Part shown: positions 1 to 64,000 of the stretch, piece by piece
Layout: every line of letters begins with the position of its first letter
Position numbering within the stretch: position 1 is the stretch's first letter
From: Winogradskyella sp.
GTDB taxonomy: Bacteria; Bacteroidota; Bacteroidia; Flavobacteriales; Flavobacteriaceae
Direction of reading: 5' to 3'
DNA: 64,000 bases
NCBI RefSeq assembly: GCF_003712105.1
Contig: NZ_RHLG01000002.1
Span: forward strand, 186,001-250,000
Translations under genes and position numbers: made by a program
Notes under the pieces: generated by a model
Told to the model about the DNA's origin: nothing
Databases searched by the model: none
What the model saw: the letters and a program-made list of their open reading frames with translations, nothing else

Positions 1-438
1 TATGCCAGAAATATACTTGGATTGCGAGATGCTAATTCTACAGAAATGGATGAACAGACATCACATCCTGTTATTGCATTAATGGAATCTCAGAAAAATG
101 TAGTAAACAAAGGCGGAACAATGCGTTTGGGTTCTTGGGATTGTGAGCTTACAGATAATAGTATATCTCTTAAGTCTTATGGACAATCTCAAATAAAAGA
201 ACGTCACAGACACCGCTTTGAATTTAATAACGATTATAAAGAACAAATTGAAGCTGCTGGACTAAAAGCTACTGGTCTTAACCCAGAGACTGGCTTGGTA
301 GAAATCATTGAATTACCTACACACAATTGGTTTGTTGGTGTGCAATATCATCCAGAATACAAAAGTACTGTCGCTAATCCACATCCATTATTTGTGTCTT
401 TTGTAGCAGCTGCTTTAGCATATAAAACCAACAAGTAG
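1..438 (+). CDS. pyrG: CTP synthase, C-terminal part (cut by window edge)
   Basis: This is the C-terminal glutamine amidotransferase part of CTP synthase, the cytosolic enzyme that converts UTP to CTP using glutamine nitrogen. The reading frame is open from base 1, so the gene starts outside the window; the TTG at 22 is only an internal codon. Visible family signatures are the strand RLGSWDCEL, the RHRHRFEFN segment, and near the end VQYHPEYKS, which contains the His and Glu of the class I amidotransferase triad. The nucleophilic Cys lies upstream of the window. The stop is 97 bases before yidC on the same strand. Confidence 0.95.
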   Translation, partial: YARNILGLRDANSTEMDEQTSHPVIALMESQKNVVNKGGTMRLGSWDCELTDNSISLKSYGQSQIKERHRHRFEFNNDYKEQIEAAGLKATGLNPETGLVEIIELPTHNWFVGVQYHPEYKSTVANPHPLFVSFVAAALAYKTNK

Positions 439-535
439 TGTCAGTTTGGCACAAATTAGTATTTTGGATAGCTTTTTGAAATATCCAGAACAAATAAAAC
501 GAATCGATTTAAGACCGATACATCTTTAAATACAC

Positions 536-2452
536 ATGGAAGAAAGGAAATTAGACATAAATACAGTCATAGGTTTTGTACTCCTTTTTGGAATAATGAT
601 TTGGTATTTTTATCAAAACCAACCAACTCCAGAAGAACTAGAAGCTCAAAAACAAGCTGAGACAGAGCAAGTCGAAGCTGCAAAACAAGCCAAAGCGCAG
701 GATGAGAGTTTAACAGCTATAACCACTCCAATAGAAGACTATAATGAGAATGTACCTGATTCTCTAAAACAAGCAATGCTTCAAAATAAATTAGGAGATT
801 TAGCTTTTGCCTATTCTCTAGGAACTGATATTGATGGTACTACAGATGTTGAAACAGATGTTTTAGCATTAAAATTTAACAATAAAGGTGGTCATCTTGC
901 CGAAGTTAGGCTGACACAATTTGTAGATTATGATGAGCTACCAATCTATATAGTTAAAGATGGTAATACCAACTTCAATCTTAATTTTGCGACGACAGAT
1001 AATCGCATATTAAATACAGAAGATAAACCATTTCAACCTTCGGTTACTAAAAATGGTGAGAATACAGTGGTCTCAATGAAACTGAAATTCTCCGAATCTA
1101 AATATTTAGAATACCGATACGAGCTGAAGCCTAATGATTATATGATAGATTTTACCATTCAATCTCAAGGCTTGGATGGTGTGGTTAATAGTTCTCAAGA
1201 AATCAACTTAGATTGGAAACTTAAAGGGCTACGACATGACCAAAGTATTACTTACGAGAATAGATATACACGTTTAACCTATCAGCATGATGGCGATAAA
1301 ATAGACAAGCTCGCTCAAATGAATGATGATGAAGAAGTCGTCTCTGATGTAAGTTGGTTATCGTACAGACAGCATTTCTTTAGTAGCATATTAGTTGCTG
1401 ATACACCATTTAAGTCGGTAAACATGTCTTCTAAGGATTTGGTTAAAGACGAAGAAGTTGATACCGTTTTTACAAAACTATACGCTTCAAAAATACCTGT
1501 TGAATTAAAAGGTGGAAACTTTAGCAAATCAATGGGCTTGTATTATGGGCCTACAGATAGTAAGGTTTTAAAAACCTATGATAAAAACCTTGAAGCGAGT
1601 ATTCCTTTTGGATGGGGAATTTTTGGGTGGATAAATAAAGCAGTTTTTATCCCATTATTTGGGTTTTTAAGTAGCTTCTTACCTTATGGTATTGCTATTA
1701 TTGTAATGACTGTTTTGGTAAAAATGCTACTATCTTTTGTACAGTACAAGCAGTTTTTATCTCAGGCAAAAATGAAGATTTTAAAACCTGAGCTAGATGC
1801 TATACGTGCTAAGTACAAAGACAATAAAATGAAAGCACAACAAGAAACTATGGCATTGCAAAGTAAAGCTGGTGCTAGCCCTTTGAGTGGTTGTTTACCC
1901 GGGTTAATGCAAATTCCTGTGTTTTATGCCCTATTTATGTTTTTTCCAACAGCTTTCGATTTAAGACAGAAAAGTTTCCTATGGGCAGATGATTTAAGTT
2001 CATACGATTCTATTGCACAGTTGCCATTCAATATTCCGTTTTATGGAGATCACGTGAGTTTATTTCCAATATTAGCAGCAATAGCTATTTTCTTCTATAT
2101 GAAAATGACTACTGGTCAACAAACAGCTATGCAAGCGCCGCCACAAGAAGGGATGCCTGATATGAGTAAGATGATGAAGTATATGATTTACTTTTCGCCA
2201 TTACTAATGTTGGTATTCTTTAATAACTATGCGTCTGGATTAAGTTTATACTACTTTATATCTAACCTAATTAGTATTGGTATTATGTTAGTGATTAAAA
2301 ACTATATCATTGACGAGGAAAAGGTACTAGCTAAAATAGAAATTAGTAAGAGTAAGCCTAAGAAGCAAAATCGTTTTCAGAAGAAAATGGCTGAAATGAT
2401 GGAGCAAGCTGAGCAACAAAAGCAAATGCAGCAGCGCAAAAAGAAGAAATAA
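536..2452 (+). CDS. yidC: Membrane protein insertase YidC
   Basis: YidC inserts and folds inner-membrane proteins, alone or with the Sec translocon. The 638-residue product has an N-terminal membrane anchor at about residues 10-26, a large periplasmic beta domain to about residue 350, then the conserved insertase core with several membrane helices (about 365-590, including VMTVLVKMLLSF and GLMQIPVFYALFMFF). It ends in a very basic, Gln/Lys-rich tail typical of ribosome contact. Length matches Gram-negative YidC with the periplasmic domain. It follows pyrG in the same direction and is closed by a hairpin terminator. The ATG at 536 leaves a normal N-terminal anchor. Confidence 0.96.
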   Translation: MEERKLDINTVIGFVLLFGIMIWYFYQNQPTPEELEAQKQAETEQVEAAKQAKAQDESLTAITTPIEDYNENVPDSLKQAMLQNKLGDLAFAYSLGTDIDGTTDVETDVLALKFNNKGGHLAEVRLTQFVDYDELPIYIVKDGNTNFNLNFATTDNRILNTEDKPFQPSVTKNGENTVVSMKLKFSESKYLEYRYELKPNDYMIDFTIQSQGLDGVVNSSQEINLDWKLKGLRHDQSITYENRYTRLTYQHDGDKIDKLAQMNDDEEVVSDVSWLSYRQHFFSSILVADTPFKSVNMSSKDLVKDEEVDTVFTKLYASKIPVELKGGNFSKSMGLYYGPTDSKVLKTYDKNLEASIPFGWGIFGWINKAVFIPLFGFLSSFLPYGIAIIVMTVLVKMLLSFVQYKQFLSQAKMKILKPELDAIRAKYKDNKMKAQQETMALQSKAGASPLSGCLPGLMQIPVFYALFMFFPTAFDLRQKSFLWADDLSSYDSIAQLPFNIPFYGDHVSLFPILAAIAIFFYMKMTTGQQTAMQAPPQEGMPDMSKMMKYMIYFSPLLMLVFFNNYASGLSLYYFISNLISIGIMLVIKNYIIDEEKVLAKIEISKSKPKKQNRFQKKMAEMMEQAEQQKQMQQRKKKK

Positions 2453-2472
2453 TTAATTCTAGATATTATAAG

Positions 2473-2502
2473 AAAGCTACAGTTTTATCTGTGGCTTTTT
2501 TT
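2473..2502 (+). terminator. Rho-independent terminator after yidC
   Basis: A 10-base stem (2473-2482 with 2489-2498, one G-U pair) encloses a six-base loop and runs into T-rich sequence, 20 bases after the yidC stop. Confidence 0.8.
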
Positions 2503-2508
2503 ATACTC

Positions 2509-2540
2509 AAAAGTAAAGCCCTCCATGAGAATGGAAGGCT
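2509..2540 (-). terminator. Terminator of the fasciclin gene (minus strand)
   Basis: The arms 2517-2526 and 2531-2540 pair over ten bases (one G-U) around a four-base loop. Read on the minus strand the hairpin is followed by TTTACTTTT. It lies just after the fasciclin stop and back to back with the yidC terminator. Confidence 0.65.
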
Positions 2541-2599
2541 ATACTAACTAAATCAATCAATATAAAAAATGAGGTAATCAGCCTCGACTTTTTCGTTTA

Positions 2600-3616
2600 T
2601 TAGGTAGCAGGTAATAAAACTGCATTAATGACGTGTATTACACCGTTTGCAGTCTGTACATCTACAGCAATAATTCCTGCAGAGTTTCCTGCACCATCAG
2701 TAATATCTGCAATATTACCGTTAGTTCCAGGTAAAGTAATTGTAATGTTTTGTCCTTGTAATGTTTCTGGTACAGTATCACCGTTTTGGTTTAAATCACC
2801 AGATTGAACATTGTTTCCTGCCAACACATGATGTTGTAAAACTGCAGTTAATAGGGCAGAATCAATATCAGCAGGAGAGTTCCACATCATATTTGAATCT
2901 AATAATGCTTGGAAAGCAGCATTTGTTGGAGCAAATACTGTGAATGGAGCAGGAGCAGTACCATTAGCAGTTGATAAGATGCTTACGAAATCTGGCTGAC
3001 CAGCAGTAGTTAAAGATGCTACTAAACTTCCAAACTCAGGATTTGCTAAAGCCATATCCACAACTGTAGGTGGTAATAATACTTTATTAATAACATGTAT
3101 AATACCGTTATCAGCACCAACATTAGCGGATGTTACATCTGCACCAGCAGTAGTAGCGTCACCACCATTGATTTCAACAGTACCAGCATTTTCTCTTGCG
3201 TATATACTTAAATTATTATTTCCAGGTCCAGTGGCACCAACATTAGCATAAATACCGGCACTAGTGATAGCAGAAGATTGTACTTCAGTACCTATAATTA
3301 CATGGTTTAACAATACGTTAGTTAATAAGCTAATTTCTATATCATCAATTGAATTCCATGCAGGATTCGAATCTAATAAAGCTTGAAAAGCAGCATTGTC
3401 AGGAGCAAATACAGTAAAAGGACCATCGCCTCTTAAAGTCAATACTAGGTCAGCACGTTCTAAAGCAGAGGCTAAAGAGGTAAAGCCATTCGCCACAGCT
3501 ACGTCAACAACAGTTTGTACAGTAGGTGTGTTATCATCATCACTGTCACAAGCAGTCAAACCTAATACCATGATAAAAACTGCTAGGAACTTTAAATTTT
3601 TTGAAATAATTTTCAT
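2600..3616 (-). CDS. Surface lipoprotein with two fasciclin (FAS1) domains
   Basis: This is a predicted secreted lipoprotein. Residues 1-22 form a lipoprotein signal peptide with lipobox LTAC (Cys23), followed directly by DSDDDN, which resembles the Bacteroidota lipoprotein surface-export signal. Two tandem FAS1 domains follow (about 34-180 and 183-335). Each has the family blocks TVFAPDNAAFQALLDSN or TVFAPTNAAFQALLDSN and a terminal GVIHVINAVLLP-type strand. FAS1 domains mediate adhesion to proteins or carbohydrates, so a surface adhesion or matrix role is likely; the ligand cannot be read from the sequence. It is monocistronic and divergent from the next gene. Confidence 0.92.
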   Translation of the reverse strand: MKIISKNLKFLAVFIMVLGLTACDSDDDNTPTVQTVVDVAVANGFTSLASALERADLVLTLRGDGPFTVFAPDNAAFQALLDSNPAWNSIDDIEISLLTNVLLNHVIIGTEVQSSAITSAGIYANVGATGPGNNNLSIYARENAGTVEINGGDATTAGADVTSANVGADNGIIHVINKVLLPPTVVDMALANPEFGSLVASLTTAGQPDFVSILSTANGTAPAPFTVFAPTNAAFQALLDSNMMWNSPADIDSALLTAVLQHHVLAGNNVQSGDLNQNGDTVPETLQGQNITITLPGTNGNIADITDGAGNSAGIIAVDVQTANGVIHVINAVLLPAT

Positions 3617-3671
3617 TTTTTTGAGTTTAAAAGTTAAATATATTGTTCATCTTGTTTAATAAAATTAAAAA

Positions 3672-4382
3672 ATGATTAAACATAAATTTCTATTTGCATT
3701 TTTTTTAACAGTAATTTTAACATCCTTGGATGCTCAAGTTTCTGTAAATAAGTTCGATGAAAGTGGTGAAAGGCACGGTATATGGCAAAAAAACTACCCA
3801 AATACCAACCAGTTGCGTTACAAAGGACAATTTGAACATGGTAAAGAAATAGACACATTTAAGTTCTACAAGCTTAAACAAAAACGAAGTGTACTTAGTG
3901 CTATAAAAGTTTTTAATCCTAATAATAATAAAGCCGAGGTTTCATTTTTGGCTTCAAATGGTTCCGTCATTAGCAAAGGAATAATGGATGGTAAGAAATT
4001 TATTGGTAAGTGGCTCTTTTATCATAAAAATTCGACTACTATTATGACTGAAGAAACTTATAATGCAACAGGACAACTAGAAGGTACCCGCAAAGTTTAT
4101 TTTACTAGTGGTACTATTGCTGAAACTTCAGAATACCAAAATGGTAAGCGCGACGGTGTCACCAAAACATATTCAGAATCTGCCAAACTCTTGCAAGAAT
4201 CAAACTATAAAGAGGATAAGCTCAATGGCGAATCTTTATATTATGATGCTTCAGGAAACATGGAAGCAAAAGGAAATTACAATGCTAATTTAAAAACGGG
4301 CATTTGGGAATATTATAAGAATGGTGAATTAACTAAAAAGGTTGACCATAATAATGATAAAGTCATCTTCAAAAAACAATAG
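3672..4382 (+). CDS. Secreted YwqK/MORN-like repeat protein
   Basis: A signal peptide (residues 1-22, ending LDAQ) is followed by repeated short beta-hairpin units of the type G-x-W-x-x-Y/F-(x)n-N-G-x (for example GIWQKNYPNTNQLRYKGQF, GTRKVYFTSGTIAE, GIWEYYKNGELTKK). These are the MORN_2/YwqK repeats, found in Bacteroidota proteins often auto-named as antitoxins. No toxin partner lies next to it, so that label is not supported. It is a 236-residue single gene closed by a strong terminator. Function unknown, probably an exported structural or binding protein. Confidence 0.8.
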   Translation: MIKHKFLFAFFLTVILTSLDAQVSVNKFDESGERHGIWQKNYPNTNQLRYKGQFEHGKEIDTFKFYKLKQKRSVLSAIKVFNPNNNKAEVSFLASNGSVISKGIMDGKKFIGKWLFYHKNSTTIMTEETYNATGQLEGTRKVYFTSGTIAETSEYQNGKRDGVTKTYSESAKLLQESNYKEDKLNGESLYYDASGNMEAKGNYNANLKTGIWEYYKNGELTKKVDHNNDKVIFKKQ

Positions 4383-4415
4383 CATTAGTCTATAGTATCA
4401 ATAGGCTTTAAGTAT

Positions 4416-4442
4416 GGTAACCTGCAAATGGTTACCTTTTTT
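4416..4442 (+). terminator. Rho-independent terminator
   Basis: A perfect 7-base stem GGTAACC/GGTTACC (4416-4422 with 4430-4436) with a seven-base loop is followed by six T residues. It ends the YwqK-like gene and sits just before the mnmA promoter. Confidence 0.85.
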
Positions 4443-4448
4443 ATTTTG

Positions 4449-4456
4449 TAATTTTG
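4449..4456 (+). promoter_or_regulatory. Candidate -7 promoter element of mnmA
   Basis: TAATTTTG matches the Bacteroidota -7 consensus TAnnTTTG, 40 bases before the chosen mnmA ATG. No good TTTG -33 box is seen upstream, where the terminator lies. Confidence 0.45.
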
Positions 4457-4495
4457 CCCAAGTTTTTCGAACCTATTTCGGAAGTATATATTAAA

Positions 4496-5689
4496 ATGAA
4501 TAACAAGCGTGTCATAGTAGGACTTTCTGGAGGCGTGGATTCCAGCGTAGCTGCATACCTTTTAAAAGAGCAAGGTTATGAGGTTATCGGCCTATTTATG
4601 AAGAATTGGCACGATGATTCCGTAACTATTTCTGACGAATGTCCTTGGTTAGAAGACAGTAATGATGCCATGTTAGTGGCGAATAAATTGGGTATTCCTT
4701 TTCAGACTGTAGATTTAAGCGTGCAATACAAAGAACGTATTGTAGATTACATGTTTAATGAATACGAAAATGGGCGTACACCAAATCCAGATGTACTTTG
4801 TAATCGCGAAATTAAGTTCGATGTCTTTATGGATATTGCTTTAGAACTAGGCGCAGATTATGTAGCGACAGGTCACTATTGTCGTAAAGCTACAATTGAA
4901 AAAGATGGGCAACACGTACATCAGTTATTAGCAGGTGTAGATGGTAATAAAGATCAATCGTATTTCTTGTGCCAGTTATCTCAAGCACAATTAGCAAAAG
5001 CCTTATTTCCAATTGGAGAGTTGACAAAGCCTGAAGTTCGGGAAATTGCCAAGGCTCAAGATTTAATCACAGCAGAGAAAAAAGATTCGCAAGGGCTTTG
5101 CTTTATCGGTAAGGTACGTCTACCAGATTTTTTACAGCAACAGCTTAAACCAAAAGAAGGTGTTATTGTTGAAATTCCTGAATCGTTAGACACCTATCAT
5201 AAATCTATTCCACGATTTGATTCAAAGGCTAGTGAGTTAGCATTTCATTCTTCAAAACCAGAATACGCCATTTCTCAAGGAAAAATTGTTGGCAAACATC
5301 AAGGTGCCCATTATTTTACTAAAGGGCAACGTAAAGGCCTAGCAGTTGGTGGTACAAAAGAACCCTTGTTTGTTATTGAAACAGATGTTAATGAGAATGT
5401 CATCTATACAGGTCAAGGTAAAACACATCCAGGCTTATTACGCTCAGTATTATTTGTACAAAACGAAGAACTGCATTGGATTAGAGAAGATCTAGAGCTT
5501 AAAGATGGTGAAACTCTAAATGTTAGTGCACGCATTCGTTACAGACAACCATTAGAAGAGGCAACACTTTATAAAGTATCTTCAGGGTTGTATGTAGAGT
5601 TTAAGAACAAGCAATCTGCAATTACCGAAGGTCAATTTGTAGCATGGTATACTAATGAAGAGCTTTTAGGTTCTGGAGTTATTTCTTAA
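4496..5689 (+). CDS. mnmA: tRNA-specific 2-thiouridylase MnmA
   Basis: MnmA thiolates U34 of Lys, Glu and Gln tRNAs. The ATG at 4496 gives [17 protein letters not shown], the correct N-terminus with the PP-loop (GLSGGVDSS) at residues 9-17. The open frame extends upstream to a TTG at 4454, but that would add 14 non-conserved residues and overlap the promoter-like element. The catalytic cysteines are visible in [12 protein letters not shown] and DSQGLCFIG, and the C-terminal beta-barrel contains [11 protein letters not shown]. Length (397 aa) is normal with a small insert near residues 210-250. The next gene starts five bases after the stop. Confidence 0.96.
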
Positions 5690-5694
5690 TTCTT

Positions 5695-6177
5695 ATGGAG
5701 CCAGTTGACGTCAAAAAAGGAACTATTTTACAAAATTCAGGTGATTTAAATTCAAAAGTATATCATGTCGTTTCTGGGCTTTTAAGAAGCTATTCTATTG
5801 ATGATAAAGGCAAAGAACACGTGTTTCTTTTTGCTCCTGAGGGTTGGACCATCGCCGATAATAACTCAAAAGAGATGCCTTGTGATTTATATATTGATGT
5901 TCTTGAAGATTCTGAAGTATTAGTCTTTGAAAAAGATTTAGAGCGTGAGACTAAAAATGTTCCTGCCTTAATAAAACGACTTTCAGCATTACAAAAGCGT
6001 GTTATTATGCTTAAAAGTGCTTCAGCAATAGAGCGTTATGAGCATTTTGAAAATACTTATCCTGAAATCTTACAACGTGTTACCCAAAAAATGATCGCGT
6101 CCTATTTGGGTATTACGCCAGAAGCATTAAGCAAAATCAAAAAAGAACGCATTACCAAGAAAACATCTGATTCTTAA
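5695..6177 (+). CDS. Crp/Fnr-like transcription regulator, short form
   Basis: The 160-residue protein starts within a cyclic-nucleotide-binding fold: GTILQNSGDLNSKVYHVVSGLLRSYSIDDKG matches the first beta-roll strands of the Crp family. It ends with RVTQKMIASYLGITPEALSKIKKE, the recognition-helix part of the C-terminal helix-turn-helix. It lacks FNR-type cysteines, so it is not an iron-sulfur oxygen sensor; the ligand is unknown. It begins five bases after mnmA and may be translated from the same message. The N-terminus is shorter than usual for the family, but no upstream in-frame start exists that would not run into mnmA. Confidence 0.82.
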   Translation: MEPVDVKKGTILQNSGDLNSKVYHVVSGLLRSYSIDDKGKEHVFLFAPEGWTIADNNSKEMPCDLYIDVLEDSEVLVFEKDLERETKNVPALIKRLSALQKRVIMLKSASAIERYEHFENTYPEILQRVTQKMIASYLGITPEALSKIKKERITKKTSDS

Positions 6178-6245
6178 TCTAGATTAAGGGTTTTCTTAGA
6201 TTTCTTCGCGATTTTTGGTTATCACTAATTAAAAACTAACCAACT

Positions 6246-6695
6246 ATGAAGAATTTCTCTGCCTTATTAAAAATATCATCAGTCTTATGGATTATTTGGG
6301 GACTTGTGCACATCTTAGCAGGTGTAATGACCATGAAAGGTGTATTAACCAATGATATCACTGCTTCAGTTGTAGGTATTGCCGATGGTATAGACCCACA
6401 AAGCTTAGATATGGACTATCCTAAAGCCGTTGGTGCTATTATAGGGCAACATGGATTTAACTTATTTTGGATTGGTATTGTGACGTTCATCTGCGCATTT
6501 TACATCTGGAAAGGCAATACACATGCGATATTTTTGGCGGCTATTACTGGTGGTTTGGCAGATTTGGGTTATTTCCTATTTATAGATTTAGGAGGTTATA
6601 ATAAGTTTATGCCTGGGACTGTAATGACCATTGTGTCTTCGTTAGCAATTATTACTAGTTTTTATGTCTATTTCAAGACGAAGAACTTAGATTAA
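6246..6695 (+). CDS. Small integral membrane protein, four predicted helices
   Basis: The 149-residue product contains about four hydrophobic helices (SVLWIIWGLVHILAGVMTM, FNLFWIGIVTFICAFYIW, AIFLAAITGGLADLGYFLF, TVMTIVSSLAIITSFYVYF). Similar proteins are encoded near Crp-like regulators in flavobacteria and are annotated only as hypothetical. It lies 68 bases after the Crp-like gene in the same direction, so that regulator may control it. No catalytic motif is visible. Function unknown. Confidence 0.75.
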   Translation: MKNFSALLKISSVLWIIWGLVHILAGVMTMKGVLTNDITASVVGIADGIDPQSLDMDYPKAVGAIIGQHGFNLFWIGIVTFICAFYIWKGNTHAIFLAAITGGLADLGYFLFIDLGGYNKFMPGTVMTIVSSLAIITSFYVYFKTKNLD

Positions 6696-6736
6696 AACAG
6701 TGAAATTTATGTAACTTTCAGCCATAATTTTTTGTT

Positions 6737-7678
6737 ATGGCAAATCGAATCACATCTCTTTTCAATATAAAATATCCAATTGTTCAAGCCGGAATGATTT
6801 GGAATAGCGGTTGGCGCTTGGCTTCGGCTGCGAGTAATTCAGGAATTTTAGGACTGATTGGTGCTGGGTCTATGTATCCAGATGTGTTGCGTGAGCACAT
6901 TCAGAAGTGTAAAGCTGCTACCGATAACCCCTTTGGTGTTAATGTACCAATGTTGTATCCTAATATCGAAGAGATCATGGATATCATTGTAGAAGAAGAT
7001 GTGAAGATTGTGTTTACTTCTGCAGGTAATCCAAAAACCTGGACCAAGTGGTTGCAAGATCAAGGCATCACCGTTGTACATGTGGTAAGTAGTGTAAAGT
7101 TTGCACTTAAAGCTGAAGCAGCAGGCGTAGATGCTATTGTGGCTGAAGGTTTTGAGGCTGGTGGACATAATGGTCGTGACGAAACAACTACTCTCACTTT
7201 AATTCCAATGGTAAAAGAGCAGCTGAGCATTCCTTTAATTGCTGCTGGCGGAATAGCCACAGGAAAAGCCATGCTTGCCTGTATGGTTTTAGGTGCAGAT
7301 GGTGTACAAGTCGGTAGTCGATTTGTAGCAAGTGAAGAATCTTCGGCACATCAAGCTTTCAAGGACGTTGTAGTAGACGCAAAAGAAGGTGATACACAAT
7401 TAACCTTAAAAGAATTAGCACCAGTACGACTCATAAAAAATAAGTTTTATAATGAAGTCCAAGAACTCTATAAAACTGGCCCATCTGTTGAAGAACTTAA
7501 AACCTTATTAGGGCGTGCACGCGCAAAACGCGGCATGTTTGAAGGCGACTTGGAAGATGGTGAATTAGAAATCGGGCAAATTTCTGGACTCATTCACGAT
7601 ATAAAACCTGTAGCTCAAATCGTTGAGGACATTATCTCTGAGTTTGAGGCATCAAAAAAAATGATAACAAATCTGTAA
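6737..7678 (+). CDS. Nitronate monooxygenase / 2-nitropropane dioxygenase family FMN enzyme
   Basis: This is an FMN-dependent TIM-barrel enzyme of the NMO family, which oxidises alkyl nitronates such as propionate-3-nitronate; some relatives are FabK enoyl-ACP reductases. The motifs are PIVQAGMIWNSG at the N-terminus, VAEGFEAGGHNGR (about residues 135-147, with the conserved His) and IAAGGIATGKAM...LGADGVQVGSRF for the FMN phosphate. The 313-residue length is normal. The DUF2314 gene starts four bases after its stop, so both are probably transcribed together. Which substrate is used cannot be decided from sequence alone. Confidence 0.88.
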   Translation: MANRITSLFNIKYPIVQAGMIWNSGWRLASAASNSGILGLIGAGSMYPDVLREHIQKCKAATDNPFGVNVPMLYPNIEEIMDIIVEEDVKIVFTSAGNPKTWTKWLQDQGITVVHVVSSVKFALKAEAAGVDAIVAEGFEAGGHNGRDETTTLTLIPMVKEQLSIPLIAAGGIATGKAMLACMVLGADGVQVGSRFVASEESSAHQAFKDVVVDAKEGDTQLTLKELAPVRLIKNKFYNEVQELYKTGPSVEELKTLLGRARAKRGMFEGDLEDGELEIGQISGLIHDIKPVAQIVEDIISEFEASKKMITNL

Positions 7679-7681
7679 CGC

Positions 7682-9004
7682 ATGAAATTACACCAATATC
7701 TATCTATTCTAACGCTATGTTTAACATTCACAGTTTCCTCACAAACCGAATTTAATTCGGGTAAATTGTCGGATGACAAAATCCTTGTTCAATATGGGAT
7801 ATATATGTTGGGAGAAGAAAAAGTATCTTCTGATGATATTAAATCTATAGTATCTAAAAACTATCCAGATATTACATTAATTGAATCCTTTCCTGAAAGA
7901 GTAGATGTAAAGGGTATAAATGTTTTAGTAACCGAAATCCAAAATGTTGAGGAAGAATTCACTGCGCCTGATTTAGAATTCCTTAAGTACAAAAATCTGG
8001 GCCTTACAAATGCAGAGATGAATGCTATGCAAAAGTCTTCTCAGGTATTTGTTTTACAATTTGTTTTTGAGCAAGAGTTACTGTTGAAAGCTTATAACAA
8101 CGCCAACAATTACATATCTGATCTCACTAAGAACCACGATATTATTATCTACGATTTAGAGACTAGAAATAGCATTAGTGAAGAGTATTGGAATAAAAAT
8201 CTATTAATAAAAGGCAATGCGATAACTGTTGCAAATCATATAACGATTCACTTTTATCAAAAAGAGGATTTTTGTAGAGCCATAACATTGGGTATGCTAA
8301 AATTTGGATTGCCAGATATTACGATTGAAGATTTATCTTGTCAGAGCAGTGAAGATTTAATGACCTTTATCAATGTAACGGCTCAAACTTTATTCGAAAA
8401 AGATGAGATTGAAAATAAAGGTAAACTGACTTTAGACGTTAATGCTATTCAAAATGAATCGTACAAATCCATGGTTATTAATTCTATGTACGACAATGCT
8501 GTTGGTAAGGCAGAAGTAGATATAATAAATGGTCGCTGGGAAGAAGGCGATCCAGAAAATATTTTAATGGAAATTGCTTTTCCTCTACAAGATACTCAGG
8601 TGGCACAAATGGAGACCATAAAGTTACTTTTTGGGTCTTTAGATGAAGTCACAATGATAAAGCATGATGATTTATTACTCAAGGCAAGTGAAGATGCGAG
8701 AGCCAAAGTCCCTGAATTATATGATAAATTTCAAAATGGGCTTGGTATAAACTCTCATCTACTAATTAAGTTTCCTTTTGATGAAGATGACCAAAGAGAA
8801 TGGATGTGGGTTGAAGTTGTAAAATGGGAAGGTGATCTCATCATAGGTTTATTACAAAACGAACCAAGATTCATTTCAGATCTTAAAGCTGGTCAACAGG
8901 TGGAAAAAAACATTGACGACATGTTCGATTATATCTTATATAATGACGATGGAAGCATGGAAGGTAATGAGACTGGTAAAATCATTGAAAAAATGAGAAA
9001 CTAA
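7682..9004 (+). CDS. Secreted protein with C-terminal DUF2314 domain
   Basis: A signal peptide (residues 1-20, ending VSSQ) precedes a 420-residue mature protein. The last 90 residues (REWMWVEVVKWEGDLIIGLL, LKAGQQVEKNIDDMFDY, NDDGSMEGNETGKII) match the DUF2314 pattern, a domain of unknown function. The central part is rich in acidic residues and has no motif that I recognise. It starts four bases after the NMO gene. A periplasmic location is inferred from the signal peptide; the role is unknown. Confidence 0.78.
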   Translation: MKLHQYLSILTLCLTFTVSSQTEFNSGKLSDDKILVQYGIYMLGEEKVSSDDIKSIVSKNYPDITLIESFPERVDVKGINVLVTEIQNVEEEFTAPDLEFLKYKNLGLTNAEMNAMQKSSQVFVLQFVFEQELLLKAYNNANNYISDLTKNHDIIIYDLETRNSISEEYWNKNLLIKGNAITVANHITIHFYQKEDFCRAITLGMLKFGLPDITIEDLSCQSSEDLMTFINVTAQTLFEKDEIENKGKLTLDVNAIQNESYKSMVINSMYDNAVGKAEVDIINGRWEEGDPENILMEIAFPLQDTQVAQMETIKLLFGSLDEVTMIKHDDLLLKASEDARAKVPELYDKFQNGLGINSHLLIKFPFDEDDQREWMWVEVVKWEGDLIIGLLQNEPRFISDLKAGQQVEKNIDDMFDYILYNDDGSMEGNETGKIIEKMRN

Positions 9005-9088
9005 TCAATAAGGCGATAGACTTTCAGTAAAAATCCTCTATACATAGTCCTTAATATTCGATAAATTTAATAGCGACTTAAAAATTTT

Positions 9089-9117
9089 TGAGACATTTTT
9101 CAAAAAGTGCCGTTATT
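9089..9117 (+). promoter_or_regulatory. ECF-type promoter of sigma operon 1
   Basis: TGAGAC (9089-9094), exactly 16 bases, then CGTTATT (9111-9117). The same spacing and core (TGnnAC-N16-CGT) occurs before the second ECF operon at 22429, and both are followed by the identical 12-mer AACAAACCAATC (here 9124-9135). A CGT-type -10 is characteristic of ECF sigma promoters, so autoregulation is likely. Confidence 0.6.
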
Positions 9118-9147
9118 AAATAAAACAAACCAATCGAATACTAATTT

Positions 9148-9678
9148 TTGGAACATCCGGAATTAATAAAAGCTTGTAAAAACAATAATTTAAAAGCACA
9201 GATGCAGGTATATCTGATGTACAAGGATATGCTTTACAATGTGAGCTTCAGGATTATTAAAAACAAACAAGATGCACAAGATGCCGTGCATGATGCCTTT
9301 ATTAAAGCGTTCCAAAATATGTCTAAGTTAGAAAACGACCTTAACCTTGGGCCTTGGTTAAAACGTATCGTCATCAACTGTTCTTTAGACTTTTTACGAC
9401 GGCAAAAGAAATTAAGTTGGTTGCGAGAATCGGTGGAACTTCAAGACGAAGAACATGAGGAATACGAAGACATTTCTTTAAAAATTGAAGACGTAAAAAA
9501 TGCTATAAACAATCTAAAGGACAAATACCGCATCATCATTGTGTTGTATTTAATTGAAGACTATACGCATAAAGAAATTGCAGCGCAATTGGGTCTTAAT
9601 GAAAATACAGTACGCAATCAGTATGTAAGAGGTAAACGTCTTTTAAAGCAGCAATTACAACATAAACTAATACTATGA
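9148..9678 (+). CDS. ECF-family RNA polymerase sigma factor (operon 1)
   Basis: The 176-residue protein has sigma region 2 (about residues 22-90: YKDMLYNVSFRIIKNKQDAQ, DAVHDAFIKAFQNM, LGPWLKRIVINCSLDFLRR) and region 4 (about 118-172: IIIVLYLIEDYTHKEIAAQL, NENTVRNQYVRGKRLLKQ). The start is a TTG at 9148; no ATG is available before region 2, and MEHPELIKACKNN is a family-like N-terminus. Its stop overlaps the next start as ATGA, indicating coupling with the putative membrane regulator. It is clearly paralogous to the sigma factor at 22498. Confidence 0.92.
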   Translation: MEHPELIKACKNNNLKAQMQVYLMYKDMLYNVSFRIIKNKQDAQDAVHDAFIKAFQNMSKLENDLNLGPWLKRIVINCSLDFLRRQKKLSWLRESVELQDEEHEEYEDISLKIEDVKNAINNLKDKYRIIIVLYLIEDYTHKEIAAQLGLNENTVRNQYVRGKRLLKQQLQHKLIL

Positions 9679-10301
9679 GTTTAGAGAAATTTATAAAGGA
9701 GCACAAAAGCGCATTTGATGATCAGCAAATGCCAGCAGATGCCAGCTTAGATTTTGAAGCACGATTAAAAGCCGAATTGCACAATTCTAATAAAATAAAG
9801 CGCTTTAAAATAATGCGATATGTCGCAATTGCTGCTAGTATTATGTTGTTGGCCACTATTGGGTATGTCTATAACGAAGACCGAAAAGAACAACTGGCTA
9901 TTAGAGATAATTTGGTTATGGCTTTAGGGGATGACCAAACAAGCAGCACACGTTTAGAAGCCATTTATGAGATTGAGGATTTGTACGAAAACCAAAAAGA
10001 AGACGAAAAAATCCTTAATGCGTTTTTCAAAATTTTAAAAGAAGACTCAGATAGTAATTCTAAAATCGCGGTGATCGATGCCCTTTTAAAATTCCCAGAT
10101 AATCAAACGGTGAGGAATACGCTTATTGACGCTTTAGGCAACGAAAAAGAACCTTTAGTACAATTGAAGCTTATAAAGTCTGTGGCTATTTTAAGAGAGC
10201 AACGCGCAAAACCAAATCTAGAAGGCATCATCGAAGACAAAGAGTCCTTACCAATAGTTAAAGGCAATGCTTCGGCATTATTAGCAATGTTAAATCAATA
10301 A
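9675..10301 (+). CDS. Single-pass membrane protein with HEAT-like repeats, putative sigma regulator
   Basis: Residues 1-48 are a charged cytoplasmic stretch with DFEARLKAEL, residues 49-66 a single membrane helix (YVAIAASIMLLATIGYVY), and the rest helical repeats (SRLEAIYEIEDL-like, SKIAVIDALLKF, PLVQLKLIKSVAIL) that resemble HEAT repeats. The start overlaps the sigma stop (ATGA). Topology and position fit an anti-sigma factor, and the second operon has a protein of the same layout, but no zinc anti-sigma motif is present, so this role is inferred from context. Confidence 0.78.
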   Translation: MSLEKFIKEHKSAFDDQQMPADASLDFEARLKAELHNSNKIKRFKIMRYVAIAASIMLLATIGYVYNEDRKEQLAIRDNLVMALGDDQTSSTRLEAIYEIEDLYENQKEDEKILNAFFKILKEDSDSNSKIAVIDALLKFPDNQTVRNTLIDALGNEKEPLVQLKLIKSVAILREQRAKPNLEGIIEDKESLPIVKGNASALLAMLNQ

Positions 10302-10313
10302 AAAACGAATAGA

Positions 10314-11264
10314 ATGAAAAAAATAATAGCAATAGTTACACTTCTTCTAATAGTAGGTGTAGGCAATTCTCAAAACAACGAGAAACGAATTAAATTTAAT
10401 ACTGGCACATTAAAAATTTGCTCAAGTGCCAACATGAAAATATCGGGTTATGATGGTGATGAAGTCATTATTAAAAGCGTAAATAATACCACACGATTTA
10501 CGACAGATTTTAAATTCTCTGATAAAAATAGTAAACTCAGAACAGCTACAGATTCTTCATTAACATCACCATTAAGAGTCTTCTTTACTAATAGTGATAA
10601 GAAAAGAGAATTAGAAAAAGGACTTAAGCCTCTTGGAAACAAGTCTACCAATCCTGCAGATAATTTGTATTTAGATATTACGGAGAACCCTGGCGAATTA
10701 ATACTAAGAGATTATAGTTATGCAAAGTCTGGAAAATCTAATCAAAATGCATTAACACTAAAAGGATCTTTTTATCGCATCGTTAATAAGTACGAGTTGT
10801 TAATCCCTAATTCTATAAAGCTATTATGGAATATCGAAGATTGTGCAAAGAAAAACTCAAATACATTTTTTGTAGCCTCAGATTCAAAACCATGGAAATT
10901 AGAGAATTTTAAAGGCGAAGCCGAGATATCAGCATCTTATAACTCTATAAGCATCACCGATGTCAGTGGACCAGTAGTTGCCAATACTATTGGCGGTAAT
11001 ATTACCGTAGTTTTTGATGATATTACACCAACAAACTTGTATTCATTAATTAGTAACGACGGTTATATAGATGTCACCATACCAAAAAATGCGAGTATTA
11101 AAGTAGATGCTGTTGGTAACCGTATTTTAAGCGATATCGATTTTAAGGTATTAAGCGAAACCATAAGCGACGGTACAAAAGGTATGGACTTGGAGTTAAA
11201 CTCTGGTAAAACCAAAATGAAGCTCTCTGCAGGCTCTGGAAGCGTGTATCTCAGAAAAGGATAA
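10314..11264 (+). CDS. Secreted DUF4097-like adhesin-type protein (operon 1)
   Basis: A signal peptide (residues 1-20, ending GVGNSQ) is followed by a beta-strand-rich protein. The C-terminal half (GEAEISASYNSISITDVSGP, ANTIGGNITVVFDD, SGKTKMKLSAGSGSVYLRKG) shows the alternating short strands of the DUF4097 putative-adhesin beta-solenoid. The gene starts 12 bases after the putative sigma regulator and ends before a strong hairpin. A cell-envelope role is likely; no enzymatic motif is visible. Confidence 0.75.
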   Translation: MKKIIAIVTLLLIVGVGNSQNNEKRIKFNTGTLKICSSANMKISGYDGDEVIIKSVNNTTRFTTDFKFSDKNSKLRTATDSSLTSPLRVFFTNSDKKRELEKGLKPLGNKSTNPADNLYLDITENPGELILRDYSYAKSGKSNQNALTLKGSFYRIVNKYELLIPNSIKLLWNIEDCAKKNSNTFFVASDSKPWKLENFKGEAEISASYNSISITDVSGPVVANTIGGNITVVFDDITPTNLYSLISNDGYIDVTIPKNASIKVDAVGNRILSDIDFKVLSETISDGTKGMDLELNSGKTKMKLSAGSGSVYLRKG

Positions 11265-11294
11265 TACCTGCTATTTTTATACTTTAAACTAAGG

Positions 11295-11331
11295 TTCAGT
11301 GCTTACCAAACTGCAAAGGGTAAGCACTGAA
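11295..11331 (+). terminator. Hairpin terminator after sigma operon 1
   Basis: A perfect 13-base stem (11295-11307 with 11319-11331) encloses an 11-base loop. The following ACTTTGTTATTT is only moderately T-rich, but the hairpin sits 30 bases after the last stop of the operon. Confidence 0.65.
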
Positions 11332-11604
11332 ACTTTGTTATTTGACGTCCATTTTCCCAAAAACACCATTTTACCCCTAAAAATTACGTAATTCTACGTA
11401 TTGATTTTATAGATTAAAAATCTAACTTCGCTTATCTAGCGATATACTTCATCAAGACGAATTATATCTTATACGATAAGCGTAACTCCAAAACCTATCT
11501 AAAAACCCTCAAACCATAGATTCGGACAACACCTTCATAGATTTAGATAAATAGCGCTTGTAGATAAGACTCAACTTTGTACTGAATTAAAACACAAACA
11601 AAAA
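11332..11604. other. Gene-free region with paired TACGTA sites and a nested inverted repeat
   Basis: No convincing gene lies between the operon 1 terminator and the SDR gene. Two TACGTA hexamers sit exactly ten bases apart (11385-11390 and 11395-11400), one helical turn. Further right, CGCTTATC (11429-11436) pairs with GATAAGCG (11475-11482), and inside it GATATA (11441-11446) pairs with TATATC (11463-11468). CAACTTTG, one base off a -7 box, lies about 30 bases before the SDR start. This looks like a regulated promoter region for the SDR gene. Confidence 0.4.
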
Positions 11605-12360
11605 ATGAGTCAAAAAACTGCAATTATTACAGGAGGAAGTCGAGGATTAGGTCGCGATATGGCGCTTAATCTCGCAAAAGATGGCGTACATATTATTTTT
11701 TCGTACAACACCAATATTACAAAAGCCAATGAGGTCATCTCGGAGATAGAGGCTTTAGGTCAAAAAGCGGTAGCGTTTCCGTTTAATGCTAACGATTACA
11801 AAAGCGGTCAAGCATTTATGGAGCAAGCTACTAATTACCTAACAAAAGAAAACGGTAGCCCAAACTTTGATTTTTTGGTGAATAATGCGGGTACAGGTAC
11901 CTTTAATAGGGTCGCAGATACTACAGCAAACCAGTTCGATGAAATGATGAATATCCATCTAAAAAGCGTGTATTTTTTAACCCAAGCGGCTTTACCATAC
12001 ATTAATAATGGTGGGCGTATTATTAATATCTCTAGTGGATTAACACGATTTAGCTTACCAGGTATGTCATCCTACGCTATTATGAAAGGCGCTATTGAGG
12101 TCTTTACGCGTTATTTAGCTAAAGAGTTAGGTGAGCGTAAGATTACAGCCAACGTTATTGCACCAGGTGCTATTGCAACAGATTTTGCTGGTGGTAGTAA
12201 TAAAGACGCTGAAAAAGCAGCTATTATTTCTAGCATTACGGCTTTAGGTAGAGTAGGAGAACCAGAAGATGTTGGTGGTACCGTTGCCTTTTTATGTTCG
12301 GATAGAGCAGGTTGGATTAACGGACAACGTATTGAAGTCTCTGGTGGTATGCTGGTTTAA
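11605..12360 (+). CDS. Short-chain dehydrogenase/reductase (FabG-like)
   Basis: This is an NAD(P)-dependent oxidoreductase of the classical SDR family. It has the cofactor motif TGGSRGLGRD (residues 9-18), NNAGTG, the catalytic Ser in INISSG, and YAIMK (Tyr-x3-Lys). The C-terminal GWINGQRIEVSGGMLV is the usual end of FabG-like enzymes. Length (251 aa) is standard. The AraC-type gene downstream is in the same direction and may regulate it, an arrangement common for inducible reductases. The substrate is not predictable; a fatty-acid FabG role is less likely because no acyl-carrier genes are nearby. Confidence 0.9.
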   Translation: MSQKTAIITGGSRGLGRDMALNLAKDGVHIIFSYNTNITKANEVISEIEALGQKAVAFPFNANDYKSGQAFMEQATNYLTKENGSPNFDFLVNNAGTGTFNRVADTTANQFDEMMNIHLKSVYFLTQAALPYINNGGRIINISSGLTRFSLPGMSSYAIMKGAIEVFTRYLAKELGERKITANVIAPGAIATDFAGGSNKDAEKAAIISSITALGRVGEPEDVGGTVAFLCSDRAGWINGQRIEVSGGMLV

Positions 12361-12382
12361 TTGTCAGTCATTTAAAAAAAAA

Positions 12383-12448
12383 TGTCATTCTGAGTAAAAC
12401 GAAGAATTTTATATGATAATTAGATGCTTCGCTCAGTTCAGAATGACA
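12383..12448. repeat. Gene-less inverted-repeat element (MITE/REP-like)
   Basis: The ends 12383-12404 and 12427-12448 are imperfect inverted repeats, each beginning TGTCATTCTGA from the outside and ending CGAAG. The pattern TGTCAnnCTGAG-N5/6-CGAAG is also that of the 23-bp ends of the GIY-YIG element at 34591-34975. It lies between the SDR and AraC genes and could fold as a hairpin in RNA. Confidence 0.7.
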
Positions 12449-12471
12449 AATAAATTAATACTTTTAGGATA

Positions 12472-13389
12472 ATGAAAGACCTAAAACACTTTAAAAAGGT
12501 AGCAGATTACCATAAGTTGGCAAATCTCTCAGGACCAGAACATCCGTTAATCAGTCTTGTGGATTATAGCACGGTGAGTTATCCTTCAGATATTACATCG
12601 CTACGATGGAAGCAAGACTATTATACTATTGGTTTGAAGCGAAATATACCTTACAAGCTTTTTTATGGGCAACAAGAATATGATTTTGATGAAGGTGTGA
12701 TGACATTCATTGCACCGCATCAAATTATGAGCTTGGGTGATAACCCAAATGTTAATGCTGCGAAACCTTCAGGTTGGTTGTTACTTATTCATCCAGATTT
12801 TTTGTGGAATACATCGCTTGCGGAGTCTATACATAAGTACGACTTTTTCAAGTATAGTGTCAACGAATCCTTATTTCTCTCTGAAAAAGAAGAAGCTATG
12901 ATTGAGGATTTACTCAAAAATATTCAGCGCGAATATCAAGCCAATATCGATAAGTTTAGTCAGCAAATAATCGTCTCTCAATTAGAGCTATTACTCAATT
13001 ATGCCAATAGATTTTATGAGCGGCAATTCATCACTAGGCAAATAGCTAATCATCAGATTTCTGAGCAATTAGATCAACTTCTTACAGACTATTTTAATAA
13101 CGATGATTTAATCGACAAAGGCTTACCAACGGTGACTTTGGTGGCTGAGCATCTTAATCTATCACCTAATTATTTGAGTAATTTATTAAAGTCTCTTACA
13201 GGTCAAAGTACACAACAACACATACATAATAAGCTTATAGAAAAAGCCAAACTAAAATTATCAAGCACATCACTTTCGGTGAGTGAGATTGCTTATAGTT
13301 TAGGTTTTGAACAAGCGGCATCGTTTTCAAAACTATTCAAAAATAAAACTGAGATGTCGCCACTAGAGTTTCGGAAAACGTATAACTAA
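12472..13389 (+). CDS. AraC-family transcriptional regulator
   Basis: The 305-residue protein ends in an AraC-type double helix-turn-helix (about residues 205-303). Visible pieces are VTLVAEHLNLSPNYLSNLLK for the first HTH and LSVSEIAYSLGFEQAASFSK followed by LFKNKTEMSPLEFRKTYN for the second. The N-terminal part resembles the cupin-like sensing domain of this family (YKLFYGQQEYDFDEGVMTFI, APHQIMS). It lies 111 bases after the SDR gene with the inverted-repeat element between them. It probably controls the SDR gene or itself; the effector is unknown. Confidence 0.9.
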   Translation: MKDLKHFKKVADYHKLANLSGPEHPLISLVDYSTVSYPSDITSLRWKQDYYTIGLKRNIPYKLFYGQQEYDFDEGVMTFIAPHQIMSLGDNPNVNAAKPSGWLLLIHPDFLWNTSLAESIHKYDFFKYSVNESLFLSEKEEAMIEDLLKNIQREYQANIDKFSQQIIVSQLELLLNYANRFYERQFITRQIANHQISEQLDQLLTDYFNNDDLIDKGLPTVTLVAEHLNLSPNYLSNLLKSLTGQSTQQHIHNKLIEKAKLKLSSTSLSVSEIAYSLGFEQAASFSKLFKNKTEMSPLEFRKTYN

Positions 13390-13427
13390 AAAGGCATTTT
13401 CATATAATAATATAAAACCAAAACCGC

Positions 13428-13435
13428 TACTTTTG
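13428..13435 (+). promoter_or_regulatory. Candidate -7 element of the MATE gene
   Basis: TACTTTTG fits TAnnTTTG but lies only four bases before the ATG at 13440. If used, the transcript would be leaderless or nearly so. Confidence 0.4.
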
Positions 13436-13439
13436 CGGC

Positions 13440-14825
13440 ATGGTTTTAAGTCACTACACCAAAGAATTTTCATATAATTTAAAATTAGCATATCCGGTTA
13501 TTTTGGGTATGCTTGGCCATACGTTTGTAAGCTTTGTAGACAACGTTATGGTCGGTCAATTAGGCGCTGCGGAATTAGCTGCCGTTTCGCTTGGTAACAG
13601 TTTTATATTTATTGGAATGTCTATTGGTATTGGGTTTTCTACCGCAATCACACCATTAGTAGCTGAAGCGGATGCAGAAGGCAATTTTGGTAAAGGTAAA
13701 TCTGCTTTTAAGCACGGCCTGTTTCTATGTAGTGTATTATCTTTAATGTTATTTGCCATATTACTTTTTGCAAAGCCATTAATGTACATCATGGACCAAC
13801 CAGAAGAAGTGGTTGTATTGGCATTACCGTACCTAGACCTAGTCGCATTTTCTTTGGTGCCATTAATTATTTTTCAAGCGTTTAAGCAGTTTAGTGATGG
13901 CTTATCATTAACCAAATACCCAATGTATGCTACAATACTGGCAAATGTGCTTAATGTAGGTATCAACTATGTGTTGATTTTCGGAATGTTTGGTTTTCCA
14001 AAATTAGGTATAATTGGTGCTGCCATCGGGACTTTGGTTTCAAGATTTGTGATGCTGTTTTACCTATGGTTTTTATTATCTAAGAAAGAAAAATCGCGAC
14101 CTTATGTTACAGAGATTAAGTTTTTTAAACTTACCAATCCCGCGTTAAAACGAATCATTAACCTTGGATTTCCAAGTGCAATGCAGATGTTTTTTGAAGT
14201 TGGAATTTTCACAGCAGCAATTTGGTTAAGCGGAACTCTTGGACGTAATGCACAAGCTGCAAACCAGATAGCACTTAACTTATCTTCAATGACGTTTATG
14301 GTCGCTATGGGACTAAGTGTAGCGGCTATGATTAGAGTAGGAAATCAAAAAGGATTGAAAGACTTTAATGCCCTTAAGCGCATTGCTGAATCTATATTTT
14401 TACTTGGGTTAATTTTTGCAGTTGTATTTGCGGTGATTTTTGTGGCGTTTCATGAATTCTTACCAAGCTTATATGTAGATTTTGATAGTCCTGAAAATGC
14501 ATTAGATACGGCTGAGGTTGTAAAAGTTGCAGCAACTTTGCTTTTAGCAGCGGCTATATTTCAAATTTCAGACAGTTTACAAGTTATTACTCTTGGTGCG
14601 TTACGTGGATTACAGGATGTTTATATACCGACCTTAATCACCTTTATTGCCTATTGGTTAATTGGCTTTCCAGTGAGTTATTTCCTTGGTAAATCTGATG
14701 CCTATGGTAGTTTTGGGATATGGATTGGATTGCTTGCAGGATTAACCGCTGCAGCAATTTTATTGTATATTCGGTTTAATTATCTAACAAAGAAATTAAT
14801 AGTTAAAAGTGCTCAAAGTATTTAA
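13440..14825 (+). CDS. MATE-family multidrug/cation efflux transporter
   Basis: The 461-residue integral membrane protein shows the 12-helix, two-halved arrangement of MATE exporters. The first half has PVILGMLGHTFVSFVDNVMVGQLGAAELAAVSLGNS and the second half FPSAMQMFFEVGIFTAAIWL and AANQIALNLSSMTFMVAMGL, matching family positions. MATE proteins extrude cationic drugs or metabolites using a sodium or proton gradient across the inner membrane. Length is normal. The gene appears monocistronic and has a promoter-like box almost touching its start. Confidence 0.93.
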   Translation: MVLSHYTKEFSYNLKLAYPVILGMLGHTFVSFVDNVMVGQLGAAELAAVSLGNSFIFIGMSIGIGFSTAITPLVAEADAEGNFGKGKSAFKHGLFLCSVLSLMLFAILLFAKPLMYIMDQPEEVVVLALPYLDLVAFSLVPLIIFQAFKQFSDGLSLTKYPMYATILANVLNVGINYVLIFGMFGFPKLGIIGAAIGTLVSRFVMLFYLWFLLSKKEKSRPYVTEIKFFKLTNPALKRIINLGFPSAMQMFFEVGIFTAAIWLSGTLGRNAQAANQIALNLSSMTFMVAMGLSVAAMIRVGNQKGLKDFNALKRIAESIFLLGLIFAVVFAVIFVAFHEFLPSLYVDFDSPENALDTAEVVKVAATLLLAAAIFQISDSLQVITLGALRGLQDVYIPTLITFIAYWLIGFPVSYFLGKSDAYGSFGIWIGLLAGLTAAAILLYIRFNYLTKKLIVKSAQSI

Positions 14826-14853
14826 AGTTATAAGTTAAATGGCTAATAAATTG

Positions 14854-14861
14854 TAGTTTTG
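14854..14861 (+). promoter_or_regulatory. Candidate -7 element for the 76-aa/PAP2 gene pair
   Basis: TAGTTTTG matches TAnnTTTG, 45 bases before the ATG at 14907. No clear -33 TTTG is seen. Confidence 0.45.
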
Positions 14862-14906
14862 CCAAAAAAGCAACTCGAAATTTTAAGTACTTAAAACTTA
14901 TCACTC

Positions 14907-15137
14907 ATGGTCTTGCCAAAATTCATTTTAGGAGATAATACAGATTATCCAGATGCTATTTTTATTATTCATACTGAATTTCCTCGGTTTATTATTAATC
15001 TTGAAAATGATGAAGTAGAATGGTTTGAGGAGTTTGACCAACACGACGAAAAAGAATTGGCGACTGAAACCGAAAATTACATTCGCCTAGCTACTGAATT
15101 TTACGATAGAGAAGTTTCACGTTACGACGATAACTAA
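14907..15137 (+). CDS. Conserved small acidic protein, unknown function
   Basis: This is a 76-residue soluble protein, strongly acidic in its second half (NDEVEWFEEFDQHDEKELAT), with no signal peptide or membrane helix. Its stop overlaps the start of the PAP2 phosphatase gene as TAATG, so translation of the two is probably coupled, which supports it being a real gene. I do not recognise a characterised family. Its role may relate to the phosphatase, but this rests only on gene order. Confidence 0.75.
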   Translation: MVLPKFILGDNTDYPDAIFIIHTEFPRFIINLENDEVEWFEEFDQHDEKELATETENYIRLATEFYDREVSRYDDN

Positions 15138-15709
15138 TGTTAGACCAACTGCTCGATTACGATACTCAGCTTTTTGTATTTCTTAACAACCTAGGTTCAG
15201 AAACATGGGATTGGTTTTGGTTATTGGTCACAGATAAACTCACTTTTATTCCATTATACGCTATTCTTTTGACCTTAATCTATCTAAAGTATGGTTGGAG
15301 AAAATTAATAGTGATTATATTAATTACAGCTGCATTAATAACATTTACAGACCAATTAACAAATGTTGTAAAACGTTCTGTTTTAAGATTTAGACCATGC
15401 GCTTGCGACGAAATTAAAGATGTTATAAGATATATTGCTGAACGTTGCAGTACGAATAGAAGTTTCTTCTCGGGTCATGCCTCTAACTCAATGGCAGCTG
15501 CAGTTTTTGGAGGTTTAATGTTACGACCATATTTCAAAAATCTGATTTTTATTTTATTATTCTGGGCAGTACTTGTGTCTTATAGCCGCATATATGTTGG
15601 TGTACATTTCCCAATAGACGTGATGTGCGGAATGGCTTTTGGCGCAATTTCTGGATTTCTATTTTATAAGCTATTTGGATTTATTTCTAATAGATATCTT
15701 TCAAAGTAA
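15137..15709 (+). CDS. PAP2-family membrane phosphatase
   Basis: The 190-residue membrane protein carries the three PAP2 phosphatase motifs: K-x6-RP as KRSVLRFRP, SGH as FFSGHASNS, and SR-x5-H-x3-D as SRIYVGVHFPID. These enzymes dephosphorylate lipid phosphates such as undecaprenyl pyrophosphate, phosphatidate or lipid A. Five to six membrane helices are visible. It starts in overlap with the 76-residue gene and its end overlaps, in convergent orientation, 23 bases of the ArnT-like gene. The neighbouring lipid-linked sugar operon makes a lipid A or undecaprenyl substrate plausible. Confidence 0.92.
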   Translation: MLDQLLDYDTQLFVFLNNLGSETWDWFWLLVTDKLTFIPLYAILLTLIYLKYGWRKLIVIILITAALITFTDQLTNVVKRSVLRFRPCACDEIKDVIRYIAERCSTNRSFFSGHASNSMAAAVFGGLMLRPYFKNLIFILLFWAVLVSYSRIYVGVHFPIDVMCGMAFGAISGFLFYKLFGFISNRYLSK

Positions 15710-17306
15710 ACTTATACAATCTGTTTATTAAACGTTCATTGTATTGAGAAGAACTCTTATCTGAAGGGTTTAGGTCATAGGTGTTAATAAACTCAATCGT
15801 ATACAGCTTATTTAATATTTCTACCTCACTTATGTCGGTTTCATATTCTAGGACAAGAAATTGTTGCTCTCCCGGAAGCTCATAACCGTCTTTAGATTGG
15901 ATACATATAATTTTTTCACCAAAATTATATACCACTTCTGGAGCGATATAATCTATTCTATAAATTGGTAAATCTTGATGTTTTAATTCTGAAACTGGCT
16001 TATAATTATCTTTCACAGGAGTTTTCATAACTGGAATACCAAAAAGTCCAATACATAGCATAAACAATAGACTCAAATAAAAGACTTGTTTTATGTTTTT
16101 TCTAATTAACTCACGAATTATAAGAATTGAGGTAATTAATATTGAAATGATAAGTAATGCCATACGTAGTTTTGAAAATTCCATATCAATACTCAAACTC
16201 AAAATCGACAACGCAATAGGAATAATCCCTAAAATCCCAAATTGAATGTAAACAGGTAGAGTCTCTTTTTTTGTTTTAAAATTCTTGAATTCGCGCATTA
16301 TATATTCAATATAGAACCCGATATTAATTGCTAGCGGTATTAATACTGGCATTAGATAACGCGACTTTTTTTCTGGAATAACAGAAAGTAATATTACCCC
16401 AAAGATTGTCCAGAAAAAACTGAATTGATAAGCCTTAAGGTTTGAGACTCTAGTTTTTAGATAAGGATATATTAAACTTATTAGTGCAGCAATTGTCCAA
16501 AACCCACTTTGTGTAAAAAAGCTCCAGTAATAATAAAAAGGCCGAACATCGTAATTGACCCAATTATTGGCTTCGGTAGTGGTAATTTCTCGCAGTGTTT
16601 CAGAATCCATTAAATACACATACAGATACCATGAACCGCCAATTACTATACCCAATACAGTAAGGCTAATAAGCCTCAAGAAGAAAAGAACTCCACCTTT
16701 AAATTTGTATACAATTCCGTAGGCAATGAGAAATGGTAAGAAAACGATATATAAAGATACTGGACCTTTAGAAAGCAGTGAAGCACATAAGAATAAAATG
16801 AATAGAACAGCGCGAATAAAGCTTACTTTTTCATTTTTTAATATGTCATATAACTGATACACTGCTACAAGCATTAATGTATGTGTAAATATGTCTGAAG
16901 GTGCTTCAAGAGCAATACCTATGATATAAAAAGATGTTATAGAAATAAACCCATTTATTAAGCTATGAGATTTTGTAAGATCTAGTTTTTTTGATAATAA
17001 GAAATTTGTGATTCCAATACCTGCCAAACATAATAACGCAGGCCAACGGAGAGCTAAAACTGATTTTATACCAAAGACAAGTCCAAATACCGTTATAGCC
17101 CATGACGGTAATGGAGGTTTCTCGTAGCGTGCTATACCATTCATTGTTGTTAAGATCCAATTGCCGTCGGTAATCATTTCTCTAGCTGTAATAAAATTTC
17201 TAGCTTCCATAATACTCACTGGGATTGAACCAACTGTAAAACCTAACATTACTATTACAAATAGTAATAGACTAAGTACAGGATATCTTTCTATATACTT
17301 AATCAT
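15687..17306 (-). CDS. ArnT-like membrane glycosyltransferase (GT-C, GT39/GT83 type)
   Basis: The 539-residue protein has about a dozen membrane helices. Its first periplasmic loop carries IMEARNFITAREMI (acidic Glu plus the AREM block) and later RYEKPPLPSW, both hallmarks of ArnT/PMT-type transferases. These use polyprenyl-phosphate sugars to glycosylate lipid A or proteins on the periplasmic side. A periplasmic C-terminal domain follows. It overlaps the LAB_N gene by eight bases and shares an operon with a GT2 enzyme that probably makes the polyprenyl-phosphate sugar donor. The acceptor (lipid A, glycan or protein) is not resolved. Confidence 0.88.
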   Translation of the reverse strand: MIKYIERYPVLSLLLFVIVMLGFTVGSIPVSIMEARNFITAREMITDGNWILTTMNGIARYEKPPLPSWAITVFGLVFGIKSVLALRWPALLCLAGIGITNFLLSKKLDLTKSHSLINGFISITSFYIIGIALEAPSDIFTHTLMLVAVYQLYDILKNEKVSFIRAVLFILFLCASLLSKGPVSLYIVFLPFLIAYGIVYKFKGGVLFFLRLISLTVLGIVIGGSWYLYVYLMDSETLREITTTEANNWVNYDVRPFYYYWSFFTQSGFWTIAALISLIYPYLKTRVSNLKAYQFSFFWTIFGVILLSVIPEKKSRYLMPVLIPLAINIGFYIEYIMREFKNFKTKKETLPVYIQFGILGIIPIALSILSLSIDMEFSKLRMALLIISILITSILIIRELIRKNIKQVFYLSLLFMLCIGLFGIPVMKTPVKDNYKPVSELKHQDLPIYRIDYIAPEVVYNFGEKIICIQSKDGYELPGEQQFLVLEYETDISEVEILNKLYTIEFINTYDLNPSDKSSSQYNERLINRLYKFTLKDIY

Positions 17307-17922
17307 TATTTTGTCTTATTAAATACGCGTTACGCATATAAATCAATACACCAAACGAATGTCCGATAAAGAGCACTGGGTCTTTTCTGATTATGGCATA
17401 ACAAAGGATTAACGAAGCTCCGATTAAACTCATAACCCAAAATCCCATTGGTAGTGAGGACGTCTTGTGTTTTTCAGAATGTAACCATTGGTATACAAAG
17501 CGAAGTGTAAAAATTATATGAGCTATAATACCTAAGGTCAACAACCACATAGGAATGTCTTCGTTTCTGAACAACAAATCGATATCTATTTTATTGTTGT
17601 TATAGTAAAATAGTACTATAAGAATTGGCATAACTAATAACAAGATTCGTAATAATTTTGGAGCTTTTGTCCATACCTTTTGTAGCTGTAGATTTCTTAT
17701 ATAGATATAGTAAGTTAAACTTTGCCCAAGCATAATTGCGAAATCTAATCGTAAGTATCCGTAAACGAATAGTAGAAAAGCTCCGATTAAACTCAAAACC
17801 CAAAATGAGGTTGGCGTAATAACTCTTTGTTTTTTTTCAGAGAACAACCATTGGATTATTAATCTTGAAGAAAATAATAACTGCGCAGCAAAGCCTATAC
17901 TATATATAATCCAGTCTTTCAA
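17299..17922 (-). CDS. Membrane protein with two LAB_N (lipid A biosynthesis N-terminal) domains
   Basis: The 207-residue membrane protein contains two tandem copies of the roughly 70-residue LAB_N domain. Copy 1 has FAAQLLFSSRLIIQWLFSEK and PTSFWVLSLIGAFLLFVYGY. Copy 2 has FTLRFVYQWLHSEKHKTSSL and PMGFWVMSLIGASLILCYAI. The domain is often seen as a short membrane protein next to GT2 and ArnT-like genes, as here, where its ends overlap both neighbours. It probably assists lipid-linked sugar transfer across the inner membrane; its biochemical activity is not established. Confidence 0.88.
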   Translation of the reverse strand: MKDWIIYSIGFAAQLLFSSRLIIQWLFSEKKQRVITPTSFWVLSLIGAFLLFVYGYLRLDFAIMLGQSLTYYIYIRNLQLQKVWTKAPKLLRILLLVMPILIVLFYYNNNKIDIDLLFRNEDIPMWLLTLGIIAHIIFTLRFVYQWLHSEKHKTSSLPMGFWVMSLIGASLILCYAIIRKDPVLFIGHSFGVLIYMRNAYLIRQNND

Positions 17923-18641
17923 TTTGTATTACTCTGCTTCTTAATATCGTAATTGATGTACTTTCGTTTCATCCACAAGTAGGCAAAGCAATCTGTTAGT
18001 GGACCAAAAAGACGATTCCTAAGCCCAAATTTTGGTTTTCCAGCAATTCTGGGAAAATGCTGCACAGGGACTTGAGTAATTCTTCCATTTTGCAAGAGAA
18101 TCATCGCTGGTAAAAAGCGATGCAATCCTTTAAACATAGGCATACGCTTCGCATAATTGGTTTTAATAATTTTTAGCGGGCAACCTGTATCGTCCATGCC
18201 GTCTTTTGTAAAGGCTCTTCGGATAGAATTTGCAATTTTAGAGGATATGTTTTTAATTAATGAATCTTTCCGGTTGATGCGAACACCAGTGACGAGTTCA
18301 TTATCCTTAATATGCTCTAGTAGAAGATTAAAATCTTCTGGAGTTGTTTGTAAATCGGCATCTATATAACCCACTAATTCAGTTTCTACAGTGTCAAAAC
18401 CAGCTTTTAAGGCAGTACTTAAGCCTTTATTTTCCTTAAATGAAATATAGTCGAAGTTATTCTGACGATTACAGATAGATTCTATTAAAGATTGACTATT
18501 ATCATCTGAGCCATCATTCACGAATAGGACTGAAGTCGGTACACTGGCAATTTTAACATATGAAGAGAGCTCATTTTCTAGACGCTCAAAGTTTTCCTCT
18601 TCATTATAAACAGGGACAATAATGGTAAGTTTGCTCTCCAT
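17919..18641 (-). CDS. Family 2 glycosyltransferase (DPM1/ArnC-like)
   Basis: The GT-A fold enzyme shows TIIVPVYNEEENFERL at the N-terminus, SVLFVNDGSDDNS, and the metal-binding DxD in GYIDADLQTTPEDF. The later GLHRFLPAMILL and the lack of long C-terminal helices fit the soluble dolichyl/undecaprenyl-phosphate sugar synthase type (DPM1-like). It probably transfers a sugar from a nucleotide donor to a polyprenyl phosphate, supplying the ArnT-like enzyme in the same operon. The stop overlaps the LAB_N start. First gene of the minus-strand operon, with a -7 box 20 bases upstream. Confidence 0.9.
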   Translation of the reverse strand: MESKLTIIVPVYNEEENFERLENELSSYVKIASVPTSVLFVNDGSDDNSQSLIESICNRQNNFDYISFKENKGLSTALKAGFDTVETELVGYIDADLQTTPEDFNLLLEHIKDNELVTGVRINRKDSLIKNISSKIANSIRRAFTKDGMDDTGCPLKIIKTNYAKRMPMFKGLHRFLPAMILLQNGRITQVPVQHFPRIAGKPKFGLRNRLFGPLTDCFAYLWMKRKYINYDIKKQSNTN

Positions 18642-18660
18642 ATTAGCTGATTAGTCAGTT

Positions 18661-18668
18661 CAAAATTA
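18661..18668 (-). promoter_or_regulatory. Candidate -7 element of the GT2-LAB_N-ArnT operon
   Basis: On the minus strand the bases read TAATTTTG (consensus TAnnTTTG), 19 bases before the GT2 ATG. A -33 box at the usual distance is not evident. Confidence 0.45.
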
Positions 18669-18721
18669 CTGTTTTTATGCGACAATCTATTTTCAAATAA
18701 TTAGCTAATATTTAAAGCATT

Positions 18722-18729
18722 TAACTTTG
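18722..18729 (+). promoter_or_regulatory. Possible -7 element of the epimerase gene
   Basis: TAACTTTG fits TAnnTTTG, 57 bases before the epimerase ATG, without a recognisable -33 box. It would be divergent from the minus-strand element at 18661. Confidence 0.3.
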
Positions 18730-18786
18730 ATATAAGCATAGGTTTCCAATTAAAAAAGCTGTTTATTTGTTATATTATTTAACCTC

Positions 18787-19728
18787 ATGAAGATATTAGT
18801 AACTGGAATAGCTGGATTTATTGGTTCGCATTGTGCCGAGCGACTTTTGGCTATGGGACACTCAGTTTATGGTATAGACAATTTCTCCGATTATTACGAT
18901 ATTAATCTAAAAACTAAAAATGCAGATGCAGTAATTGCCAAAGGCGGAAAAATTATCACTTTAGATTTAAGAGATACTTCATCAATTAAAGACTTAGATA
19001 CTGACTTTGATTATATCTTTCATTTTGCAGCGCAACCAGGTTTATCTAAAACTGCTACGTACCAAGATTATTATGCAAATAATGTTATAGGCACTGAACA
19101 TTTAATAGACTTTGCTAAAAAAAATGAACAACTAAAACTATTTGTTAATATTGCTACATCGTCTATTTATGGGTTGGAGGCGACTTTTTCTGAAGATGTT
19201 ACACCCAAGCCTGCATCAGATTATGGTGTTACAAAACACAAAGCAGAACAACTTGTTTTAGAACAAAGCGAAGCATCAATTTTTAAAGCGTGTTCCTTAC
19301 GATTGTACTCTGTTATTGGACCAAGAGAACGTCCTGAAAAAATGTATACTAAGCTTATAGATTTAGGGTTAAAAGGAGAACCTTTCCCATTATTTGAAGG
19401 TAGCGAAAAACACCTGCGTAGCTTTACGTATGTTGGTGATATTATTGACGGTATTGTTAGTGTAATTGGTAAAGAGACAACTGTTAATAACGAAATTATA
19501 AACCTAGGTACCGAAGCCGAATATACAACCCAGCAAGGAATTGAAGCTGTAGAAAGAGTGATTGGTAAATCCATTACCCTTAAAATAAAACCAAAGCGTA
19601 AAGGCGACCAATTGCGCACCAGAGCAAATATCAATAAAGCTAGAAAGCTGTTAGGTTACAACCCACAAACAACATTACTACAAAGTGTTGAAGCACAGGT
19701 GAATTGGTATAAGGAGAATTGTATTTAA
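18787..19728 (+). CDS. NAD-dependent nucleotide-sugar epimerase/dehydratase
   Basis: This is an extended SDR enzyme of the UDP-sugar epimerase type. It has the Rossmann motif VTGIAGFIGSHCAERLL (residues 5-21), FHFAAQPG, the catalytic SSSIYG-like block with TSSIYG, and YGVTKHKAE (Tyr-x3-Lys). The C-terminus has RSFTYVGDIIDGI and NLGTEAEYTTQQGIEAVE. Overall it looks most like UDP-glucuronate/UDP-glucose 4-epimerases acting in envelope polysaccharide synthesis. Length (313 aa) is normal. It is divergent from the lipid-linked sugar operon and could supply sugars to it or to the polysaccharide locus. Confidence 0.88.
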   Translation: MKILVTGIAGFIGSHCAERLLAMGHSVYGIDNFSDYYDINLKTKNADAVIAKGGKIITLDLRDTSSIKDLDTDFDYIFHFAAQPGLSKTATYQDYYANNVIGTEHLIDFAKKNEQLKLFVNIATSSIYGLEATFSEDVTPKPASDYGVTKHKAEQLVLEQSEASIFKACSLRLYSVIGPRERPEKMYTKLIDLGLKGEPFPLFEGSEKHLRSFTYVGDIIDGIVSVIGKETTVNNEIINLGTEAEYTTQQGIEAVERVIGKSITLKIKPKRKGDQLRTRANINKARKLLGYNPQTTLLQSVEAQVNWYKENCI

Positions 19729-19739
19729 GGAGATATTTA

Positions 19740-20477
19740 TTAGGGTATGCTTTTTTCAATAAGTTTTACCTTAAAGTAAGTAAACTTATCTTTAAGAAAA
19801 TCTGAATATATCTTTATTTCTAAAGGATAATATTTTTCTAGTAATTCCATTCTAATTCGAACAGGATGATAAGGTGAATTAATCTTTTCCGTTACAAACA
19901 TTTCTTTGTAATCTATAAAATTACCATCATTTGATTCTTCAGATATAAGAACTTTATAGCAATTAAAACCATTTATGTTTTTAATACTATCCTTATAAAT
20001 TGTCTCCTTATAAGTTTTTTGAGGATTATAAAATAAATATTTTTTAACTTCAGTTACTTCATTAGTCCTGATATCATATCGCTTATAATAATTTGTTGAT
20101 TTATTTATTTCAACCTTAAATTTTGAAAAATTATAAGTAATCAAAGTATCCGTAAAAGAATAAACAGACTTCTGAGGAAAATAATATGTATTAAAACGAC
20201 TTGGGTTTTCTCTCGGGTCTAGTTCTAATCTCAGAGTCGAAGCTATAGAGCCCATAATATCATTGGGATGATTAATTTTATACAAAGAATCTTCTTTTTT
20301 AATAAAAGAATTTAATTCTTTATCAAAACGTTCTTCATTTTCAATTATAGTTGTAATCTCAAATATTATTTTTCCTTGAAAATTATTATTCTTATCATTT
20401 TTTAATTCAATTGACTTACAACTTAAGACTACTATAATTAATATCCAACTCCAATGTCTAAATACGAAAACCTTCAT
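19740..20477 (-). CDS. Predicted lipoprotein, GLPGLI-like
   Basis: Residues 1-20 form a signal peptide with lipobox VLSC (Cys20). The remainder is beta-rich and includes NINGFNCYKVLISEESNDG, EMFVTEKINSPYHPV and LLEKYYPLEIKIYS, a layout like the GLPGLI/DUF4412 family of Bacteroidota lipoproteins, although the GLPGLI motif itself is not intact. The ATG overlaps the stop of the 55-residue gene upstream as TAATG, so it is probably the last gene of the DUF2911-meaB operon. Function unknown. Confidence 0.72.
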   Translation of the reverse strand: MKVFVFRHWSWILIIVVLSCKSIELKNDKNNNFQGKIIFEITTIIENEERFDKELNSFIKKEDSLYKINHPNDIMGSIASTLRLELDPRENPSRFNTYYFPQKSVYSFTDTLITYNFSKFKVEINKSTNYYKRYDIRTNEVTEVKKYLFYNPQKTYKETIYKDSIKNINGFNCYKVLISEESNDGNFIDYKEMFVTEKINSPYHPVRIRMELLEKYYPLEIKIYSDFLKDKFTYFKVKLIEKSIP

Positions 20478-20644
20478 TATGACGAAATTATACTTAACAT
20501 ATCCTTAGGGTAATATTTACTATTTTTAAAACTACTGTCATCTAAGTCTTTTATTTTTACAATAGCTGCAACTACAAAACACCAATAGCCAACATAATTC
20601 CCATTACTTTTCGCATGTTGATTATAACCAGAAGTGTCTTTCAT
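20477..20644 (-). CDS. Overlooked 55-residue ORF, coupled on both sides
   Basis: Reading the minus strand, an ATG at 20644 overlaps the meaB stop as ATGA, and the TAA at 20479-20477 overlaps the start of the next gene as TAATG. The 55-residue product begins MKDTSGYNQHAKSNGNYVGY, has a short hydrophobic stretch (YWCFVVAAIVKI), and ends DMLSIISS. The double overlap is what a real, translationally coupled small gene shows. It could also be a decayed remnant that happens to keep the frame. I recognise no family. Confidence 0.5.
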   Translation of the reverse strand: MKDTSGYNQHAKSNGNYVGYWCFVVAAIVKIKDLDDSSFKNSKYYPKDMLSIISS

Positions 20645-21729
20645 AGAGAATAGATATTAAGTAAATACTCTGCAGCAGCAAAAGGTGTAGTTTTTCCTGA
20701 TTCAATTAACTCTAACTGCATTTTTAATGCACCTTTGATAGTTTCAGAATTATAGAAATCAGATTTTAAGCGGTCTTCAATAGTTTGAAGTAACCAGAAT
20801 TTGTTTTGTTCAGTTCTATGATTTTCAAAATATGAATTGGCTTTTGTAAGCGCAATATATGCCTTAACCATATCCCAAATTTCGGAAATGCCTTCATTGT
20901 GCAATGCACTACATAAAGCTGTTTTTGGGGTCCAACTCGAATCTTTTTCAGGATACAAATGCAATGCTCTATTAAACTCTAGTTTTGCAGATTTAGCCGC
21001 TTTTTTATTATCACCATCGGCTTTATTAATAACGATAGCATCCGCCATTTCAATAATACCACGTTTAATGCCTTGAAGCTCATCGCCAGCTCCAGCAAGT
21101 TTCAAGAGTAAAAAGAAATCTACCATGCTGTGCACAGCAGTCTCGCTTTGTCCTACACCAACAGTTTCAATTAAAATGGTGTCAAAACCTGCTGCTTCAC
21201 ATAGAATAATAGTTTCTCGAGTCTTACGAGCAACGCCTCCTAAAGAATCACCAGAAGGCGAAGGTCTAATAAAAGCATTGGTGTTCTTTACCAGATCTTC
21301 CATTCGGGTTTTATCTCCTAAAATACTACCTTTACTTAAGGTACTACTTGGGTCAACAGCCAATACAGCTACTTTTTTGTGTTGCTCAGTAAGATGTTTG
21401 CCTAAAGCCTCAATAAATGTACTTTTGCCAACACCCGGAACACCAGTAATCCCAACTCTAACTGAATTATTTGCGTACGGAAGGCATGCGGTAATTATAT
21501 CGTTTGCCTGCTTTTTATGGTTAGGATTTGTGCTCTCTACAAGCGTAATAGCTCTACTTAAATCAGTGATATTGCCTTTGGTAATGCCACTAACCAAATC
21601 AGATATATTGAGTTGTTTTTTGCGTTTAGATTTTAAGGCTTTAGCAGAAGCAGCATTAAAAGCTTCAGGTGCTTTTATACCTTCTTTTTCTTGAAGTGCA
21701 GAAGCTTTATGTTTTTTCTCTTTGGCCAA
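20641..21729 (-). CDS. meaB: Methylmalonyl-CoA mutase-associated GTPase MeaB
   Basis: MeaB is the G3E-family GTPase chaperone that loads and protects adenosylcobalamin-dependent methylmalonyl-CoA mutase. Motifs visible are Walker A GVTGVPGVGKST-like (GITGVPGVGKSTFIEALG, about residues 77-94), VDPSSTLSKGSILGDKTRM, the switch region ETVGVGQSE, and the guanine-specificity motif NKADGDN. Length (362 aa) is usual. It lies 12 bases after DUF2911 and overlaps the small ORF. A cobalamin adenosyltransferase is encoded at 35560-36135, consistent with B12-dependent metabolism, but the mutase itself is not in the window. Confidence 0.95.
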   Translation of the reverse strand: MAKEKKHKASALQEKEGIKAPEAFNAASAKALKSKRKKQLNISDLVSGITKGNITDLSRAITLVESTNPNHKKQANDIITACLPYANNSVRVGITGVPGVGKSTFIEALGKHLTEQHKKVAVLAVDPSSTLSKGSILGDKTRMEDLVKNTNAFIRPSPSGDSLGGVARKTRETIILCEAAGFDTILIETVGVGQSETAVHSMVDFFLLLKLAGAGDELQGIKRGIIEMADAIVINKADGDNKKAAKSAKLEFNRALHLYPEKDSSWTPKTALCSALHNEGISEIWDMVKAYIALTKANSYFENHRTEQNKFWLLQTIEDRLKSDFYNSETIKGALKMQLELIESGKTTPFAAAEYLLNIYSL

Positions 21730-21741
21730 ACTGTCTAATTG

Positions 21742-22314
21742 TTAATTGCTATCAGCTTCAGAAATAGCTCTAGAGATTGGTACTTCTATTTTAGTGGTGT
21801 CCCAAGCCAAGGTGAGTTTTAGCTCACCTGTGGTATTATCAAAAGCAATGGTGAATTTTTCGACAGTACTGTCAAGTGAATCTGACGGAACTTCTAACTC
21901 CATAACATCATAATTAGGATCCCACATTGGTTCCATCTTTTCATTAACACCCCATTGATACTGTTTGGAGTTGAACATTACCTTCCAAGATGCTTCCATC
22001 GGAACTGTCCACAACGTATAATTTCCTTCTGGCAATAACATACCTTGAATAACTAAGTTTTTATTTGTTGAAAACGTGGTGGCTTCATTGGCGCCAGTTC
22101 GCCATACCTTATTGTAGGGTACTAAAGCTCCAAATATATCACGCTCACGTTTTGATGGTCTATTGTATTCTACCTTTAATTTTAAATCATTAAGCGTAAT
22201 AGCTGCAGAATCTTTAGGACTTAATCTCGGAGAAAAAATATTTTCGACAAAAACCGAATACAATAACAATGCAAGAGCTACAACAGACAGAAAAATTAGA
22301 ATGCGTTTCAACAT
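21742..22314 (-). CDS. DUF2911 family protein with N-terminal membrane anchor
   Basis: An N-terminal hydrophobic helix (residues 4-25) anchors or exports the protein. The DUF2911 core follows: RLSPKDSAAITLNDLKLKVEYNRPSKRER, FGALVPYNKVWRTGANEATT, LPEGNYTLWTVP and SWKVMFNSKQYQWG. The family is frequent in Bacteroidota and has no established function; the fold is probably beta-sandwich. It is the first gene of the operon with meaB, 12 bases apart. A near-consensus box TATCTTTA lies upstream on the minus strand. Confidence 0.88.
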   Translation of the reverse strand: MLKRILIFLSVVALALLLYSVFVENIFSPRLSPKDSAAITLNDLKLKVEYNRPSKRERDIFGALVPYNKVWRTGANEATTFSTNKNLVIQGMLLPEGNYTLWTVPMEASWKVMFNSKQYQWGVNEKMEPMWDPNYDVMELEVPSDSLDSTVEKFTIAFDNTTGELKLTLAWDTTKIEVPISRAISEADSN

Positions 22315-22428
22315 AAAATGTAATGCGTAATATTTTAAAAACTAAAGATAATTGAAATCCCTAAATTAGTACAACTAGTAAGATAACTTTAATACAAATA
22401 AAATATTTTGAATTTTTTTTTAATTTTT

Positions 22429-22457
22429 TGCCACACTCATTTTTTTGTATCGTCTTT
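22429..22457 (+). promoter_or_regulatory. ECF-type promoter of sigma operon 2
   Basis: TGCCAC (22429-22434), exactly 16 bases, then CGTCTTT (22451-22457), followed by AACAAACCAATC (22460-22471). Spacing, core and the downstream 12-mer equal those before the operon at 9148, while the rest of the flanks differ. Confidence 0.65.
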
Positions 22458-22497
22458 AGAACAAACCAATCAAACAAACAACCAAAACTAACCAAGG

Positions 22498-23049
22498 ATG
22501 TTTCAAGTAGACATTATTGAAAAGTGTAAACAAAACGACAGAAAAGCACAGCTAAAAGTATACAACCAATACTGTAATGGCATGCTTGTGGTAGCGCAAC
22601 GTTTTGTAAAAAACACTATGGAAGCTGAGGATGTTGTTCAAGAATCGTTTATAAAAGCATTCACAAAACTAGAACAATATAAAGCGGAAGTCACTTTTGG
22701 AGCTTGGTTAAAGCGTATTGTCATTAATAAGAGCATTGATCTTTTAAAGTCTAAAAAACAAAGGCTTGTAGACTTAGAGGACGTTCAGCTTAAAGTTGTT
22801 GATGATAATTACAATGATGATTGGTCTGTAACTGCTGAGGTTAGCGTCTCGGATGTAAAAATTGCGATACAGCAACTGCCAGAGAAGTATAAGTATGTAG
22901 TGATGCTGTATTTAATTGAAGGTTACGACCACCAAGAAATTTCGGAGATATTAAATATATCTGAAGTCGCATCTCGAACACAATTATCGAGAGGAAAAAT
23001 AAAATTGAAAGCCTTATTAAATCGAGAAAGAAATGGGACAGAATCTTAA
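22498..23049 (+). CDS. ECF-family RNA polymerase sigma factor (operon 2)
   Basis: The 183-residue protein carries sigma region 2 (YNQYCNGMLVVAQRFVKNTM, EAEDVVQESFIKAFTKL, FGAWLKRIVINKSIDLL) and region 4 (YVVMLYLIEGYDHQEISEIL, SEVASRTQLSRGKIKLK). It is a close structural match to the sigma factor at 9148 (shared W-LKRIVIN, LYLIE-Y-H-EI). The ATG at 22498 follows the ECF-type promoter by 40 bases. The 3' end overlaps the next gene by 17 bases, implying coupled translation with the putative membrane regulator. Confidence 0.93.
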   Translation: MFQVDIIEKCKQNDRKAQLKVYNQYCNGMLVVAQRFVKNTMEAEDVVQESFIKAFTKLEQYKAEVTFGAWLKRIVINKSIDLLKSKKQRLVDLEDVQLKVVDDNYNDDWSVTAEVSVSDVKIAIQQLPEKYKYVVMLYLIEGYDHQEISEILNISEVASRTQLSRGKIKLKALLNRERNGTES

Positions 23050-23611
23050 AGATTTATTTAAAAATCAACCAAAGGATGAGACTGTAAAAATGTCTGAAGG
23101 TCATGAAGCACGTTTTTTACAAAAACTTGACGAGGCTTTACCACAAGTGGAAAGCGCTAGATCTAATCGTTTTAGATTTTTGAATATAGCAGCGAGTACT
23201 ATTGTGTTATTAGGATTAACCTATGGAGCAATAAAATACTTTAATCCAACAATAGATCCGATAGAGTCTACTCCAGAAGTTGTGACAACTAATAAAATAA
23301 AATCTATGGGAGATATTTCTCCAGATTTGAAAAAGGTAGAGGATTTCTACTTAGCTAGTATTAATCTTGAGTTGTCGAAAGTAAAATTGACGCCAAATAA
23401 TAAAGAGTTGGTTGATGGTTACATCGAAAGGTTAAAAGAATTAAATGCAGAGTACGATAACCTTACCATAGAGTTGAACGAAAATGGCCCTAATGAAGAT
23501 ACACTAGACGCCTTAATCAATAACCTTAAACTAAGACTAAATCTTGTGATGCAGTTAAAAGAAAAGCTGCAAGAGTTTAGTGATTCAGTCCTAGAACAAG
23601 AGAGTATCTAA
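23033..23611 (+). CDS. Single-pass membrane protein, putative anti-sigma regulator (operon 2)
   Basis: The N-terminal 48 residues contain GHEARFLQKLDEAL, similar in place and spacing to DFEARLKAEL of the operon 1 protein. One membrane helix follows (about 50-66), then a periplasmic part with long predicted helices ending in a Leu/Lys-rich coiled-coil-like stretch (LKLRLNLVMQLKEKLQEFSD). It overlaps the sigma gene by 17 bases. Topology and position suggest an anti-sigma factor; no classical anti-sigma motif is present, so this is inference. Confidence 0.75.
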   Translation: MGQNLKDLFKNQPKDETVKMSEGHEARFLQKLDEALPQVESARSNRFRFLNIAASTIVLLGLTYGAIKYFNPTIDPIESTPEVVTTNKIKSMGDISPDLKKVEDFYLASINLELSKVKLTPNNKELVDGYIERLKELNAEYDNLTIELNENGPNEDTLDALINNLKLRLNLVMQLKEKLQEFSDSVLEQESI

Positions 23612-23660
23612 TTAAACCTAAACATAAATCAAAAAACGAACAGTTTAAAAACCAAACAAA

Positions 23661-25292
23661 ATGAATTTTTTAAGAAAAAATCACGAACACGAGAGCAGCA
23701 AAAGAATTGCTGTTAGTAAAACCATTAAAATCTTAATGTTGTGCTTCATCACCACAGCTGGTTTCTCACAAAAAAAATTAAACAAAACATCCCAATCCAT
23801 CAAAGTAAATAGTGATGTTGTTGTTGACCTTAACACCAATTATGTGGAGATAGAAGTCGATACATGGTCTAAAGACGAAGTTGAGGTCGAAGCTTATATT
23901 GAAAGTAGTAAACTTTCTGAAGAAGAATTAAAAGAAGCCTTAAAATCATGGAACCTAAATGTAGATGCTTCAATGGATGAAGTAGTTATATCATCTGAAG
24001 GTGCTGGTAGATTTCCGGGTTTGTTTGTAGCTAATGGAAGTAGCGACTATAATGATATCCTACAGGAGTTAGAATTGAATTTAGCCGACATGCCAGAGAT
24101 TCCTGAGGTAATTGTATTACCGGACATGTCTAGATTAGGAAATTTTCCTGAACTACCAGAAATGCCTGAGATGCCAGAATTTCCTGAGCTTCCAGAGCTT
24201 CCTGAAGGTATCAAATCTATTTCTTTTGACTACGATAGATACCAAGAAGAAGGTGAAAAGTACCTGGAAGAATGGAGTAAAAAATACGAAAAGGAAGGTG
24301 GTAAAGAATTACAGGAGCGTATGGAAGCTTGGGCAAAGCGTTTTGCAGAGTCTGGTTACCAAGAAAAAATGAAAAAATGGGGTGAAGAATACGGAAAGCG
24401 CTTTGAAGGTAAATGGGCTAAAGACATGGAAAAATGGGGTGAAGAATTCGGCGAAAAGTTCGGAAAAGACATGGAAAAATGGGGCGAAGAATTTGGAGAA
24501 AAATTCGGTGAAGAATGGGCTGAAAAAATGGAAGCATGGGGCGAGCGTTTTGGAAGACAAATGGAGAGACGTGCGGAAGCTATGGAAAGAAGAGCTGAAG
24601 CTATGGAAAAGCGTGCAGAAGTTAGAGCAAAATCTGAAGTAAGGCGCAAAGAAGCTAGAGCTAAAAGAGAAAAAATGTTAGCAGAGCGTGAGTCACTTTT
24701 TGCTAAGCGTCTAGAAAGAGGTGCAAATAGCAAAGTAAAACGAGTGATTAAAATAAGAATGCCTAAAAAAGCTAAATTAAAGCTTAATGTAAGACATGGT
24801 GAATTAAAAGTGGGTTCAGTTTTGCATAATGCTCAAGGCAAAATGTCTCACTCTAGTTTATTAGCGCAAAGTATTGATGGAAGTAACACTTCCATCAATA
24901 TGGCGTATTCTAATGTATTAATAAACGATTGGAAAAACGGTACATTAAGTCTTAAATATGTAGATGATGCACTTTTAAAAAATGTTCAGAGCCTAACACT
25001 TAACTCTAACTCATCAAATATTAATATCGATTATTTATCGGGTAACAATATCATTGATGGAAGCTTTGGAGAGTTAACCATACACAATATTGCAGATGCG
25101 TTTAATAACTTAAATATAATTCTAGAAAATAGTGAAGCCTTAGTGAATTTGCCTAATGTAGATTATAACTTAATGTTTAGGGGTGAGCGTTCTAAGTTTA
25201 ATAATGAGTACACAACATCGAAAACAGTTAACGGTAATTCTGGAAAGTCTATTATAGTTAATGCTAAATTCAGTAGCTTAACAACTAATTAA
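23661..25292 (+). CDS. Exported adhesin-like protein with a repetitive charged helical insert (operon 2)
   Basis: After a signal sequence ending TTAGFSQ (about residue 37) comes a strand-rich DUF4097-like segment. Next is a Pro-Glu-rich stretch (LPEMPEMPEFPELPELPE, about 165-185), then about 150 residues of Trp/Gly-containing charged repeats such as MEKWGEEFGEKFG, passing into Arg/Glu/Ala-rich helix (MERRAEAMERRAEAMEKRAE). The C-terminal 170 residues return to beta-solenoid strands. The repeat block therefore interrupts an adhesin-type fold. It is the third gene of the operon, matching the place of the 10314 gene. Surface or periplasmic function unknown. Confidence 0.78.
   Translation: MNFLRKNHEHESSKRIAVSKTIKILMLCFITTAGFSQKKLNKTSQSIKVNSDVVVDLNTNYVEIEVDTWSKDEVEVEAYIESSKLSEEELKEALKSWNLNVDASMDEVVISSEGAGRFPGLFVANGSSDYNDILQELELNLADMPEIPEVIVLPDMSRLGNFPELPEMPEMPEFPELPELPEGIKSISFDYDRYQEEGEKYLEEWSKKYEKEGGKELQERMEAWAKRFAESGYQEKMKKWGEEYGKRFEGKWAKDMEKWGEEFGEKFGKDMEKWGEEFGEKFGEEWAEKMEAWGERFGRQMERRAEAMERRAEAMEKRAEVRAKSEVRRKEARAKREKMLAERESLFAKRLERGANSKVKRVIKIRMPKKAKLKLNVRHGELKVGSVLHNAQGKMSHSSLLAQSIDGSNTSINMAYSNVLINDWKNGTLSLKYVDDALLKNVQSLTLNSNSSNINIDYLSGNNIIDGSFGELTIHNIADAFNNLNIILENSEALVNLPNVDYNLMFRGERSKFNNEYTTSKTVNGNSGKSIIVNAKFSSLTTN
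24423..24512 (+). repeat. Two 45-bp tandem units inside the adhesin-like gene
   Basis: Bases 24423-24467 and 24468-24512 encode two nearly identical 15-residue units, D-MEKWGEEFGEKFG-K/E. Degenerate copies continue on both sides. Differences are mainly at third codon positions. Confidence 0.8.
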
Positions 25293-25327
25293 TATGAGAT
25301 AAAACACTACTTTTTTATTTACTGTTA

Positions 25328-25347
25328 AATAGATATTAATATCTATT
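25328..25347. repeat. Perfect 20-bp palindrome upstream of the M23 peptidase gene
   Basis: AATAGATATTAATATCTATT reads the same on both strands with no spacer. It lies 36 bases after the operon 2 stop and 54 before the peptidase start, so it may be an operator; with no loop it is a poor terminator. Confidence 0.5.
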
Positions 25348-25400
25348 ATTTTAGAACTGTTTCCGTAAAATAGATTTTATTTTTATGGAAATTTTTATTT

Positions 25401-26090
25401 GTGGCCATTTCTAAGCTTCCAACAACATTAAAATCTCTAAGTCCTTTCCCGGTTTTAGGTACCTCATTTTCCAAACTCGATTTTGTACCCTTGGATTTAT
25501 CTGTTACTAATCATGAATTAAAAGCTGTAGATGTATCGTCTTCTAGTGATTTAGAGCGATTCATCTGGAATCATATTAAAGCACATAATGCCAAGGTTGC
25601 TTATGGTGGTTATCTCGAAGAACGAGGTATTTATAACCGTAGTAGTCACTTTAATAAGCAAGTTGCAACAACCGAACGTAATATTCATCTGGGCTTAGAT
25701 TTATGGATTGAAGCCGATGCACCAATTTATGCACCATTAGATGGAGTATTGCATAGCTTTAAAGACAATAACAACTTTGGTGATTATGGCCCAACACTAA
25801 TTTTAAAACATCATATCGACGGTTTTGAATTTTATACACTTTATGGACATTTAAGTTTGAAATCTTTAAGCGGAAAAAGGGTAGGAGAGCCAATTACAAA
25901 AGGCCAGCAAATAGCAACTTTAGGTACGGCAGAAGTCAATGGCGATTATCCACCACATTTACATTTGCAAATCATTTTTAAGATTGAAGATTACCAAGGC
26001 GACTATCCTGGCGTGTGTAGCCTACAAGACTTGGAGTATTACAAAAGTAATTGCCCTAATCCTCGGTTATTTTTGGAAGGTTTGGTTTAA
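25401..26090 (+). CDS. M23-family (LytM-like) peptidase
   Basis: This is a zinc metallopeptidase of the LytM/lysostaphin type acting on peptidoglycan cross-bridges. The metal ligands are visible in HLGLD (His96 and Asp100) and HLHLQ (His186, His188), with LYGHLS between. No signal peptide is apparent, so it may be cytosolic or exported by an unusual route. The start is a GTG at 25401; the nearby ATG at 25385 is out of frame. The last 119 coding bases are repeated in diverged form at 27286-27411, on the far side of a T9SS gene. Confidence 0.87.
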   Translation: MAISKLPTTLKSLSPFPVLGTSFSKLDFVPLDLSVTNHELKAVDVSSSSDLERFIWNHIKAHNAKVAYGGYLEERGIYNRSSHFNKQVATTERNIHLGLDLWIEADAPIYAPLDGVLHSFKDNNNFGDYGPTLILKHHIDGFEFYTLYGHLSLKSLSGKRVGEPITKGQQIATLGTAEVNGDYPPHLHLQIIFKIEDYQGDYPGVCSLQDLEYYKSNCPNPRLFLEGLV

Positions 26091-26125
26091 GTTTTAAAAA
26101 CCTTAAATTAGGTCATAGGACTTTT

Positions 26126-27187
26126 CTATTGTTTGATGAATTTGACTATATCCCTATCTTCAATCTTTAAGAAATATAAGCCTTTAGTTAGATTTTGAAT
26201 ATCCACTTTTTTATTTGGATATAAAGTTCCATTCATAACCTCTTTACCTAACGAATCATATACTTTGTAGCTCTCGATTTTAGTTAATCCAGAAATTTGA
26301 AGTAGATTACCAGATGGATTTGGATGTAAAACAATTCTGTTATTAATTTCATTTTCATTGATAGAAAGTGTGTTAAGATCAAATTTCAAAATTTCATTTG
26401 AATTGAAATCACTGATAAATAAGTCATTATCATTAATTAAAATATCTCGTGGTTGCATAAGACCAGAAACAATTTCTTGTGGTGTTGGATTGATTTGGCT
26501 GATATTTATCCTTGAGATTTTTCCATTTCCAGCTTCAGCAAAATATAAGTAATCCTCTTTTATGGCCATACCAGCAGGAAAGTTCAAACTAGATATAATT
26601 GTTGTTAATGTGGATGAAGGATCTACAGCACTTAAATCGAGTTTATTTATTTCTCCGGAAAATGTAGAAAAATACAAATCATCTCCATCAATAATAATAC
26701 CTAACCCATTACTCGGGAGTCCTGTTATTAGATCAATGACAACCGGAGTGACTAAAGTGACATCAACTTTAGAGATTTTACCATTTAATTGAATAAAGTA
26801 TAAATCATTGCCCATTAAGACTGATTCTGTGACATTTCCCAAACCAGAAGAAACCACATCAGTTATAGTAGAAGGTGGAAATGGTGCACTTAAGTCTATT
26901 TTTTGAATACTTCCTCCAGTGCATGAAATAAATAATTCGTTTGACCTTATTGATAACCCTGCAGGGATGTTACAAACAGTGCTTACAACCACAGGTGTTG
27001 GGTTTGTATCAGTGATGTCTATTTTAGTAATGTTATCTGTAGATGATTCTACTATAAATAATTCATTTCCTTCAATTAAAATCGATATTGGTGTACCTGC
27101 TGTATTAGTTACTGTTGTTGCTTGAGCAGTTAGTTTACTGATACATGTGAATAGTATAATAATGACCAATGAAGTTATTTTTTTCAT
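26126..27187 (-). CDS. T9SS-secreted beta-propeller-like protein (copy A)
   Basis: A signal peptide (residues 1-21, ending KLTAQ) leads into about six repeats of 40-45 residues with the pattern NDLYFxxxxGxIxKxDxx (for example GNDLYFIQLNGKISKVDV, GDDLYFSTFSGEINKLDL), typical of SMP-30/NHL-like propellers. The C-terminal 70 residues (VLHPNPSGNLLQISGL, LTKGLYFLKI) are a type A sorting domain for the type IX system, so the mature protein is probably cell-surface attached or released. It is convergent with the peptidase gene and lies between two copies of that gene's 3' end. It is paralogous to the gene at 30103. Confidence 0.88.
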   Translation of the reverse strand: MKKITSLVIIILFTCISKLTAQATTVTNTAGTPISILIEGNELFIVESSTDNITKIDITDTNPTPVVVSTVCNIPAGLSIRSNELFISCTGGSIQKIDLSAPFPPSTITDVVSSGLGNVTESVLMGNDLYFIQLNGKISKVDVTLVTPVVIDLITGLPSNGLGIIIDGDDLYFSTFSGEINKLDLSAVDPSSTLTTIISSLNFPAGMAIKEDYLYFAEAGNGKISRINISQINPTPQEIVSGLMQPRDILINDNDLFISDFNSNEILKFDLNTLSINENEINNRIVLHPNPSGNLLQISGLTKIESYKVYDSLGKEVMNGTLYPNKKVDIQNLTKGLYFLKIEDRDIVKFIKQ

Positions 27188-27285
27188 ATTTTTTAGTTAT
27201 AAATTATAGGCTCAGCAAAAGTCGTCTATTTTTTAATAAAATTAGCACAAAAACAAATCTAAATCATTAACATCTTGATCGTTAT

Positions 27286-27411
27286 CAAATCATTTTTGAT
27301 AGTGAAGATTACCAAGGCGACTATCCTCGTGTGTGTAGCCAACAATACTTGGAGTATTACAAAAGTAATTGCCCTAATCCTGAGTTATTTTTGGAAGGTT
27401 AGGTTTAAGTT
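27286..27411 (+). pseudogene. Diverged second copy of the M23 peptidase 3' end
   Basis: These 126 bases align without gaps to 25968-26093, the end of the intact peptidase gene, with 116 identities by my count. The frame is kept (SEDYQGDYPRVCSQQYLEYY), but all changed codons alter the residue and the stop comes two codons early. There is no start, so it is a remnant. It borders the gene ending at 27410, suggesting it marks the original end of the peptidase gene before the T9SS gene arrived. Confidence 0.88.
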
Positions 27412-27943
27412 ATAGAATAATAGCAAAAAAACATCCAAATTCTAATACCAATAAAATTATAGAGGTAATAGTCAGAAATTTAGTGGCTTTATAACTACTT
27501 GATTGATCATTAGAGATTTTTTCAAATGCTTCTTTTTCCTCTTCAGCGATGTACTCTCCATTAAGATAATTATCAAATATAGTATCTAACTTTTCAGTCT
27601 TAAGTTCATTTTCTATTTCATCAGGAACAAGTTCAAATTCAATTTTCAAAAAATCAAACATTCTGATAAGTGCAATTGTGTGATCTTTAAAAACCTTTGT
27701 TTTAACCCTATGTAAATAGCCAACAAGTATAATAGTGAAAAACAGTAAAGCTTGAGTCATTATTATTGGAAAATCACTACTATCAATTTCACTGTATTTA
27801 TTGAAACTAAAAATTAAAGCACCACCAGCTAAACCAAGTAACCAATTTATAATTTTGCCATTATCATTAACTTGTTCAATCTCGTTTTCATAGATTGCCT
27901 TTGTATGTGTATTAATTTTGTCTAAAAAGTCAATTACATTCAT
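27410..27943 (-). CDS. Membrane protein with three predicted helices, unknown function
   Basis: The 177-residue product has helices at about 47-65 (KIINWLLGLAGGALIFSF), 80-98 (IIMTQALLFFTIILVGYL) and at the C-terminus (FLTITSIILLVLEFGCFFAI), with an acidic cytoplasmic stretch between the second and third. No known family was recognised. It is the last of three minus-strand genes, 26 bases after the SnoaL-like gene, and its stop codon overlaps the end of the peptidase remnant by two bases. Confidence 0.65.
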   Translation of the reverse strand: MNVIDFLDKINTHTKAIYENEIEQVNDNGKIINWLLGLAGGALIFSFNKYSEIDSSDFPIIMTQALLFFTIILVGYLHRVKTKVFKDHTIALIRMFDFLKIEFELVPDEIENELKTEKLDTIFDNYLNGEYIAEEEKEAFEKISNDQSSSYKATKFLTITSIILLVLEFGCFFAIIL

Positions 27944-27969
27944 TGAAATACGTTTTTGGTTTTTAAATG

Positions 27970-28491
27970 TTAATTCAAAAACTTATCTAAATCATTGATA
28001 TCATGAGCTTTTTCAAAATCGTCTGCTCCGATAGTATTAAACTCTGATGAATCGTAATCCATAGCAATTAACCATTGGCCATTACTATTTTTAAATATCA
28101 CATGAAATTGCCCATAATAGCTTTTTTCATCATCAGTACCTTTATTCCTTGTGAGTTTGTATATGCCACGTTCGCTAGCCGTATTAGCGTTATTGATACG
28201 TTCAAAAAAGCGTAGCTCAATACGATTAGTTTGCTCCGATGCTTTAAGTCGTGCAAATGACTTTTCGTAATTAGACATGTAATTTTCATAACTCACGATT
28301 CGGTTTCCTCCAGAAATTCGTATCAAGTCTTTGGTATGAATTGTTTTTAATATGGACGCGTCGAGTGTTTTAAAGGCTTCACAAAATTGCGCCCATGTTT
28401 TATTTATTTCAATGAGATTTTCTTTTGTTTGTCCATAAGACAAGTTGACGTTGACTGAGACGAATAATAGAATTACAAATAGATACTTCAT
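27970..28491 (-). CDS. Exported SnoaL/DUF4440-like (NTF2-fold) protein
   Basis: A signal peptide (residues 1-20, ending LSYGQ) precedes a 150-residue domain with the NTF2-like layout: an N-terminal helix (IEINKTWAQFCEAFKTLDAS), a cone of strands (RIELRFFERINNAN, ASERGIYKLTRN) and a final GQFHVIFKNSNGQWLIAMDY strand typical of DUF4440/SnoaL proteins. Such domains bind small ligands or act as simple enzymes. Its ATG overlaps the stop of the upstream membrane-protein gene (ATGA). Specific function unknown. Confidence 0.8.
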   Translation of the reverse strand: MKYLFVILLFVSVNVNLSYGQTKENLIEINKTWAQFCEAFKTLDASILKTIHTKDLIRISGGNRIVSYENYMSNYEKSFARLKASEQTNRIELRFFERINNANTASERGIYKLTRNKGTDDEKSYYGQFHVIFKNSNGQWLIAMDYDSSEFNTIGADDFEKAHDINDLDKFLN

Positions 28492-28898
28492 GATGCTGTT
28501 GTTATTTGTTTTTGTGCTAATGATTTTCCTATTACAAAACCAATGATGGTAAGAATACCGTCAGATAAGGTAAACCATAGCTCTTTTGGTAACATGATAA
28601 TATTAAAAAGTGTAGCCAATAACATGAAGATACCTACAATGTAAGACGGAATCATACTTGTTTTAGAAATTTTTGCAGCTACAAACATACCTATTACAAT
28701 GCCTACAAAATGTGCAATGACAACAAAAACTTTAGAGCCAATAGGAATTTTGTCCATGTTGTTTTTTATCCATTCCATATCCATAGGATTGGCACCTTCT
28801 GGCAAAGGAAAAAGGTTATGCCCAATAAGCGACTCGAAAACATAAACTGAAAGTGATGCAACAATAAGCCCAACAATAGTTGCTAATATATTTTTCAT
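28488..28898 (-). CDS. Small four-helix membrane protein
   Basis: The preferred start is the ATG at 28898, giving MKNILATIVGLIVASLSVYV, a natural first helix; the longer frame from 28922 would add eight polar residues. Further helices are KVFVVIAHFVGIVIGMFVAA, IPSYIVGIFMLLATLFNIIM and the C-terminal FTLSDGILTIIGFVIG. It is translationally coupled to the SnoaL-like gene (ATGA). Similar flavobacterial proteins are annotated only as hypothetical membrane proteins. Confidence 0.7.
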   Translation of the reverse strand: MKNILATIVGLIVASLSVYVFESLIGHNLFPLPEGANPMDMEWIKNNMDKIPIGSKVFVVIAHFVGIVIGMFVAAKISKTSMIPSYIVGIFMLLATLFNIIMLPKELWFTLSDGILTIIGFVIGKSLAQKQITTAS

Positions 28899-28931
28899 AA
28901 TGATTGATTTAGTTTGAGACATTAAGGTAAT

Positions 28932-28964
28932 AAAAAATCCTAATGGTTCTCATTAGGATTTTTT
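28932..28964. terminator. Strong bidirectional terminator
   Basis: A perfect 14-base stem (28932-28945 with 28951-28964) with a five-base loop has six A and six T at its two ends, so it can stop transcription in both directions. It ends the T9SS gene at 28994. Confidence 0.85.
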
Positions 28965-28993
28965 AATTAGTTGGCTTTAATATCAAATTTGGC

Positions 28994-29875
28994 TTAGTTT
29001 TTCACCAATCTTAATGTGCTATATCCATTCAAATTAATAAGGTAAACGCCTGTTTTTAATTTAGAAATATCAACATATTCGTTAGGGCTAATTTCACCAT
29101 TTTTAACAGTTTTACCTAAAATATCAACTATAGTATAGTTTGTTGGACCGTTTAAATTTTTGATTGTAATTTCAGCAGTTGACGGATTAGGATATAATCT
29201 TGGTCTGTTTTGAATTTCAAAATCATTTGTTGAGAACACCTCTTGACCCCAAGTGAAAGAATCCAAAGCCATATAGTCTAAATTACCTGTGGATGTAAAT
29301 GTAATTTCATCAACATTAGTATTGCTCCAATCCGTGACATCAGCAGTAGCTAAATCTATGAATGTAAATCCATTGTTGGGAGAAAACGTAACAGGGTTGG
29401 CATAAGTTCCTGAAAATGTAAAACTATATACTGTGCTGCCATTGCTTCTTCCTGTAATCGTTAATGTACCAGAGTGAGCTACAAATCCACCTGTAGAACA
29501 AAATAGATAAAGCGATTTAATGGTTACATCATCACCTGTGGACGTGCTAACAGTAAAGCTACTACCGTTTCCATCGCCATTATCGTTTCCTGTACCTGTT
29601 AAATCTACAAACTTTTGATCTGCAGACATTAGTAAACTGTTCCAACCACAGCCAGCGCATTGATCACTAGATATAGGTATGCCGCTGTTATTTGGAGAAA
29701 ATCCGTCTTCAAACACATCGTAATCTTCTCCTGTTGAACTAGTTATATTAAAAGTCGTTCCGTTTTCGCTAAACGAACTTGAGCCTGCTGCTTCATTATC
29801 AAAGGTTTCAGTTCCTTGAGAATTAGCAAAAAAAGTCAATAATAAGCATAATAGTAAAAGGTAGTTTTTTTTCAT
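28994..29875 (-). CDS. T9SS-secreted protein (copy C, non-propeller)
   Basis: A signal peptide (residues 1-19, ending FFANSQ) precedes a beta-sandwich-like region of about 200 residues with GNGSSFTVSTSTGDDVTIKS and GTLTITGRSNGSTVYSFTF. The last 70 residues (RLYPNPSTAEITIKNL, VDISKLKTGVYLINL) are a type A T9SS sorting domain, similar to that of the protein at 26126. The sandwich region suggests a carbohydrate- or matrix-binding surface protein; no active-site motif is seen. It stands alone between two terminators. Confidence 0.85.
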   Translation of the reverse strand: MKKNYLLLLCLLLTFFANSQGTETFDNEAAGSSSFSENGTTFNITSSTGEDYDVFEDGFSPNNSGIPISSDQCAGCGWNSLLMSADQKFVDLTGTGNDNGDGNGSSFTVSTSTGDDVTIKSLYLFCSTGGFVAHSGTLTITGRSNGSTVYSFTFSGTYANPVTFSPNNGFTFIDLATADVTDWSNTNVDEITFTSTGNLDYMALDSFTWGQEVFSTNDFEIQNRPRLYPNPSTAEITIKNLNGPTNYTIVDILGKTVKNGEISPNEYVDISKLKTGVYLINLNGYSTLRLVKN

Positions 29876-29936
29876 GAGATTAGGATTTGGTTGAGTCTAA
29901 TTTATTAATAAATAGGCATTTACCAAAATATATAAT

Positions 29937-29967
29937 AAAAAAAACCTTACAGTTATTAACTGTAAGG
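29937..29967 (-). terminator. Terminator following the secA 3'-end remnant
   Basis: A 10-base perfect stem (29945-29954 with 29958-29967) and, on the minus strand, eight T residues. It probably was the original secA terminator, because it follows the remnant copy and the intact secA end has none. Confidence 0.85.
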
Positions 29968-29990
29968 CCTAAATTTAGTATTGAATAGTT

Positions 29991-30064
29991 TTAGTCGTTT
30001 ACCAATACCCATTCACCTTTTTCTATTAACGGAATGTCTTGTTTGTATTTTACTACTTTACTTT
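29991..30064 (-). pseudogene. Diverged second copy of the secA 3' end
   Basis: These 74 bases align without gaps to 31218-31291, the end of secA, with 67 identities by my count. Translated, they give SKVVKYKQDIPLIEKGEWVL followed by VND and a stop, against SKVVKYKQAIPLIEKGEWVL and VNE in SecA. Five of seven changes are synonymous. No start is present. The copy ends exactly at the stop codon and is followed by a terminator. Confidence 0.9.
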
Positions 30065-30102
30065 AAGCTATATCTCAGATTATAATTTCAAGACTTTATA
30101 GC

Positions 30103-31146
30103 CTAATTTTTAAATATTTTTTTAGTTATTGAACCGAATTCGTTATGTATAATTAACATGTAAAAACCATTTTCTAGAGTACTTAAGTTAATTTCTGAAG
30201 TATTGCTAGTTATAACTCTTTGTCCAATTTGGTTAATAACTATTACTTTACTAATGGTATCAGAACTTTCAATAATTAATTTATTATTAACTGGGTTTGG
30301 GTACACTAAAACATTATCAGTGCTTTCAAATTCAGTAGTACTTAAATTATTATTTGTTGAATAACGAATTATTTTACCAGTAGTGCTTAATGCAACATAC
30401 AGATCATCACCCGAAGAAACCATGCCGTATGGGTTGTTAGACCCTAAATCTGTAATTACATCTTCAATTGCAGGGCTATTCTCAGTTACATCAATTTTTG
30501 AAACTTTACCAGATTCTTGAGAGAAGAAAAGCTCATCTCCTATCATAGCTAAACCAAATAAATTTGATGGAACAGAAACTACAACAGATGGAACAGGGTT
30601 AGGTTGTGCTAAATCGATTACAGAAATATTATTTTCAAAATGACTACTGTAATATAATTTTGAACCATTTATTAAAATAGGTGTGTAACCCAATGATGAA
30701 GATATAATAGTATTTGGACTGGATGGACTAGATATATTGATTTCAGAAATAGTACCATTCAGCCATTCAGCATAATAAAGTTTGTTTTGGTAAACTCCCA
30801 AACCTCTTGGGTCAGATAAATTATTTATTAAAGTAGATGACGAAGAGTCATTCAAATTATAACTTGAAATTTCGCCAGCACCATTTTCAGTAATATAAAG
30901 ACTACTTCCATCATTAGCCAATGCCAATATAGTACTAAACCCTGTCGCAACAGATGAAATATTTGGATTAGATTCAGTTATATCAATTTTATTAATCGAA
31001 CCATCTATTTGGGAAAAATATAAATCGTCTCCGATTATAGTCAATGAAGTTGGGAAATTGAGATTTGTTAAAATATCTTCCGGATTCTGACTAAATAATG
31101 TATTAAATGCTAAGCACATATATGTGCAAAAAAATATTTTTTTCAC
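30103..31146 (-). CDS. T9SS-secreted beta-propeller-like protein (copy B)
   Basis: A signal peptide (residues 1-19, ending NTLFSQ) precedes propeller-type repeats with the same pattern as the 26126 gene (GDDLYFSQIDGSINKIDITE, GDELFFSQESGKVSKIDVTE, GDDLYVALSTTGKIIRYS). The C-terminal type A sorting domain follows (VLVYPNPVNNKLIIES, STLENGFYMLII). It lies downstream of secA on the same strand and is enclosed by the intact secA end and a diverged copy of it. It is probably surface-exposed; the ligand is unknown. Confidence 0.88.
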   Translation of the reverse strand: MKKIFFCTYMCLAFNTLFSQNPEDILTNLNFPTSLTIIGDDLYFSQIDGSINKIDITESNPNISSVATGFSTILALANDGSSLYITENGAGEISSYNLNDSSSSTLINNLSDPRGLGVYQNKLYYAEWLNGTISEINISSPSSPNTIISSSLGYTPILINGSKLYYSSHFENNISVIDLAQPNPVPSVVVSVPSNLFGLAMIGDELFFSQESGKVSKIDVTENSPAIEDVITDLGSNNPYGMVSSGDDLYVALSTTGKIIRYSTNNNLSTTEFESTDNVLVYPNPVNNKLIIESSDTISKVIVINQIGQRVITSNTSEINLSTLENGFYMLIIHNEFGSITKKIFKN

Positions 31147-31217
31147 CTTCTGAATTATATAAATAAAAAACTATAGCACCTCATAATGCGATTTAGTTTA
31201 GTAGCTTGTTGTTTTGG

Positions 31218-34200
31218 TTATTCATTCACCAAAACCCATTCACCTTTTTCTATTAACGGAATGGCTTGTTTGTATTTCACCACTTTACTTTCACCGCTCA
31301 TCACGTGCTTAATTGTAACGCGGTCATTACGTCCAATTTTTGGTTGTTCTCTAACTATAGTTTCTACAACTTGTTGCTGACGTGAAGCGCCTGCACCTAC
31401 AGCTCTACTTTGAGCTGCGCGTTCATCCATATTTTGGATTTCTTCTTTTTGCTCTTGAGTTTTTTCGCGTTTACGTGTTTTTGCTTCTTGTATTGTATTT
31501 GCAGTTTCTTGTGGGATTTCTCCTTTAAATAAAAATGATATTACATCTTTATTGACTTGGTCAATCATGCTCTTAAACAATTCAAAAGCTTCAAACTTAT
31601 AAATTAATAATGGGTCTTTTTGCTCGTGTACAGCTAACTGTACAGATTGCTTTAACTCATCCATTTTGCGTAAATGTGTCTTCCAAGCATCATCAACAAT
31701 TGCAAGCGTAATGTTTTTCTCGAAATCGTTAATAAGCTGCGTTCCCTTTGTTTCGTATGCCTTTTCAAGATTTGTTACTACTTGCAGTGTTTTAATACCA
31801 TCTGTAAATGGTACCACGATACGCTTAAATCTATCACGTTGTGTCTTATATACATTTTCAATAACAGGATATGCTAAATCTGCAGCGCTTTGCATTTTGT
31901 TTCTATAGTGTGCAAAAGCCTCCTTATAAATTGTACCCGCAATTTCTTGTGGACTTAATTTAGCAAATTCCTCCTCTGAAATTGGAGAAGACATAGAGAA
32001 GAAACGAATTAACTCAAACTCAAAATTCTTAAAATCGTTGACTTCTTTATTTGCTTCAGCAATTACTTCTGAAGTGTCAAAAATCATATTAGCCAAATCT
32101 ACTCGAAGACGCTCACCATGTAAGGCATGACGACGACGTTTGTATACTACTTCACGCTGAGCATTCATAACATCATCATACTCTAAGAGCCGTTTACGCA
32201 CACCAAACTGATTTTCTTCAACTTTCTTTTGAGCACGCTCAATAGACTTAGAAATCATACTATGCTGAATCACTTCTCCTTCTTTCAGTCCCATTTTGTC
32301 CATCATCTTAGCAATACGCTCACTACCAAATAATCGCATGAGGTTATCTTCTAAAGACACATAAAATTGAGAACTTCCTGGATCACCTTGTCGTCCAGAA
32401 CGACCCCTAAGTTGTCTATCTACACGTCTAGAATCGTGACGCTCAGTACCAATAATAGCTAAACCGCCAGCTTCTTTAACAGCCTCAGTTAATTTAATAT
32501 CCGTACCACGACCTGCCATGTTAGTTGCTATTGTTACTTGTCCTGGTTTACCTGCTTCAGCAACAATATCTGCCTCTTTTTTATGAAGTTTTGCATTAAG
32601 TACATTATGGGGTACTTTACGTTGCGCTAATATTTTTCCTAATAATTCTGAAATATCTACAGAAGTAGTACCAATTAATACTGGTCTTCCTTCTTGTGAT
32701 AATTTAGTCACTTCATCAACAACGGCATTATATTTTTCACGCTTTGTTTTGTAAACTAAATCCTCACGATCATGACGTGCAATGGGTCTGTTGGTTGGGA
32801 TTTCGACAACATCTAACTTATAGATTTCCCAAAGCTCACCAGCTTCGGTCACGGCAGTACCAGTCATACCAGACAGTTTACGGTACATTCTGAAGTAATT
32901 TTGTAGTGTTACAGTAGCAAAAGTTTGTGTAGCATCCTCAATTTTTACATTTTCTTTGGCTTCAATCGCTTGGTGTAAACCATCACTATAGCGACGACCG
33001 TCCATAATACGACCAGTTTGTTCATCGACAATCATTACTTTATTGTCCATCACTACATACTGTGTGTCTTTTTCGAAAAGTGCGTAGGCTTTCAAAAGTT
33101 GACTTAGCGTATGAATACGTTCAGATTTTACTGAAAAATCTCTGAATAGTTCTTCTTTTTCAGCAGCTTCAGCTTCTTTTTCAAGTCCTTTGTTTTCAAT
33201 CTTGGCGATTTCAGTTCCCATTTCTGGCATCACAAAGAAATTAGGATCTTCTTTACCAGAAAGGTATTCTACACCTTTATCAGATAATTCAACTTGATTA
33301 TTTTTTTCATCAATAACATAATAGAGTTCTGCATCAACCTTTGGCATTTCTCTGTTGTTATCTTGCATATAAAAGTTCTCTGTTTTTTGAAGTAGTTGTT
33401 TGATACCTTCTTCACTTAAAAACTTAATTAATGCTTTATTTTTTGGTATACCTCTATAGACCCGAAGTAATTGAAAGCCACCTTCTTTTGTGTCTCCTGA
33501 AGCAATAAGTTTTTTAGCTTCAGCTAGAACACCAATAAGATATTTACGTTGAGTTTCTACAATACTACTTACTTTAGGTTTTAACTCATTGAACTCGTGC
33601 TCATCTCCTTTAGGAATTGGCCCAGAGATAATTAATGGTGTACGTGCATCATCAATTAATACAGAGTCAACCTCATCCACAATAGCATAGTGATGCGGCC
33701 GCTGTACTAAATCATCGGGTGAATGTGCCATATTATCGCGGAGATAATCAAAACCAAATTCGTTATTTGTTCCGTAAGTAATATCTGCATTATAGGCTTT
33801 ACGACGTTCGTCAGAGTTTGGTCTATGATGGTCAATACAATCTACACTTAAGCCGTGAAACTGAAATATTGGTGCCATCCAAGCACTATCGCGCTTTGCG
33901 AGATAATCATTTACAGTAACTAAATGCACACCACGACCTGCTAATGCATTAAGATATACTGGCAGTGTAGCTACAAGTGTTTTACCTTCACCAGTTTGCA
34001 TCTCGGCAATTTTACCTTGATGTAGTGCAATACCACCAATAAGCTGTACATCATAATGTATCATGTCCCAAGTAATAGGCTTACCAGCAGCATCCCAAGA
34101 ATTTGCCCAAAGTGCTTTATCACCATCAAGCGTGACATAATCATTATCACCGGAAATTTCTCTGTCAAAAGCATTGGCAGTAACTTCAATCTCAGTGTTA

Positions 34201-34574
34201 TTTACAAATCGTTTTGCAGTTTCTTTTACGACAGCAAATGCTTCTGGTAAGATATCGTTAAGTACTTCTTCTGTAATCGTATAGATTTCGTCTTTAATGC
34301 GATCTATTTCTTGATAAATATCTTCGCGCTCATCGATATCTTCTGTGGCTTCTGCTTTGGCATTGAGCTCATCGATTTGCTCATTGAATGGCTTACGAGC
34401 AGCTTCAATAGTTGTTTTAAAATCAGTAGTTTTTGCTCTTAATTCGTCATGAGATAAAGCTTCTAAGGCTGTTTCAAAAGTCTTAATCTGATCAACGAGT
34501 GGCATAATGGACTTAACGTCTTGTTTGGATTTGTCTCCAACAAAAACTTTAAGTACAGAATCTAGTAGTCCCAT
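31218..34574 (-). CDS. secA: Preprotein translocase ATPase SecA
   Basis: SecA drives protein export through SecYEG. The 1118-residue protein has Walker A MQTGEGKTLVATLP, the DEAD-like VDEVDSVLIDDARTPL, GTDIKL, and GRSGRQGDPGSSQFYVSLED. It is longer than E. coli SecA, with inserts common in Bacteroidota, and ends VVKYKQAIPLIEKGEWVLVN without a zinc-binding tail. The GIY-YIG element stands 17 bases before its start, so transcription must come from inside or beyond that element. The last 74 bases recur at 29991-30064. Confidence 0.97.
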   Translation of the reverse strand: MGLLDSVLKVFVGDKSKQDVKSIMPLVDQIKTFETALEALSHDELRAKTTDFKTTIEAARKPFNEQIDELNAKAEATEDIDEREDIYQEIDRIKDEIYTITEEVLNDILPEAFAVVKETAKRFVNNTEIEVTANAFDREISGDNDYVTLDGDKALWANSWDAAGKPITWDMIHYDVQLIGGIALHQGKIAEMQTGEGKTLVATLPVYLNALAGRGVHLVTVNDYLAKRDSAWMAPIFQFHGLSVDCIDHHRPNSDERRKAYNADITYGTNNEFGFDYLRDNMAHSPDDLVQRPHHYAIVDEVDSVLIDDARTPLIISGPIPKGDEHEFNELKPKVSSIVETQRKYLIGVLAEAKKLIASGDTKEGGFQLLRVYRGIPKNKALIKFLSEEGIKQLLQKTENFYMQDNNREMPKVDAELYYVIDEKNNQVELSDKGVEYLSGKEDPNFFVMPEMGTEIAKIENKGLEKEAEAAEKEELFRDFSVKSERIHTLSQLLKAYALFEKDTQYVVMDNKVMIVDEQTGRIMDGRRYSDGLHQAIEAKENVKIEDATQTFATVTLQNYFRMYRKLSGMTGTAVTEAGELWEIYKLDVVEIPTNRPIARHDREDLVYKTKREKYNAVVDEVTKLSQEGRPVLIGTTSVDISELLGKILAQRKVPHNVLNAKLHKKEADIVAEAGKPGQVTIATNMAGRGTDIKLTEAVKEAGGLAIIGTERHDSRRVDRQLRGRSGRQGDPGSSQFYVSLEDNLMRLFGSERIAKMMDKMGLKEGEVIQHSMISKSIERAQKKVEENQFGVRKRLLEYDDVMNAQREVVYKRRRHALHGERLRVDLANMIFDTSEVIAEANKEVNDFKNFEFELIRFFSMSSPISEEEFAKLSPQEIAGTIYKEAFAHYRNKMQSAADLAYPVIENVYKTQRDRFKRIVVPFTDGIKTLQVVTNLEKAYETKGTQLINDFEKNITLAIVDDAWKTHLRKMDELKQSVQLAVHEQKDPLLIYKFEAFELFKSMIDQVNKDVISFLFKGEIPQETANTIQEAKTRKREKTQEQKEEIQNMDERAAQSRAVGAGASRQQQVVETIVREQPKIGRNDRVTIKHVMSGESKVVKYKQAIPLIEKGEWVLVNE

Positions 34575-34590
34575 TTGGTATATATTTTTT

Positions 34591-34975
34591 TGTCACGCTG
34601 AGCGCAGTCGAAGCGCTTTTACGTAATTTCATTGTATTTGTAATGTGTTGCATTTCTGCATTCAGATAAAATCTGAAGCAAATCATAATTATTATTTTTT
34701 AGAGCTTCTTTTTTAGCTCTTGTCCATTTCTTAATTTTCTTTTCAAAATGTATAGCTTGAATTACATCATTAAACTCTTGCCGAAAAACTAACCTTAAAG
34801 GTCGGAGTTTGTATGTATAGCAATCCTTGTATTTGCCTAATTGATGTTCGTTAAATCTTTTGCTAATGTTATTAGTAATTCCTGTGTAATAGGATTTATC
34901 AGAACATTTTAATATATAAACATAATAACGAAACATTGTATCTTAAATTGGACTTCGACTGCGCTCAGTCTGACA
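34591..34975 (-). mobile_element. Putative GIY-YIG element with 23-bp terminal inverted repeats
   Basis: Ends 34591-34613 and 34953-34975 are inverted repeats matching at 21 of 23 positions, both starting TGTCA from the outside and ending GCGCAGTCGAAG. The 385-bp unit contains only the nuclease gene. It sits between a consensus -7 box (34999-35006) and the secA ATG, as an insertion would. No target-site duplication is evident. The related gene-less repeat at 12383-12448 has the same end pattern. Confidence 0.6.
34619..34936 (-). CDS. Small GIY-YIG nuclease-family protein
   Basis: The 105-residue protein is almost only a GIY-YIG domain: YYVYILKCSDKSYYTGITNN carries the two Tyr-containing strands (the YVY and YTG forms of GIY and YIG). 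RFNEHQ has the catalytic-helix Arg and His, and AIHFEKKIKKWTRAKKEAL contains the metal-binding Glu. The family (UvrC-N-like, UPF0213 type) cuts one DNA strand in characterised members; this branch is not characterised. Inverted repeats flank the gene on both sides, and the same kind of repeat occurs elsewhere in the window. Confidence 0.88.
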   Translation of the reverse strand: MFRYYVYILKCSDKSYYTGITNNISKRFNEHQLGKYKDCYTYKLRPLRLVFRQEFNDVIQAIHFEKKIKKWTRAKKEALKNNNYDLLQILSECRNATHYKYNEIT

Positions 34976-34998
34976 TCTCTAAAAAAATTATAAGGTTT

Positions 34999-35006
34999 CA
35001 AATATA
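34999..35006 (-). promoter_or_regulatory. -7 promoter element upstream of the GIY-YIG gene, possibly the original secA promoter
   Basis: The minus strand reads TATATTTG, a full match to TAnnTTTG, with a weaker TTTC about 20 bases upstream. It lies outside the right inverted repeat, so the inserted element separates it from secA. Confidence 0.5.
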
Positions 35007-35041
35007 CGGTTTGTAATACCTATTTCGAAACCATTGTAAAT

Positions 35042-35082
35042 AAAAAAAGTCTCCATGTTTAATAACTAAAGAGACTTTTTTT
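35042..35082. terminator. Bidirectional terminator
   Basis: Arms 35042-35053 and 35071-35082 (AAAAAAAGTCTC/GAGACTTTTTTT) pair perfectly around a 17-base loop, with A and T runs at the ends. It follows the DUF2795 gene on the minus strand. Confidence 0.85.
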
Positions 35083-35097
35083 GTGTTGTTTATTTTA

Positions 35098-35319
35098 TTA
35101 ATATTCGTCCTCATTCCAGAGGTAATCTTCATCAGTTGGATAGTCTGGCCAAATTTCTTCAATAGAGTCGTAAGAATCACCTTCATCTTCTATAGCTTGT
35201 AAATTTTCTACCACTTCTAAAGGTGAACCGGTTCTAATCGCGTAATCGATTAACTCATCTTTAGTTGCTGGCCAAGGTGCATCACTTAAATACGATGCTA
35301 ATTCTAATGTCCAATACAT
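35098..35319 (-). CDS. DUF2795 family small protein
   Basis: The 73-residue acidic protein (MYWTLELASYLSDAPWPATK, DELIDYAIRTGSPLEVVENL) matches the DUF2795 helical domain, a small conserved protein of Bacteroidota and other phyla without a settled function. The C-terminus is Asp/Glu/Tyr-rich (DYPTDEDYLWNEDEY). It has its own promoter-like element and a strong terminator, so it is probably monocistronic. Confidence 0.85.
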   Translation of the reverse strand: MYWTLELASYLSDAPWPATKDELIDYAIRTGSPLEVVENLQAIEDEGDSYDSIEEIWPDYPTDEDYLWNEDEY

Positions 35320-35344
35320 GTGTTATATGCGTTTTAATTTTTTG

Positions 35345-35375
35345 CAAAAATAAATTTTTAGTTGAAAAAGTCAAG
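35345..35375 (-). promoter_or_regulatory. Candidate promoter of the DUF2795 gene
   Basis: On the minus strand TATTTTTG (35352-35345) fits the -7 consensus, and CTTG lies 19 bases upstream as a partial -33 box (TTTG). The start codon follows 25 bases downstream. Confidence 0.5.
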
Positions 35376-35431
35376 AAAAAATCAAATTATTTAGTTCGAT
35401 GCCAAATTATATTAACTAATTGGCCTCACTG

Positions 35432-35482
35432 AACATTTATATTTATGTGTTTCGAATTAATTAAAATTCGCCCATAAATGTT
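35432..35482. repeat. Nested inverted repeat in the DUF2795-cobalamin adenosyltransferase gap
   Basis: AACATTTAT (35432-35440) pairs with ATAAATGTT (35474-35482), and CGAATT (35453-35458) with AATTCG (35465-35470) inside it. There is no flanking T run. The 240-base gap 35320-35559 holds no gene that I can see; a second weak hairpin is at 35517-35547. Confidence 0.4.
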
Positions 35483-35559
35483 AATCATCAATAAAAGAAC
35501 GTATCATTTCTGAATTTTGGATTCGTGTTTTGTAATAACAAATCCAAGACTAAATCGTA

Positions 35560-36135
35560 TTACGAATTCTTTTTAGGAATCCACTTAATCTCTTCAGCCT
35601 GTAAATCGTGGGACAACTTCCGTGCCAACACAAAAAGATAGTCAGATAGTCTGTTAATGTACATTAATGTCTCGGGCTGAAAAGGCTCTAAAGTATTAAG
35701 ATGACTGGCTAAACGCTCAGCTCTACGGCATACTGTACGCGCAATGTGACAGAATGACACAGTTTGATGACCACCAGGTAAAACAAAATGCGTCATTGGT
35801 GGTAATGAAGCATTCATACTATCCATATTATCCTCTAATAGTTTAATATCTGCTTCAGAAATTTTAGGAATATTTAATCGGTCTTTACCACTTTTTAAAG
35901 TCGCTTTTTCTGGGTCTGTGGCTAAAATAGCACCAACTGTAAATAAGCGGTCTTGAATTTCCATCAAGACATTTTTATGTAATTGGTCTATATCTTGATC
36001 TCTAATGAGCCCAATATGCGAATTTAACTCATCAATAGTGCCGTAACTTTCTATTCGAATATGATGTTTTGGTACTCGTGTACCGCCAAACAAAGCTGTC
36101 GTTCCTTTGTCTCCTGTTTTTGTGTAGATTTTCAT
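35560..36135 (-). CDS. ATP:cob(I)alamin adenosyltransferase, PduO type
   Basis: This enzyme makes adenosylcobalamin from ATP and cob(I)alamin. The PduO-type signatures are visible: YTKTGDKGTTALFGGTRVPK at the N-terminus (residues 4-23, ATP-binding loop), IESYGTIDELNSHIG, and ARTVCRRAERLA near residue 130. The length of 191 residues is normal. Together with meaB at 20641 it indicates adenosylcobalamin-dependent methylmalonyl-CoA mutase in the organism. No cobalamin riboswitch is seen upstream; the promoter box lies almost at the start codon. Confidence 0.94.
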   Translation of the reverse strand: MKIYTKTGDKGTTALFGGTRVPKHHIRIESYGTIDELNSHIGLIRDQDIDQLHKNVLMEIQDRLFTVGAILATDPEKATLKSGKDRLNIPKISEADIKLLEDNMDSMNASLPPMTHFVLPGGHQTVSFCHIARTVCRRAERLASHLNTLEPFQPETLMYINRLSDYLFVLARKLSHDLQAEEIKWIPKKNS

Positions 36136-36140
36136 GAAAA

Positions 36141-36172
36141 CAAAGTTATAAGTTAAAAGTTATAAGTACAAA
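36141..36172 (-). promoter_or_regulatory. Promoter of the cobalamin adenosyltransferase gene
   Basis: Minus strand: TTTG (36172-36169), 20 bases, TAACTTTG (36148-36141). Both boxes match the Bacteroidota consensus. The ATG is only five bases beyond, predicting a leaderless or very short leader transcript. Confidence 0.55.
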
Positions 36173-36233
36173 GTGAAAAAGTTATGTTGTTGTTAATTGG
36201 TTTAGACGGTAATGCTTTTTCTAACTTCACCAA

Positions 36234-36920
36234 TTAATTCAACGTATCACTTTCTATGATACCATCACGTAGTCTAATAACACGTTTTGCGTGAGCAGCA
36301 ATATCTTCTTCGTGAGTTACCATAATTACGGTGTTACCTTTTGAATGAATTTCATCAAAAAGTCCCATAATTTCTTCTCCAGTTTTGGAGTCTAAATTCC
36401 CTGTTGGCTCATCTGCTAAGATAATTGATGGTTTATTCACCAATGCACGACCTACAGCAACACGTTGACGTTGACCACCAGACAATTGATTAGGTTTGTG
36501 ATCCATACGGTCTGCCAATCCTACATCTGTTAGAACTTCAGAGGCGCGTTCAACACGATTTTTTTTAGATTGGCCAGCATATATCATAGGCAATGCAACA
36601 TTATCTAGTGCGGTTGTTCGTGGTAATAAGTTAAAGGTCTGAAACACAAAACCAATCTCAGTATTTCTAATATTAGCAAGCTCATCATCAGCCATCTGAC
36701 TAACATCTTTACCATTCAACAAATAAGAACCTGCAGTAGGCGTATCCAAACAGCCCAAAAGATTCATTAATGTAGATTTACCTGAACCAGATGGTCCCAT
36801 AATGGCAACATATTCACCACGCTTAATATCTAAATCAATACCTTTAAGAACATGAACGGTTTCTTGTCCAAGTTTAAAATCTCTGATAATGTTTCTGATT
36901 TCTATGACGTTTTCACTCAT
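36234..36920 (-). CDS. ABC transporter ATP-binding protein, LolD/MacB type
   Basis: The 228-residue ATPase has Walker [10 protein letters not shown] (about residues 42-50), signature [16 protein letters not shown], Walker [18 protein letters not shown] and the H-loop [10 protein letters not shown]-type segment. This is the LolD/MacB/FtsE-like subclass, which partners with FtsX-like permeases to move lipoproteins or export peptides. No permease gene is adjacent, so the partner is encoded elsewhere. A 9-base inverted repeat (36193-36201 with 36229-36237) overlaps its stop but lacks a T run. Confidence 0.92.
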
Positions 36921-37012
36921 AATATGTAGTTGTTGGTCTTTAGCTGAATCTTTTGCAAGATAAAAAGTTTTAAATGCTGTTATCTGAATATGACGTTAAA
37001 ATTGGAAACTTG

Positions 37013-37786
37013 TTACAGCCTAATTTTAAAATGTTGTTTTGGTTGCTCTTTTCTAAAGAAAACGAACCCTAAATTAAAGCAATCGATACTTACCGTAATA
37101 GCATCATTTGTTATTATACTGTGCCATGCTTCGGTCATGTCTTTTGACCAATAGATATCATCAAAAATGAAGACGGAATTGTTATGTGCTTTTGATTTTA
37201 AAAGGTTGAAATACGCTATAGTGGCAGCTTTGTTATGATGCCCATCGAAAAATATACAATCAAAACTCTCGTTGTCAAGTTGAGATATATACGATTTAAA
37301 ATTTGAATTGATACTCGTAATGTTTGCTAGATTTAAAGCTTCAAAATTTTGCTTAGTGAATTCAAATGTATTTGGGCAACCTTCTATAGTAGTTATATTA
37401 TTTGAAGGATTTCCTAATGAAAGAGCCTGTGTACCAATACCTAAAGATGTGCCCAGTTCAAGTGTGTTTTTTAACTTAAAATATCTAGAAATTCTGAAAA
37501 GCAATTTTGTGTCCTCGTAACTACTACTAGAGTTTCTAACCATTTTTGAAACGCGTCTACTAGCCCGATTCATAAGTTTTGAGCCAGCTCCTAAGTCAGT
37601 TATTTTCAGTGTTTCTGTATTGTTTAGTAATGAAGTTCTGTATGCTTTAAGATCAGTATATGCGTCATAAGCTGACTTATCGTAAAGACATTTGGTTACA
37701 AAATCGTAAACAAACGGAGAGTGTACACCATGTTGATTTGTTGAAGTGAATAAAAACTTGAAATATGATATTATTTGATATAGCAT
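37013..37786 (-). CDS. Class I SAM-dependent methyltransferase
   Basis: Residues 110-190 contain a Rossmann methyltransferase core: TLELGTSLGIGTQALSLG (motif I), ITTIEGCPNTFEFTKQNF (motif II region) and FDCIFFDGHHNKAATIAYFN. The last resembles O-methyltransferase-like proteins that carry a DGxH motif. VFIFDDIYWSKDMTEAW follows. An N-terminal 90-residue helical part (GVHSPFVYDFVTKCLYD) is shared with flavobacterial homologues. The substrate is unknown. It is 14 bases upstream of the ABC-F stop, on the same strand, so co-transcription is likely. Confidence 0.85.
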   Translation of the reverse strand: MLYQIISYFKFLFTSTNQHGVHSPFVYDFVTKCLYDKSAYDAYTDLKAYRTSLLNNTETLKITDLGAGSKLMNRASRRVSKMVRNSSSSYEDTKLLFRISRYFKLKNTLELGTSLGIGTQALSLGNPSNNITTIEGCPNTFEFTKQNFEALNLANITSINSNFKSYISQLDNESFDCIFFDGHHNKAATIAYFNLLKSKAHNNSVFIFDDIYWSKDMTEAWHSIITNDAITVSIDCFNLGFVFFRKEQPKQHFKIRL

Positions 37787-37800
37787 TTATTGATTAAGAA

Positions 37801-39660
37801 TCATTCAAATTTTTCTGCAAGCTCAAACCAACGCATCTCTTTTTCTTCAATTTTATCAATAATATTTTGAAGTTCTTCTGATAGTTTAGTAATCTTTTCT
37901 TGGGATAATTCTGGGTTTAAAAATTGTTCTTCCAATGCTTTTTTATCCAACTCTAAAGAACGAATTTTCGATTCTAAATTTTTGTATTCTTTTTGTTCGT
38001 TATAAGATAATTTGTTGGCTTGGTTTTGTTGTTTGGACTCTTGATTATCAGAACTTTCAATTTTAGATTCACGTTTTGGTTGACTAGATTCATAAGCACG
38101 ATAATCCGAATAGTTACCCGGAAAATCCGAAACTTCACCTTGGCCCTTAAACACAAATAGATGGTCTACAATTTTATCCATAAAATAGCGATCGTGAGAT
38201 ACCACAAGAAGACAACCGGGAAAATCAAGTAAGAAACTTTCGAGGACATTTAGAGTAACTATATCAAGATCATTTGTAGGTTCATCTAGGATTAGAAAGT
38301 TTGGATTCTGAATTAAAACAGTACAGAGGTAAAGGCGCTTTTGCTCACCACCACTAAGTTTTTCTACAAAATCGTATTGCTTTTTTCTATCGAATAGAAA
38401 ACGCTCGAGTAATTGTTGTGCGCTAATCTGCCGTCCTTTGGCTAATGGAATATAATCACCATAGTCTCTTACGACATCAATTACTTTTTGGTTAGGTTTA
38501 GCGCTAATGCCACCTTGAGTATAGTATCCAAATTTTACAGTTTCACCAATAACAATCTTACCACCATCTGGATTAATACTTTGGGTTAACATGTTTAAAA
38601 ATGTGGACTTCCCGGTGCCGTTTTTTCCAATGATTCCGATGCGTTCACCCTTTTTAAAAGTATAGTCAAAGCCTTTTATAATAATCTTGTCTTTAAATGC
38701 TTTAGAGACATTATGAAACTCCACAATCTTACTTCCCAAGCGTTCCATATTGATCTCTAATTGCACTATATGATCTTTACGCCTTTGATGTGCTTTCTTT
38801 TTTATTTCGAAAAAATCATCAATTCTACTTTTAGATTTTGTTGTCCGAGCCTTGGGCTGACGACGCATCCAATCCAATTCTTTTTTAAATAATTGTTTTG
38901 CTTTGCCTATTTCACTTTGCTCAGCTGCAATGCGGTCTTCTTTTTTTTCTAGGTAATAAGAATAATTGCCCTTGTAAGTATAAAGTTTACCATGGTCGAG
39001 TTCAATGATTTCATTACAAACTCGCTCTAAAAAGTAACGATCATGCGTTACCATAAAAAGGGTTTGCTGAGTTTTTGCGAAGTAATCTTCAAGCCATTCG
39101 ATCATTTCTAAGTCCAAATGATTGGTAGGTTCATCTAGAATTAAAATATCTGGTTCGCTTATTAATGCTTGAGCTAGAGCCAACCGTTTTTTTTGACCAC
39201 CAGATAAGGAACCTATTTTGGCTTTCAAATCGTCAAGCTTTAACTCAGATAAGATTTGTTGAAATTGTGTTTCAAATTCCCATGCATTATGCCTATCCAT
39301 GGCTTCAAATGCAGATTGGTAGGCATCTGTGTCTTCTGGATTTTGTAATGCTTTTTCGTAGGTTTCAATAATCTTTAAAATTGGTAGATCACTGGAGAAT
39401 ATAGTTTCTTCAATAGTGAGTTTACTATCTAAATTGGGTTCTTGGTCTAAAAAGGCTAGTCTTAATCCTTTTCGCACTACAATTTGTCCTGTATCAGGAG
39501 AATCTTTTCCAGAAATGATATTTAATATTGAAGTTTTACCACTACCGTTTTTGGCGACAAAGGCAATTTTTTGGTCTTTATGTATGCTAAAGGAGACATT
39601 GCTGAACAATTCTAGCTCGCCATAAGACTTGGATATATTTTCTACATTGAGATAGTTCAA
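37801..39660 (-). CDS. ABC-F family ATPase (Uup-like)
   Basis: ABC-F proteins act on ribosomes, not as transporters. The 619-residue protein has two nucleotide-binding domains: first Walker A AKNGSGKTSILN, signature LSGGQKKRLALAQAL, Walker B ILDEPTNHLDLEM; second Walker A GKNGTGKSTFLN, LSGGEQKRLYLCTVL, ILDEPTNDLDIVT. The charged linker between them and a C-terminal coiled coil (YKNLESKIRSLELDKKALEE) fit the Uup subfamily. The start is a TTG at 39660, since no ATG precedes the conserved NYLNVENISKSYG. A one-off -7 box (CATCTTTG, minus strand 39684-39677) lies just upstream. Confidence 0.94.
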   Translation of the reverse strand: MNYLNVENISKSYGELELFSNVSFSIHKDQKIAFVAKNGSGKTSILNIISGKDSPDTGQIVVRKGLRLAFLDQEPNLDSKLTIEETIFSSDLPILKIIETYEKALQNPEDTDAYQSAFEAMDRHNAWEFETQFQQILSELKLDDLKAKIGSLSGGQKKRLALAQALISEPDILILDEPTNHLDLEMIEWLEDYFAKTQQTLFMVTHDRYFLERVCNEIIELDHGKLYTYKGNYSYYLEKKEDRIAAEQSEIGKAKQLFKKELDWMRRQPKARTTKSKSRIDDFFEIKKKAHQRRKDHIVQLEINMERLGSKIVEFHNVSKAFKDKIIIKGFDYTFKKGERIGIIGKNGTGKSTFLNMLTQSINPDGGKIVIGETVKFGYYTQGGISAKPNQKVIDVVRDYGDYIPLAKGRQISAQQLLERFLFDRKKQYDFVEKLSGGEQKRLYLCTVLIQNPNFLILDEPTNDLDIVTLNVLESFLLDFPGCLLVVSHDRYFMDKIVDHLFVFKGQGEVSDFPGNYSDYRAYESSQPKRESKIESSDNQESKQQNQANKLSYNEQKEYKNLESKIRSLELDKKALEEQFLNPELSQEKITKLSEELQNIIDKIEEKEMRWFELAEKFE

Positions 39661-39713
39661 TTTGACCTATTTTTTGCAAAGATGGTAAATAAACCAAAAA
39701 CAAACTCAATAGT

Positions 39714-39743
39714 TTTGTTATTCCTTACGTTAGATTATATTTG
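39714..39743 (+). promoter_or_regulatory. Promoter of the polysaccharide operon
   Basis: TTTG (39714-39717), 18 bases, TATATTTG (39736-39743): an essentially perfect Bacteroidota housekeeping promoter (TTTG-N17-20-TAnnTTTG), 19 bases before the wza-like ATG. It is the best promoter match in the window and precedes at least 22 co-directional genes. Confidence 0.75.
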
Positions 39744-39762
39744 TGTGTAATCCAATTAATAT

Positions 39763-40557
39763 ATGAGCCGTTATCTATCAGTTGTAATTGTTTTGAGTCT
39801 CGTTTTTTTTGCTTCATGTGTGCCTCAAAAGAATATAGTTTACCTTCAAGATAAAGGGAATACGAATGATACAATCCCAAATTTAATAGAACAACAGAAG
39901 CCTTATAGGATTCAGATAAATGATATTTTAAATATCCGTATTAAAGTACTAGACCAAGAAGATGCTACAATTTTTAATCCAACTGGTGATGGAGGTTTAG
40001 AGGCTAGTCCTCAAGAAAGAGCATATTTTGATGGGTTTACAGTAGATTTAAGGGGAAACATACGTGTACCACAATTGGGAGAGTTTAAAGTTTTAAACTT
40101 TACAGTTAAAGAAATCGAAGAAGATATTAATAGACGATTATTAGATAAGGAGTTTAATGAGTTTGCACAAATATTTGTAACAGTAAAGCTTGCAGGACTC
40201 AGATATACAACCTTAGGAGAAATTGGAAATACAGGTTCTCAAGTGATTTTTCAAGAACGTGCCACAATACTTGAAGCTATTGCTAATGCTGGTGATATAC
40301 CAATTGAAGGTAATAAAAAGGAGGTTCGAATTTTAAGACAGTATCCACATGGTCAAGAAATACATCGGTTAGATTTAACGGATATTAATGTGATAAAATC
40401 ACCATATTATTACATTCAGCCCAATGACATTATAATTGTAGATCCATTAGTACAAAAAACCTTAGGTACAGGAACTAATGGCATACAAACTTTTACAACA
40501 CTATTAAGTATAGTAACCGTAATTACGAGTACCATCTTATTAATTGATAGGCTTTAA
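39763..40557 (+). CDS. Wza-like polysaccharide export lipoprotein
   Basis: The signal peptide ends in lipobox FFASC (Cys at about residue 19), as in outer-membrane polysaccharide export proteins. Poly_export and SLBB-like segments follow: PYRIQINDILNIRIKVLDQE, FDGFTVDLRGNIRVPQLGEF, ATILEAIANAGDIPIEGNKK and YYYIQPNDIIIVDPL. A C-terminal hydrophobic helix (TLLSIVTVITSTILLI) is typical of Bacteroidota members. It is the first gene of the operon, two bases before the Wzc-like gene. Confidence 0.93.
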   Translation: MSRYLSVVIVLSLVFFASCVPQKNIVYLQDKGNTNDTIPNLIEQQKPYRIQINDILNIRIKVLDQEDATIFNPTGDGGLEASPQERAYFDGFTVDLRGNIRVPQLGEFKVLNFTVKEIEEDINRRLLDKEFNEFAQIFVTVKLAGLRYTTLGEIGNTGSQVIFQERATILEAIANAGDIPIEGNKKEVRILRQYPHGQEIHRLDLTDINVIKSPYYYIQPNDIIIVDPLVQKTLGTGTNGIQTFTTLLSIVTVITSTILLIDRL

Positions 40558-40559
40558 TT

Positions 40560-43028
40560 ATGACAGATTTAGATCAAGAGTTTGAATTTGACGACACTAG
40601 AGGTCGAATTACCTTCGATTTTCAAGGGCTTATTTTTAGGATACTAAGAAATTGGATGCTAATCGCTGTTTCTATTGGTATTGCATTAGGTATTGCCTAT
40701 TATATTAATGTTAGAAAGCAAAACATATACCGTCTTAATTCATTAATATCTGTTGAATCTGAACAGAATCCTTTTTTTACGGCAAATACAAGTATATCTT
40801 TTAATTGGGGTGGTGTAACAGGTAAACTAGGTAAAGTGATGACAACTTTGGCAACGAGAAGTCATAATGAGCTAGTGATTGATTCTTTACAATTTTACAA
40901 GCAATATCTAAAGCAAGGAAAGTATCACCTACTTGATATATACACAGCATCACCTTTTGATATAGTTATTGATAAGTCTGAATATCAAGTTCTGGGTTTA
41001 CCTATAGAGTTAAAACATGTTAGCGATAATCAGTTTAAAATAATTTATGATTTTGGAGAATCTGTTACAGTATCAACACAACGCTATTCTGACAGGACTA
41101 CGAAAAGTGTTGCTATTACACCAGGTGTTTTCGAACAAATTTTCAATTATGGTGAGCCAGTTGAGTTGCCATTTTTTAGCGGTACTGTCTATAAACGAAA
41201 CAATAAAAACCCTGATACAAATAACCAATACTTTGTACGGTTTTTAAATTTTGATGGTTTAGTCTCTGGATTTCAAAATAGTGTTAGCGTTAATTTTTTT
41301 AGAGGAAGCTCAACAGTATTGTCCTTGTCACAGTCTGGTAATAACAAAGCTAAAATCGTAGATTATTTGAATACTACTGCAAGGATTTTGAGCGATACCG
41401 AGTTACGTACTAAAAACTTATATGCTACCAATACTATAGCGTTTATTGATAGTACTTTAGGTGTGGTAAATGATAGTCTTAAAAATGTTAATAAAGAGAT
41501 GGATGATTTTAGATCATCCAATAAGGTATTCGATGTTAGTGAGTCCATTACTGATATTTCAGAACGATTAAAAGAGTATGAGACTCAACGCGAAACCGAG
41601 CGTATAAAAGTTAACTATTTAAACAATCTAGAAACGTATCTTAAAAATAAATCAGACTATACTAAAATTGCGGCACCAACTTCAGTAGGTATTGAAGAAA
41701 GTGGTTTGCTAAATAGTATAGGTAAACTGACTGCATTAGCCATAGAGCGTAAAAATCAAGAAAAAACAGCGCGTGAAGGCTCTATTTTATTGCGTCGTCT
41801 AGATAGTCAAATAGATACAGAAAAGGCAGTCACTTTTGAATTGATAGATGCGGCAAGAAGAGGTGTAAATCTTCAGTTAGGAAGTATCAATTCATACATT
41901 GACAAGTATGAAAGTGAGTTAAGAAAGCTTCCACAAGAGCAGCAACAATTTTTAAAGATTCAGCGACGGATAAATATCAATCAAGAAGCATATAATGTAT
42001 ATCAGACTAAACGCTCTGAGGCTGCAATTGTAAAAGCTGCAAATGTATCGGATATTAGTATAATTGACGCAGCTAAAGATATAGGGAATGGCCCAATAGG
42101 TCCTAAAAAGTCCTTAAATTATATGATGGCCTTATTGGTTGGTGGAATAATACCAGTGGTAATAATATTTCTATTTTTTATTTTAGATAGAAATATTCAT
42201 AACACCCAAGACGTAGAAAGGTTATCTCAATTACCAATAATAGGTCTTGTTGGTGAGCATAAACATAAAAATAACTTAGTTGCTTTTGAGAAACCTAAGT
42301 CGGCAATAGCAGAATCGTTTAGAGCTATACGCTCGAGTTTGCAATTTATTTACAAAAATCAAAAGGAAGTCAAAGGTGCTAAAACTCTTATGTTTACCTC
42401 TTCAATTAGTGGAGAAGGAAAGACATTTTGCTCAATTAATATGGCAACAGTGTATGCGCTAACAGGTAAAAAAACGGTTTTACTAGGACTTGATTTACGT
42501 AAACCAAAAATCTATGATGATTTTAAGGTCACTAATAATAAAGGTGTTGTAAATTATTTGATAAACGATAGTACTTTAGATGACATAACCCATACTACTC
42601 AAATTCCTAATTTAGATTTAATTTTATCTGGCCCAATTCCTCCGAACCCATCAGAGTTGCTCATGAGTGATCAAATGAACGATTTTATAACAACACTCAA
42701 GTCTAAATACGACATGATTGTTATGGATACGCCACCACTTGGTCTAGTAACTGATGCTCAAGAATTATCGCAACATGCAGATGCTACTATTTTTATGGTG
42801 CGCTTAAATTATACTAAAAAAGGTATGCTAAGCTTAATTAACTCTAAAGCTAAAAAGGGAGAATTAAAAAACGTTAATTTCTTACTTAACTTTTATAATC
42901 ACAAGAAAAGCTATGGCTACGGCTATGGCTACGGTTATGGCTATGGCTATGGTGCTTATGGTGATGCCTACCATGAAAAAGATAAGAAGAGTATATTATC
43001 AAGAATTAAAGGTGTTTTTAAGAGATAA
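40560..43028 (+). CDS. Wzc-like chain-length regulator and BY-kinase
   Basis: The 822-residue inner-membrane protein has a Wzz domain between two membrane helices (about 34-50 and 521-541) with a long coiled-coil part. Its C-terminal bacterial tyrosine kinase has Walker A SISGEGKTFCSINMA (about 613-627), Walker A' VLLGLDLRKPKIYDD and Walker B MIVMDTPPLGLVTDA. The tail holds an alternating Gly-Tyr run (residues about 785-800), the autophosphorylation cluster. With Wza it controls polysaccharide length and export. A 100-base gap without any clear signal separates it from the wzm-like gene. Confidence 0.94.
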   Translation: MTDLDQEFEFDDTRGRITFDFQGLIFRILRNWMLIAVSIGIALGIAYYINVRKQNIYRLNSLISVESEQNPFFTANTSISFNWGGVTGKLGKVMTTLATRSHNELVIDSLQFYKQYLKQGKYHLLDIYTASPFDIVIDKSEYQVLGLPIELKHVSDNQFKIIYDFGESVTVSTQRYSDRTTKSVAITPGVFEQIFNYGEPVELPFFSGTVYKRNNKNPDTNNQYFVRFLNFDGLVSGFQNSVSVNFFRGSSTVLSLSQSGNNKAKIVDYLNTTARILSDTELRTKNLYATNTIAFIDSTLGVVNDSLKNVNKEMDDFRSSNKVFDVSESITDISERLKEYETQRETERIKVNYLNNLETYLKNKSDYTKIAAPTSVGIEESGLLNSIGKLTALAIERKNQEKTAREGSILLRRLDSQIDTEKAVTFELIDAARRGVNLQLGSINSYIDKYESELRKLPQEQQQFLKIQRRININQEAYNVYQTKRSEAAIVKAANVSDISIIDAAKDIGNGPIGPKKSLNYMMALLVGGIIPVVIIFLFFILDRNIHNTQDVERLSQLPIIGLVGEHKHKNNLVAFEKPKSAIAESFRAIRSSLQFIYKNQKEVKGAKTLMFTSSISGEGKTFCSINMATVYALTGKKTVLLGLDLRKPKIYDDFKVTNNKGVVNYLINDSTLDDITHTTQIPNLDLILSGPIPPNPSELLMSDQMNDFITTLKSKYDMIVMDTPPLGLVTDAQELSQHADATIFMVRLNYTKKGMLSLINSKAKKGELKNVNFLLNFYNHKKSYGYGYGYGYGYGYGAYGDAYHEKDKKSILSRIKGVFKR
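42912..42953 (+). repeat. Six-base Tyr-Gly coding repeat in the kinase tail
   Basis: Seven consecutive units of TAY-GGY encode alternating Tyr and Gly. Slippage by whole units would keep the frame and change the number of tyrosines available for phosphorylation. Confidence 0.85.
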
Positions 43029-43128
43029 TTCATACTTTTTTCTGTTAATTATTCGTAATAACTTCTTACACTAGTACTAAATCAATAACCTATAATTGCT
43101 ATATTAGCTAAACCCTAATAGTCTTTAC

Positions 43129-43992
43129 TTGAAAACACCTCAAGACCATAATTGGTTATATACCATTTCTGCTAAGCGTAAGCTAATCGATTTTAATTTT
43201 AAAGAAATATGGCAGTATAGAGACTTATTGGTGTTATTTGTTAAACGTGATGTCGTTACCGTATATAAGCAGACTGTTTTGGGGCCTTTTTGGTATTTAA
43301 TTCAACCATTATTTACGGCACTTACGTTTACTCTTATTTTTAACAAGGTAGCTAATATTGAAACAGGTACTGTGCCACCATTTCTATTTAATTTGGCTGG
43401 GATATCTATTTGGAATTACTTTAAAAACTGTTTAACCGCAACATCCTCTACTTTTAATAGTAATGCAGGTGTTTTTAGTAAGGTATACTTTCCTCGTGTA
43501 ATATCACCACTTTCGGTTGTGATTTCTAATCTCATAAAGTTTGGCATCCAGCTTTTGATTTTTACAGGATTTTATTTGTATTACTACGCTAATGGTGCAA
43601 GTATATCTATTGATAGAACATTAATCTTTTTCCCTTTATTAATAATTTTAATGGCACTTTTGAGCTTAGGCTTGGGCATGATTATATCGTCTATGGTTAC
43701 TAAGTATAGAGATTTAAAATATTTATTGAACTTTGGAATACAATTATTAATGTATCTATCTGCGGTTATGTATCCTTTGGATTTAATGCGTGAGAAACTG
43801 CCTCAATTTGCGTGGTTGGTTGAGTATAATCCAATAGCATATTATGTGGAAGCTACAAGATATATGTTACTCTCTACTGGAAGCCTATCTTATACTGGAA
43901 TAGGTTTTTCAGCACTTATAACCATAGTGATTTTCTTTGTCGGGTTAATTATTTTCAATAGAACAGAAAAAAGTTTTATCGATACAATTTAA
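43129..43992 (+). CDS. ABC-2 type polysaccharide export permease (Wzm-like)
   Basis: The 287-residue membrane protein has the Wzm/TagG pattern: an N-terminal amphipathic part with WQYRDLLVLFVKRDVVTVYK, then VLGPFWYLIQPLFTALTFTL, and helices to the C-terminus with YNPIAYYVEATRYMLL. It forms the channel of the exporter with the Wzt-like ATPase at 44807. The start is a TTG at 43129, which gives the usual N-terminus; no ATG is available before conserved sequence. Confidence 0.92.
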   Translation: MKTPQDHNWLYTISAKRKLIDFNFKEIWQYRDLLVLFVKRDVVTVYKQTVLGPFWYLIQPLFTALTFTLIFNKVANIETGTVPPFLFNLAGISIWNYFKNCLTATSSTFNSNAGVFSKVYFPRVISPLSVVISNLIKFGIQLLIFTGFYLYYYANGASISIDRTLIFFPLLIILMALLSLGLGMIISSMVTKYRDLKYLLNFGIQLLMYLSAVMYPLDLMREKLPQFAWLVEYNPIAYYVEATRYMLLSTGSLSYTGIGFSALITIVIFFVGLIIFNRTEKSFIDTI

Positions 43993-43994
43993 AG

Positions 43995-44807
43995 ATGAAA
44001 ACCTTCTCACATTATATTATCACTCGATTCAATATTAAGTCTCAAGGTTGGACTAAAGATAAAAATGGAAATACTGTCAATGATTTGGCATGGTTAAAAC
44101 ATCGTTACAATTTGTTCGATATGTTTTGTCTGCCTTCAATGGTTTCTCAATCTGAAAAAAATTACCAATGGCTTGTGTTTTTTGATAAAGAAACACCTGA
44201 AGAATTCAGAAGAAAAAACGAAAAAATAAGTAAGCAATTAAAGCAGTTTAAACCATTCTATGTTGATGGTTTTCTTGATTTTGAAAATTCACTTAGAGCA
44301 TATATTACTAAAGATTCAAAAAGTGATTATGTATTAACTACCCGTTTTGATAATGACGATTGTTTTCATGAAAATGCACTTAAAGTAATTCAGCAATCAT
44401 TTTCACCAAAACATAATACCGTGATCGAATTGGCTAATGGTTTAACTATGCAAATAAGTAGTGAAACCAAATTGGCTAAAAGAAATAATGTGTTTTCCGG
44501 ACCATTTATTACTCTAGTTGAGAAAACACAAGATAGTATTGAGCTACAAACCGTATATGATTGTGAACATACTGAATGGGAAAACAGAGCAGAATTTACT
44601 ACTATCGATAATGGCTACTATTGGTTACAGACCATTCATGATGCAAATATTACTAATAGATTATATCAGGATTTAACCTTTAACAAAAAATTTCTTGGTG
44701 GTTTTCACTTTAATTACAAACCTAAGTTTAAGTTATCTTATATTGTATTTGTCATTTTTAAGAATCTCGGTGTGTTTAAGATTAAAAGACGTTTTAGCAT
44801 AAATTAA
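43995..44807 (+). CDS. Putative rhamnosyltransferase-like glycosyltransferase
   Basis: The 270-residue protein resembles the putative rhamnosyl transferase family (PF11316 type): FSHYIITRFNIKS at the start, LPSMVSQSEKNYQWLVFFDK, and the acidic cluster TTRFDNDDCFHENAL, which looks like a GT-A metal site. It lies between the ABC permease and ATPase genes, two bases after the first and overlapping the second by one base. The sugar transferred is not known. Confidence 0.75.
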   Translation: MKTFSHYIITRFNIKSQGWTKDKNGNTVNDLAWLKHRYNLFDMFCLPSMVSQSEKNYQWLVFFDKETPEEFRRKNEKISKQLKQFKPFYVDGFLDFENSLRAYITKDSKSDYVLTTRFDNDDCFHENALKVIQQSFSPKHNTVIELANGLTMQISSETKLAKRNNVFSGPFITLVEKTQDSIELQTVYDCEHTEWENRAEFTTIDNGYYWLQTIHDANITNRLYQDLTFNKKFLGGFHFNYKPKFKLSYIVFVIFKNLGVFKIKRRFSIN

Positions 44808-46084
44808 TGAAGGAAAATAACATCATATTAAAAGTTGATAATGTCTCTAAGCAATACCGTTTGGGGCTTATAGGTACTGGCACACTTAGTGATGATTTAA
44901 AGCGCTTTTGGTATAAGGTTAGAGGTAAGGACGACCCATTTTTAAAAGTAGGAAATACTAATCAAAGGGATAAATCTGCAAGTTCGGATTATGTTTGGGC
45001 ATTAAGAGATATCAATTTTGCTGTTAATAAAGGAGAAGTATTAGGAATTATTGGAAAAAATGGAGCCGGAAAGTCAACACTGCTAAAAATATTGTCTCGT
45101 ATAACATTGCCAACTCAAGGTGAAATAAAAACAAAAGGCCGCATAGCATCTTTACTAGAAGTAGGTACAGGTTTTCATCCAGAATTAACAGGTTTGGAGA
45201 ATATTTATTTAAATGGTGCGATACTCGGTATGACAAAAGCTGAAATACAATCTAAAGAAGAAGAGATTGTTGAATTTAGTGGCTGTAAAATGTATATAGA
45301 TACACCTGTAAAACGTTATTCCTCAGGCATGCGAGTACGTTTGGCATTTGCTGTCGCTGCTTTTTTAGAACCTGATATTTTAGTTATAGATGAAGTTTTA
45401 GCGGTTGGAGATGCTGAATTTCAGAAAAAAGCTATTGGGAAAATGCAGGATATTAGCAAAGGCGAAGGCCGCACAGTTCTGTTTGTTAGCCATAACATGG
45501 CTTCCGTAAAAACCTTATGTACCAGAGCTATTGTTTTAGAACATGGTAAAATTGTGTTTTCTGGCGGAACAGACGAGGCTGTAAGTTATTATCTAAAAGG
45601 TGGTGGCGATGTGGAAAATTCAAAAAACTTTGATGAAGATTATGAAAAAGATGACTTTAAGCTAAACCATATAAGTGTCTATAATTTAGGCTCTGATATT
45701 AAAGATGCCATCAAAGAAAATAAAGACATAGAAGTAAAAACTTCACTATTTGTTAAGACCAATACTCCAGAAGATTTACACATTACCTATCATTTAACCA
45801 ATGAATTAGGAGATACAATGTTTTCATTTTCAAACTATAATTCAAAAGCAGTTTTAAAACACGGCAATAATGTTTTAAAGTGTGTAATTCCAAAGATGTT
45901 CTTGCAATCAGGTCAATATTTTTTGTCATTATTAATCGTTAAGAATAAAAAACATGCAGCGTTTGTTGGAAGAGATATTTTAAGCTTTACGGTAGTAGAT
46001 TCTAGCAGAGAACTTGGAGCTTATATGGGAAGAGAACCAGGATATATAAGACCTAACTTTAATTGGAGTACAGCTGATGATTAA
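44807..46084 (+). CDS. Polysaccharide ABC transporter ATPase with C-terminal glycan-binding domain (Wzt-like)
   Basis: The N-terminal 250 residues are an ABC ATPase: Walker A IIGKNGAGKSTLLK, signature YSSGMRVRLAFAVA, Walker B ILVIDEVLAVGD. Residues 280-425 form a beta-rich domain (VKTSLFVKTNTPEDLHITYH, GQYFLSLLIVKN) like Wzt-C, which in related exporters recognises the capping group of the O-polysaccharide. This predicts a capped chain as substrate. It overlaps both neighbouring genes (TAATG start, 8-base overlap at the end). Confidence 0.93.
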   Translation: MKENNIILKVDNVSKQYRLGLIGTGTLSDDLKRFWYKVRGKDDPFLKVGNTNQRDKSASSDYVWALRDINFAVNKGEVLGIIGKNGAGKSTLLKILSRITLPTQGEIKTKGRIASLLEVGTGFHPELTGLENIYLNGAILGMTKAEIQSKEEEIVEFSGCKMYIDTPVKRYSSGMRVRLAFAVAAFLEPDILVIDEVLAVGDAEFQKKAIGKMQDISKGEGRTVLFVSHNMASVKTLCTRAIVLEHGKIVFSGGTDEAVSYYLKGGGDVENSKNFDEDYEKDDFKLNHISVYNLGSDIKDAIKENKDIEVKTSLFVKTNTPEDLHITYHLTNELGDTMFSFSNYNSKAVLKHGNNVLKCVIPKMFLQSGQYFLSLLIVKNKKHAAFVGRDILSFTVVDSSRELGAYMGREPGYIRPNFNWSTADD

Positions 46085-47150
46085 CGTTACCAAAACATTT
46101 TTACCACCTCAAGATGAATATCAAGCTATCTTAAAAAGAGCTTGGCTTAATGGCTGGATAACTAATCGTGGAGAATTGGTTAAAGAGCTTGAGGATAAGC
46201 TCAAGAGACATCTTAATACTCCTAATATTATTTGCATGACCAATGGTACGTTACCAATACAGATTGCAATTAAGGCCTTAGCTTTAAAAGGAGAAATTAT
46301 TACAACACCTTTTAGTTATGTTGCGACTACATCTAGTATAGTTTGGGAAGGTTGTAAACCTGTATTTGTAGATATACATCCAGAATATTTAACCATTGAC
46401 GAAACCAAAATAGAGGCAGCAATAACAGAGCGAACATCAGCTATTTTAGCTACTCATGTATTTGGTAACCCGTGTAATGTAGATGCAATTAAAGCCATTG
46501 CCTTAAAATACAACTTAAAAGTAATTTACGATGCTGCACATTGCTTTGGAGTTACATATAATGGGAAAAGTATTTTTCAGTACGGTGATATTAATACCTG
46601 TAGTTTTCATGCTACCAAATTGTTTCATACTGGAGAAGGTGGCGCAATAATTTTTAAGGATAAAGACTTGTATAATGATTTGTATTACCATCACAATTTT
46701 GGGCATGATGGGCAAGAAAACTTTTTCGGCCTAGGTATTAATGCTAAAATGTCGGAGTTACAAGCCGCTATGGGATTAGCAGTGTTTCCTTATTTAAGCT
46801 CAATTTTAGAAAATAGAAAACGTATTGTAGACTTTTATAATGAACAGCTGTATGATACGGGTTTAAAGTTTTTAAAACTGAGAGATAAAACTCATTGGAA
46901 TTACAGCTATTACCCAGTGATTTTTCAAAATGAAGCACAACTGCTAAAAGCTGTTAAGGCTTTAAATTCTGAAAACATATTTCCTAGACGCTATTTCTAT
47001 CCTAGTTTGGATAATCTGCCGTATATAAAAAATCAGTATTGCGAAATTTCAAACACTATTGCTGCTTCTATTCTTTGCTTGCCGTTATATGATGATTTGA
47101 CAGAAAAAGAGCAAATTAATATTATTGAATTGATTAAAACCAATGTATGA
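46077..47150 (+). CDS. DegT/DnrJ/EryC1-type sugar aminotransferase
   Basis: This PLP-dependent enzyme adds an amino group to a keto-sugar nucleotide. The family features are WITNRGELVKELEDKLKRHL at the N-terminus, AHCFGVTYNGKSIFQYGD, and the PLP-binding Lys in CSFHATKLFHTGEGGAIIF, followed by GLGINAKMSELQAAMGL. The 357-residue length is normal. The ATG overlaps the Wzt-like gene by 8 bases and the 3' end overlaps wbqC (ATGA). The amino sugar may be the one modified by the GNAT enzyme two genes on. Confidence 0.93.
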   Translation: MINVTKTFLPPQDEYQAILKRAWLNGWITNRGELVKELEDKLKRHLNTPNIICMTNGTLPIQIAIKALALKGEIITTPFSYVATTSSIVWEGCKPVFVDIHPEYLTIDETKIEAAITERTSAILATHVFGNPCNVDAIKAIALKYNLKVIYDAAHCFGVTYNGKSIFQYGDINTCSFHATKLFHTGEGGAIIFKDKDLYNDLYYHHNFGHDGQENFFGLGINAKMSELQAAMGLAVFPYLSSILENRKRIVDFYNEQLYDTGLKFLKLRDKTHWNYSYYPVIFQNEAQLLKAVKALNSENIFPRRYFYPSLDNLPYIKNQYCEISNTIAASILCLPLYDDLTEKEQINIIELIKTNV

Positions 47151-47848
47151 AAATTGCCATAATGCAACCTTATTTTTTTCCTTATATAGGTTATTTTCAG
47201 TTAATCAGCGCTGTGGATGAGTTTGTGTTTTATGACGATGTCAATTTTATAAAAAAAGGATATATCAACAGAAATTCGATATTAGCTAATGGAGAAAGAT
47301 ATCAATTTACACTACCATTAAAAAAAGCTTCACAGAATAAACTAATAAACGAAACAGAATTAGCCTTATCCAAAAAATGGATTGGTAATTTTTTAAAGAC
47401 TCTAGATCACACTTATAAAAATGCACCTTATTTTAAAAGTACCTATAGTTTGGTTAAAAATGTACTAGAAGAAGATTCTAAATCCGTTTCAGAAATTGCT
47501 ATTAAAAGTATAAGAGAAGTATGTAATTATATAGGTTTGACCACTAATTTCACTTTAAGTTCTCAAAAATATTCTAATAGTAAAACACTTAAAAAAGCAG
47601 ACAGGTTAATAGCAATTGCTATAGAAGCCGGTAAATATAATTATATTAACCCAATTGGTGGTTTAGAATTATACAGCAAGGATTACTTTGAAGAGAGAAA
47701 TGTAAAGCTCAATTTTTTAAATTCGAAAACAGTTAGCTATAAACAGTTTCAAAATCAATTTGTTGATTCGCTATCAATTATTGATGTACTGATGTTTAAT
47801 TCGAAAGCATCGATTAGAGACATGTTAAATCAAAATACCCTGATTTGA
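47147..47848 (+). CDS. WbqC-family protein
   Basis: The 233-residue protein begins MKIAIMQPYFFPYIGYFQLI and continues VDEFVFYDDVNFIKKGYINR, the signature of WbqC-like proteins in O-antigen clusters. The biochemical role is not firmly established; they are often found with aminotransferases and acetyltransferases for dideoxy-amino sugars, as here. It overlaps the aminotransferase (ATGA) and the GNAT gene. Confidence 0.88.
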   Translation: MKIAIMQPYFFPYIGYFQLISAVDEFVFYDDVNFIKKGYINRNSILANGERYQFTLPLKKASQNKLINETELALSKKWIGNFLKTLDHTYKNAPYFKSTYSLVKNVLEEDSKSVSEIAIKSIREVCNYIGLTTNFTLSSQKYSNSKTLKKADRLIAIAIEAGKYNYINPIGGLELYSKDYFEERNVKLNFLNSKTVSYKQFQNQFVDSLSIIDVLMFNSKASIRDMLNQNTLI

Positions 47849-48252
47849 AAAAGGACTTAATACGTTTATTAGATTCTATAAACTCTGAATTTTCAGGAGA
47901 ATTAATTCCCGTTAAAATAGAGCATTATGCAAATAAACTTATTAATAATAGTAAGTTATTCTTAGAATATGATGGCAATAGTTTAATTGGTTTTATAGCG
48001 TTTTATGCAAACAATGAAGAAGATAAACGAGGTTATTTAAGCATGCTGGCAATTGATAAAAATTATAGAGGCAAAGGTGTAGCTCAACTATTGCTTTCTA
48101 AAGCTATTATTTACCTTCAGAATATTACGTTTGAGTATTTCGATTTAGACGTATTAAAATCTAATTCAAAAGCAATAGAATTTTACAAAAAAAATGGCTT
48201 TGATGTTCAAAACGAGAATGAAACACATTTCCAAATGCGAAAACCTTTATAA
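47845..48252 (+). CDS. GNAT-family N-acetyltransferase
   Basis: The 135-residue protein has the acetyl-CoA-binding block LSMLAIDKNYRGKGVAQLLL (R/Q-x-x-G-x-G/A) and the C-terminal DVLKSNSKAIEFYKKNGFDV. It probably acylates the amino sugar made by the neighbouring aminotransferase. The start is a TTG overlapping the wbqC stop as TTGA. Confidence 0.88.
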   Translation: MKKDLIRLLDSINSEFSGELIPVKIEHYANKLINNSKLFLEYDGNSLIGFIAFYANNEEDKRGYLSMLAIDKNYRGKGVAQLLLSKAIIYLQNITFEYFDLDVLKSNSKAIEFYKKNGFDVQNENETHFQMRKPL

Positions 48253-48254
48253 AT

Positions 48255-49166
48255 ATGGAAGTAAGTGTTTTAATGATTACATATAATCACGAAGCTTATA
48301 TCACTGAAGCCATTAATGGGGTTATCAATCAAATTACCGACTTTGATTTTGAACTTGTTATTGCAGATGATAATTCTCCAGATAATACAGAACACATTGT
48401 CAATTCAATTCAGAATTCCTCCAATAAATTAGATATTAGATACTACAAGAATAAGACTAATCTCGGAATGGTTAAGAATTTTGAGTCTGCATATTTTAAA
48501 ACTACAGGAAATTATATTGCAATATGTGAAGGAGATGATTTTTGGACTGATAGCTATAAACTGCAAAAGCAAGTAGATTTCCTTAAAGAAAATAGAGCAT
48601 TTAGCTTTTGCTATACGCGCTTTAAAGTTTATAGTCAAACCAATAAAACGTATAAAGAAGATTTTAATGGTAAGCATTTTAGTGATGAAATAAGTTATGT
48701 TCCTTTTGACTATAAGTTGTTTTATCGAGGTTGGCATATAGGCAATCAGACGTTAGTTTTTAGAAAAACTGATTTTGACGAACAATCATTTAATAAGTTC
48801 AATAATTTTAAAGATGTGCATCTTATATCTCAATTATTAAAAGTCAATCCAGGTGCTTGTCTTAACTTTTTCGGCGCTGTATATCGCCAACATGATGGTG
48901 GTATACATACTACTGTTTCAGAATATAATGGCTATAAGATTGGATATCTAACGCATAAGGAAATATACTTAGATAATAAAGCTAATATCTATTTAAGGCT
49001 CAAATATTTACATTCATACAAGAACTTTGTCAATGTCAATATCAGAACTGGGCATTTAACTAAAGCATTTTGGATGACCTTCGATTTGTTTTTTAAAGAT
49101 TGGAAATTCCTAGATTTTTTACGTCATATAAAGCGTATTTTAGTAAAGCTAGTTGGTAATAAATGA
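48255..49166 (+). CDS. Family 2 glycosyltransferase
   Basis: The GT-A enzyme starts SVLMITYNHEAYITEAINGV and has the nucleotide/metal region FELVIADDNSPDNTEHIV and CEGDDFWTDSYKLQKQVDFL. The C-terminal 80 residues are basic and may bind the membrane. It probably adds one sugar of the repeat unit. It starts two bases after the GNAT gene and overlaps the next gene (ATGA). Confidence 0.9.
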   Translation: MEVSVLMITYNHEAYITEAINGVINQITDFDFELVIADDNSPDNTEHIVNSIQNSSNKLDIRYYKNKTNLGMVKNFESAYFKTTGNYIAICEGDDFWTDSYKLQKQVDFLKENRAFSFCYTRFKVYSQTNKTYKEDFNGKHFSDEISYVPFDYKLFYRGWHIGNQTLVFRKTDFDEQSFNKFNNFKDVHLISQLLKVNPGACLNFFGAVYRQHDGGIHTTVSEYNGYKIGYLTHKEIYLDNKANIYLRLKYLHSYKNFVNVNIRTGHLTKAFWMTFDLFFKDWKFLDFLRHIKRILVKLVGNK

Positions 49167-50404
49167 ATAGCCCTAAAAAAATAGCGATAGTTGTTGGTGT
49201 TTTTCCAAGTGTTTCAGAAGCTTTTATAGTAAATCAGATAGAATATTTAATTAGTAAAGGACATAAAGTTGATATCCTAGCCACAAGAAAGTTAGATAAG
49301 GCAAACTCACTTTTTTCTTCCGAGAAGTACAAAGATTTAATAGAAAGAGCAAATTTATTAAGCAATGAAGGTGTAATACCAAACTCAAAAGCAGCAAGAT
49401 TTGTAAAGGCCATAAAGTTGTTCTTAAAATTTAAACTCACCATAAACTTATTTAAGACGTTTAACATCTTTAAATATAGAAATGAAGCCTTAAGTTTTAA
49501 AGCATTTTATAGACTATATTACCAACACTTCTTTACAATTAACAACTACGATATAGTACATATCCATTTTGGAGATAATGCAATACATTTAAAAAATCAG
49601 ATTAAAAATTTTGATAAAAAGATTTTGCTTTCGTTTCACGGGTATGATGCACATAAGTTTGATGCAGAGTTTTATAAGCCATTAGTAGATGTCGAAAATA
49701 TAGAAATTACAGTTAATACAAATTATACTTCATCAAAAGTGAGACAATTAGGCTTTCGACATAAAATACATGTTTTGCCAGTTGGTTTAGACACAAAATT
49801 CTTTAAGCCTATTGATAATCAATCTTCTGAAGAAAAAGATAGTATTAAATTACTTTTTGTCGGAAGGTTAGTGGAATTTAAGGCGCCATTAATTGCAATA
49901 TCTATAGTTGAAGAATTAATTAAGCAAGGTGTTTTAGCTGAAATGAATATTATTGGAAATGGACCGCTTATAGATAAATGTAAATCCGTTATCACAGAAA
50001 AAAATCTAAAAAATCATATTAATTTGCTAGGAAGCAAATCACAAGAAGAAATTGTAGAAATGATGAACATGTCTACAATATTTGTATATCCCGGTATCGT
50101 AGATCAGACAGGTAGATGTGAAAATCAAGGTTTAGTTTTACAAGAGGCACAAGCAATGCAATTACCAATAGTAACATCTAATGTTGGTGGTATTGCAGAT
50201 GGGTTAATTGATAATAAAACGGGATTTTTAGTCGCTGAAAAAGATATATATGAGTTTGTTTCTAAAATTATTTGGTTAATAGATAATCCAAAAGAAAGAA
50301 AAGCGATGGGAGAAGCTGGGCGTGAGTTTGTAAAAGCTAATTACGATAGCGCCATTTTAGGAAAGAAACTATTGTCAATTTATAATAATTCTGTTTGTAT
50401 TTAG
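49163..50404 (+). CDS. Family 4 glycosyltransferase
   Basis: The 413-residue GT-B protein has an N-terminal acceptor half (VVGVFPSVSEAFIVNQIEYL, SFHGYDAH). Its donor half contains LLFVGRLVEFKAPLIAISIV and YPGIVDQTGRCENQGLVLQE (the E-x7-E-like block), then AMQLPIVTSNVGGIADGL. It resembles colanic-acid WcaL-type transferases. The sugar specificity is unknown. Confidence 0.91.
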   Translation: MNSPKKIAIVVGVFPSVSEAFIVNQIEYLISKGHKVDILATRKLDKANSLFSSEKYKDLIERANLLSNEGVIPNSKAARFVKAIKLFLKFKLTINLFKTFNIFKYRNEALSFKAFYRLYYQHFFTINNYDIVHIHFGDNAIHLKNQIKNFDKKILLSFHGYDAHKFDAEFYKPLVDVENIEITVNTNYTSSKVRQLGFRHKIHVLPVGLDTKFFKPIDNQSSEEKDSIKLLFVGRLVEFKAPLIAISIVEELIKQGVLAEMNIIGNGPLIDKCKSVITEKNLKNHINLLGSKSQEEIVEMMNMSTIFVYPGIVDQTGRCENQGLVLQEAQAMQLPIVTSNVGGIADGLIDNKTGFLVAEKDIYEFVSKIIWLIDNPKERKAMGEAGREFVKANYDSAILGKKLLSIYNNSVCI

Positions 50405-50405
50405 G

Positions 50406-51374
50406 ATGAAAGACAACAATCAACCATTAGTTTCTATAATTATACCAAGCTATAATAGGGCAGATTTAATTGGCGAAACATTAAACTCTATAAAAGCGCA
50501 AACCATTACTAATTGGGAATGTATTGTGGTTGATGATGGTAGTACTGATAATACTCATGAAGTAATGGTAGGATTTTGTGAAAATGATAACCGCATACAA
50601 TTTGTTCAGAGGCCTCAAGATAAACCCAAAGGTGCAAATGCATGCAGAAATTATGGCTTAGAGATTTGTAAAGGCCAATATGTAAATTGGTTAGATAGCG
50701 ATGATATGTATCATCCTGAAAAATTACAAAAACAAATTTCTAGTATTCAAGATAATGAGATGCCCTTCTCGGTTTGTAAGTCTTATGTTTTTAATACATC
50801 TATTGATGAGAGTGAATCACTTCTGTTAAAATCGCAGAAAATAAAAACGCAAGATTCTTTCAATGATTTTATATCTAAGCATATTATTATACCAATTCAA
50901 GCACCAATTTTTAAGAAACAATTTTTAATTGACAATGATTTTTATTTCGATGAATCTTTACAAGCTGGGCAAGAATGGGAGTTATTTGCTAGGATTTTAC
51001 ACAAGGAAACAAATTACTCTGATTTAAATGAACCACTTGATTATATTAGAAATCATGATAATAACATATCAAATAACATATCTAACGAAAAGTATTGGCA
51101 TTATTACCTTGCTAGAAATATGTTAGAGAATAAGCTAGAAGGAAATCTTAGTCAAAAGAGTAAAGACATTTTAAATATTTTCTACCTTTTTATCTTTAAA
51201 CGATTTACTAGACTTGGTAGTTTTAAATATGCTGCGATTGTTTATAAAGAAAAAATTAAAAAAATAGATAAGCTTTCAAACAAAGAAAAAAGACTTTTGA
51301 AAATGGGCTTATTTAGTTATAAGTTGTTTTCTAAGGGTGACTCTTTTTTAAGTAAAGTATCTCTATACAAGTAA
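50406..51374 (+). CDS. Family 2 glycosyltransferase
   Basis: The 322-residue GT-A enzyme contains VSIIIPSYNRADLIGETLNS, WECIVVDDGSTDNTHEVM and the DxD-like NWLDSDDMYHPEKLQKQ. AGQEWELFARILHKET fits the catalytic ED/QE-type region. The C-terminus is helical and basic. It begins one base after the preceding gene. Confidence 0.91.
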   Translation: MKDNNQPLVSIIIPSYNRADLIGETLNSIKAQTITNWECIVVDDGSTDNTHEVMVGFCENDNRIQFVQRPQDKPKGANACRNYGLEICKGQYVNWLDSDDMYHPEKLQKQISSIQDNEMPFSVCKSYVFNTSIDESESLLLKSQKIKTQDSFNDFISKHIIIPIQAPIFKKQFLIDNDFYFDESLQAGQEWELFARILHKETNYSDLNEPLDYIRNHDNNISNNISNEKYWHYYLARNMLENKLEGNLSQKSKDILNIFYLFIFKRFTRLGSFKYAAIVYKEKIKKIDKLSNKEKRLLKMGLFSYKLFSKGDSFLSKVSLYK

Positions 51375-51380
51375 ATATTT

Positions 51381-52214
51381 ATGTTTTTGAATGTAAAAAA
51401 TAAATACATCAAGTTTATTATACTGGTAAGGCATTTAATCTTTACACTTATAAATAAATTGCTCAATAAAACAGTTAAAGGTCAACTTAAAAACCCTAAA
51501 ACTATCCCAATAATTATCATAAACTTTAATCAGCTTTTTTATTTAAAACTGTTGATAGATGCATTGCTAAAAAGAGGGTATTCTAATGTTGTTATTATTG
51601 ACAACAATTCAACATACAAGCCACTTTTGGATTATTATAATGATTTACCTGAAGGTATAAAAATTCATCGATTAAAAACCAATAAAGGACATTTGTCCTT
51701 TTGGCATGAAGATCAATTGGTGGAGAAATATGCCAAAGGTTATTATGTGGTTACTGACCCAGATGTTGTCCCAGTTAAAGATTGCTCTGAAGATTTTTTA
51801 GAGACCTTTAGAAAGCTATTAGACAAGGCTTATGATAGAACTAAAGTAGGTTTCTCACTTAAGATTGATGATATACCAATGCATAATCCACAGGCTCAAA
51901 TCATTAAAGATTGGGAAGCACAATTTTGGAAGTCTAAAATTCACCCCAAAGCCTATAAAGCAGAGATAGATACCACCTTTGCTTTATATAGACCTAATTA
52001 CAGATATAAGCGTAAGAACTTTACCAAAGCATGGCGGACAGATTTTCCATTACAAGCTATACATGGCGGTTGGTATGTGAACCCTAACAAGCTAACTGAT
52101 GAGCAATGTTATTATATGAAAACAGCTAACGCATCAGCATCTTGGTTGTTAGACGATTCAGGAAACATAAAAGAAACTTTGCATAAAAATACTTATACAA
52201 ATGAAGACAGATAA
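51381..52214 (+). CDS. GT-A-like glycosyltransferase
   Basis: The 277-residue protein has the GT-A opening IPIIIINFNQLFYLKLLIDA, VVIIDNNSTYKPLLDYY, and a DxD-like YYVVTDPDVVPVKDC; HGGWYVNPNKLTDEQCYYM lies near the end. An N-terminal hydrophobic stretch (FIILVRHLIFTLI) may anchor it to the membrane. Its sequence is less typical than the GT2 neighbours; an alpha-sugar transferase is possible. It overlaps the next gene by 14 bases. Confidence 0.78.
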   Translation: MFLNVKNKYIKFIILVRHLIFTLINKLLNKTVKGQLKNPKTIPIIIINFNQLFYLKLLIDALLKRGYSNVVIIDNNSTYKPLLDYYNDLPEGIKIHRLKTNKGHLSFWHEDQLVEKYAKGYYVVTDPDVVPVKDCSEDFLETFRKLLDKAYDRTKVGFSLKIDDIPMHNPQAQIIKDWEAQFWKSKIHPKAYKAEIDTTFALYRPNYRYKRKNFTKAWRTDFPLQAIHGGWYVNPNKLTDEQCYYMKTANASASWLLDDSGNIKETLHKNTYTNEDR

Positions 52215-53097
52215 ACCTCTTGTTTCTATTTGTATCCCAACATATAATGGGGAATTATTCATTGAAGAATGTCTGACTTCGGCAATACACCAAACCTATG
52301 ATAATTTAGAAATCATAGTTTCTGATGATGCATCTTCAGATAATACACTTTCTATTGTAAATACCTTAAAGCAAAACACGGATATTCCTATTCATGTTTT
52401 TAATCATAAACCATCTGGTATTGGTGCTAACTGGAATAATTGTGTAAAGCATGCAAAAGGAGATTACATAAAATTTTTGTTTCAGGACGATATGTTATAT
52501 CCCAATTGTATTGAAACACTAATGGCACTTATGGCATCTGAAACAAATGTGGGTATGGTCTATGCAAAGCGAAAATTTATTTATAAAGAAAAAACGGAGT
52601 CCATTTCTCAATTTGAAGACTTTTATGGAGACTTACACTTGCATTGGTCTGAGATTGAAGTAATACAAGGAGTGTTGGATGGGAGACAATATCTCAAAGA
52701 TAAAAGCTTCTTAAATGCTCCTAAGAATAAAATTGGCGAACCTACAAGTGTACTTTTGTCTAAGCAGTGTTTTGAAAAAGTAGGCTATTTTAGACAAGAT
52801 TTAAAACAAGCATTGGATTGTGAGTTTTGGTATAGATTAATGCCATTTTATAAGATTGGGTTTGTAGATGAAGTGTTGAGCTCTTTTAGATTACATGATG
52901 CACAAGCATCTGCTATTAATAAATCCAAAAAAATAAATGAAACTGAAACTTTATATAACATCTATTATAATAGTTTATTGCCCTATTTACATATATTATG
53001 TCGCAGGAAACTACAAAAAAGATTTCATCCAATAATATCAAGGTTATACAAATTAAAAGTTGTGTTGCGTGGTCTAATTACCTTTAATAAGGAGTAA
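52201..53097 (+). CDS. Family 2 glycosyltransferase
   Basis: The GT-A motifs are PLVSICIPTYNGELFIEECL, LEIIVSDDASSDNTLSIV and FLFQDDMLYPNCIETLM. QALDCEFWYRLMPFYKIGFV corresponds to the acceptor/catalytic block. The 298-residue protein has a short basic C-terminus. It overlaps the gene before by 14 bases, implying coupled translation. Confidence 0.91.
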   Translation: MKTDKPLVSICIPTYNGELFIEECLTSAIHQTYDNLEIIVSDDASSDNTLSIVNTLKQNTDIPIHVFNHKPSGIGANWNNCVKHAKGDYIKFLFQDDMLYPNCIETLMALMASETNVGMVYAKRKFIYKEKTESISQFEDFYGDLHLHWSEIEVIQGVLDGRQYLKDKSFLNAPKNKIGEPTSVLLSKQCFEKVGYFRQDLKQALDCEFWYRLMPFYKIGFVDEVLSSFRLHDAQASAINKSKKINETETLYNIYYNSLLPYLHILCRRKLQKRFHPIISRLYKLKVVLRGLITFNKE

Positions 53098-53101
53098 GTT
53101 T

Positions 53102-54136
53102 ATGTTCGGAATATTAAGAACACTTTTAGCAATTAACGTTATGCTATTACATATTTTTAGCGTTCCTAGTCTTGGTAATTATTCAGTTTCTTTTTTCTTT
53201 ATTCTCTCAGGTTTTTTGATGACTTATATTTCTCATAACACTTATGGTTATAACTATAAAGGCTTCAAACTTTTTTGGGTTAATAGAGTATTAAGACTTT
53301 TTCCTGTGTATTGGTTTATTTTTGCCTTAACGATATTATTTATTTTAGTATTTCCAAAGGCGACATCAACTGTAAAAGCAGTTTTTATTCCTACATCTAT
53401 TTTAGAATGGTTATCCAATATAACCATGATTTTTCCGGAGATAGTTCCGCATAGGTTTAGCCCAAGAGTGGTGCCAACGTCATGGGCATTAACTAATGAG
53501 TTATTATTTTATTTTCTCATTTCTTTAGGTATTTCTAAAACACGTTTTAGGACATTGATTTGGGTTGGGTTGAGTATTGGCTACTATATATTTACATACA
53601 TTTTCTATGATATACCTACATATAGGTATAGTGCGGTATTTGCATCTTCATTACCCTTTTCTTTGGGCGCATTATTATTTTGGATAATAGATCTTTATAA
53701 ACCTAAAGCATATAGATTTTCATACGTTATTTATATATATATATTATTTATAATTAATGCTATAGTCACATTTTATATGTCTTCTCTAGTAAGAGAGATA
53801 TCTATTTATATAAATATGATTTTAGCTATGGTTTTAATTTATTGTTTATTCAATATTTCGTCTGATAAAAAATTGAGAAATTTTGATAAGAAAATAGGTA
53901 TGTATAGTTATCCGATTTACCTTTCTCATTATTTGGTTGCTTTTTTTTATATAACATTTGTAAATATTGGGGTATTAAAAAATAGTTTTAAAATGGAGTT
54001 AAAAGCATTGCCAATTTATGGTCTAATGCTGTTTGTGTTTTGTTATTTGGTCGTAGTTTTAATAGATAAAAAAGTTGATAAATTAAAAAATGTTATTAAA
54101 AAAAAGCACAAACTTAAAAGTATAAGAATCAAATAA
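53102..54136 (+). CDS. Acyltransferase 3 family membrane protein
   Basis: The 344-residue integral membrane protein has the acyltransferase-3 signatures LRTLLAINVMLLHIFS (the conserved R and H), FFFILSGFLMTYISHN and FWVNRVLRLFPVYWFI. About ten helices follow, and the C-terminus is Lys-rich. Enzymes of this family O-acetylate or otherwise acylate sugars of surface polysaccharides, and OafA is a known example. It is placed between two glycosyltransferases, consistent with decorating the repeat unit. Confidence 0.9.
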   Translation: MFGILRTLLAINVMLLHIFSVPSLGNYSVSFFFILSGFLMTYISHNTYGYNYKGFKLFWVNRVLRLFPVYWFIFALTILFILVFPKATSTVKAVFIPTSILEWLSNITMIFPEIVPHRFSPRVVPTSWALTNELLFYFLISLGISKTRFRTLIWVGLSIGYYIFTYIFYDIPTYRYSAVFASSLPFSLGALLFWIIDLYKPKAYRFSYVIYIYILFIINAIVTFYMSSLVREISIYINMILAMVLIYCLFNISSDKKLRNFDKKIGMYSYPIYLSHYLVAFFYITFVNIGVLKNSFKMELKALPIYGLMLFVFCYLVVVLIDKKVDKLKNVIKKKHKLKSIRIK

Positions 54137-54142
54137 ATTAGA

Positions 54143-55054
54143 ATGTCAATAATTACCATATTACTTCCTGTATATAACGGTGAAAAAACACTAAAAGCTA
54201 CTTTAGAGAGCTTATTGTCTCAAACGTATAAGGACTTTGAGATTATTATTGGTATTGATGGCACAAAGGACAAGTCAAAAGCTATAGCGCTTGCTTTTAA
54301 TGACCCAAGAATTAGAATTATTGAACATCCACAAAACTTAGGTCTTGCAAATAATCTTAACGCTTTAATTAAATGTGCTCATCAAAGCACTAAATATTTT
54401 GCCATGGCCGAACAAGATGATATTTATGTATCAGAAAGATTAGAATGGCAAGTCGAGATTATGGAAGCTCATAGTGATGTGGGTTTGGTTTCAGGAATTT
54501 CAGAATTCCAGTCCGATAGTGGCAATGTTTTATTTCCGGGTATATTGGTATATGGTAAGCAGTTTCCTTCAGGTCTAGAACTGTTTAAGCATCTTTATAT
54601 ACATCAGTTAAAAGTTGTTAATACCTGTATGCTTTGGCGTAAATCTGTGCATCAAAAAAATAAGTTGACATTTAATAATACGTACGGGAATTTTAATGTG
54701 GATTGGGATTTTGTATTACGTTTTTCATTAATAAGAAAAATACATGGGGTTCCAAAAGTTTTAGTAAAAATGAACCGACATAAAAATAATGAATCTGTAA
54801 CTAAAAATAGAAAACAACAGCATTTAGCATCAAGGCGCCTATTAAAAGATTTTAGAAAGGAGTTTCCTAATTTATTATCAAAAAACACATATCATAAAGC
54901 TATTAAAAACCATTGTAAAATTGAGTTAGGGCATTATAAAAAGCCAGAGCTGTTTTTTAAAAGTATATACTACACAATTGTTTTTAGAGATTTATATTTT
55001 TTGCGTTATTTTATGTTTGCATTCAAAAAAGCCCTAAAAGCCAAAACACATTGA
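54143..55054 (+). CDS. Family 2 glycosyltransferase
   Basis: The protein begins SIITILLPVYNGEKTLKATL and has KDFEIIIGIDGTKDKSKAIA and FAMAEQDDIYVSERLEWQVE (DD motif). NTCMLWRKSVHQKNKL and WDFVLRFSLIRKIHGVP follow, as in chain-extending GT2 enzymes. The 303-residue length is normal. It is separated by six bases from the acyltransferase gene and seven from the FkbM gene. Confidence 0.9.
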   Translation: MSIITILLPVYNGEKTLKATLESLLSQTYKDFEIIIGIDGTKDKSKAIALAFNDPRIRIIEHPQNLGLANNLNALIKCAHQSTKYFAMAEQDDIYVSERLEWQVEIMEAHSDVGLVSGISEFQSDSGNVLFPGILVYGKQFPSGLELFKHLYIHQLKVVNTCMLWRKSVHQKNKLTFNNTYGNFNVDWDFVLRFSLIRKIHGVPKVLVKMNRHKNNESVTKNRKQQHLASRRLLKDFRKEFPNLLSKNTYHKAIKNHCKIELGHYKKPELFFKSIYYTIVFRDLYFLRYFMFAFKKALKAKTH

Positions 55055-55061
55055 TTTTTTT

Positions 55062-55847
55062 ATGAAAACCTTTCTTAGTATTCTTAAATCATATGGACTT
55101 GAAGGCTTGAAACAATACGTAAAATTGTTTCTAGGAAGAATCGACTATCTGAGATTTAAGGATTCTAAATTTGAAACTATTTATATTAAGGGGTTTTTAA
55201 AACCTATTTTACTTAGAACACATACTACAGATTTTAGCACTTTTAAGCAAATATTTCATAACAACGAATATGATATTCAATTTGATTTTAATCCAAGGGT
55301 AATTATTGATGCTGGCGCTAATATAGGTTTAGCATCATTATATTTTTCAAAACGATATCCTGAAGCAAAAATTTTTGCCATAGAGCCAGAAGTATCAAAT
55401 TATGCTAAACTAAAAGAAACTGTTGATGGTTATCAAAACATTAAACCCATACTGGCAGCACTGCATCACACAGAAGGAGAAATATTAGAAGTTTTTGATC
55501 AAGGAGTTGGACATTGGGGGTTTGCAACACGGAAGTCTGATGATACAACTATAAATAATACAGCAAGCACTATAGATACTATAAGTATTCCGAGTTTAAT
55601 TAATAAGTGCGAATTAGATATAATAGATGTACTTAAAATAGATATTGAAGGAGCAGAAGTAGAGGTGTTCGAAAAATATTTTGAGAATTGGTTACCAAAA
55701 GTGCGTTGTATCATTATAGAATTTCATGAACGTTTTAGACCAAATTCTGAAAATAAAATTAAATCTGTTCTCAGTAAATTTGGTTTTACATCTTATAAAA
55801 AAGGAGAAAACTGGATTTTTACTAATAGTATCATCGCAAAGGATTAG
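55062..55847 (+). CDS. FkbM-family methyltransferase
   Basis: The 261-residue SAM-dependent methyltransferase has motif I VIIDAGANIGLASLYFSKRY, the acidic AIEPEVSNYAKL, and the FkbM-type block DVLKIDIEGAEVEVFEKYF. KVRCIIIEFHERFRPNSE follows near the C-terminus. It probably O-methylates a sugar of the glycan, either internally or as a chain cap. A methyl cap would fit the Wzt-like C-terminal domain, but that link is inference. Confidence 0.9.
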   Translation: MKTFLSILKSYGLEGLKQYVKLFLGRIDYLRFKDSKFETIYIKGFLKPILLRTHTTDFSTFKQIFHNNEYDIQFDFNPRVIIDAGANIGLASLYFSKRYPEAKIFAIEPEVSNYAKLKETVDGYQNIKPILAALHHTEGEILEVFDQGVGHWGFATRKSDDTTINNTASTIDTISIPSLINKCELDIIDVLKIDIEGAEVEVFEKYFENWLPKVRCIIIEFHERFRPNSENKIKSVLSKFGFTSYKKGENWIFTNSIIAKD

Positions 55848-55856
55848 AGTAATAAA

Positions 55857-56987
55857 ATGAAAAAGTCTGTTTATTATAAAAGAGAACTTTTGGCTGAACT
55901 AAAAATGCTGGTTCCTAATCTTGCTTATACATTTACGCGAAAAATTAAAACAATTTATATCGGTTGTACCGATTCAAATAATTTAGGTGATGAAGCTGTA
56001 TTCATAGCTTTAAAGAGAATGCTTTTTAAAAGGTGTTTTTTATATAAAATTTCTTATACTAAGCCATCTAGTGGTCGGTATTTTAGGAAACTTTTTTTTA
56101 GAAAACCAGACTTAATATTATTAGGAGGTGGAACACTTATTTTGAAGAATAAAGATGAAGGTTTTTTAAAACTTGCGAGTTATTACAACAAAAAGTATCC
56201 AAAATCTAAACTTGCAGTATTAGGGACTGGTGTGGCTAACTCTGATTTGGCTAAAGAAAATGGATTTCCTACTGATTTTATTGCTTGGAAATCTTTTTTA
56301 AAGGATTCGGTTTTCACTGCATTACGAGGTGAGAATTCAATAAAAATTTTAGATTACAACATTACTCCAAATTTAGATACTCACGTTTTTTATGATCCAG
56401 GTATATATTTTTCAAAGAAAAAAGTTACAAAAAAGAAGGGAGAAAAGACTATCGGTATAAATTTCTGTAATTTAGAAAACAGACTCTTCGGCCATAATAA
56501 ATTAGAGGTTGAATTGTTTTTTAAAGATTTGATAAAATTATTAATAGATTCCAATTTTCGAATTCATTTTTACGCCACTGCTTTAAAAGACTATTATTAC
56601 ATGAAGGAAGTTTTAGATAGTGTTGATTTGTCTAGAAAAGATATGTTTTTTCATGAATATGAACCAAACATTGAAAAATCATTAAAATTCTTTAATAAGG
56701 TAGACGTATTTATTGGACAAAGATTACATTCTGTAGTTTTTGCTACAGCAACTTATACCCCTTTTTTTGCGGTTGAATATGAGTCTAAAACCAGTGATTT
56801 TTTAAATAGTCTTGGCCTTTATGATAAGTCTATTAGAACTGACAGTTTAGATGCAAAACTCGTGTTTGATAATATAATTTCAATTTATAATAATTTAGAT
56901 ATTGAGCAAGATTTATTGTTTTCTAAATCTCAAGAAGCTATCAGACTTCAACAGGAATGTCTAGATTCATTTTTTAGTGTTTTATAA
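55857..56987 (+). CDS. Polysaccharide pyruvyl transferase family protein
   Basis: The 376-residue protein shows IYIGCTDSNNLGDEAVFIAL, LLGGGTLILKNKDEGF, ALRGENSIKILDY and VDVFIGQRLHSVVFATATYT, the pattern of CsaB/EpsI-like pyruvyltransferases (PF04230). They transfer pyruvate from phosphoenolpyruvate to a sugar as a ketal, giving a charged glycan. The stop overlaps the next start by one base. Confidence 0.91.
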   Translation: MKKSVYYKRELLAELKMLVPNLAYTFTRKIKTIYIGCTDSNNLGDEAVFIALKRMLFKRCFLYKISYTKPSSGRYFRKLFFRKPDLILLGGGTLILKNKDEGFLKLASYYNKKYPKSKLAVLGTGVANSDLAKENGFPTDFIAWKSFLKDSVFTALRGENSIKILDYNITPNLDTHVFYDPGIYFSKKKVTKKKGEKTIGINFCNLENRLFGHNKLEVELFFKDLIKLLIDSNFRIHFYATALKDYYYMKEVLDSVDLSRKDMFFHEYEPNIEKSLKFFNKVDVFIGQRLHSVVFATATYTPFFAVEYESKTSDFLNSLGLYDKSIRTDSLDAKLVFDNIISIYNNLDIEQDLLFSKSQEAIRLQQECLDSFFSVL

Positions 56988-58126
56988 TGTCGAAGGAAAC
57001 AGTTACAATTCTACATCCATTTTCAGCAGAAGCAATTGGTCTAAGCTTTAGTGATGTTTTAACATCTCATAGTAAACCGCATAAGTCGGCATTAAAAAGT
57101 CTCCAAAGTGCTGGTTATACTGTAAAGGTAATGTATTTGTATTATGGCCTTTTTCCTAAATCTAGATTTGTTAATGGTATTATCCATAAATTCTGGCCGG
57201 TGATAAGTCTTAATTTCAAGAAAAAAAATAAATGGCGGAAAGAGAGTTCATGGCTGCACTATTATTCTAATTTTTTCAATCCTAATGATTTAACGATCAT
57301 TAATATGTCCGGACGTTTAAGTCCTTACACAATAAAGATTGCAAGACTATTAACCTTAAAAAATAAGCCTTATATAGCTATGATTGGCGGGCTTAGTATA
57401 GCCACGGGACCAAAGGCATTAGATTACTATAAAGGTGCAAAACATATTATTGTTCATACAAAAAAACAAAAAGAAAGTCTCTTACAGCTAGATGGTTTTA
57501 AAACATTAGATGTTCGAGTGATTCCTTTAGGTATTGATACGTCTACCTTCAAGCCTAAAAAGAAAGATAGAAGTTCTAAATCACTTTTGTATGTTGGTAG
57601 AATATCTCGATTAAAACAAATTGAATTAGCTATCGATGCATTACATTATTGTAAAAATAGAGGTGTTGACTGTAAATTAAAGATTATTGGTCCCTTTAGT
57701 GATAAGCATTATTTTGATGAATTGCGAGAAAAAATAAGAGTATTAAAATTACAGCATAATACTGAGTTTATTGGGCCAGTACCGTATTCTCAATTAGTAG
57801 AACATTATCAGAATGCGTCCTTATTACTATTGCCAAGTCAACATGAATCCTTTGGAATGGTTGCGGTAGAAGCAATGGCATGCGGTACACCTGTTGCAGC
57901 AATTACTGGTTCTGGAGGTCCAGATGAAATTATAACACACAATGTTGATGGGTTTTTAACAACTAAACAGAATTATGCAAGTTTAGTTTATGAAGTGATA
58001 AATAATCTGAGTAATTATTCCGAGGTTTCATCCAATTGTAGAGCAACTGTACTAAAAAAATATAGTGAAGAAGTAACATCTCAATTGATTTATAAATCCG
58101 TAAAACATGCATTAAGTAATGGCTAA
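56987..58126 (+). CDS. Family 4 glycosyltransferase
   Basis: The GT-B enzyme has donor-half motifs LLYVGRISRLKQIELAIDAL, LKIIGPFSDKHYFDEL and LLLPSQHESFGMVAVEAMAC followed by GTPVAAITGSGGPDEI. The E-x7-E block (ESFGMVAVE) is complete. It is one of the more typical GT4 proteins in the cluster. The end overlaps the following gene by eight bases. Confidence 0.92.
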   Translation: MSKETVTILHPFSAEAIGLSFSDVLTSHSKPHKSALKSLQSAGYTVKVMYLYYGLFPKSRFVNGIIHKFWPVISLNFKKKNKWRKESSWLHYYSNFFNPNDLTIINMSGRLSPYTIKIARLLTLKNKPYIAMIGGLSIATGPKALDYYKGAKHIIVHTKKQKESLLQLDGFKTLDVRVIPLGIDTSTFKPKKKDRSSKSLLYVGRISRLKQIELAIDALHYCKNRGVDCKLKIIGPFSDKHYFDELREKIRVLKLQHNTEFIGPVPYSQLVEHYQNASLLLLPSQHESFGMVAVEAMACGTPVAAITGSGGPDEIITHNVDGFLTTKQNYASLVYEVINNLSNYSEVSSNCRATVLKKYSEEVTSQLIYKSVKHALSNG

Positions 58127-59255
58127 TATTTTAGTTAAAATATACGCGCCTCAAGAGGTAAACCACTCGTCTTATATACATACTGGCTTATTCGAAATGC
58201 AGGCTTTAGGGTTGATTGATGTAAAAATATACTTGAAATTAAAAACATATCTGGGTACAATAAGGATTGAAGGTAGTCGGGTTTATAAAGAGCATAAACG
58301 CCCTCAACCAAAGACATCTTATTATAAAATAATTGACAAAAAGAAACAAAAAACCCTAACGATTGCTATAGATTTATACGATGCCGCAAATCAATTTTCA
58401 GCATATGCCTTGAGTCATTGCGATGTTGTTTTTAAGAGAAATTATGAAACGAAATATATGAATCAATTGCCAAAATCACAGGCACAAAAAATTAAGAGAT
58501 TTGGGCTTTCGTTTCCATTAAATTCCAAAAATTATACTCATAAAAATAGGATGTTTTTTGGTTTAATAATTAATACGATGCATCTTAATTTAAAATTCGA
58601 TAAAAACATGTTTTCTCGAATTAAAAAATCTATTAATGTTAACCTCAATGAATGGCGTTATATTCAAAAATCTAGAGCGTTAAGTAATTTTCAGCATTAT
58701 GCAAAATCTCGATCCAACACTGTTTTGTTTCAAACGCGTTGTTTCCCTCACCAGAATGACACTGATGTAAAAGAAATTCATGAACAACGTTACACTATTA
58801 TAAAATGTCTTAAGAATAACTTTCGGGATAATTTTAATGGAGGATTCGTGCCATCTAAAATTGCCAATGAATTATACAATGATGCATTAACGAATTTACC
58901 AACTGAACAAAAACTATATATAAAAGCGGTTAAAAATGCTGGTATAGTTATATATACAAGAGGTTTATCAAACTCTCCAGCTTGGAAGCTTCCCGAATAT
59001 TTATCTCAAGGTAAAGTAATAATAGCTGAAAATTTAACGGCCGAGTTACCTGTTCCCTTAGAACATGGTAAAGACGTATTGTTTTTTAATAATTTGGAGG
59101 AGTTAGTTTCAAATGTAAATTTGGTATTGAATAATATGAAATTGAGAGAAGAGCTTAGTAAAAATGCTAGGAAATATTATGAAAATTATATAAATCCAGT
59201 AGAGCGAATGAAGTATGTAATAAACAACAGTTTTGATTACCAAATAATTAAATGA
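58119..59255 (+). CDS. Divergent GT-B glycosyltransferase-like protein
   Basis: The 378-residue protein lacks the usual GT4 E-x7-E block, but its C-terminal third has the layout of a GT-B donor domain: GIVIYTRGLSNSPAWKLPEY, LSQGKVIIAENLTAELPVPL and HGKDVLFFNNLEELVSNVNL. The N-terminal half (VNHSSYIHTGLFEMQALGLI) is not recognised. The position between two GT4 genes, with overlaps on both sides, supports a role in chain synthesis. Confidence 0.7.
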   Translation: MANILVKIYAPQEVNHSSYIHTGLFEMQALGLIDVKIYLKLKTYLGTIRIEGSRVYKEHKRPQPKTSYYKIIDKKKQKTLTIAIDLYDAANQFSAYALSHCDVVFKRNYETKYMNQLPKSQAQKIKRFGLSFPLNSKNYTHKNRMFFGLIINTMHLNLKFDKNMFSRIKKSINVNLNEWRYIQKSRALSNFQHYAKSRSNTVLFQTRCFPHQNDTDVKEIHEQRYTIIKCLKNNFRDNFNGGFVPSKIANELYNDALTNLPTEQKLYIKAVKNAGIVIYTRGLSNSPAWKLPEYLSQGKVIIAENLTAELPVPLEHGKDVLFFNNLEELVSNVNLVLNNMKLREELSKNARKYYENYINPVERMKYVINNSFDYQIIK

Positions 59256-60295
59256 AAGTTTTCAAAGTATATCATCGTTCTTCTCATCATGCCAGTGTTT
59301 CTGGATACAATCAGTTAACTCAATACGGTGAAGATTCTTTAATTTCTGCAACACCTAAGTATATTCCATATAGAGTAGCCAAATATATAAGTCAAAGAAC
59401 AGATCAGGATGCAGGAATCTATGATTCAAACAGTGTTTTTAAAGATATTAATCTAACTATCAAGATTCTTAAATATGGCATAAGAGCAAAAACTATCCAT
59501 TACCTAAATGCAGAAAGAGATATTAGAATAGCTAGCATTTTGAAACCCTTTCTACATAAAACAAAAGTCTGTGCTACATTTCATAAACCACCTTCTATTT
59601 TAAAGACACAAATTTCAAATACAACATATTTATCAAAATTGGATGGTGCTATTGTAGTGGGTTCTAATCAGGTTTCTTTTATTAAAGAGACGTTTGGCCT
59701 GGATAATGTAAAATACATTCCGCATGGAGTAGATGTTCATTTTTTTAAACCTTCCAAAGATGTTTTCAAGTCCTCTAATAAGCCCAATATTTTGTTTGTT
59801 GGTCAACATTTAAGAGATTTTGATACTTTAAATAAAGTAATTAAAGTATTTGAGAATAAAAATCAATCCATAATATTCAATATTGTATTACGCGAAGATT
59901 TTAGAAACAACGTATGTGATTCGCCAATAGTTAATGTATTCTCAAATATTGATGATTATAAACTTTTAGAATTATATCAGAAAGCAACCTTACTTTATTT
60001 ACCTTTAAAGGATAGCACTGCATGTAATTCAATACTTGAGGCTATGGCCTGTGGTTTACCAATAATTACAACCAAAGTAGGAGGTAATAGTGATTATTTA
60101 AGTAATACAAGTAGTATTCTGTTAGACCCAGCAACCGTTCAAGACAGTGTTACTGTTATTACAAAAGTTATTAATAGTCAAGAATTGCAAAAACATATGT
60201 CATTATCTGTTCGAAAAAAAGCCGTTGATTGTTTTAGTTGGAAAATCATTTCTAAATCAATTTCACAATTTTATCATGAGTTGCATAATAAATAA
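59252..60295 (+). CDS. Family 4 glycosyltransferase
   Basis: The donor domain shows NILFVGQHLRDFDTLNKVIK, LLYLPLKDSTACNSILEAMA (E-A-M-A block) and CGLPIITTKVGGNSDYL. The N-terminal half begins MKVFKVYHRSSHHASVSGYN, with VCATFHKPPSILKTQIS as the acceptor part. It overlaps the previous gene by ATGA and ends five bases before the next. Confidence 0.9.
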   Translation: MKVFKVYHRSSHHASVSGYNQLTQYGEDSLISATPKYIPYRVAKYISQRTDQDAGIYDSNSVFKDINLTIKILKYGIRAKTIHYLNAERDIRIASILKPFLHKTKVCATFHKPPSILKTQISNTTYLSKLDGAIVVGSNQVSFIKETFGLDNVKYIPHGVDVHFFKPSKDVFKSSNKPNILFVGQHLRDFDTLNKVIKVFENKNQSIIFNIVLREDFRNNVCDSPIVNVFSNIDDYKLLELYQKATLLYLPLKDSTACNSILEAMACGLPIITTKVGGNSDYLSNTSSILLDPATVQDSVTVITKVINSQELQKHMSLSVRKKAVDCFSWKIISKSISQFYHELHNK

Positions 60296-60300
60296 AGTAA

Positions 60301-61494
60301 TTGAAAAGACCTCTTAAAATAGCGATTTATTCTGGCTCCATACCGAGTACAACCTTTATAGAAAACCTTATAGAAGGGTTGGCAGAGCATGAAGTCTCGG
60401 TGTTATTGTTTGGGAAAAAGTCTAAACGTGTTGCATACAATAACAAAAATATTAAAGTATATGGCGATTCAAAAAATAGAGGAATTAGACTTGTATTTAC
60501 ACTCTTTCGTTCTTTATTATTACTAATAATATACCCAAAAAGATTTAGCATTTTAATAAATGAAATCAAATCGTATTCATCTGTATATGTGAGGTGGATT
60601 TGGTGGAGTAGGTATGTGCCTGTAGTATTATATATACCAGATATTTTTCATGTGCAATGGGCAAAAGATTTAGAACACTGGCTATTTTTAAAACGTAAAT
60701 TCAACAAAAAAATAATACTAAGTTTACTAGGATCTCATATTAATTATTCGCCCAAAGTAGATAAACAATTAGCAAAATCATACAGAGAAAATTTTTCAAG
60801 TGTAGATGCATTTCATGGGGTGTCTCAGGCAATAATAACAGAAGCTAAACTATATAATAATAGTTTAAAAAACGTGAAATTAATATATACTCAGCTTAAG
60901 CCAGTTACTTTTGAATATTTTAAAAACGATAAAAAAGAAAAAATTAATAAACTCAGAATTTTATCTGTTGGAAGACATCATTGGGTTAAAGGATACAATT
61001 ATGCTATTGAAGCTATGTATTTATTAAAAATGAATGGCGTAGATTTTAAATATACTATAATAGCCGAAGGAGAGTTACCAGAGTCATTAATTTTTATGGT
61101 AAACGAATATAATTTAACATCTAATATAGAATTCCAAACAGGAATGACACAGCATGAACTCTATAAAAAAATGCAAACTTATGATACATTACTTTTACCA
61201 AGTATCAATGAAGGTATAGCAAATGTTGTTGTTGAGGCTATGGCAATTGGTTTATTGGTTGTTTCGTCTGATTGTGGAGGTATGTCAGAGGTGGTAATAC
61301 CTGAAAAAACAGGATGGTTATGTAAGGTCAGAAATCCAGAATCCATGGCCAAATCTCTTTTAGAAGTAAAAACCTCGTCGCAACAAAAAAGGATGGAGTT
61401 AGCTAATAATGCATTTAATAATGTAAAAGAAAGATTTTATGGACCTAAGAAAATAGAAGAGTTTATAGAATTATATAATTCTATTGATTTATGA
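60301..61494 (+). CDS. Family 4 glycosyltransferase
   Basis: The GT-B protein has LRILSVGRHHWVKGYNYAIE, the block LLLPSINEGIANVVVEAMAI and LVVSSDCGGMSEVVIPEKTG. The start is a TTG at 60301 giving LKRPLKIAIYSGSIPSTTF; no ATG precedes the conserved strand. The 397-residue length is normal. The stop overlaps the asparagine-synthase-like gene by four bases. Confidence 0.91.
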   Translation: MKRPLKIAIYSGSIPSTTFIENLIEGLAEHEVSVLLFGKKSKRVAYNNKNIKVYGDSKNRGIRLVFTLFRSLLLLIIYPKRFSILINEIKSYSSVYVRWIWWSRYVPVVLYIPDIFHVQWAKDLEHWLFLKRKFNKKIILSLLGSHINYSPKVDKQLAKSYRENFSSVDAFHGVSQAIITEAKLYNNSLKNVKLIYTQLKPVTFEYFKNDKKEKINKLRILSVGRHHWVKGYNYAIEAMYLLKMNGVDFKYTIIAEGELPESLIFMVNEYNLTSNIEFQTGMTQHELYKKMQTYDTLLLPSINEGIANVVVEAMAIGLLVVSSDCGGMSEVVIPEKTGWLCKVRNPESMAKSLLEVKTSSQQKRMELANNAFNNVKERFYGPKKIEEFIELYNSIDL

Positions 61495-62879
61495 CTAAAT
61501 TAAAGAATGATATTATACCAAAATCACCTCATCTTATTTCTACTGGAAATGATGATAAATTAGATTTAAAAGCTATTTGCATCTTTGCTGCTATAGGATT
61601 TTTCTTAGATCAGGACACCTTTTGGTTAAATAAAAAAGTCTTACCTGCTGCTAGCATTAATGAGTTGAGTTCTAATAATACCCTTGAAAAGAGTAAAACA
61701 TATTTTGAATGGCATTATACCCCAAGAGAATTAGCGTTCTCTGATGCAGTTGATGAATTTTCTGTTCTTTTTGAGACTATAATTTCCGAACAAACTTCTG
61801 GTAAAAAAGTAATTTTGCCATTATCAGGCGGATTAGATAGCAGAACTCAAGCTGCAGCTTTAAAATATTTAAACGCTGATGTTAGCGCATATAGTTATGA
61901 ATACGAAAATGGATTTGCAGAATCAAAAATTGCACAACAAGTAGCAGATGTTTGTGGGTTTGATTTTCATTCTTATAAAATAAAAAAAGGATATCTCTGG
62001 GAACGTTTAGATGAGCTTGTAAAGCTTAATCAATGTTATTCAGATTTTACAAGCCCACGACAAATGGCCATTTCTGAAAAATTTTCTAGTTTAGGAGATG
62101 TATTTTCATTAGGCCATTGGGGCGATGTACTTTTTGATAGTTATGGCTTAAATGAAATACCTCATGATGAACAGGTACAGTTTTTAAGTCAAAAACTTCT
62201 TAAACGTAATGGACTGCAATTTGCAGAAGATTTATGGGCATCTTGGGGAATAAAAGGTGATTTTAAATCGTATTTCCTAAAACGAATTTCTGATGCATTA
62301 GGAACTATTGATATAGATAACACAAATGCTAGGTTGCGTGCATTTAAGTCTAAATTTTGGGCGCCAAGATGGACTTCAGTTAATCTTTCTATTTTTGAAA
62401 ACTCTAAATCAATAACGTTACCATATTACGATAATCGCATGTGTGAGTTTATTTGTACAATTCCTGAAGATTATCTTAACGACAGAAAAATTCAAATTGA
62501 ATATATCAAGCGAAGAAATCCTGAATTAGCAAAGCTAATGTGGCAAGACAAACGCCCTTATAATTTATACAATTATAGGGCTCCTAATAGTTTAAAAACA
62601 ATACGCTACAAGATTTCGAATAAGTTGAATCGAGGGATATTGCGATTGACTGGACAAAAGTATATTCAGCGCAATTGGGAGCTTCAGTTTTTAGGAGAGG
62701 CGAATAATGCAGAATTGCGAGATGTATTATTGGAGTCAAAACTATCAAAATTTATTTCAAAGCCAGTTATTGATAAGTACTTGAACGGCTTTTACAGCGG
62801 TGAAGAATTAAAAAATGCACATCCTTTAAATATGCTTTTGGTGTTGGCAAAGTTTAATCAAACTCAAAACCATGGCTAA
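61491..62879 (+). CDS. Asparagine-synthase-like ATP-PPase without glutaminase domain
   Basis: The 462-residue protein has the ATP-PPase loop VILPLSGGLDSRTQAAALKY (about residues 108-127), SYEYENGFAESKIAQQV, and later VNLSIFENSKSITLPYYDNR. Complete AsnB proteins begin with a Cys-headed glutaminase domain of about 200 residues; here only about 100 residues precede the loop and no N-terminal Cys is present. In polysaccharide clusters such enzymes may amidate a sugar acid or peptide-like group using free ammonia or a separate glutaminase. It overlaps both neighbours. Confidence 0.85.
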   Translation: MTKLKNDIIPKSPHLISTGNDDKLDLKAICIFAAIGFFLDQDTFWLNKKVLPAASINELSSNNTLEKSKTYFEWHYTPRELAFSDAVDEFSVLFETIISEQTSGKKVILPLSGGLDSRTQAAALKYLNADVSAYSYEYENGFAESKIAQQVADVCGFDFHSYKIKKGYLWERLDELVKLNQCYSDFTSPRQMAISEKFSSLGDVFSLGHWGDVLFDSYGLNEIPHDEQVQFLSQKLLKRNGLQFAEDLWASWGIKGDFKSYFLKRISDALGTIDIDNTNARLRAFKSKFWAPRWTSVNLSIFENSKSITLPYYDNRMCEFICTIPEDYLNDRKIQIEYIKRRNPELAKLMWQDKRPYNLYNYRAPNSLKTIRYKISNKLNRGILRLTGQKYIQRNWELQFLGEANNAELRDVLLESKLSKFISKPVIDKYLNGFYSGEELKNAHPLNMLLVLAKFNQTQNHG

Positions 62880-63981
62880 GCGTATTAAAATATTGTACAC
62901 GATTCCAAATTTTGATACTGCAGGTAGTGGTAAAGTGGTTTATGATTTAGTAAAACATATCGATAAGTCTAAGTTCGAACCTCAAATCTGTTGTTTCCAT
63001 ACTAAAGGTAAATTTTTTGAAAAAATAGAGCAACTTGGTGTGCCTGTTCATGTGTTTAGCTTTCAATCGAGCTATTATCCTTTAATAAAACTGCCCTATC
63101 GCATATGGCGTATTAATATATTTTTTAGAAACCACGATTTTGACCTGATTCATTCATGGCATTGGAGTAGTGATTTTACTGAACCGCTTGCAGCTAAGCT
63201 TTCAGGAATACCATATGTATACACTAAAAAGGCAATGGGTTGGGGAAATAGAGCTTGGCATTGGCGTTCCAAACTTAGCTCCAAGATAATAACTATAAAT
63301 ACTGATATGAAATCTCAATTTTTCAGTAATATGAAAGATAAAATTGAAGCCATACCAATAGGTCTTAATGTTGAAGATTTTGGGATTTTAGATAAAGCCT
63401 ATCAAAATGAAGATGGTTATAATGTAAAACAAGATGATTTTGTGATTGTGAGTATCGCTAATCTTGTTGCCGTAAAAGGTATTGAACTACTACTAGAAGC
63501 AGTAAAGCAATTAAATGATCCTAAAATAAAGATTTTTATTGTTGGTGATGATACATCAGACTATGCAATAGATTTAATACATATGTATGAGTCAGCAAAC
63601 GTAGTATTTACAGGTAAAAAACAGAATATAAAATCCTATTTAGCACTTGCTGATGTTTTTGTAATACCAACAAAAGATGAAGGTCGTAAAGAAGGACAAC
63701 CAATTGCACCTATTGAAGCCATGTTATCAGGTCGTATCGTTTTAGGATCGCGAATTTCAGGAATTAAAGATATTTTAGCGCCTTTTCAATCTTGCATATT
63801 CAAACCAAATGATGTAAAGGATATTAAGTCTAAAATTGAATATGTTAGGAGTTTAAATTCAGACGAAAAATTAGCTCTAGCTCAATCAATGTACGACTTT
63901 GCCTTTCAAAACTATGCCCTTGAAGGTAGTATAGAAAAACACCAAATACTCTATCAAAATTTAGTAAACTCCAGCAAATGA
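62872..63981 (+). CDS. Family 4 glycosyltransferase
   Basis: The GT-B enzyme starts KILYTIPNFDTAGSGKVVYD, with the acceptor half HSWHWSSDFTEPLAAKLSGI. Its donor half has FVIVSIANLVAVKGIELLLE, VFVIPTKDEGRKEGQPIAPI and EAMLSGRIVLGSRISGIKDI. The E-G-Q-P-I-A-P-I-E stretch is the nucleotide-binding block. The stop overlaps the next start (ATGA). Confidence 0.92.
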   Translation: MAKRIKILYTIPNFDTAGSGKVVYDLVKHIDKSKFEPQICCFHTKGKFFEKIEQLGVPVHVFSFQSSYYPLIKLPYRIWRINIFFRNHDFDLIHSWHWSSDFTEPLAAKLSGIPYVYTKKAMGWGNRAWHWRSKLSSKIITINTDMKSQFFSNMKDKIEAIPIGLNVEDFGILDKAYQNEDGYNVKQDDFVIVSIANLVAVKGIELLLEAVKQLNDPKIKIFIVGDDTSDYAIDLIHMYESANVVFTGKKQNIKSYLALADVFVIPTKDEGRKEGQPIAPIEAMLSGRIVLGSRISGIKDILAPFQSCIFKPNDVKDIKSKIEYVRSLNSDEKLALAQSMYDFAFQNYALEGSIEKHQILYQNLVNSSK

Positions 63982-64000
63982 AGATAGGTATAGTATTAGC
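63978..64000 (+). CDS. Start of a further gene, probably a glycosyltransferase (cut by window edge)
   Basis: An ATG at 63978 overlaps the preceding TGA and gives MKIGIVL, a first strand typical of GT4 enzymes. Only seven codons are visible, so the assignment rests mainly on operon context. Confidence 0.5.

Follow-up and report, generated by a model that had tools for sequence, protein, structure and literature searches.

A small gene for a GIY-YIG nuclease lies ahead of secA in the window (the whole 64-kb stretch of DNA that was analysed) and is bounded by inverted repeats, which raises the question of what ties the enzyme to the DNA on either side of it. The original prediction placed the gene within a 385-bp unit (34591–34975) whose ends agree at 21 of 23 positions and carry TGTCA on each side, and both the coordinates and the match confirmed this: the 23-nt arms (34591–34613 and 34953–34975, with 339 nt between them) are 91% complementary, and each opens with TGTCA when read inward. 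The best 23-nt inverted match in the surrounding 1.2 kb is this one at 21, a value reached by 0/200 first-order Markov resamples (maximum 20), and a chance inverted repeat is ruled out on that basis. Each arm belongs to a tagged repeat. Repeat 1 (34591–34615, plus strand) consists of the tag TGTCA (34591–34595), the stem half CGCT (34596–34599), the core GAGCGCAGTCGA (34600–34611) and the second stem half AGCG (34612–34615). Repeat 2 (34951–34975, minus strand) is an inverted copy, with its tag TGTCA at 34975–34971, GACT at 34970–34967, the same core at 34966–34955 and AGTC at 34954–34951. The hairpins reach 2 nt past the arms noted earlier (to 34615 and from 34951), and these extra 2 nt complete the pairing. 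With up to 3 mismatches allowed, the two unit copies are the only repeat matches in the 64-kb window, each at 0 mismatches; at this limit 11/100 shuffles of the window likewise give 2 matches. The nuclease unit is single-copy in its own genome, with no second copy found, and as a DNA query against the plasmid collection it gave no match.

The structure of the repeat was judged across relatives of the nuclease. A 21-sequence profile gave 585 pattern matches and 488 relatives, of which the best 80, presumably all from Bacteroidota, were taken as named loci. Searching these best 80 of 488 loci with the form GTCN-N4-GAG-N3/4-GTCGA-N4 yielded 205 distinct contexts, and the repeat consensus is a hairpin, TGTCA-NNYY-GAG..GTCGA-RRN'N', with a 4-bp stem around a 12-nt core. 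Watson-Crick pairing holds at the four stem positions in 176, 198, 198 and 198 of the 205 contexts (shuffle maxima 94, 87, 118 and 127). Those shuffles ignore relatedness and a slide test keeps it: 94.0% of 820 cells pair in register, falling to 19–36% when the columns are slid by 1–3. There are 25 different fully paired 4-bp stems, and in 17 contexts from the window's own genome the pairs hold in 15, 17, 17 and 17 of 17. Later searches that demanded GTC are no independent test of the tag. Folding energies do not make the case by themselves: MFE folds contain the covarying stem in 11/18 own-genome copies and in neither window copy (z -0.24 and -1.59, each MFE using other pairs), and the case for a hairpin therefore rests on covariation. 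This covariation is seen directly, and judged by it the repeat is a hairpin.

We then compared the surroundings of the unit with those in related genomes. The unit lies between a DUF2795 gene (35098–35319, minus strand; 2.6e-18) and secA (an ORF at 31218–34574, minus strand; NCBIfam NF009536 SecA, 1934 bits), with 44 nt from the nuclease stop to the secA start. DUF2795 is directly upstream of secA in 16/16 genomes compared (its own and 15 of the same genus), and after DUF2795 comes a terminator-like hairpin, AAAAAAAGTCTC/GAGACTTTTTTT (35042–35082), which the aligned relatives have too. The sequence TATATTTG (34999–35006, minus strand), a candidate -7 box by the consensus, also occurs ahead of secA in two relatives, G007 and G012. 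Since it recurs there, the unit sits between a common promoter-like box and secA, and the separation of box and gene that had been proposed is borne out. Given this location, the nuclease and secA probably share a transcript. The window has 523 nt between the DUF2795 stop and the secA match, and 14 same-genus relatives have 145–271 nt; in a fifteenth (L058), cut by a contig end, secA starts about 165 nt past the DUF2795 stop. Comparing the secA leaders of close relatives had been suggested as a check, and the unit is absent from the leader in 15/15 same-genus genomes examined. The idea that the unit was inserted into the secA leader holds in so far as these unoccupied sites are seen directly; no target-site duplication is visible in the same-genus leader alignment, where divergence limits the view and is too great for clean borders (part of the G007 leader has no counterpart in the window). 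By eye, the G011 leader (L065) contains an inverted pair of related repeats and no nuclease, and one member of this pair was also found by the repeat pattern search at 1 mismatch.

The protein itself appears intact. The gene (34619–34936, minus strand) encodes a single-domain GIY-YIG nuclease of 105 aa (Pfam PF01541, 1.3e-17) with its conserved residues in place: Y7, Y17, G19, R27, H31 and E65, which we take to be catalytic, do not vary across 21 aligned sequences. Purifying selection acts on the nuclease, as seen directly in a median dN/dS of 0.082 and a maximum of 0.187 for 65 of 79 close homologue pairs, which are not independent of one another. A protein match was found in 28/40 relatives searched.

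Among the best 80 of 488 loci, outward tagged repeats occur within 250 nt on both sides of the nuclease gene in 48, on one side in 21 and on neither in 11, so that the pairing of gene and repeat is a matter of direct observation. Exact inverted arms of at least 12 nt within 150 nt flank 44/80 of these nuclease genes versus 1/212 control ORFs (ORFs in the same loci, not proven genes) and 0.25% of 1600 shuffles; for arms of at least 10 nt the figures are 51/80, 19/212 and 2.9%. Tagged hairpins are densest next to the gene (7.65/kb up to 100 nt from it, 2.03 between 100 and 200 nt, no more than 0.2 past 400 nt), and within 250 nt they point outward 133 times (66+67) and inward 39 times (20+19). 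The tag-to-tag unit has a median length of 391.5 nt in the 48 two-sided loci, the window unit measuring 385. The link between nuclease and repeat is a rule in this family, the reverse of the findings named beforehand as fatal to it, namely genes usually without repeats or repeats placed at random.

Two-sided neighbourhoods divide the best 80 of 488 loci into 45 clusters, 12 of which hold at least two loci; some of the 80 are cut by contig ends, and some singleton clusters may be artefacts. Given 45 clusters with 12 of them shared, descent at one site and occupation of many different sites both occur. These neighbourhoods bear on whether the whole 385-bp unit transposes today as one mobile element, in the manner of a composite transposon or homing element. 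Such movement would account for the absence of the unit at secA in the 15/15 relatives, for an Azospirillum relative that separates sufB from sufC and has a hairpin on either side, and for the G022 pair of nuclease genes (L085/L037), which encode identical proteins and lie 736 nt apart. We nevertheless consider it quite improbable: the own genome has one copy, no target-site duplication was seen, and in several clades the unit stays put, as in the 12 shared neighbourhoods of the best 80 of 488 loci and at the single site of L026, L028 and L029. The proteins of these last three are 96–98% identical and the loci differ in repeat number alone; as all are at one site, recent whole-unit movement among them is ruled out.

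The repeats fall into four types, with core edges CT..AG or TT..AA, with core edges TC..GA, GAGCTTGTCGA-like, and GTATCGAGAA. Types were given from 150-nt flanks to 95/107 nucleases, 12/107 being unlabelled. On the nuclease tree (106 columns; 51/103 inner branches open) the four types need 6 changes among the 95 labelled of 107, and when 'none' is counted as a fifth group there are 15 changes versus a shuffled mean of 54.4, a value as low arising in 0/200 shuffles. Repeat type tracks nuclease phylogeny, and this match is observed directly. Copy number was compared across 25 same-genus genomes, own included, with nuclease type assigned manually: the median is 32 repeat copies per genome with a type A or B nuclease (n=10) versus 10 in the others (n=15, three of which carry another type), with a one-sided p=0.005, or p=0.006 when the own genome is left out. 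High counts also occur where nucleases of types A and B are absent: G021 has 62 copies, G014 38 and G017 29. As sequence patterns go, the data suggest that each repeat is recognised by its own enzyme, which perhaps also spreads it.

Copies are also dispersed away from any nuclease. At no more than 1 mismatch, TGTCANNYYGAGNNNNGTCGARR has 25 copies in the 3.15-Mb own genome and the reversed control pattern has 0; with the fifth tag base left free there are 27 copies at this limit, and at up to 2 mismatches 38 versus 11 for the reversed control. Six nuclease-free outward-tag pairs occur in the own genome, the two starts of a pair being 38–52 nt apart; in four pairs neither member exceeds 1 mismatch, and in the other two one member has 2. 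Nuclease-free pairs, together with the modest folding energy, are what one would expect if recombination between dispersed repeats had captured the nuclease gene, the repeats themselves being terminators or RNA hairpins that have nothing to do with it; a 2013 study contains a proposal that REPs act at the RNA level (PMC3733652). Such a capture would, however, leave the enrichment bound to the nuclease family (1/212 for other ORFs), its spread over 45 neighbourhood clusters and the agreement of type and enzyme without a cause. Three housekeeping-type relatives (two YazA-like, one from Vibrio) also lack repeats; at the two YazA-like loci examined the gene row is yabA, methyltransferase, yazA, rsmI, unlike the window. 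This explanation we judge very improbable.

Seven of the 27 own-genome copies lie inside stop-free frames of 459–915 codons (L007, L009, L012, L017, L019, L230 and L237), and five of these seven read xVTLSAVExS or xVSLSAVExS. An NCBIfam search of the six frames other than L237 identified an E2 acetyltransferase, RNase R and LeuRS; a second E2 and an E1 scored below the family cut-offs, and L012 had no match. In E1 of the own genome the repeat is read in frame within a loop; six relatives have this loop 8 codons shorter, and in G016 it contains a repeat of another type. RNase R carries the repeat in four genomes (in G010 with substitutions), its loop is 13 codons shorter in two, and the remaining genomes have intermediate or other loop sequences. 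In LeuRS, with that of G010 left out, the repeat is found in three genomes (G000, G013 with substitutions, and G012): G000 and G013 have no net length change versus most others and G012 has 3 extra codons, while G001, G023 and G008 have other hairpin-like sequences at the site. In these three comparisons, then, essential genes have acquired repeats in their variable loops, and the LeuRS sequences tell against simple insertion as the sole route. Hairpin repeats read in frame in protein genes are reminiscent of the palindromic elements of Rickettsia, which insert within genes and differ in sequence. Two of these, RPE-4 and RPE-6, are named as CGTC repeats in the 2013 study (PMC3733652).

The same study describes CGTC/TGTC-tagged repeats, Bacteroidetes included, and gives the CGTC REPs an unpaired CGTC tag or its TGTC/CCTC variants, a stem of 8–9 bp that starts with A-T pairs and a loop of 4–5 nt (PMC3733652); it reports no dedicated transposase for this superfamily (Di Nocera 2013, PMC3733652). 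As far as this description goes, the window repeats share with CGTC REPs the unpaired (C/T)GTC tag at one hairpin end (TGTC in both window copies), the dispersed copies and the inverted pairs, and differ in their 4-bp stem and 12-nt core; the form with 8–9 bp and 4–5 nt is found at relatives such as L048 and L216. L048 is a more distant same-genus GIY-YIG gene lying between two copies of TGTC-ATTCCTGC-GTAG-GCAGGAAT-CCA, a repeat that fits the published CGTC-1 form (PMC3733652). Its protein is 53% identical to an N. gonorrhoeae protein flanked by CGTC hairpins. Eleven of 33 L048-type records in the plasmid collection, chosen for variety, were examined with a hairpin distance limit of 300 nt, and tagged hairpins were present on both sides in 7/11, on one side in 2/11 and by this test on neither in 2/11. 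The seven are from N. gonorrhoeae, S. meliloti, Azospirillum, Novosphingobium, Shinella, Aeromonas and Sphingobium, and include the gene between sufB and sufC on AZO_p3 of Azospirillum lipoferum (L216). The N. gonorrhoeae record (L213, NZ_CP119140.1, 2.17 Mb) is filed as a plasmid and looks like a chromosome from its length. Among L048-type loci of Bacteroidota (31, versus 43 control ORFs, which again are not proven genes), both-side tagged hairpins number 10 versus 0 and hairpins on any side 17 versus 4; exact arms of at least 12 nt occur in 9/31 versus 2/43, a weaker excess than for the window type.

A long-stemmed tagged hairpin was present in 0/5 window-type plasmid-collection records examined (5 of 27, chosen for variety), and no repeat was seen by eye at the loci of B. 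subtilis YazA, a Radiobacillus YazA-like protein and the Vibrio protein either. By eye, a Sphingomonas protein 44% identical to that of the window has a GGCTGAGCGAAGTCGAAGCC pair upstream, and a Methylobacterium window-type locus has another hairpin.

Small GIY-YIG nucleases that act at repeats are already known. Ssn enzymes, in Neisseria and elsewhere, cut single-stranded DNA site-specifically at a multi-copy repeat; in Neisseria the targets are NTS repeats, and Ssn acts on transformation. Our guess is that the N. gonorrhoeae protein near L048 is Ssn. The window system is like Ssn in its small stand-alone GIY-YIG protein with conserved residues and in a repeat that both adjoins the gene and is dispersed through the genome, and unlike it in the build of that repeat, whose short stem encloses a conserved core of 12 nt. 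With Ssn and its Neisseria repeats known, and CGTC/TGTC repeats described since 2013, the class is not altogether 'unrecognised', as had been suggested. An Ssn-like nuclease might serve restraint and not mobility, cutting exposed or incoming single strands at the repeats and so regulating uptake or recombination, with the repeats spreading by other means. A distant-branch relative flanked by CGTC hairpins in Neisseria, the high repeat counts of some genomes that lack nucleases of types A and B, and the retention of copies inside genes all fit such a role. However, the window protein shares only 29% identity with its Neisseria counterpart (over 79 aa, E 5e-7) and is nearer to B. subtilis YazA (41% identity); it is related in sequence to UPF0213/YazA-type proteins (PDB 1zg2 and 1ywl; match to 1zg2 at 5.5e-12). 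Restraint by itself also fails to explain why scattered copies still agree in type with the nuclease, and we consider it rather unlikely.

A parallel in layout is the RAYT/REPIN system, where an enzyme gene is likewise flanked by its own repeats and gene-free pairs exist (PMC3733652). The two differ in enzyme (GIY-YIG here, a tyrosine (HUH) transposase there) and in tag (TGTC here, GTAG there). The analogy with RAYTs drawn in the original prediction stands for the anatomy (tag, hairpin, outward pairs, dispersed nuclease-free pairs and a type that follows the enzyme) and lacks support for nuclease-driven movement of the unit, given the single copy and the missing target-site duplication. By analogy, then, the window system resembles both Ssn and RAYT/REPIN in its apparent working and is a proven member of neither. 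Among the titles listed in our literature searches, none was seen that links GIY-YIG enzymes to REPs or to the window repeat, which is no proof of absence, and no paper on dRS3 with GIY-YIG came up.

We think it fairly probable, on the sequence patterns above, that the unit is an outward pair of TGTC-tagged, REP-like hairpins together with a cognate GIY-YIG nuclease that nicks the hairpins and so spreads or maintains the repeats. The nuclease would most likely recognise the hairpin in single-stranded DNA, as at replication forks or during DNA uptake. Recognition would depend on the TGTCA tag and on the conserved core GAG..GTCGA, the stem needing only to pair, and the nick would fall at or near the hairpin, near the tag. 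Over evolutionary time this activity could spread or maintain the repeats as pairs and single hairpins, the in-frame gene copies included, with the nuclease gene itself often remaining at one site and being vertically inherited. More tentatively, and at somewhat less than even chances, GIY-YIG enzymes may be the missing dedicated enzyme of the TGTC/CGTC REP superfamily across phyla, propagating hairpins via single-stranded DNA even in frame into essential genes. If true, this would be a second REP-plus-nuclease system, parallel to RAYT/REPIN and based on an unrelated enzyme. The association described above already puts a name to a candidate enzyme and specifies the tag, core and covarying stem of its likely target; with dozens of natural enzyme-repeat pairs of several types, the origin of such repeats becomes directly testable with oligonucleotides, and the family could be a source of hairpin-specific nucleases of varied specificity.

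A few further loci stood out. Downstream of the nuclease at L029 (G019:C26:158489-158770) there are four successive repeat copies, 58–101 nt apart, and the related G018 locus has one. G016 (L084) has two similar nuclease genes separated by 468 nt, with a third 3.3 kb further along, and the nuclease groups of both G016 and G022 are interleaved with GTATCGAGAA-type repeats. In the own genome, two more GIY-YIG genes (L003 and L004, C6:47815-50942) lie about 3 kb apart, one of them with an internal stop, and by eye each adjoins decayed halves of CGTC-type hairpins. Finally, in L086:1066-2346 (own genome C3), L039 and L088 the GIY-YIG domain forms the N-terminus of a longer frame: the remainder of the L086 frame (128–425 of 427) is a GYDIA-family GHMP kinase (7.8e-127), and L039 and L088 have a CTGAGCGTAGTCGAAG hairpin ahead of the start.
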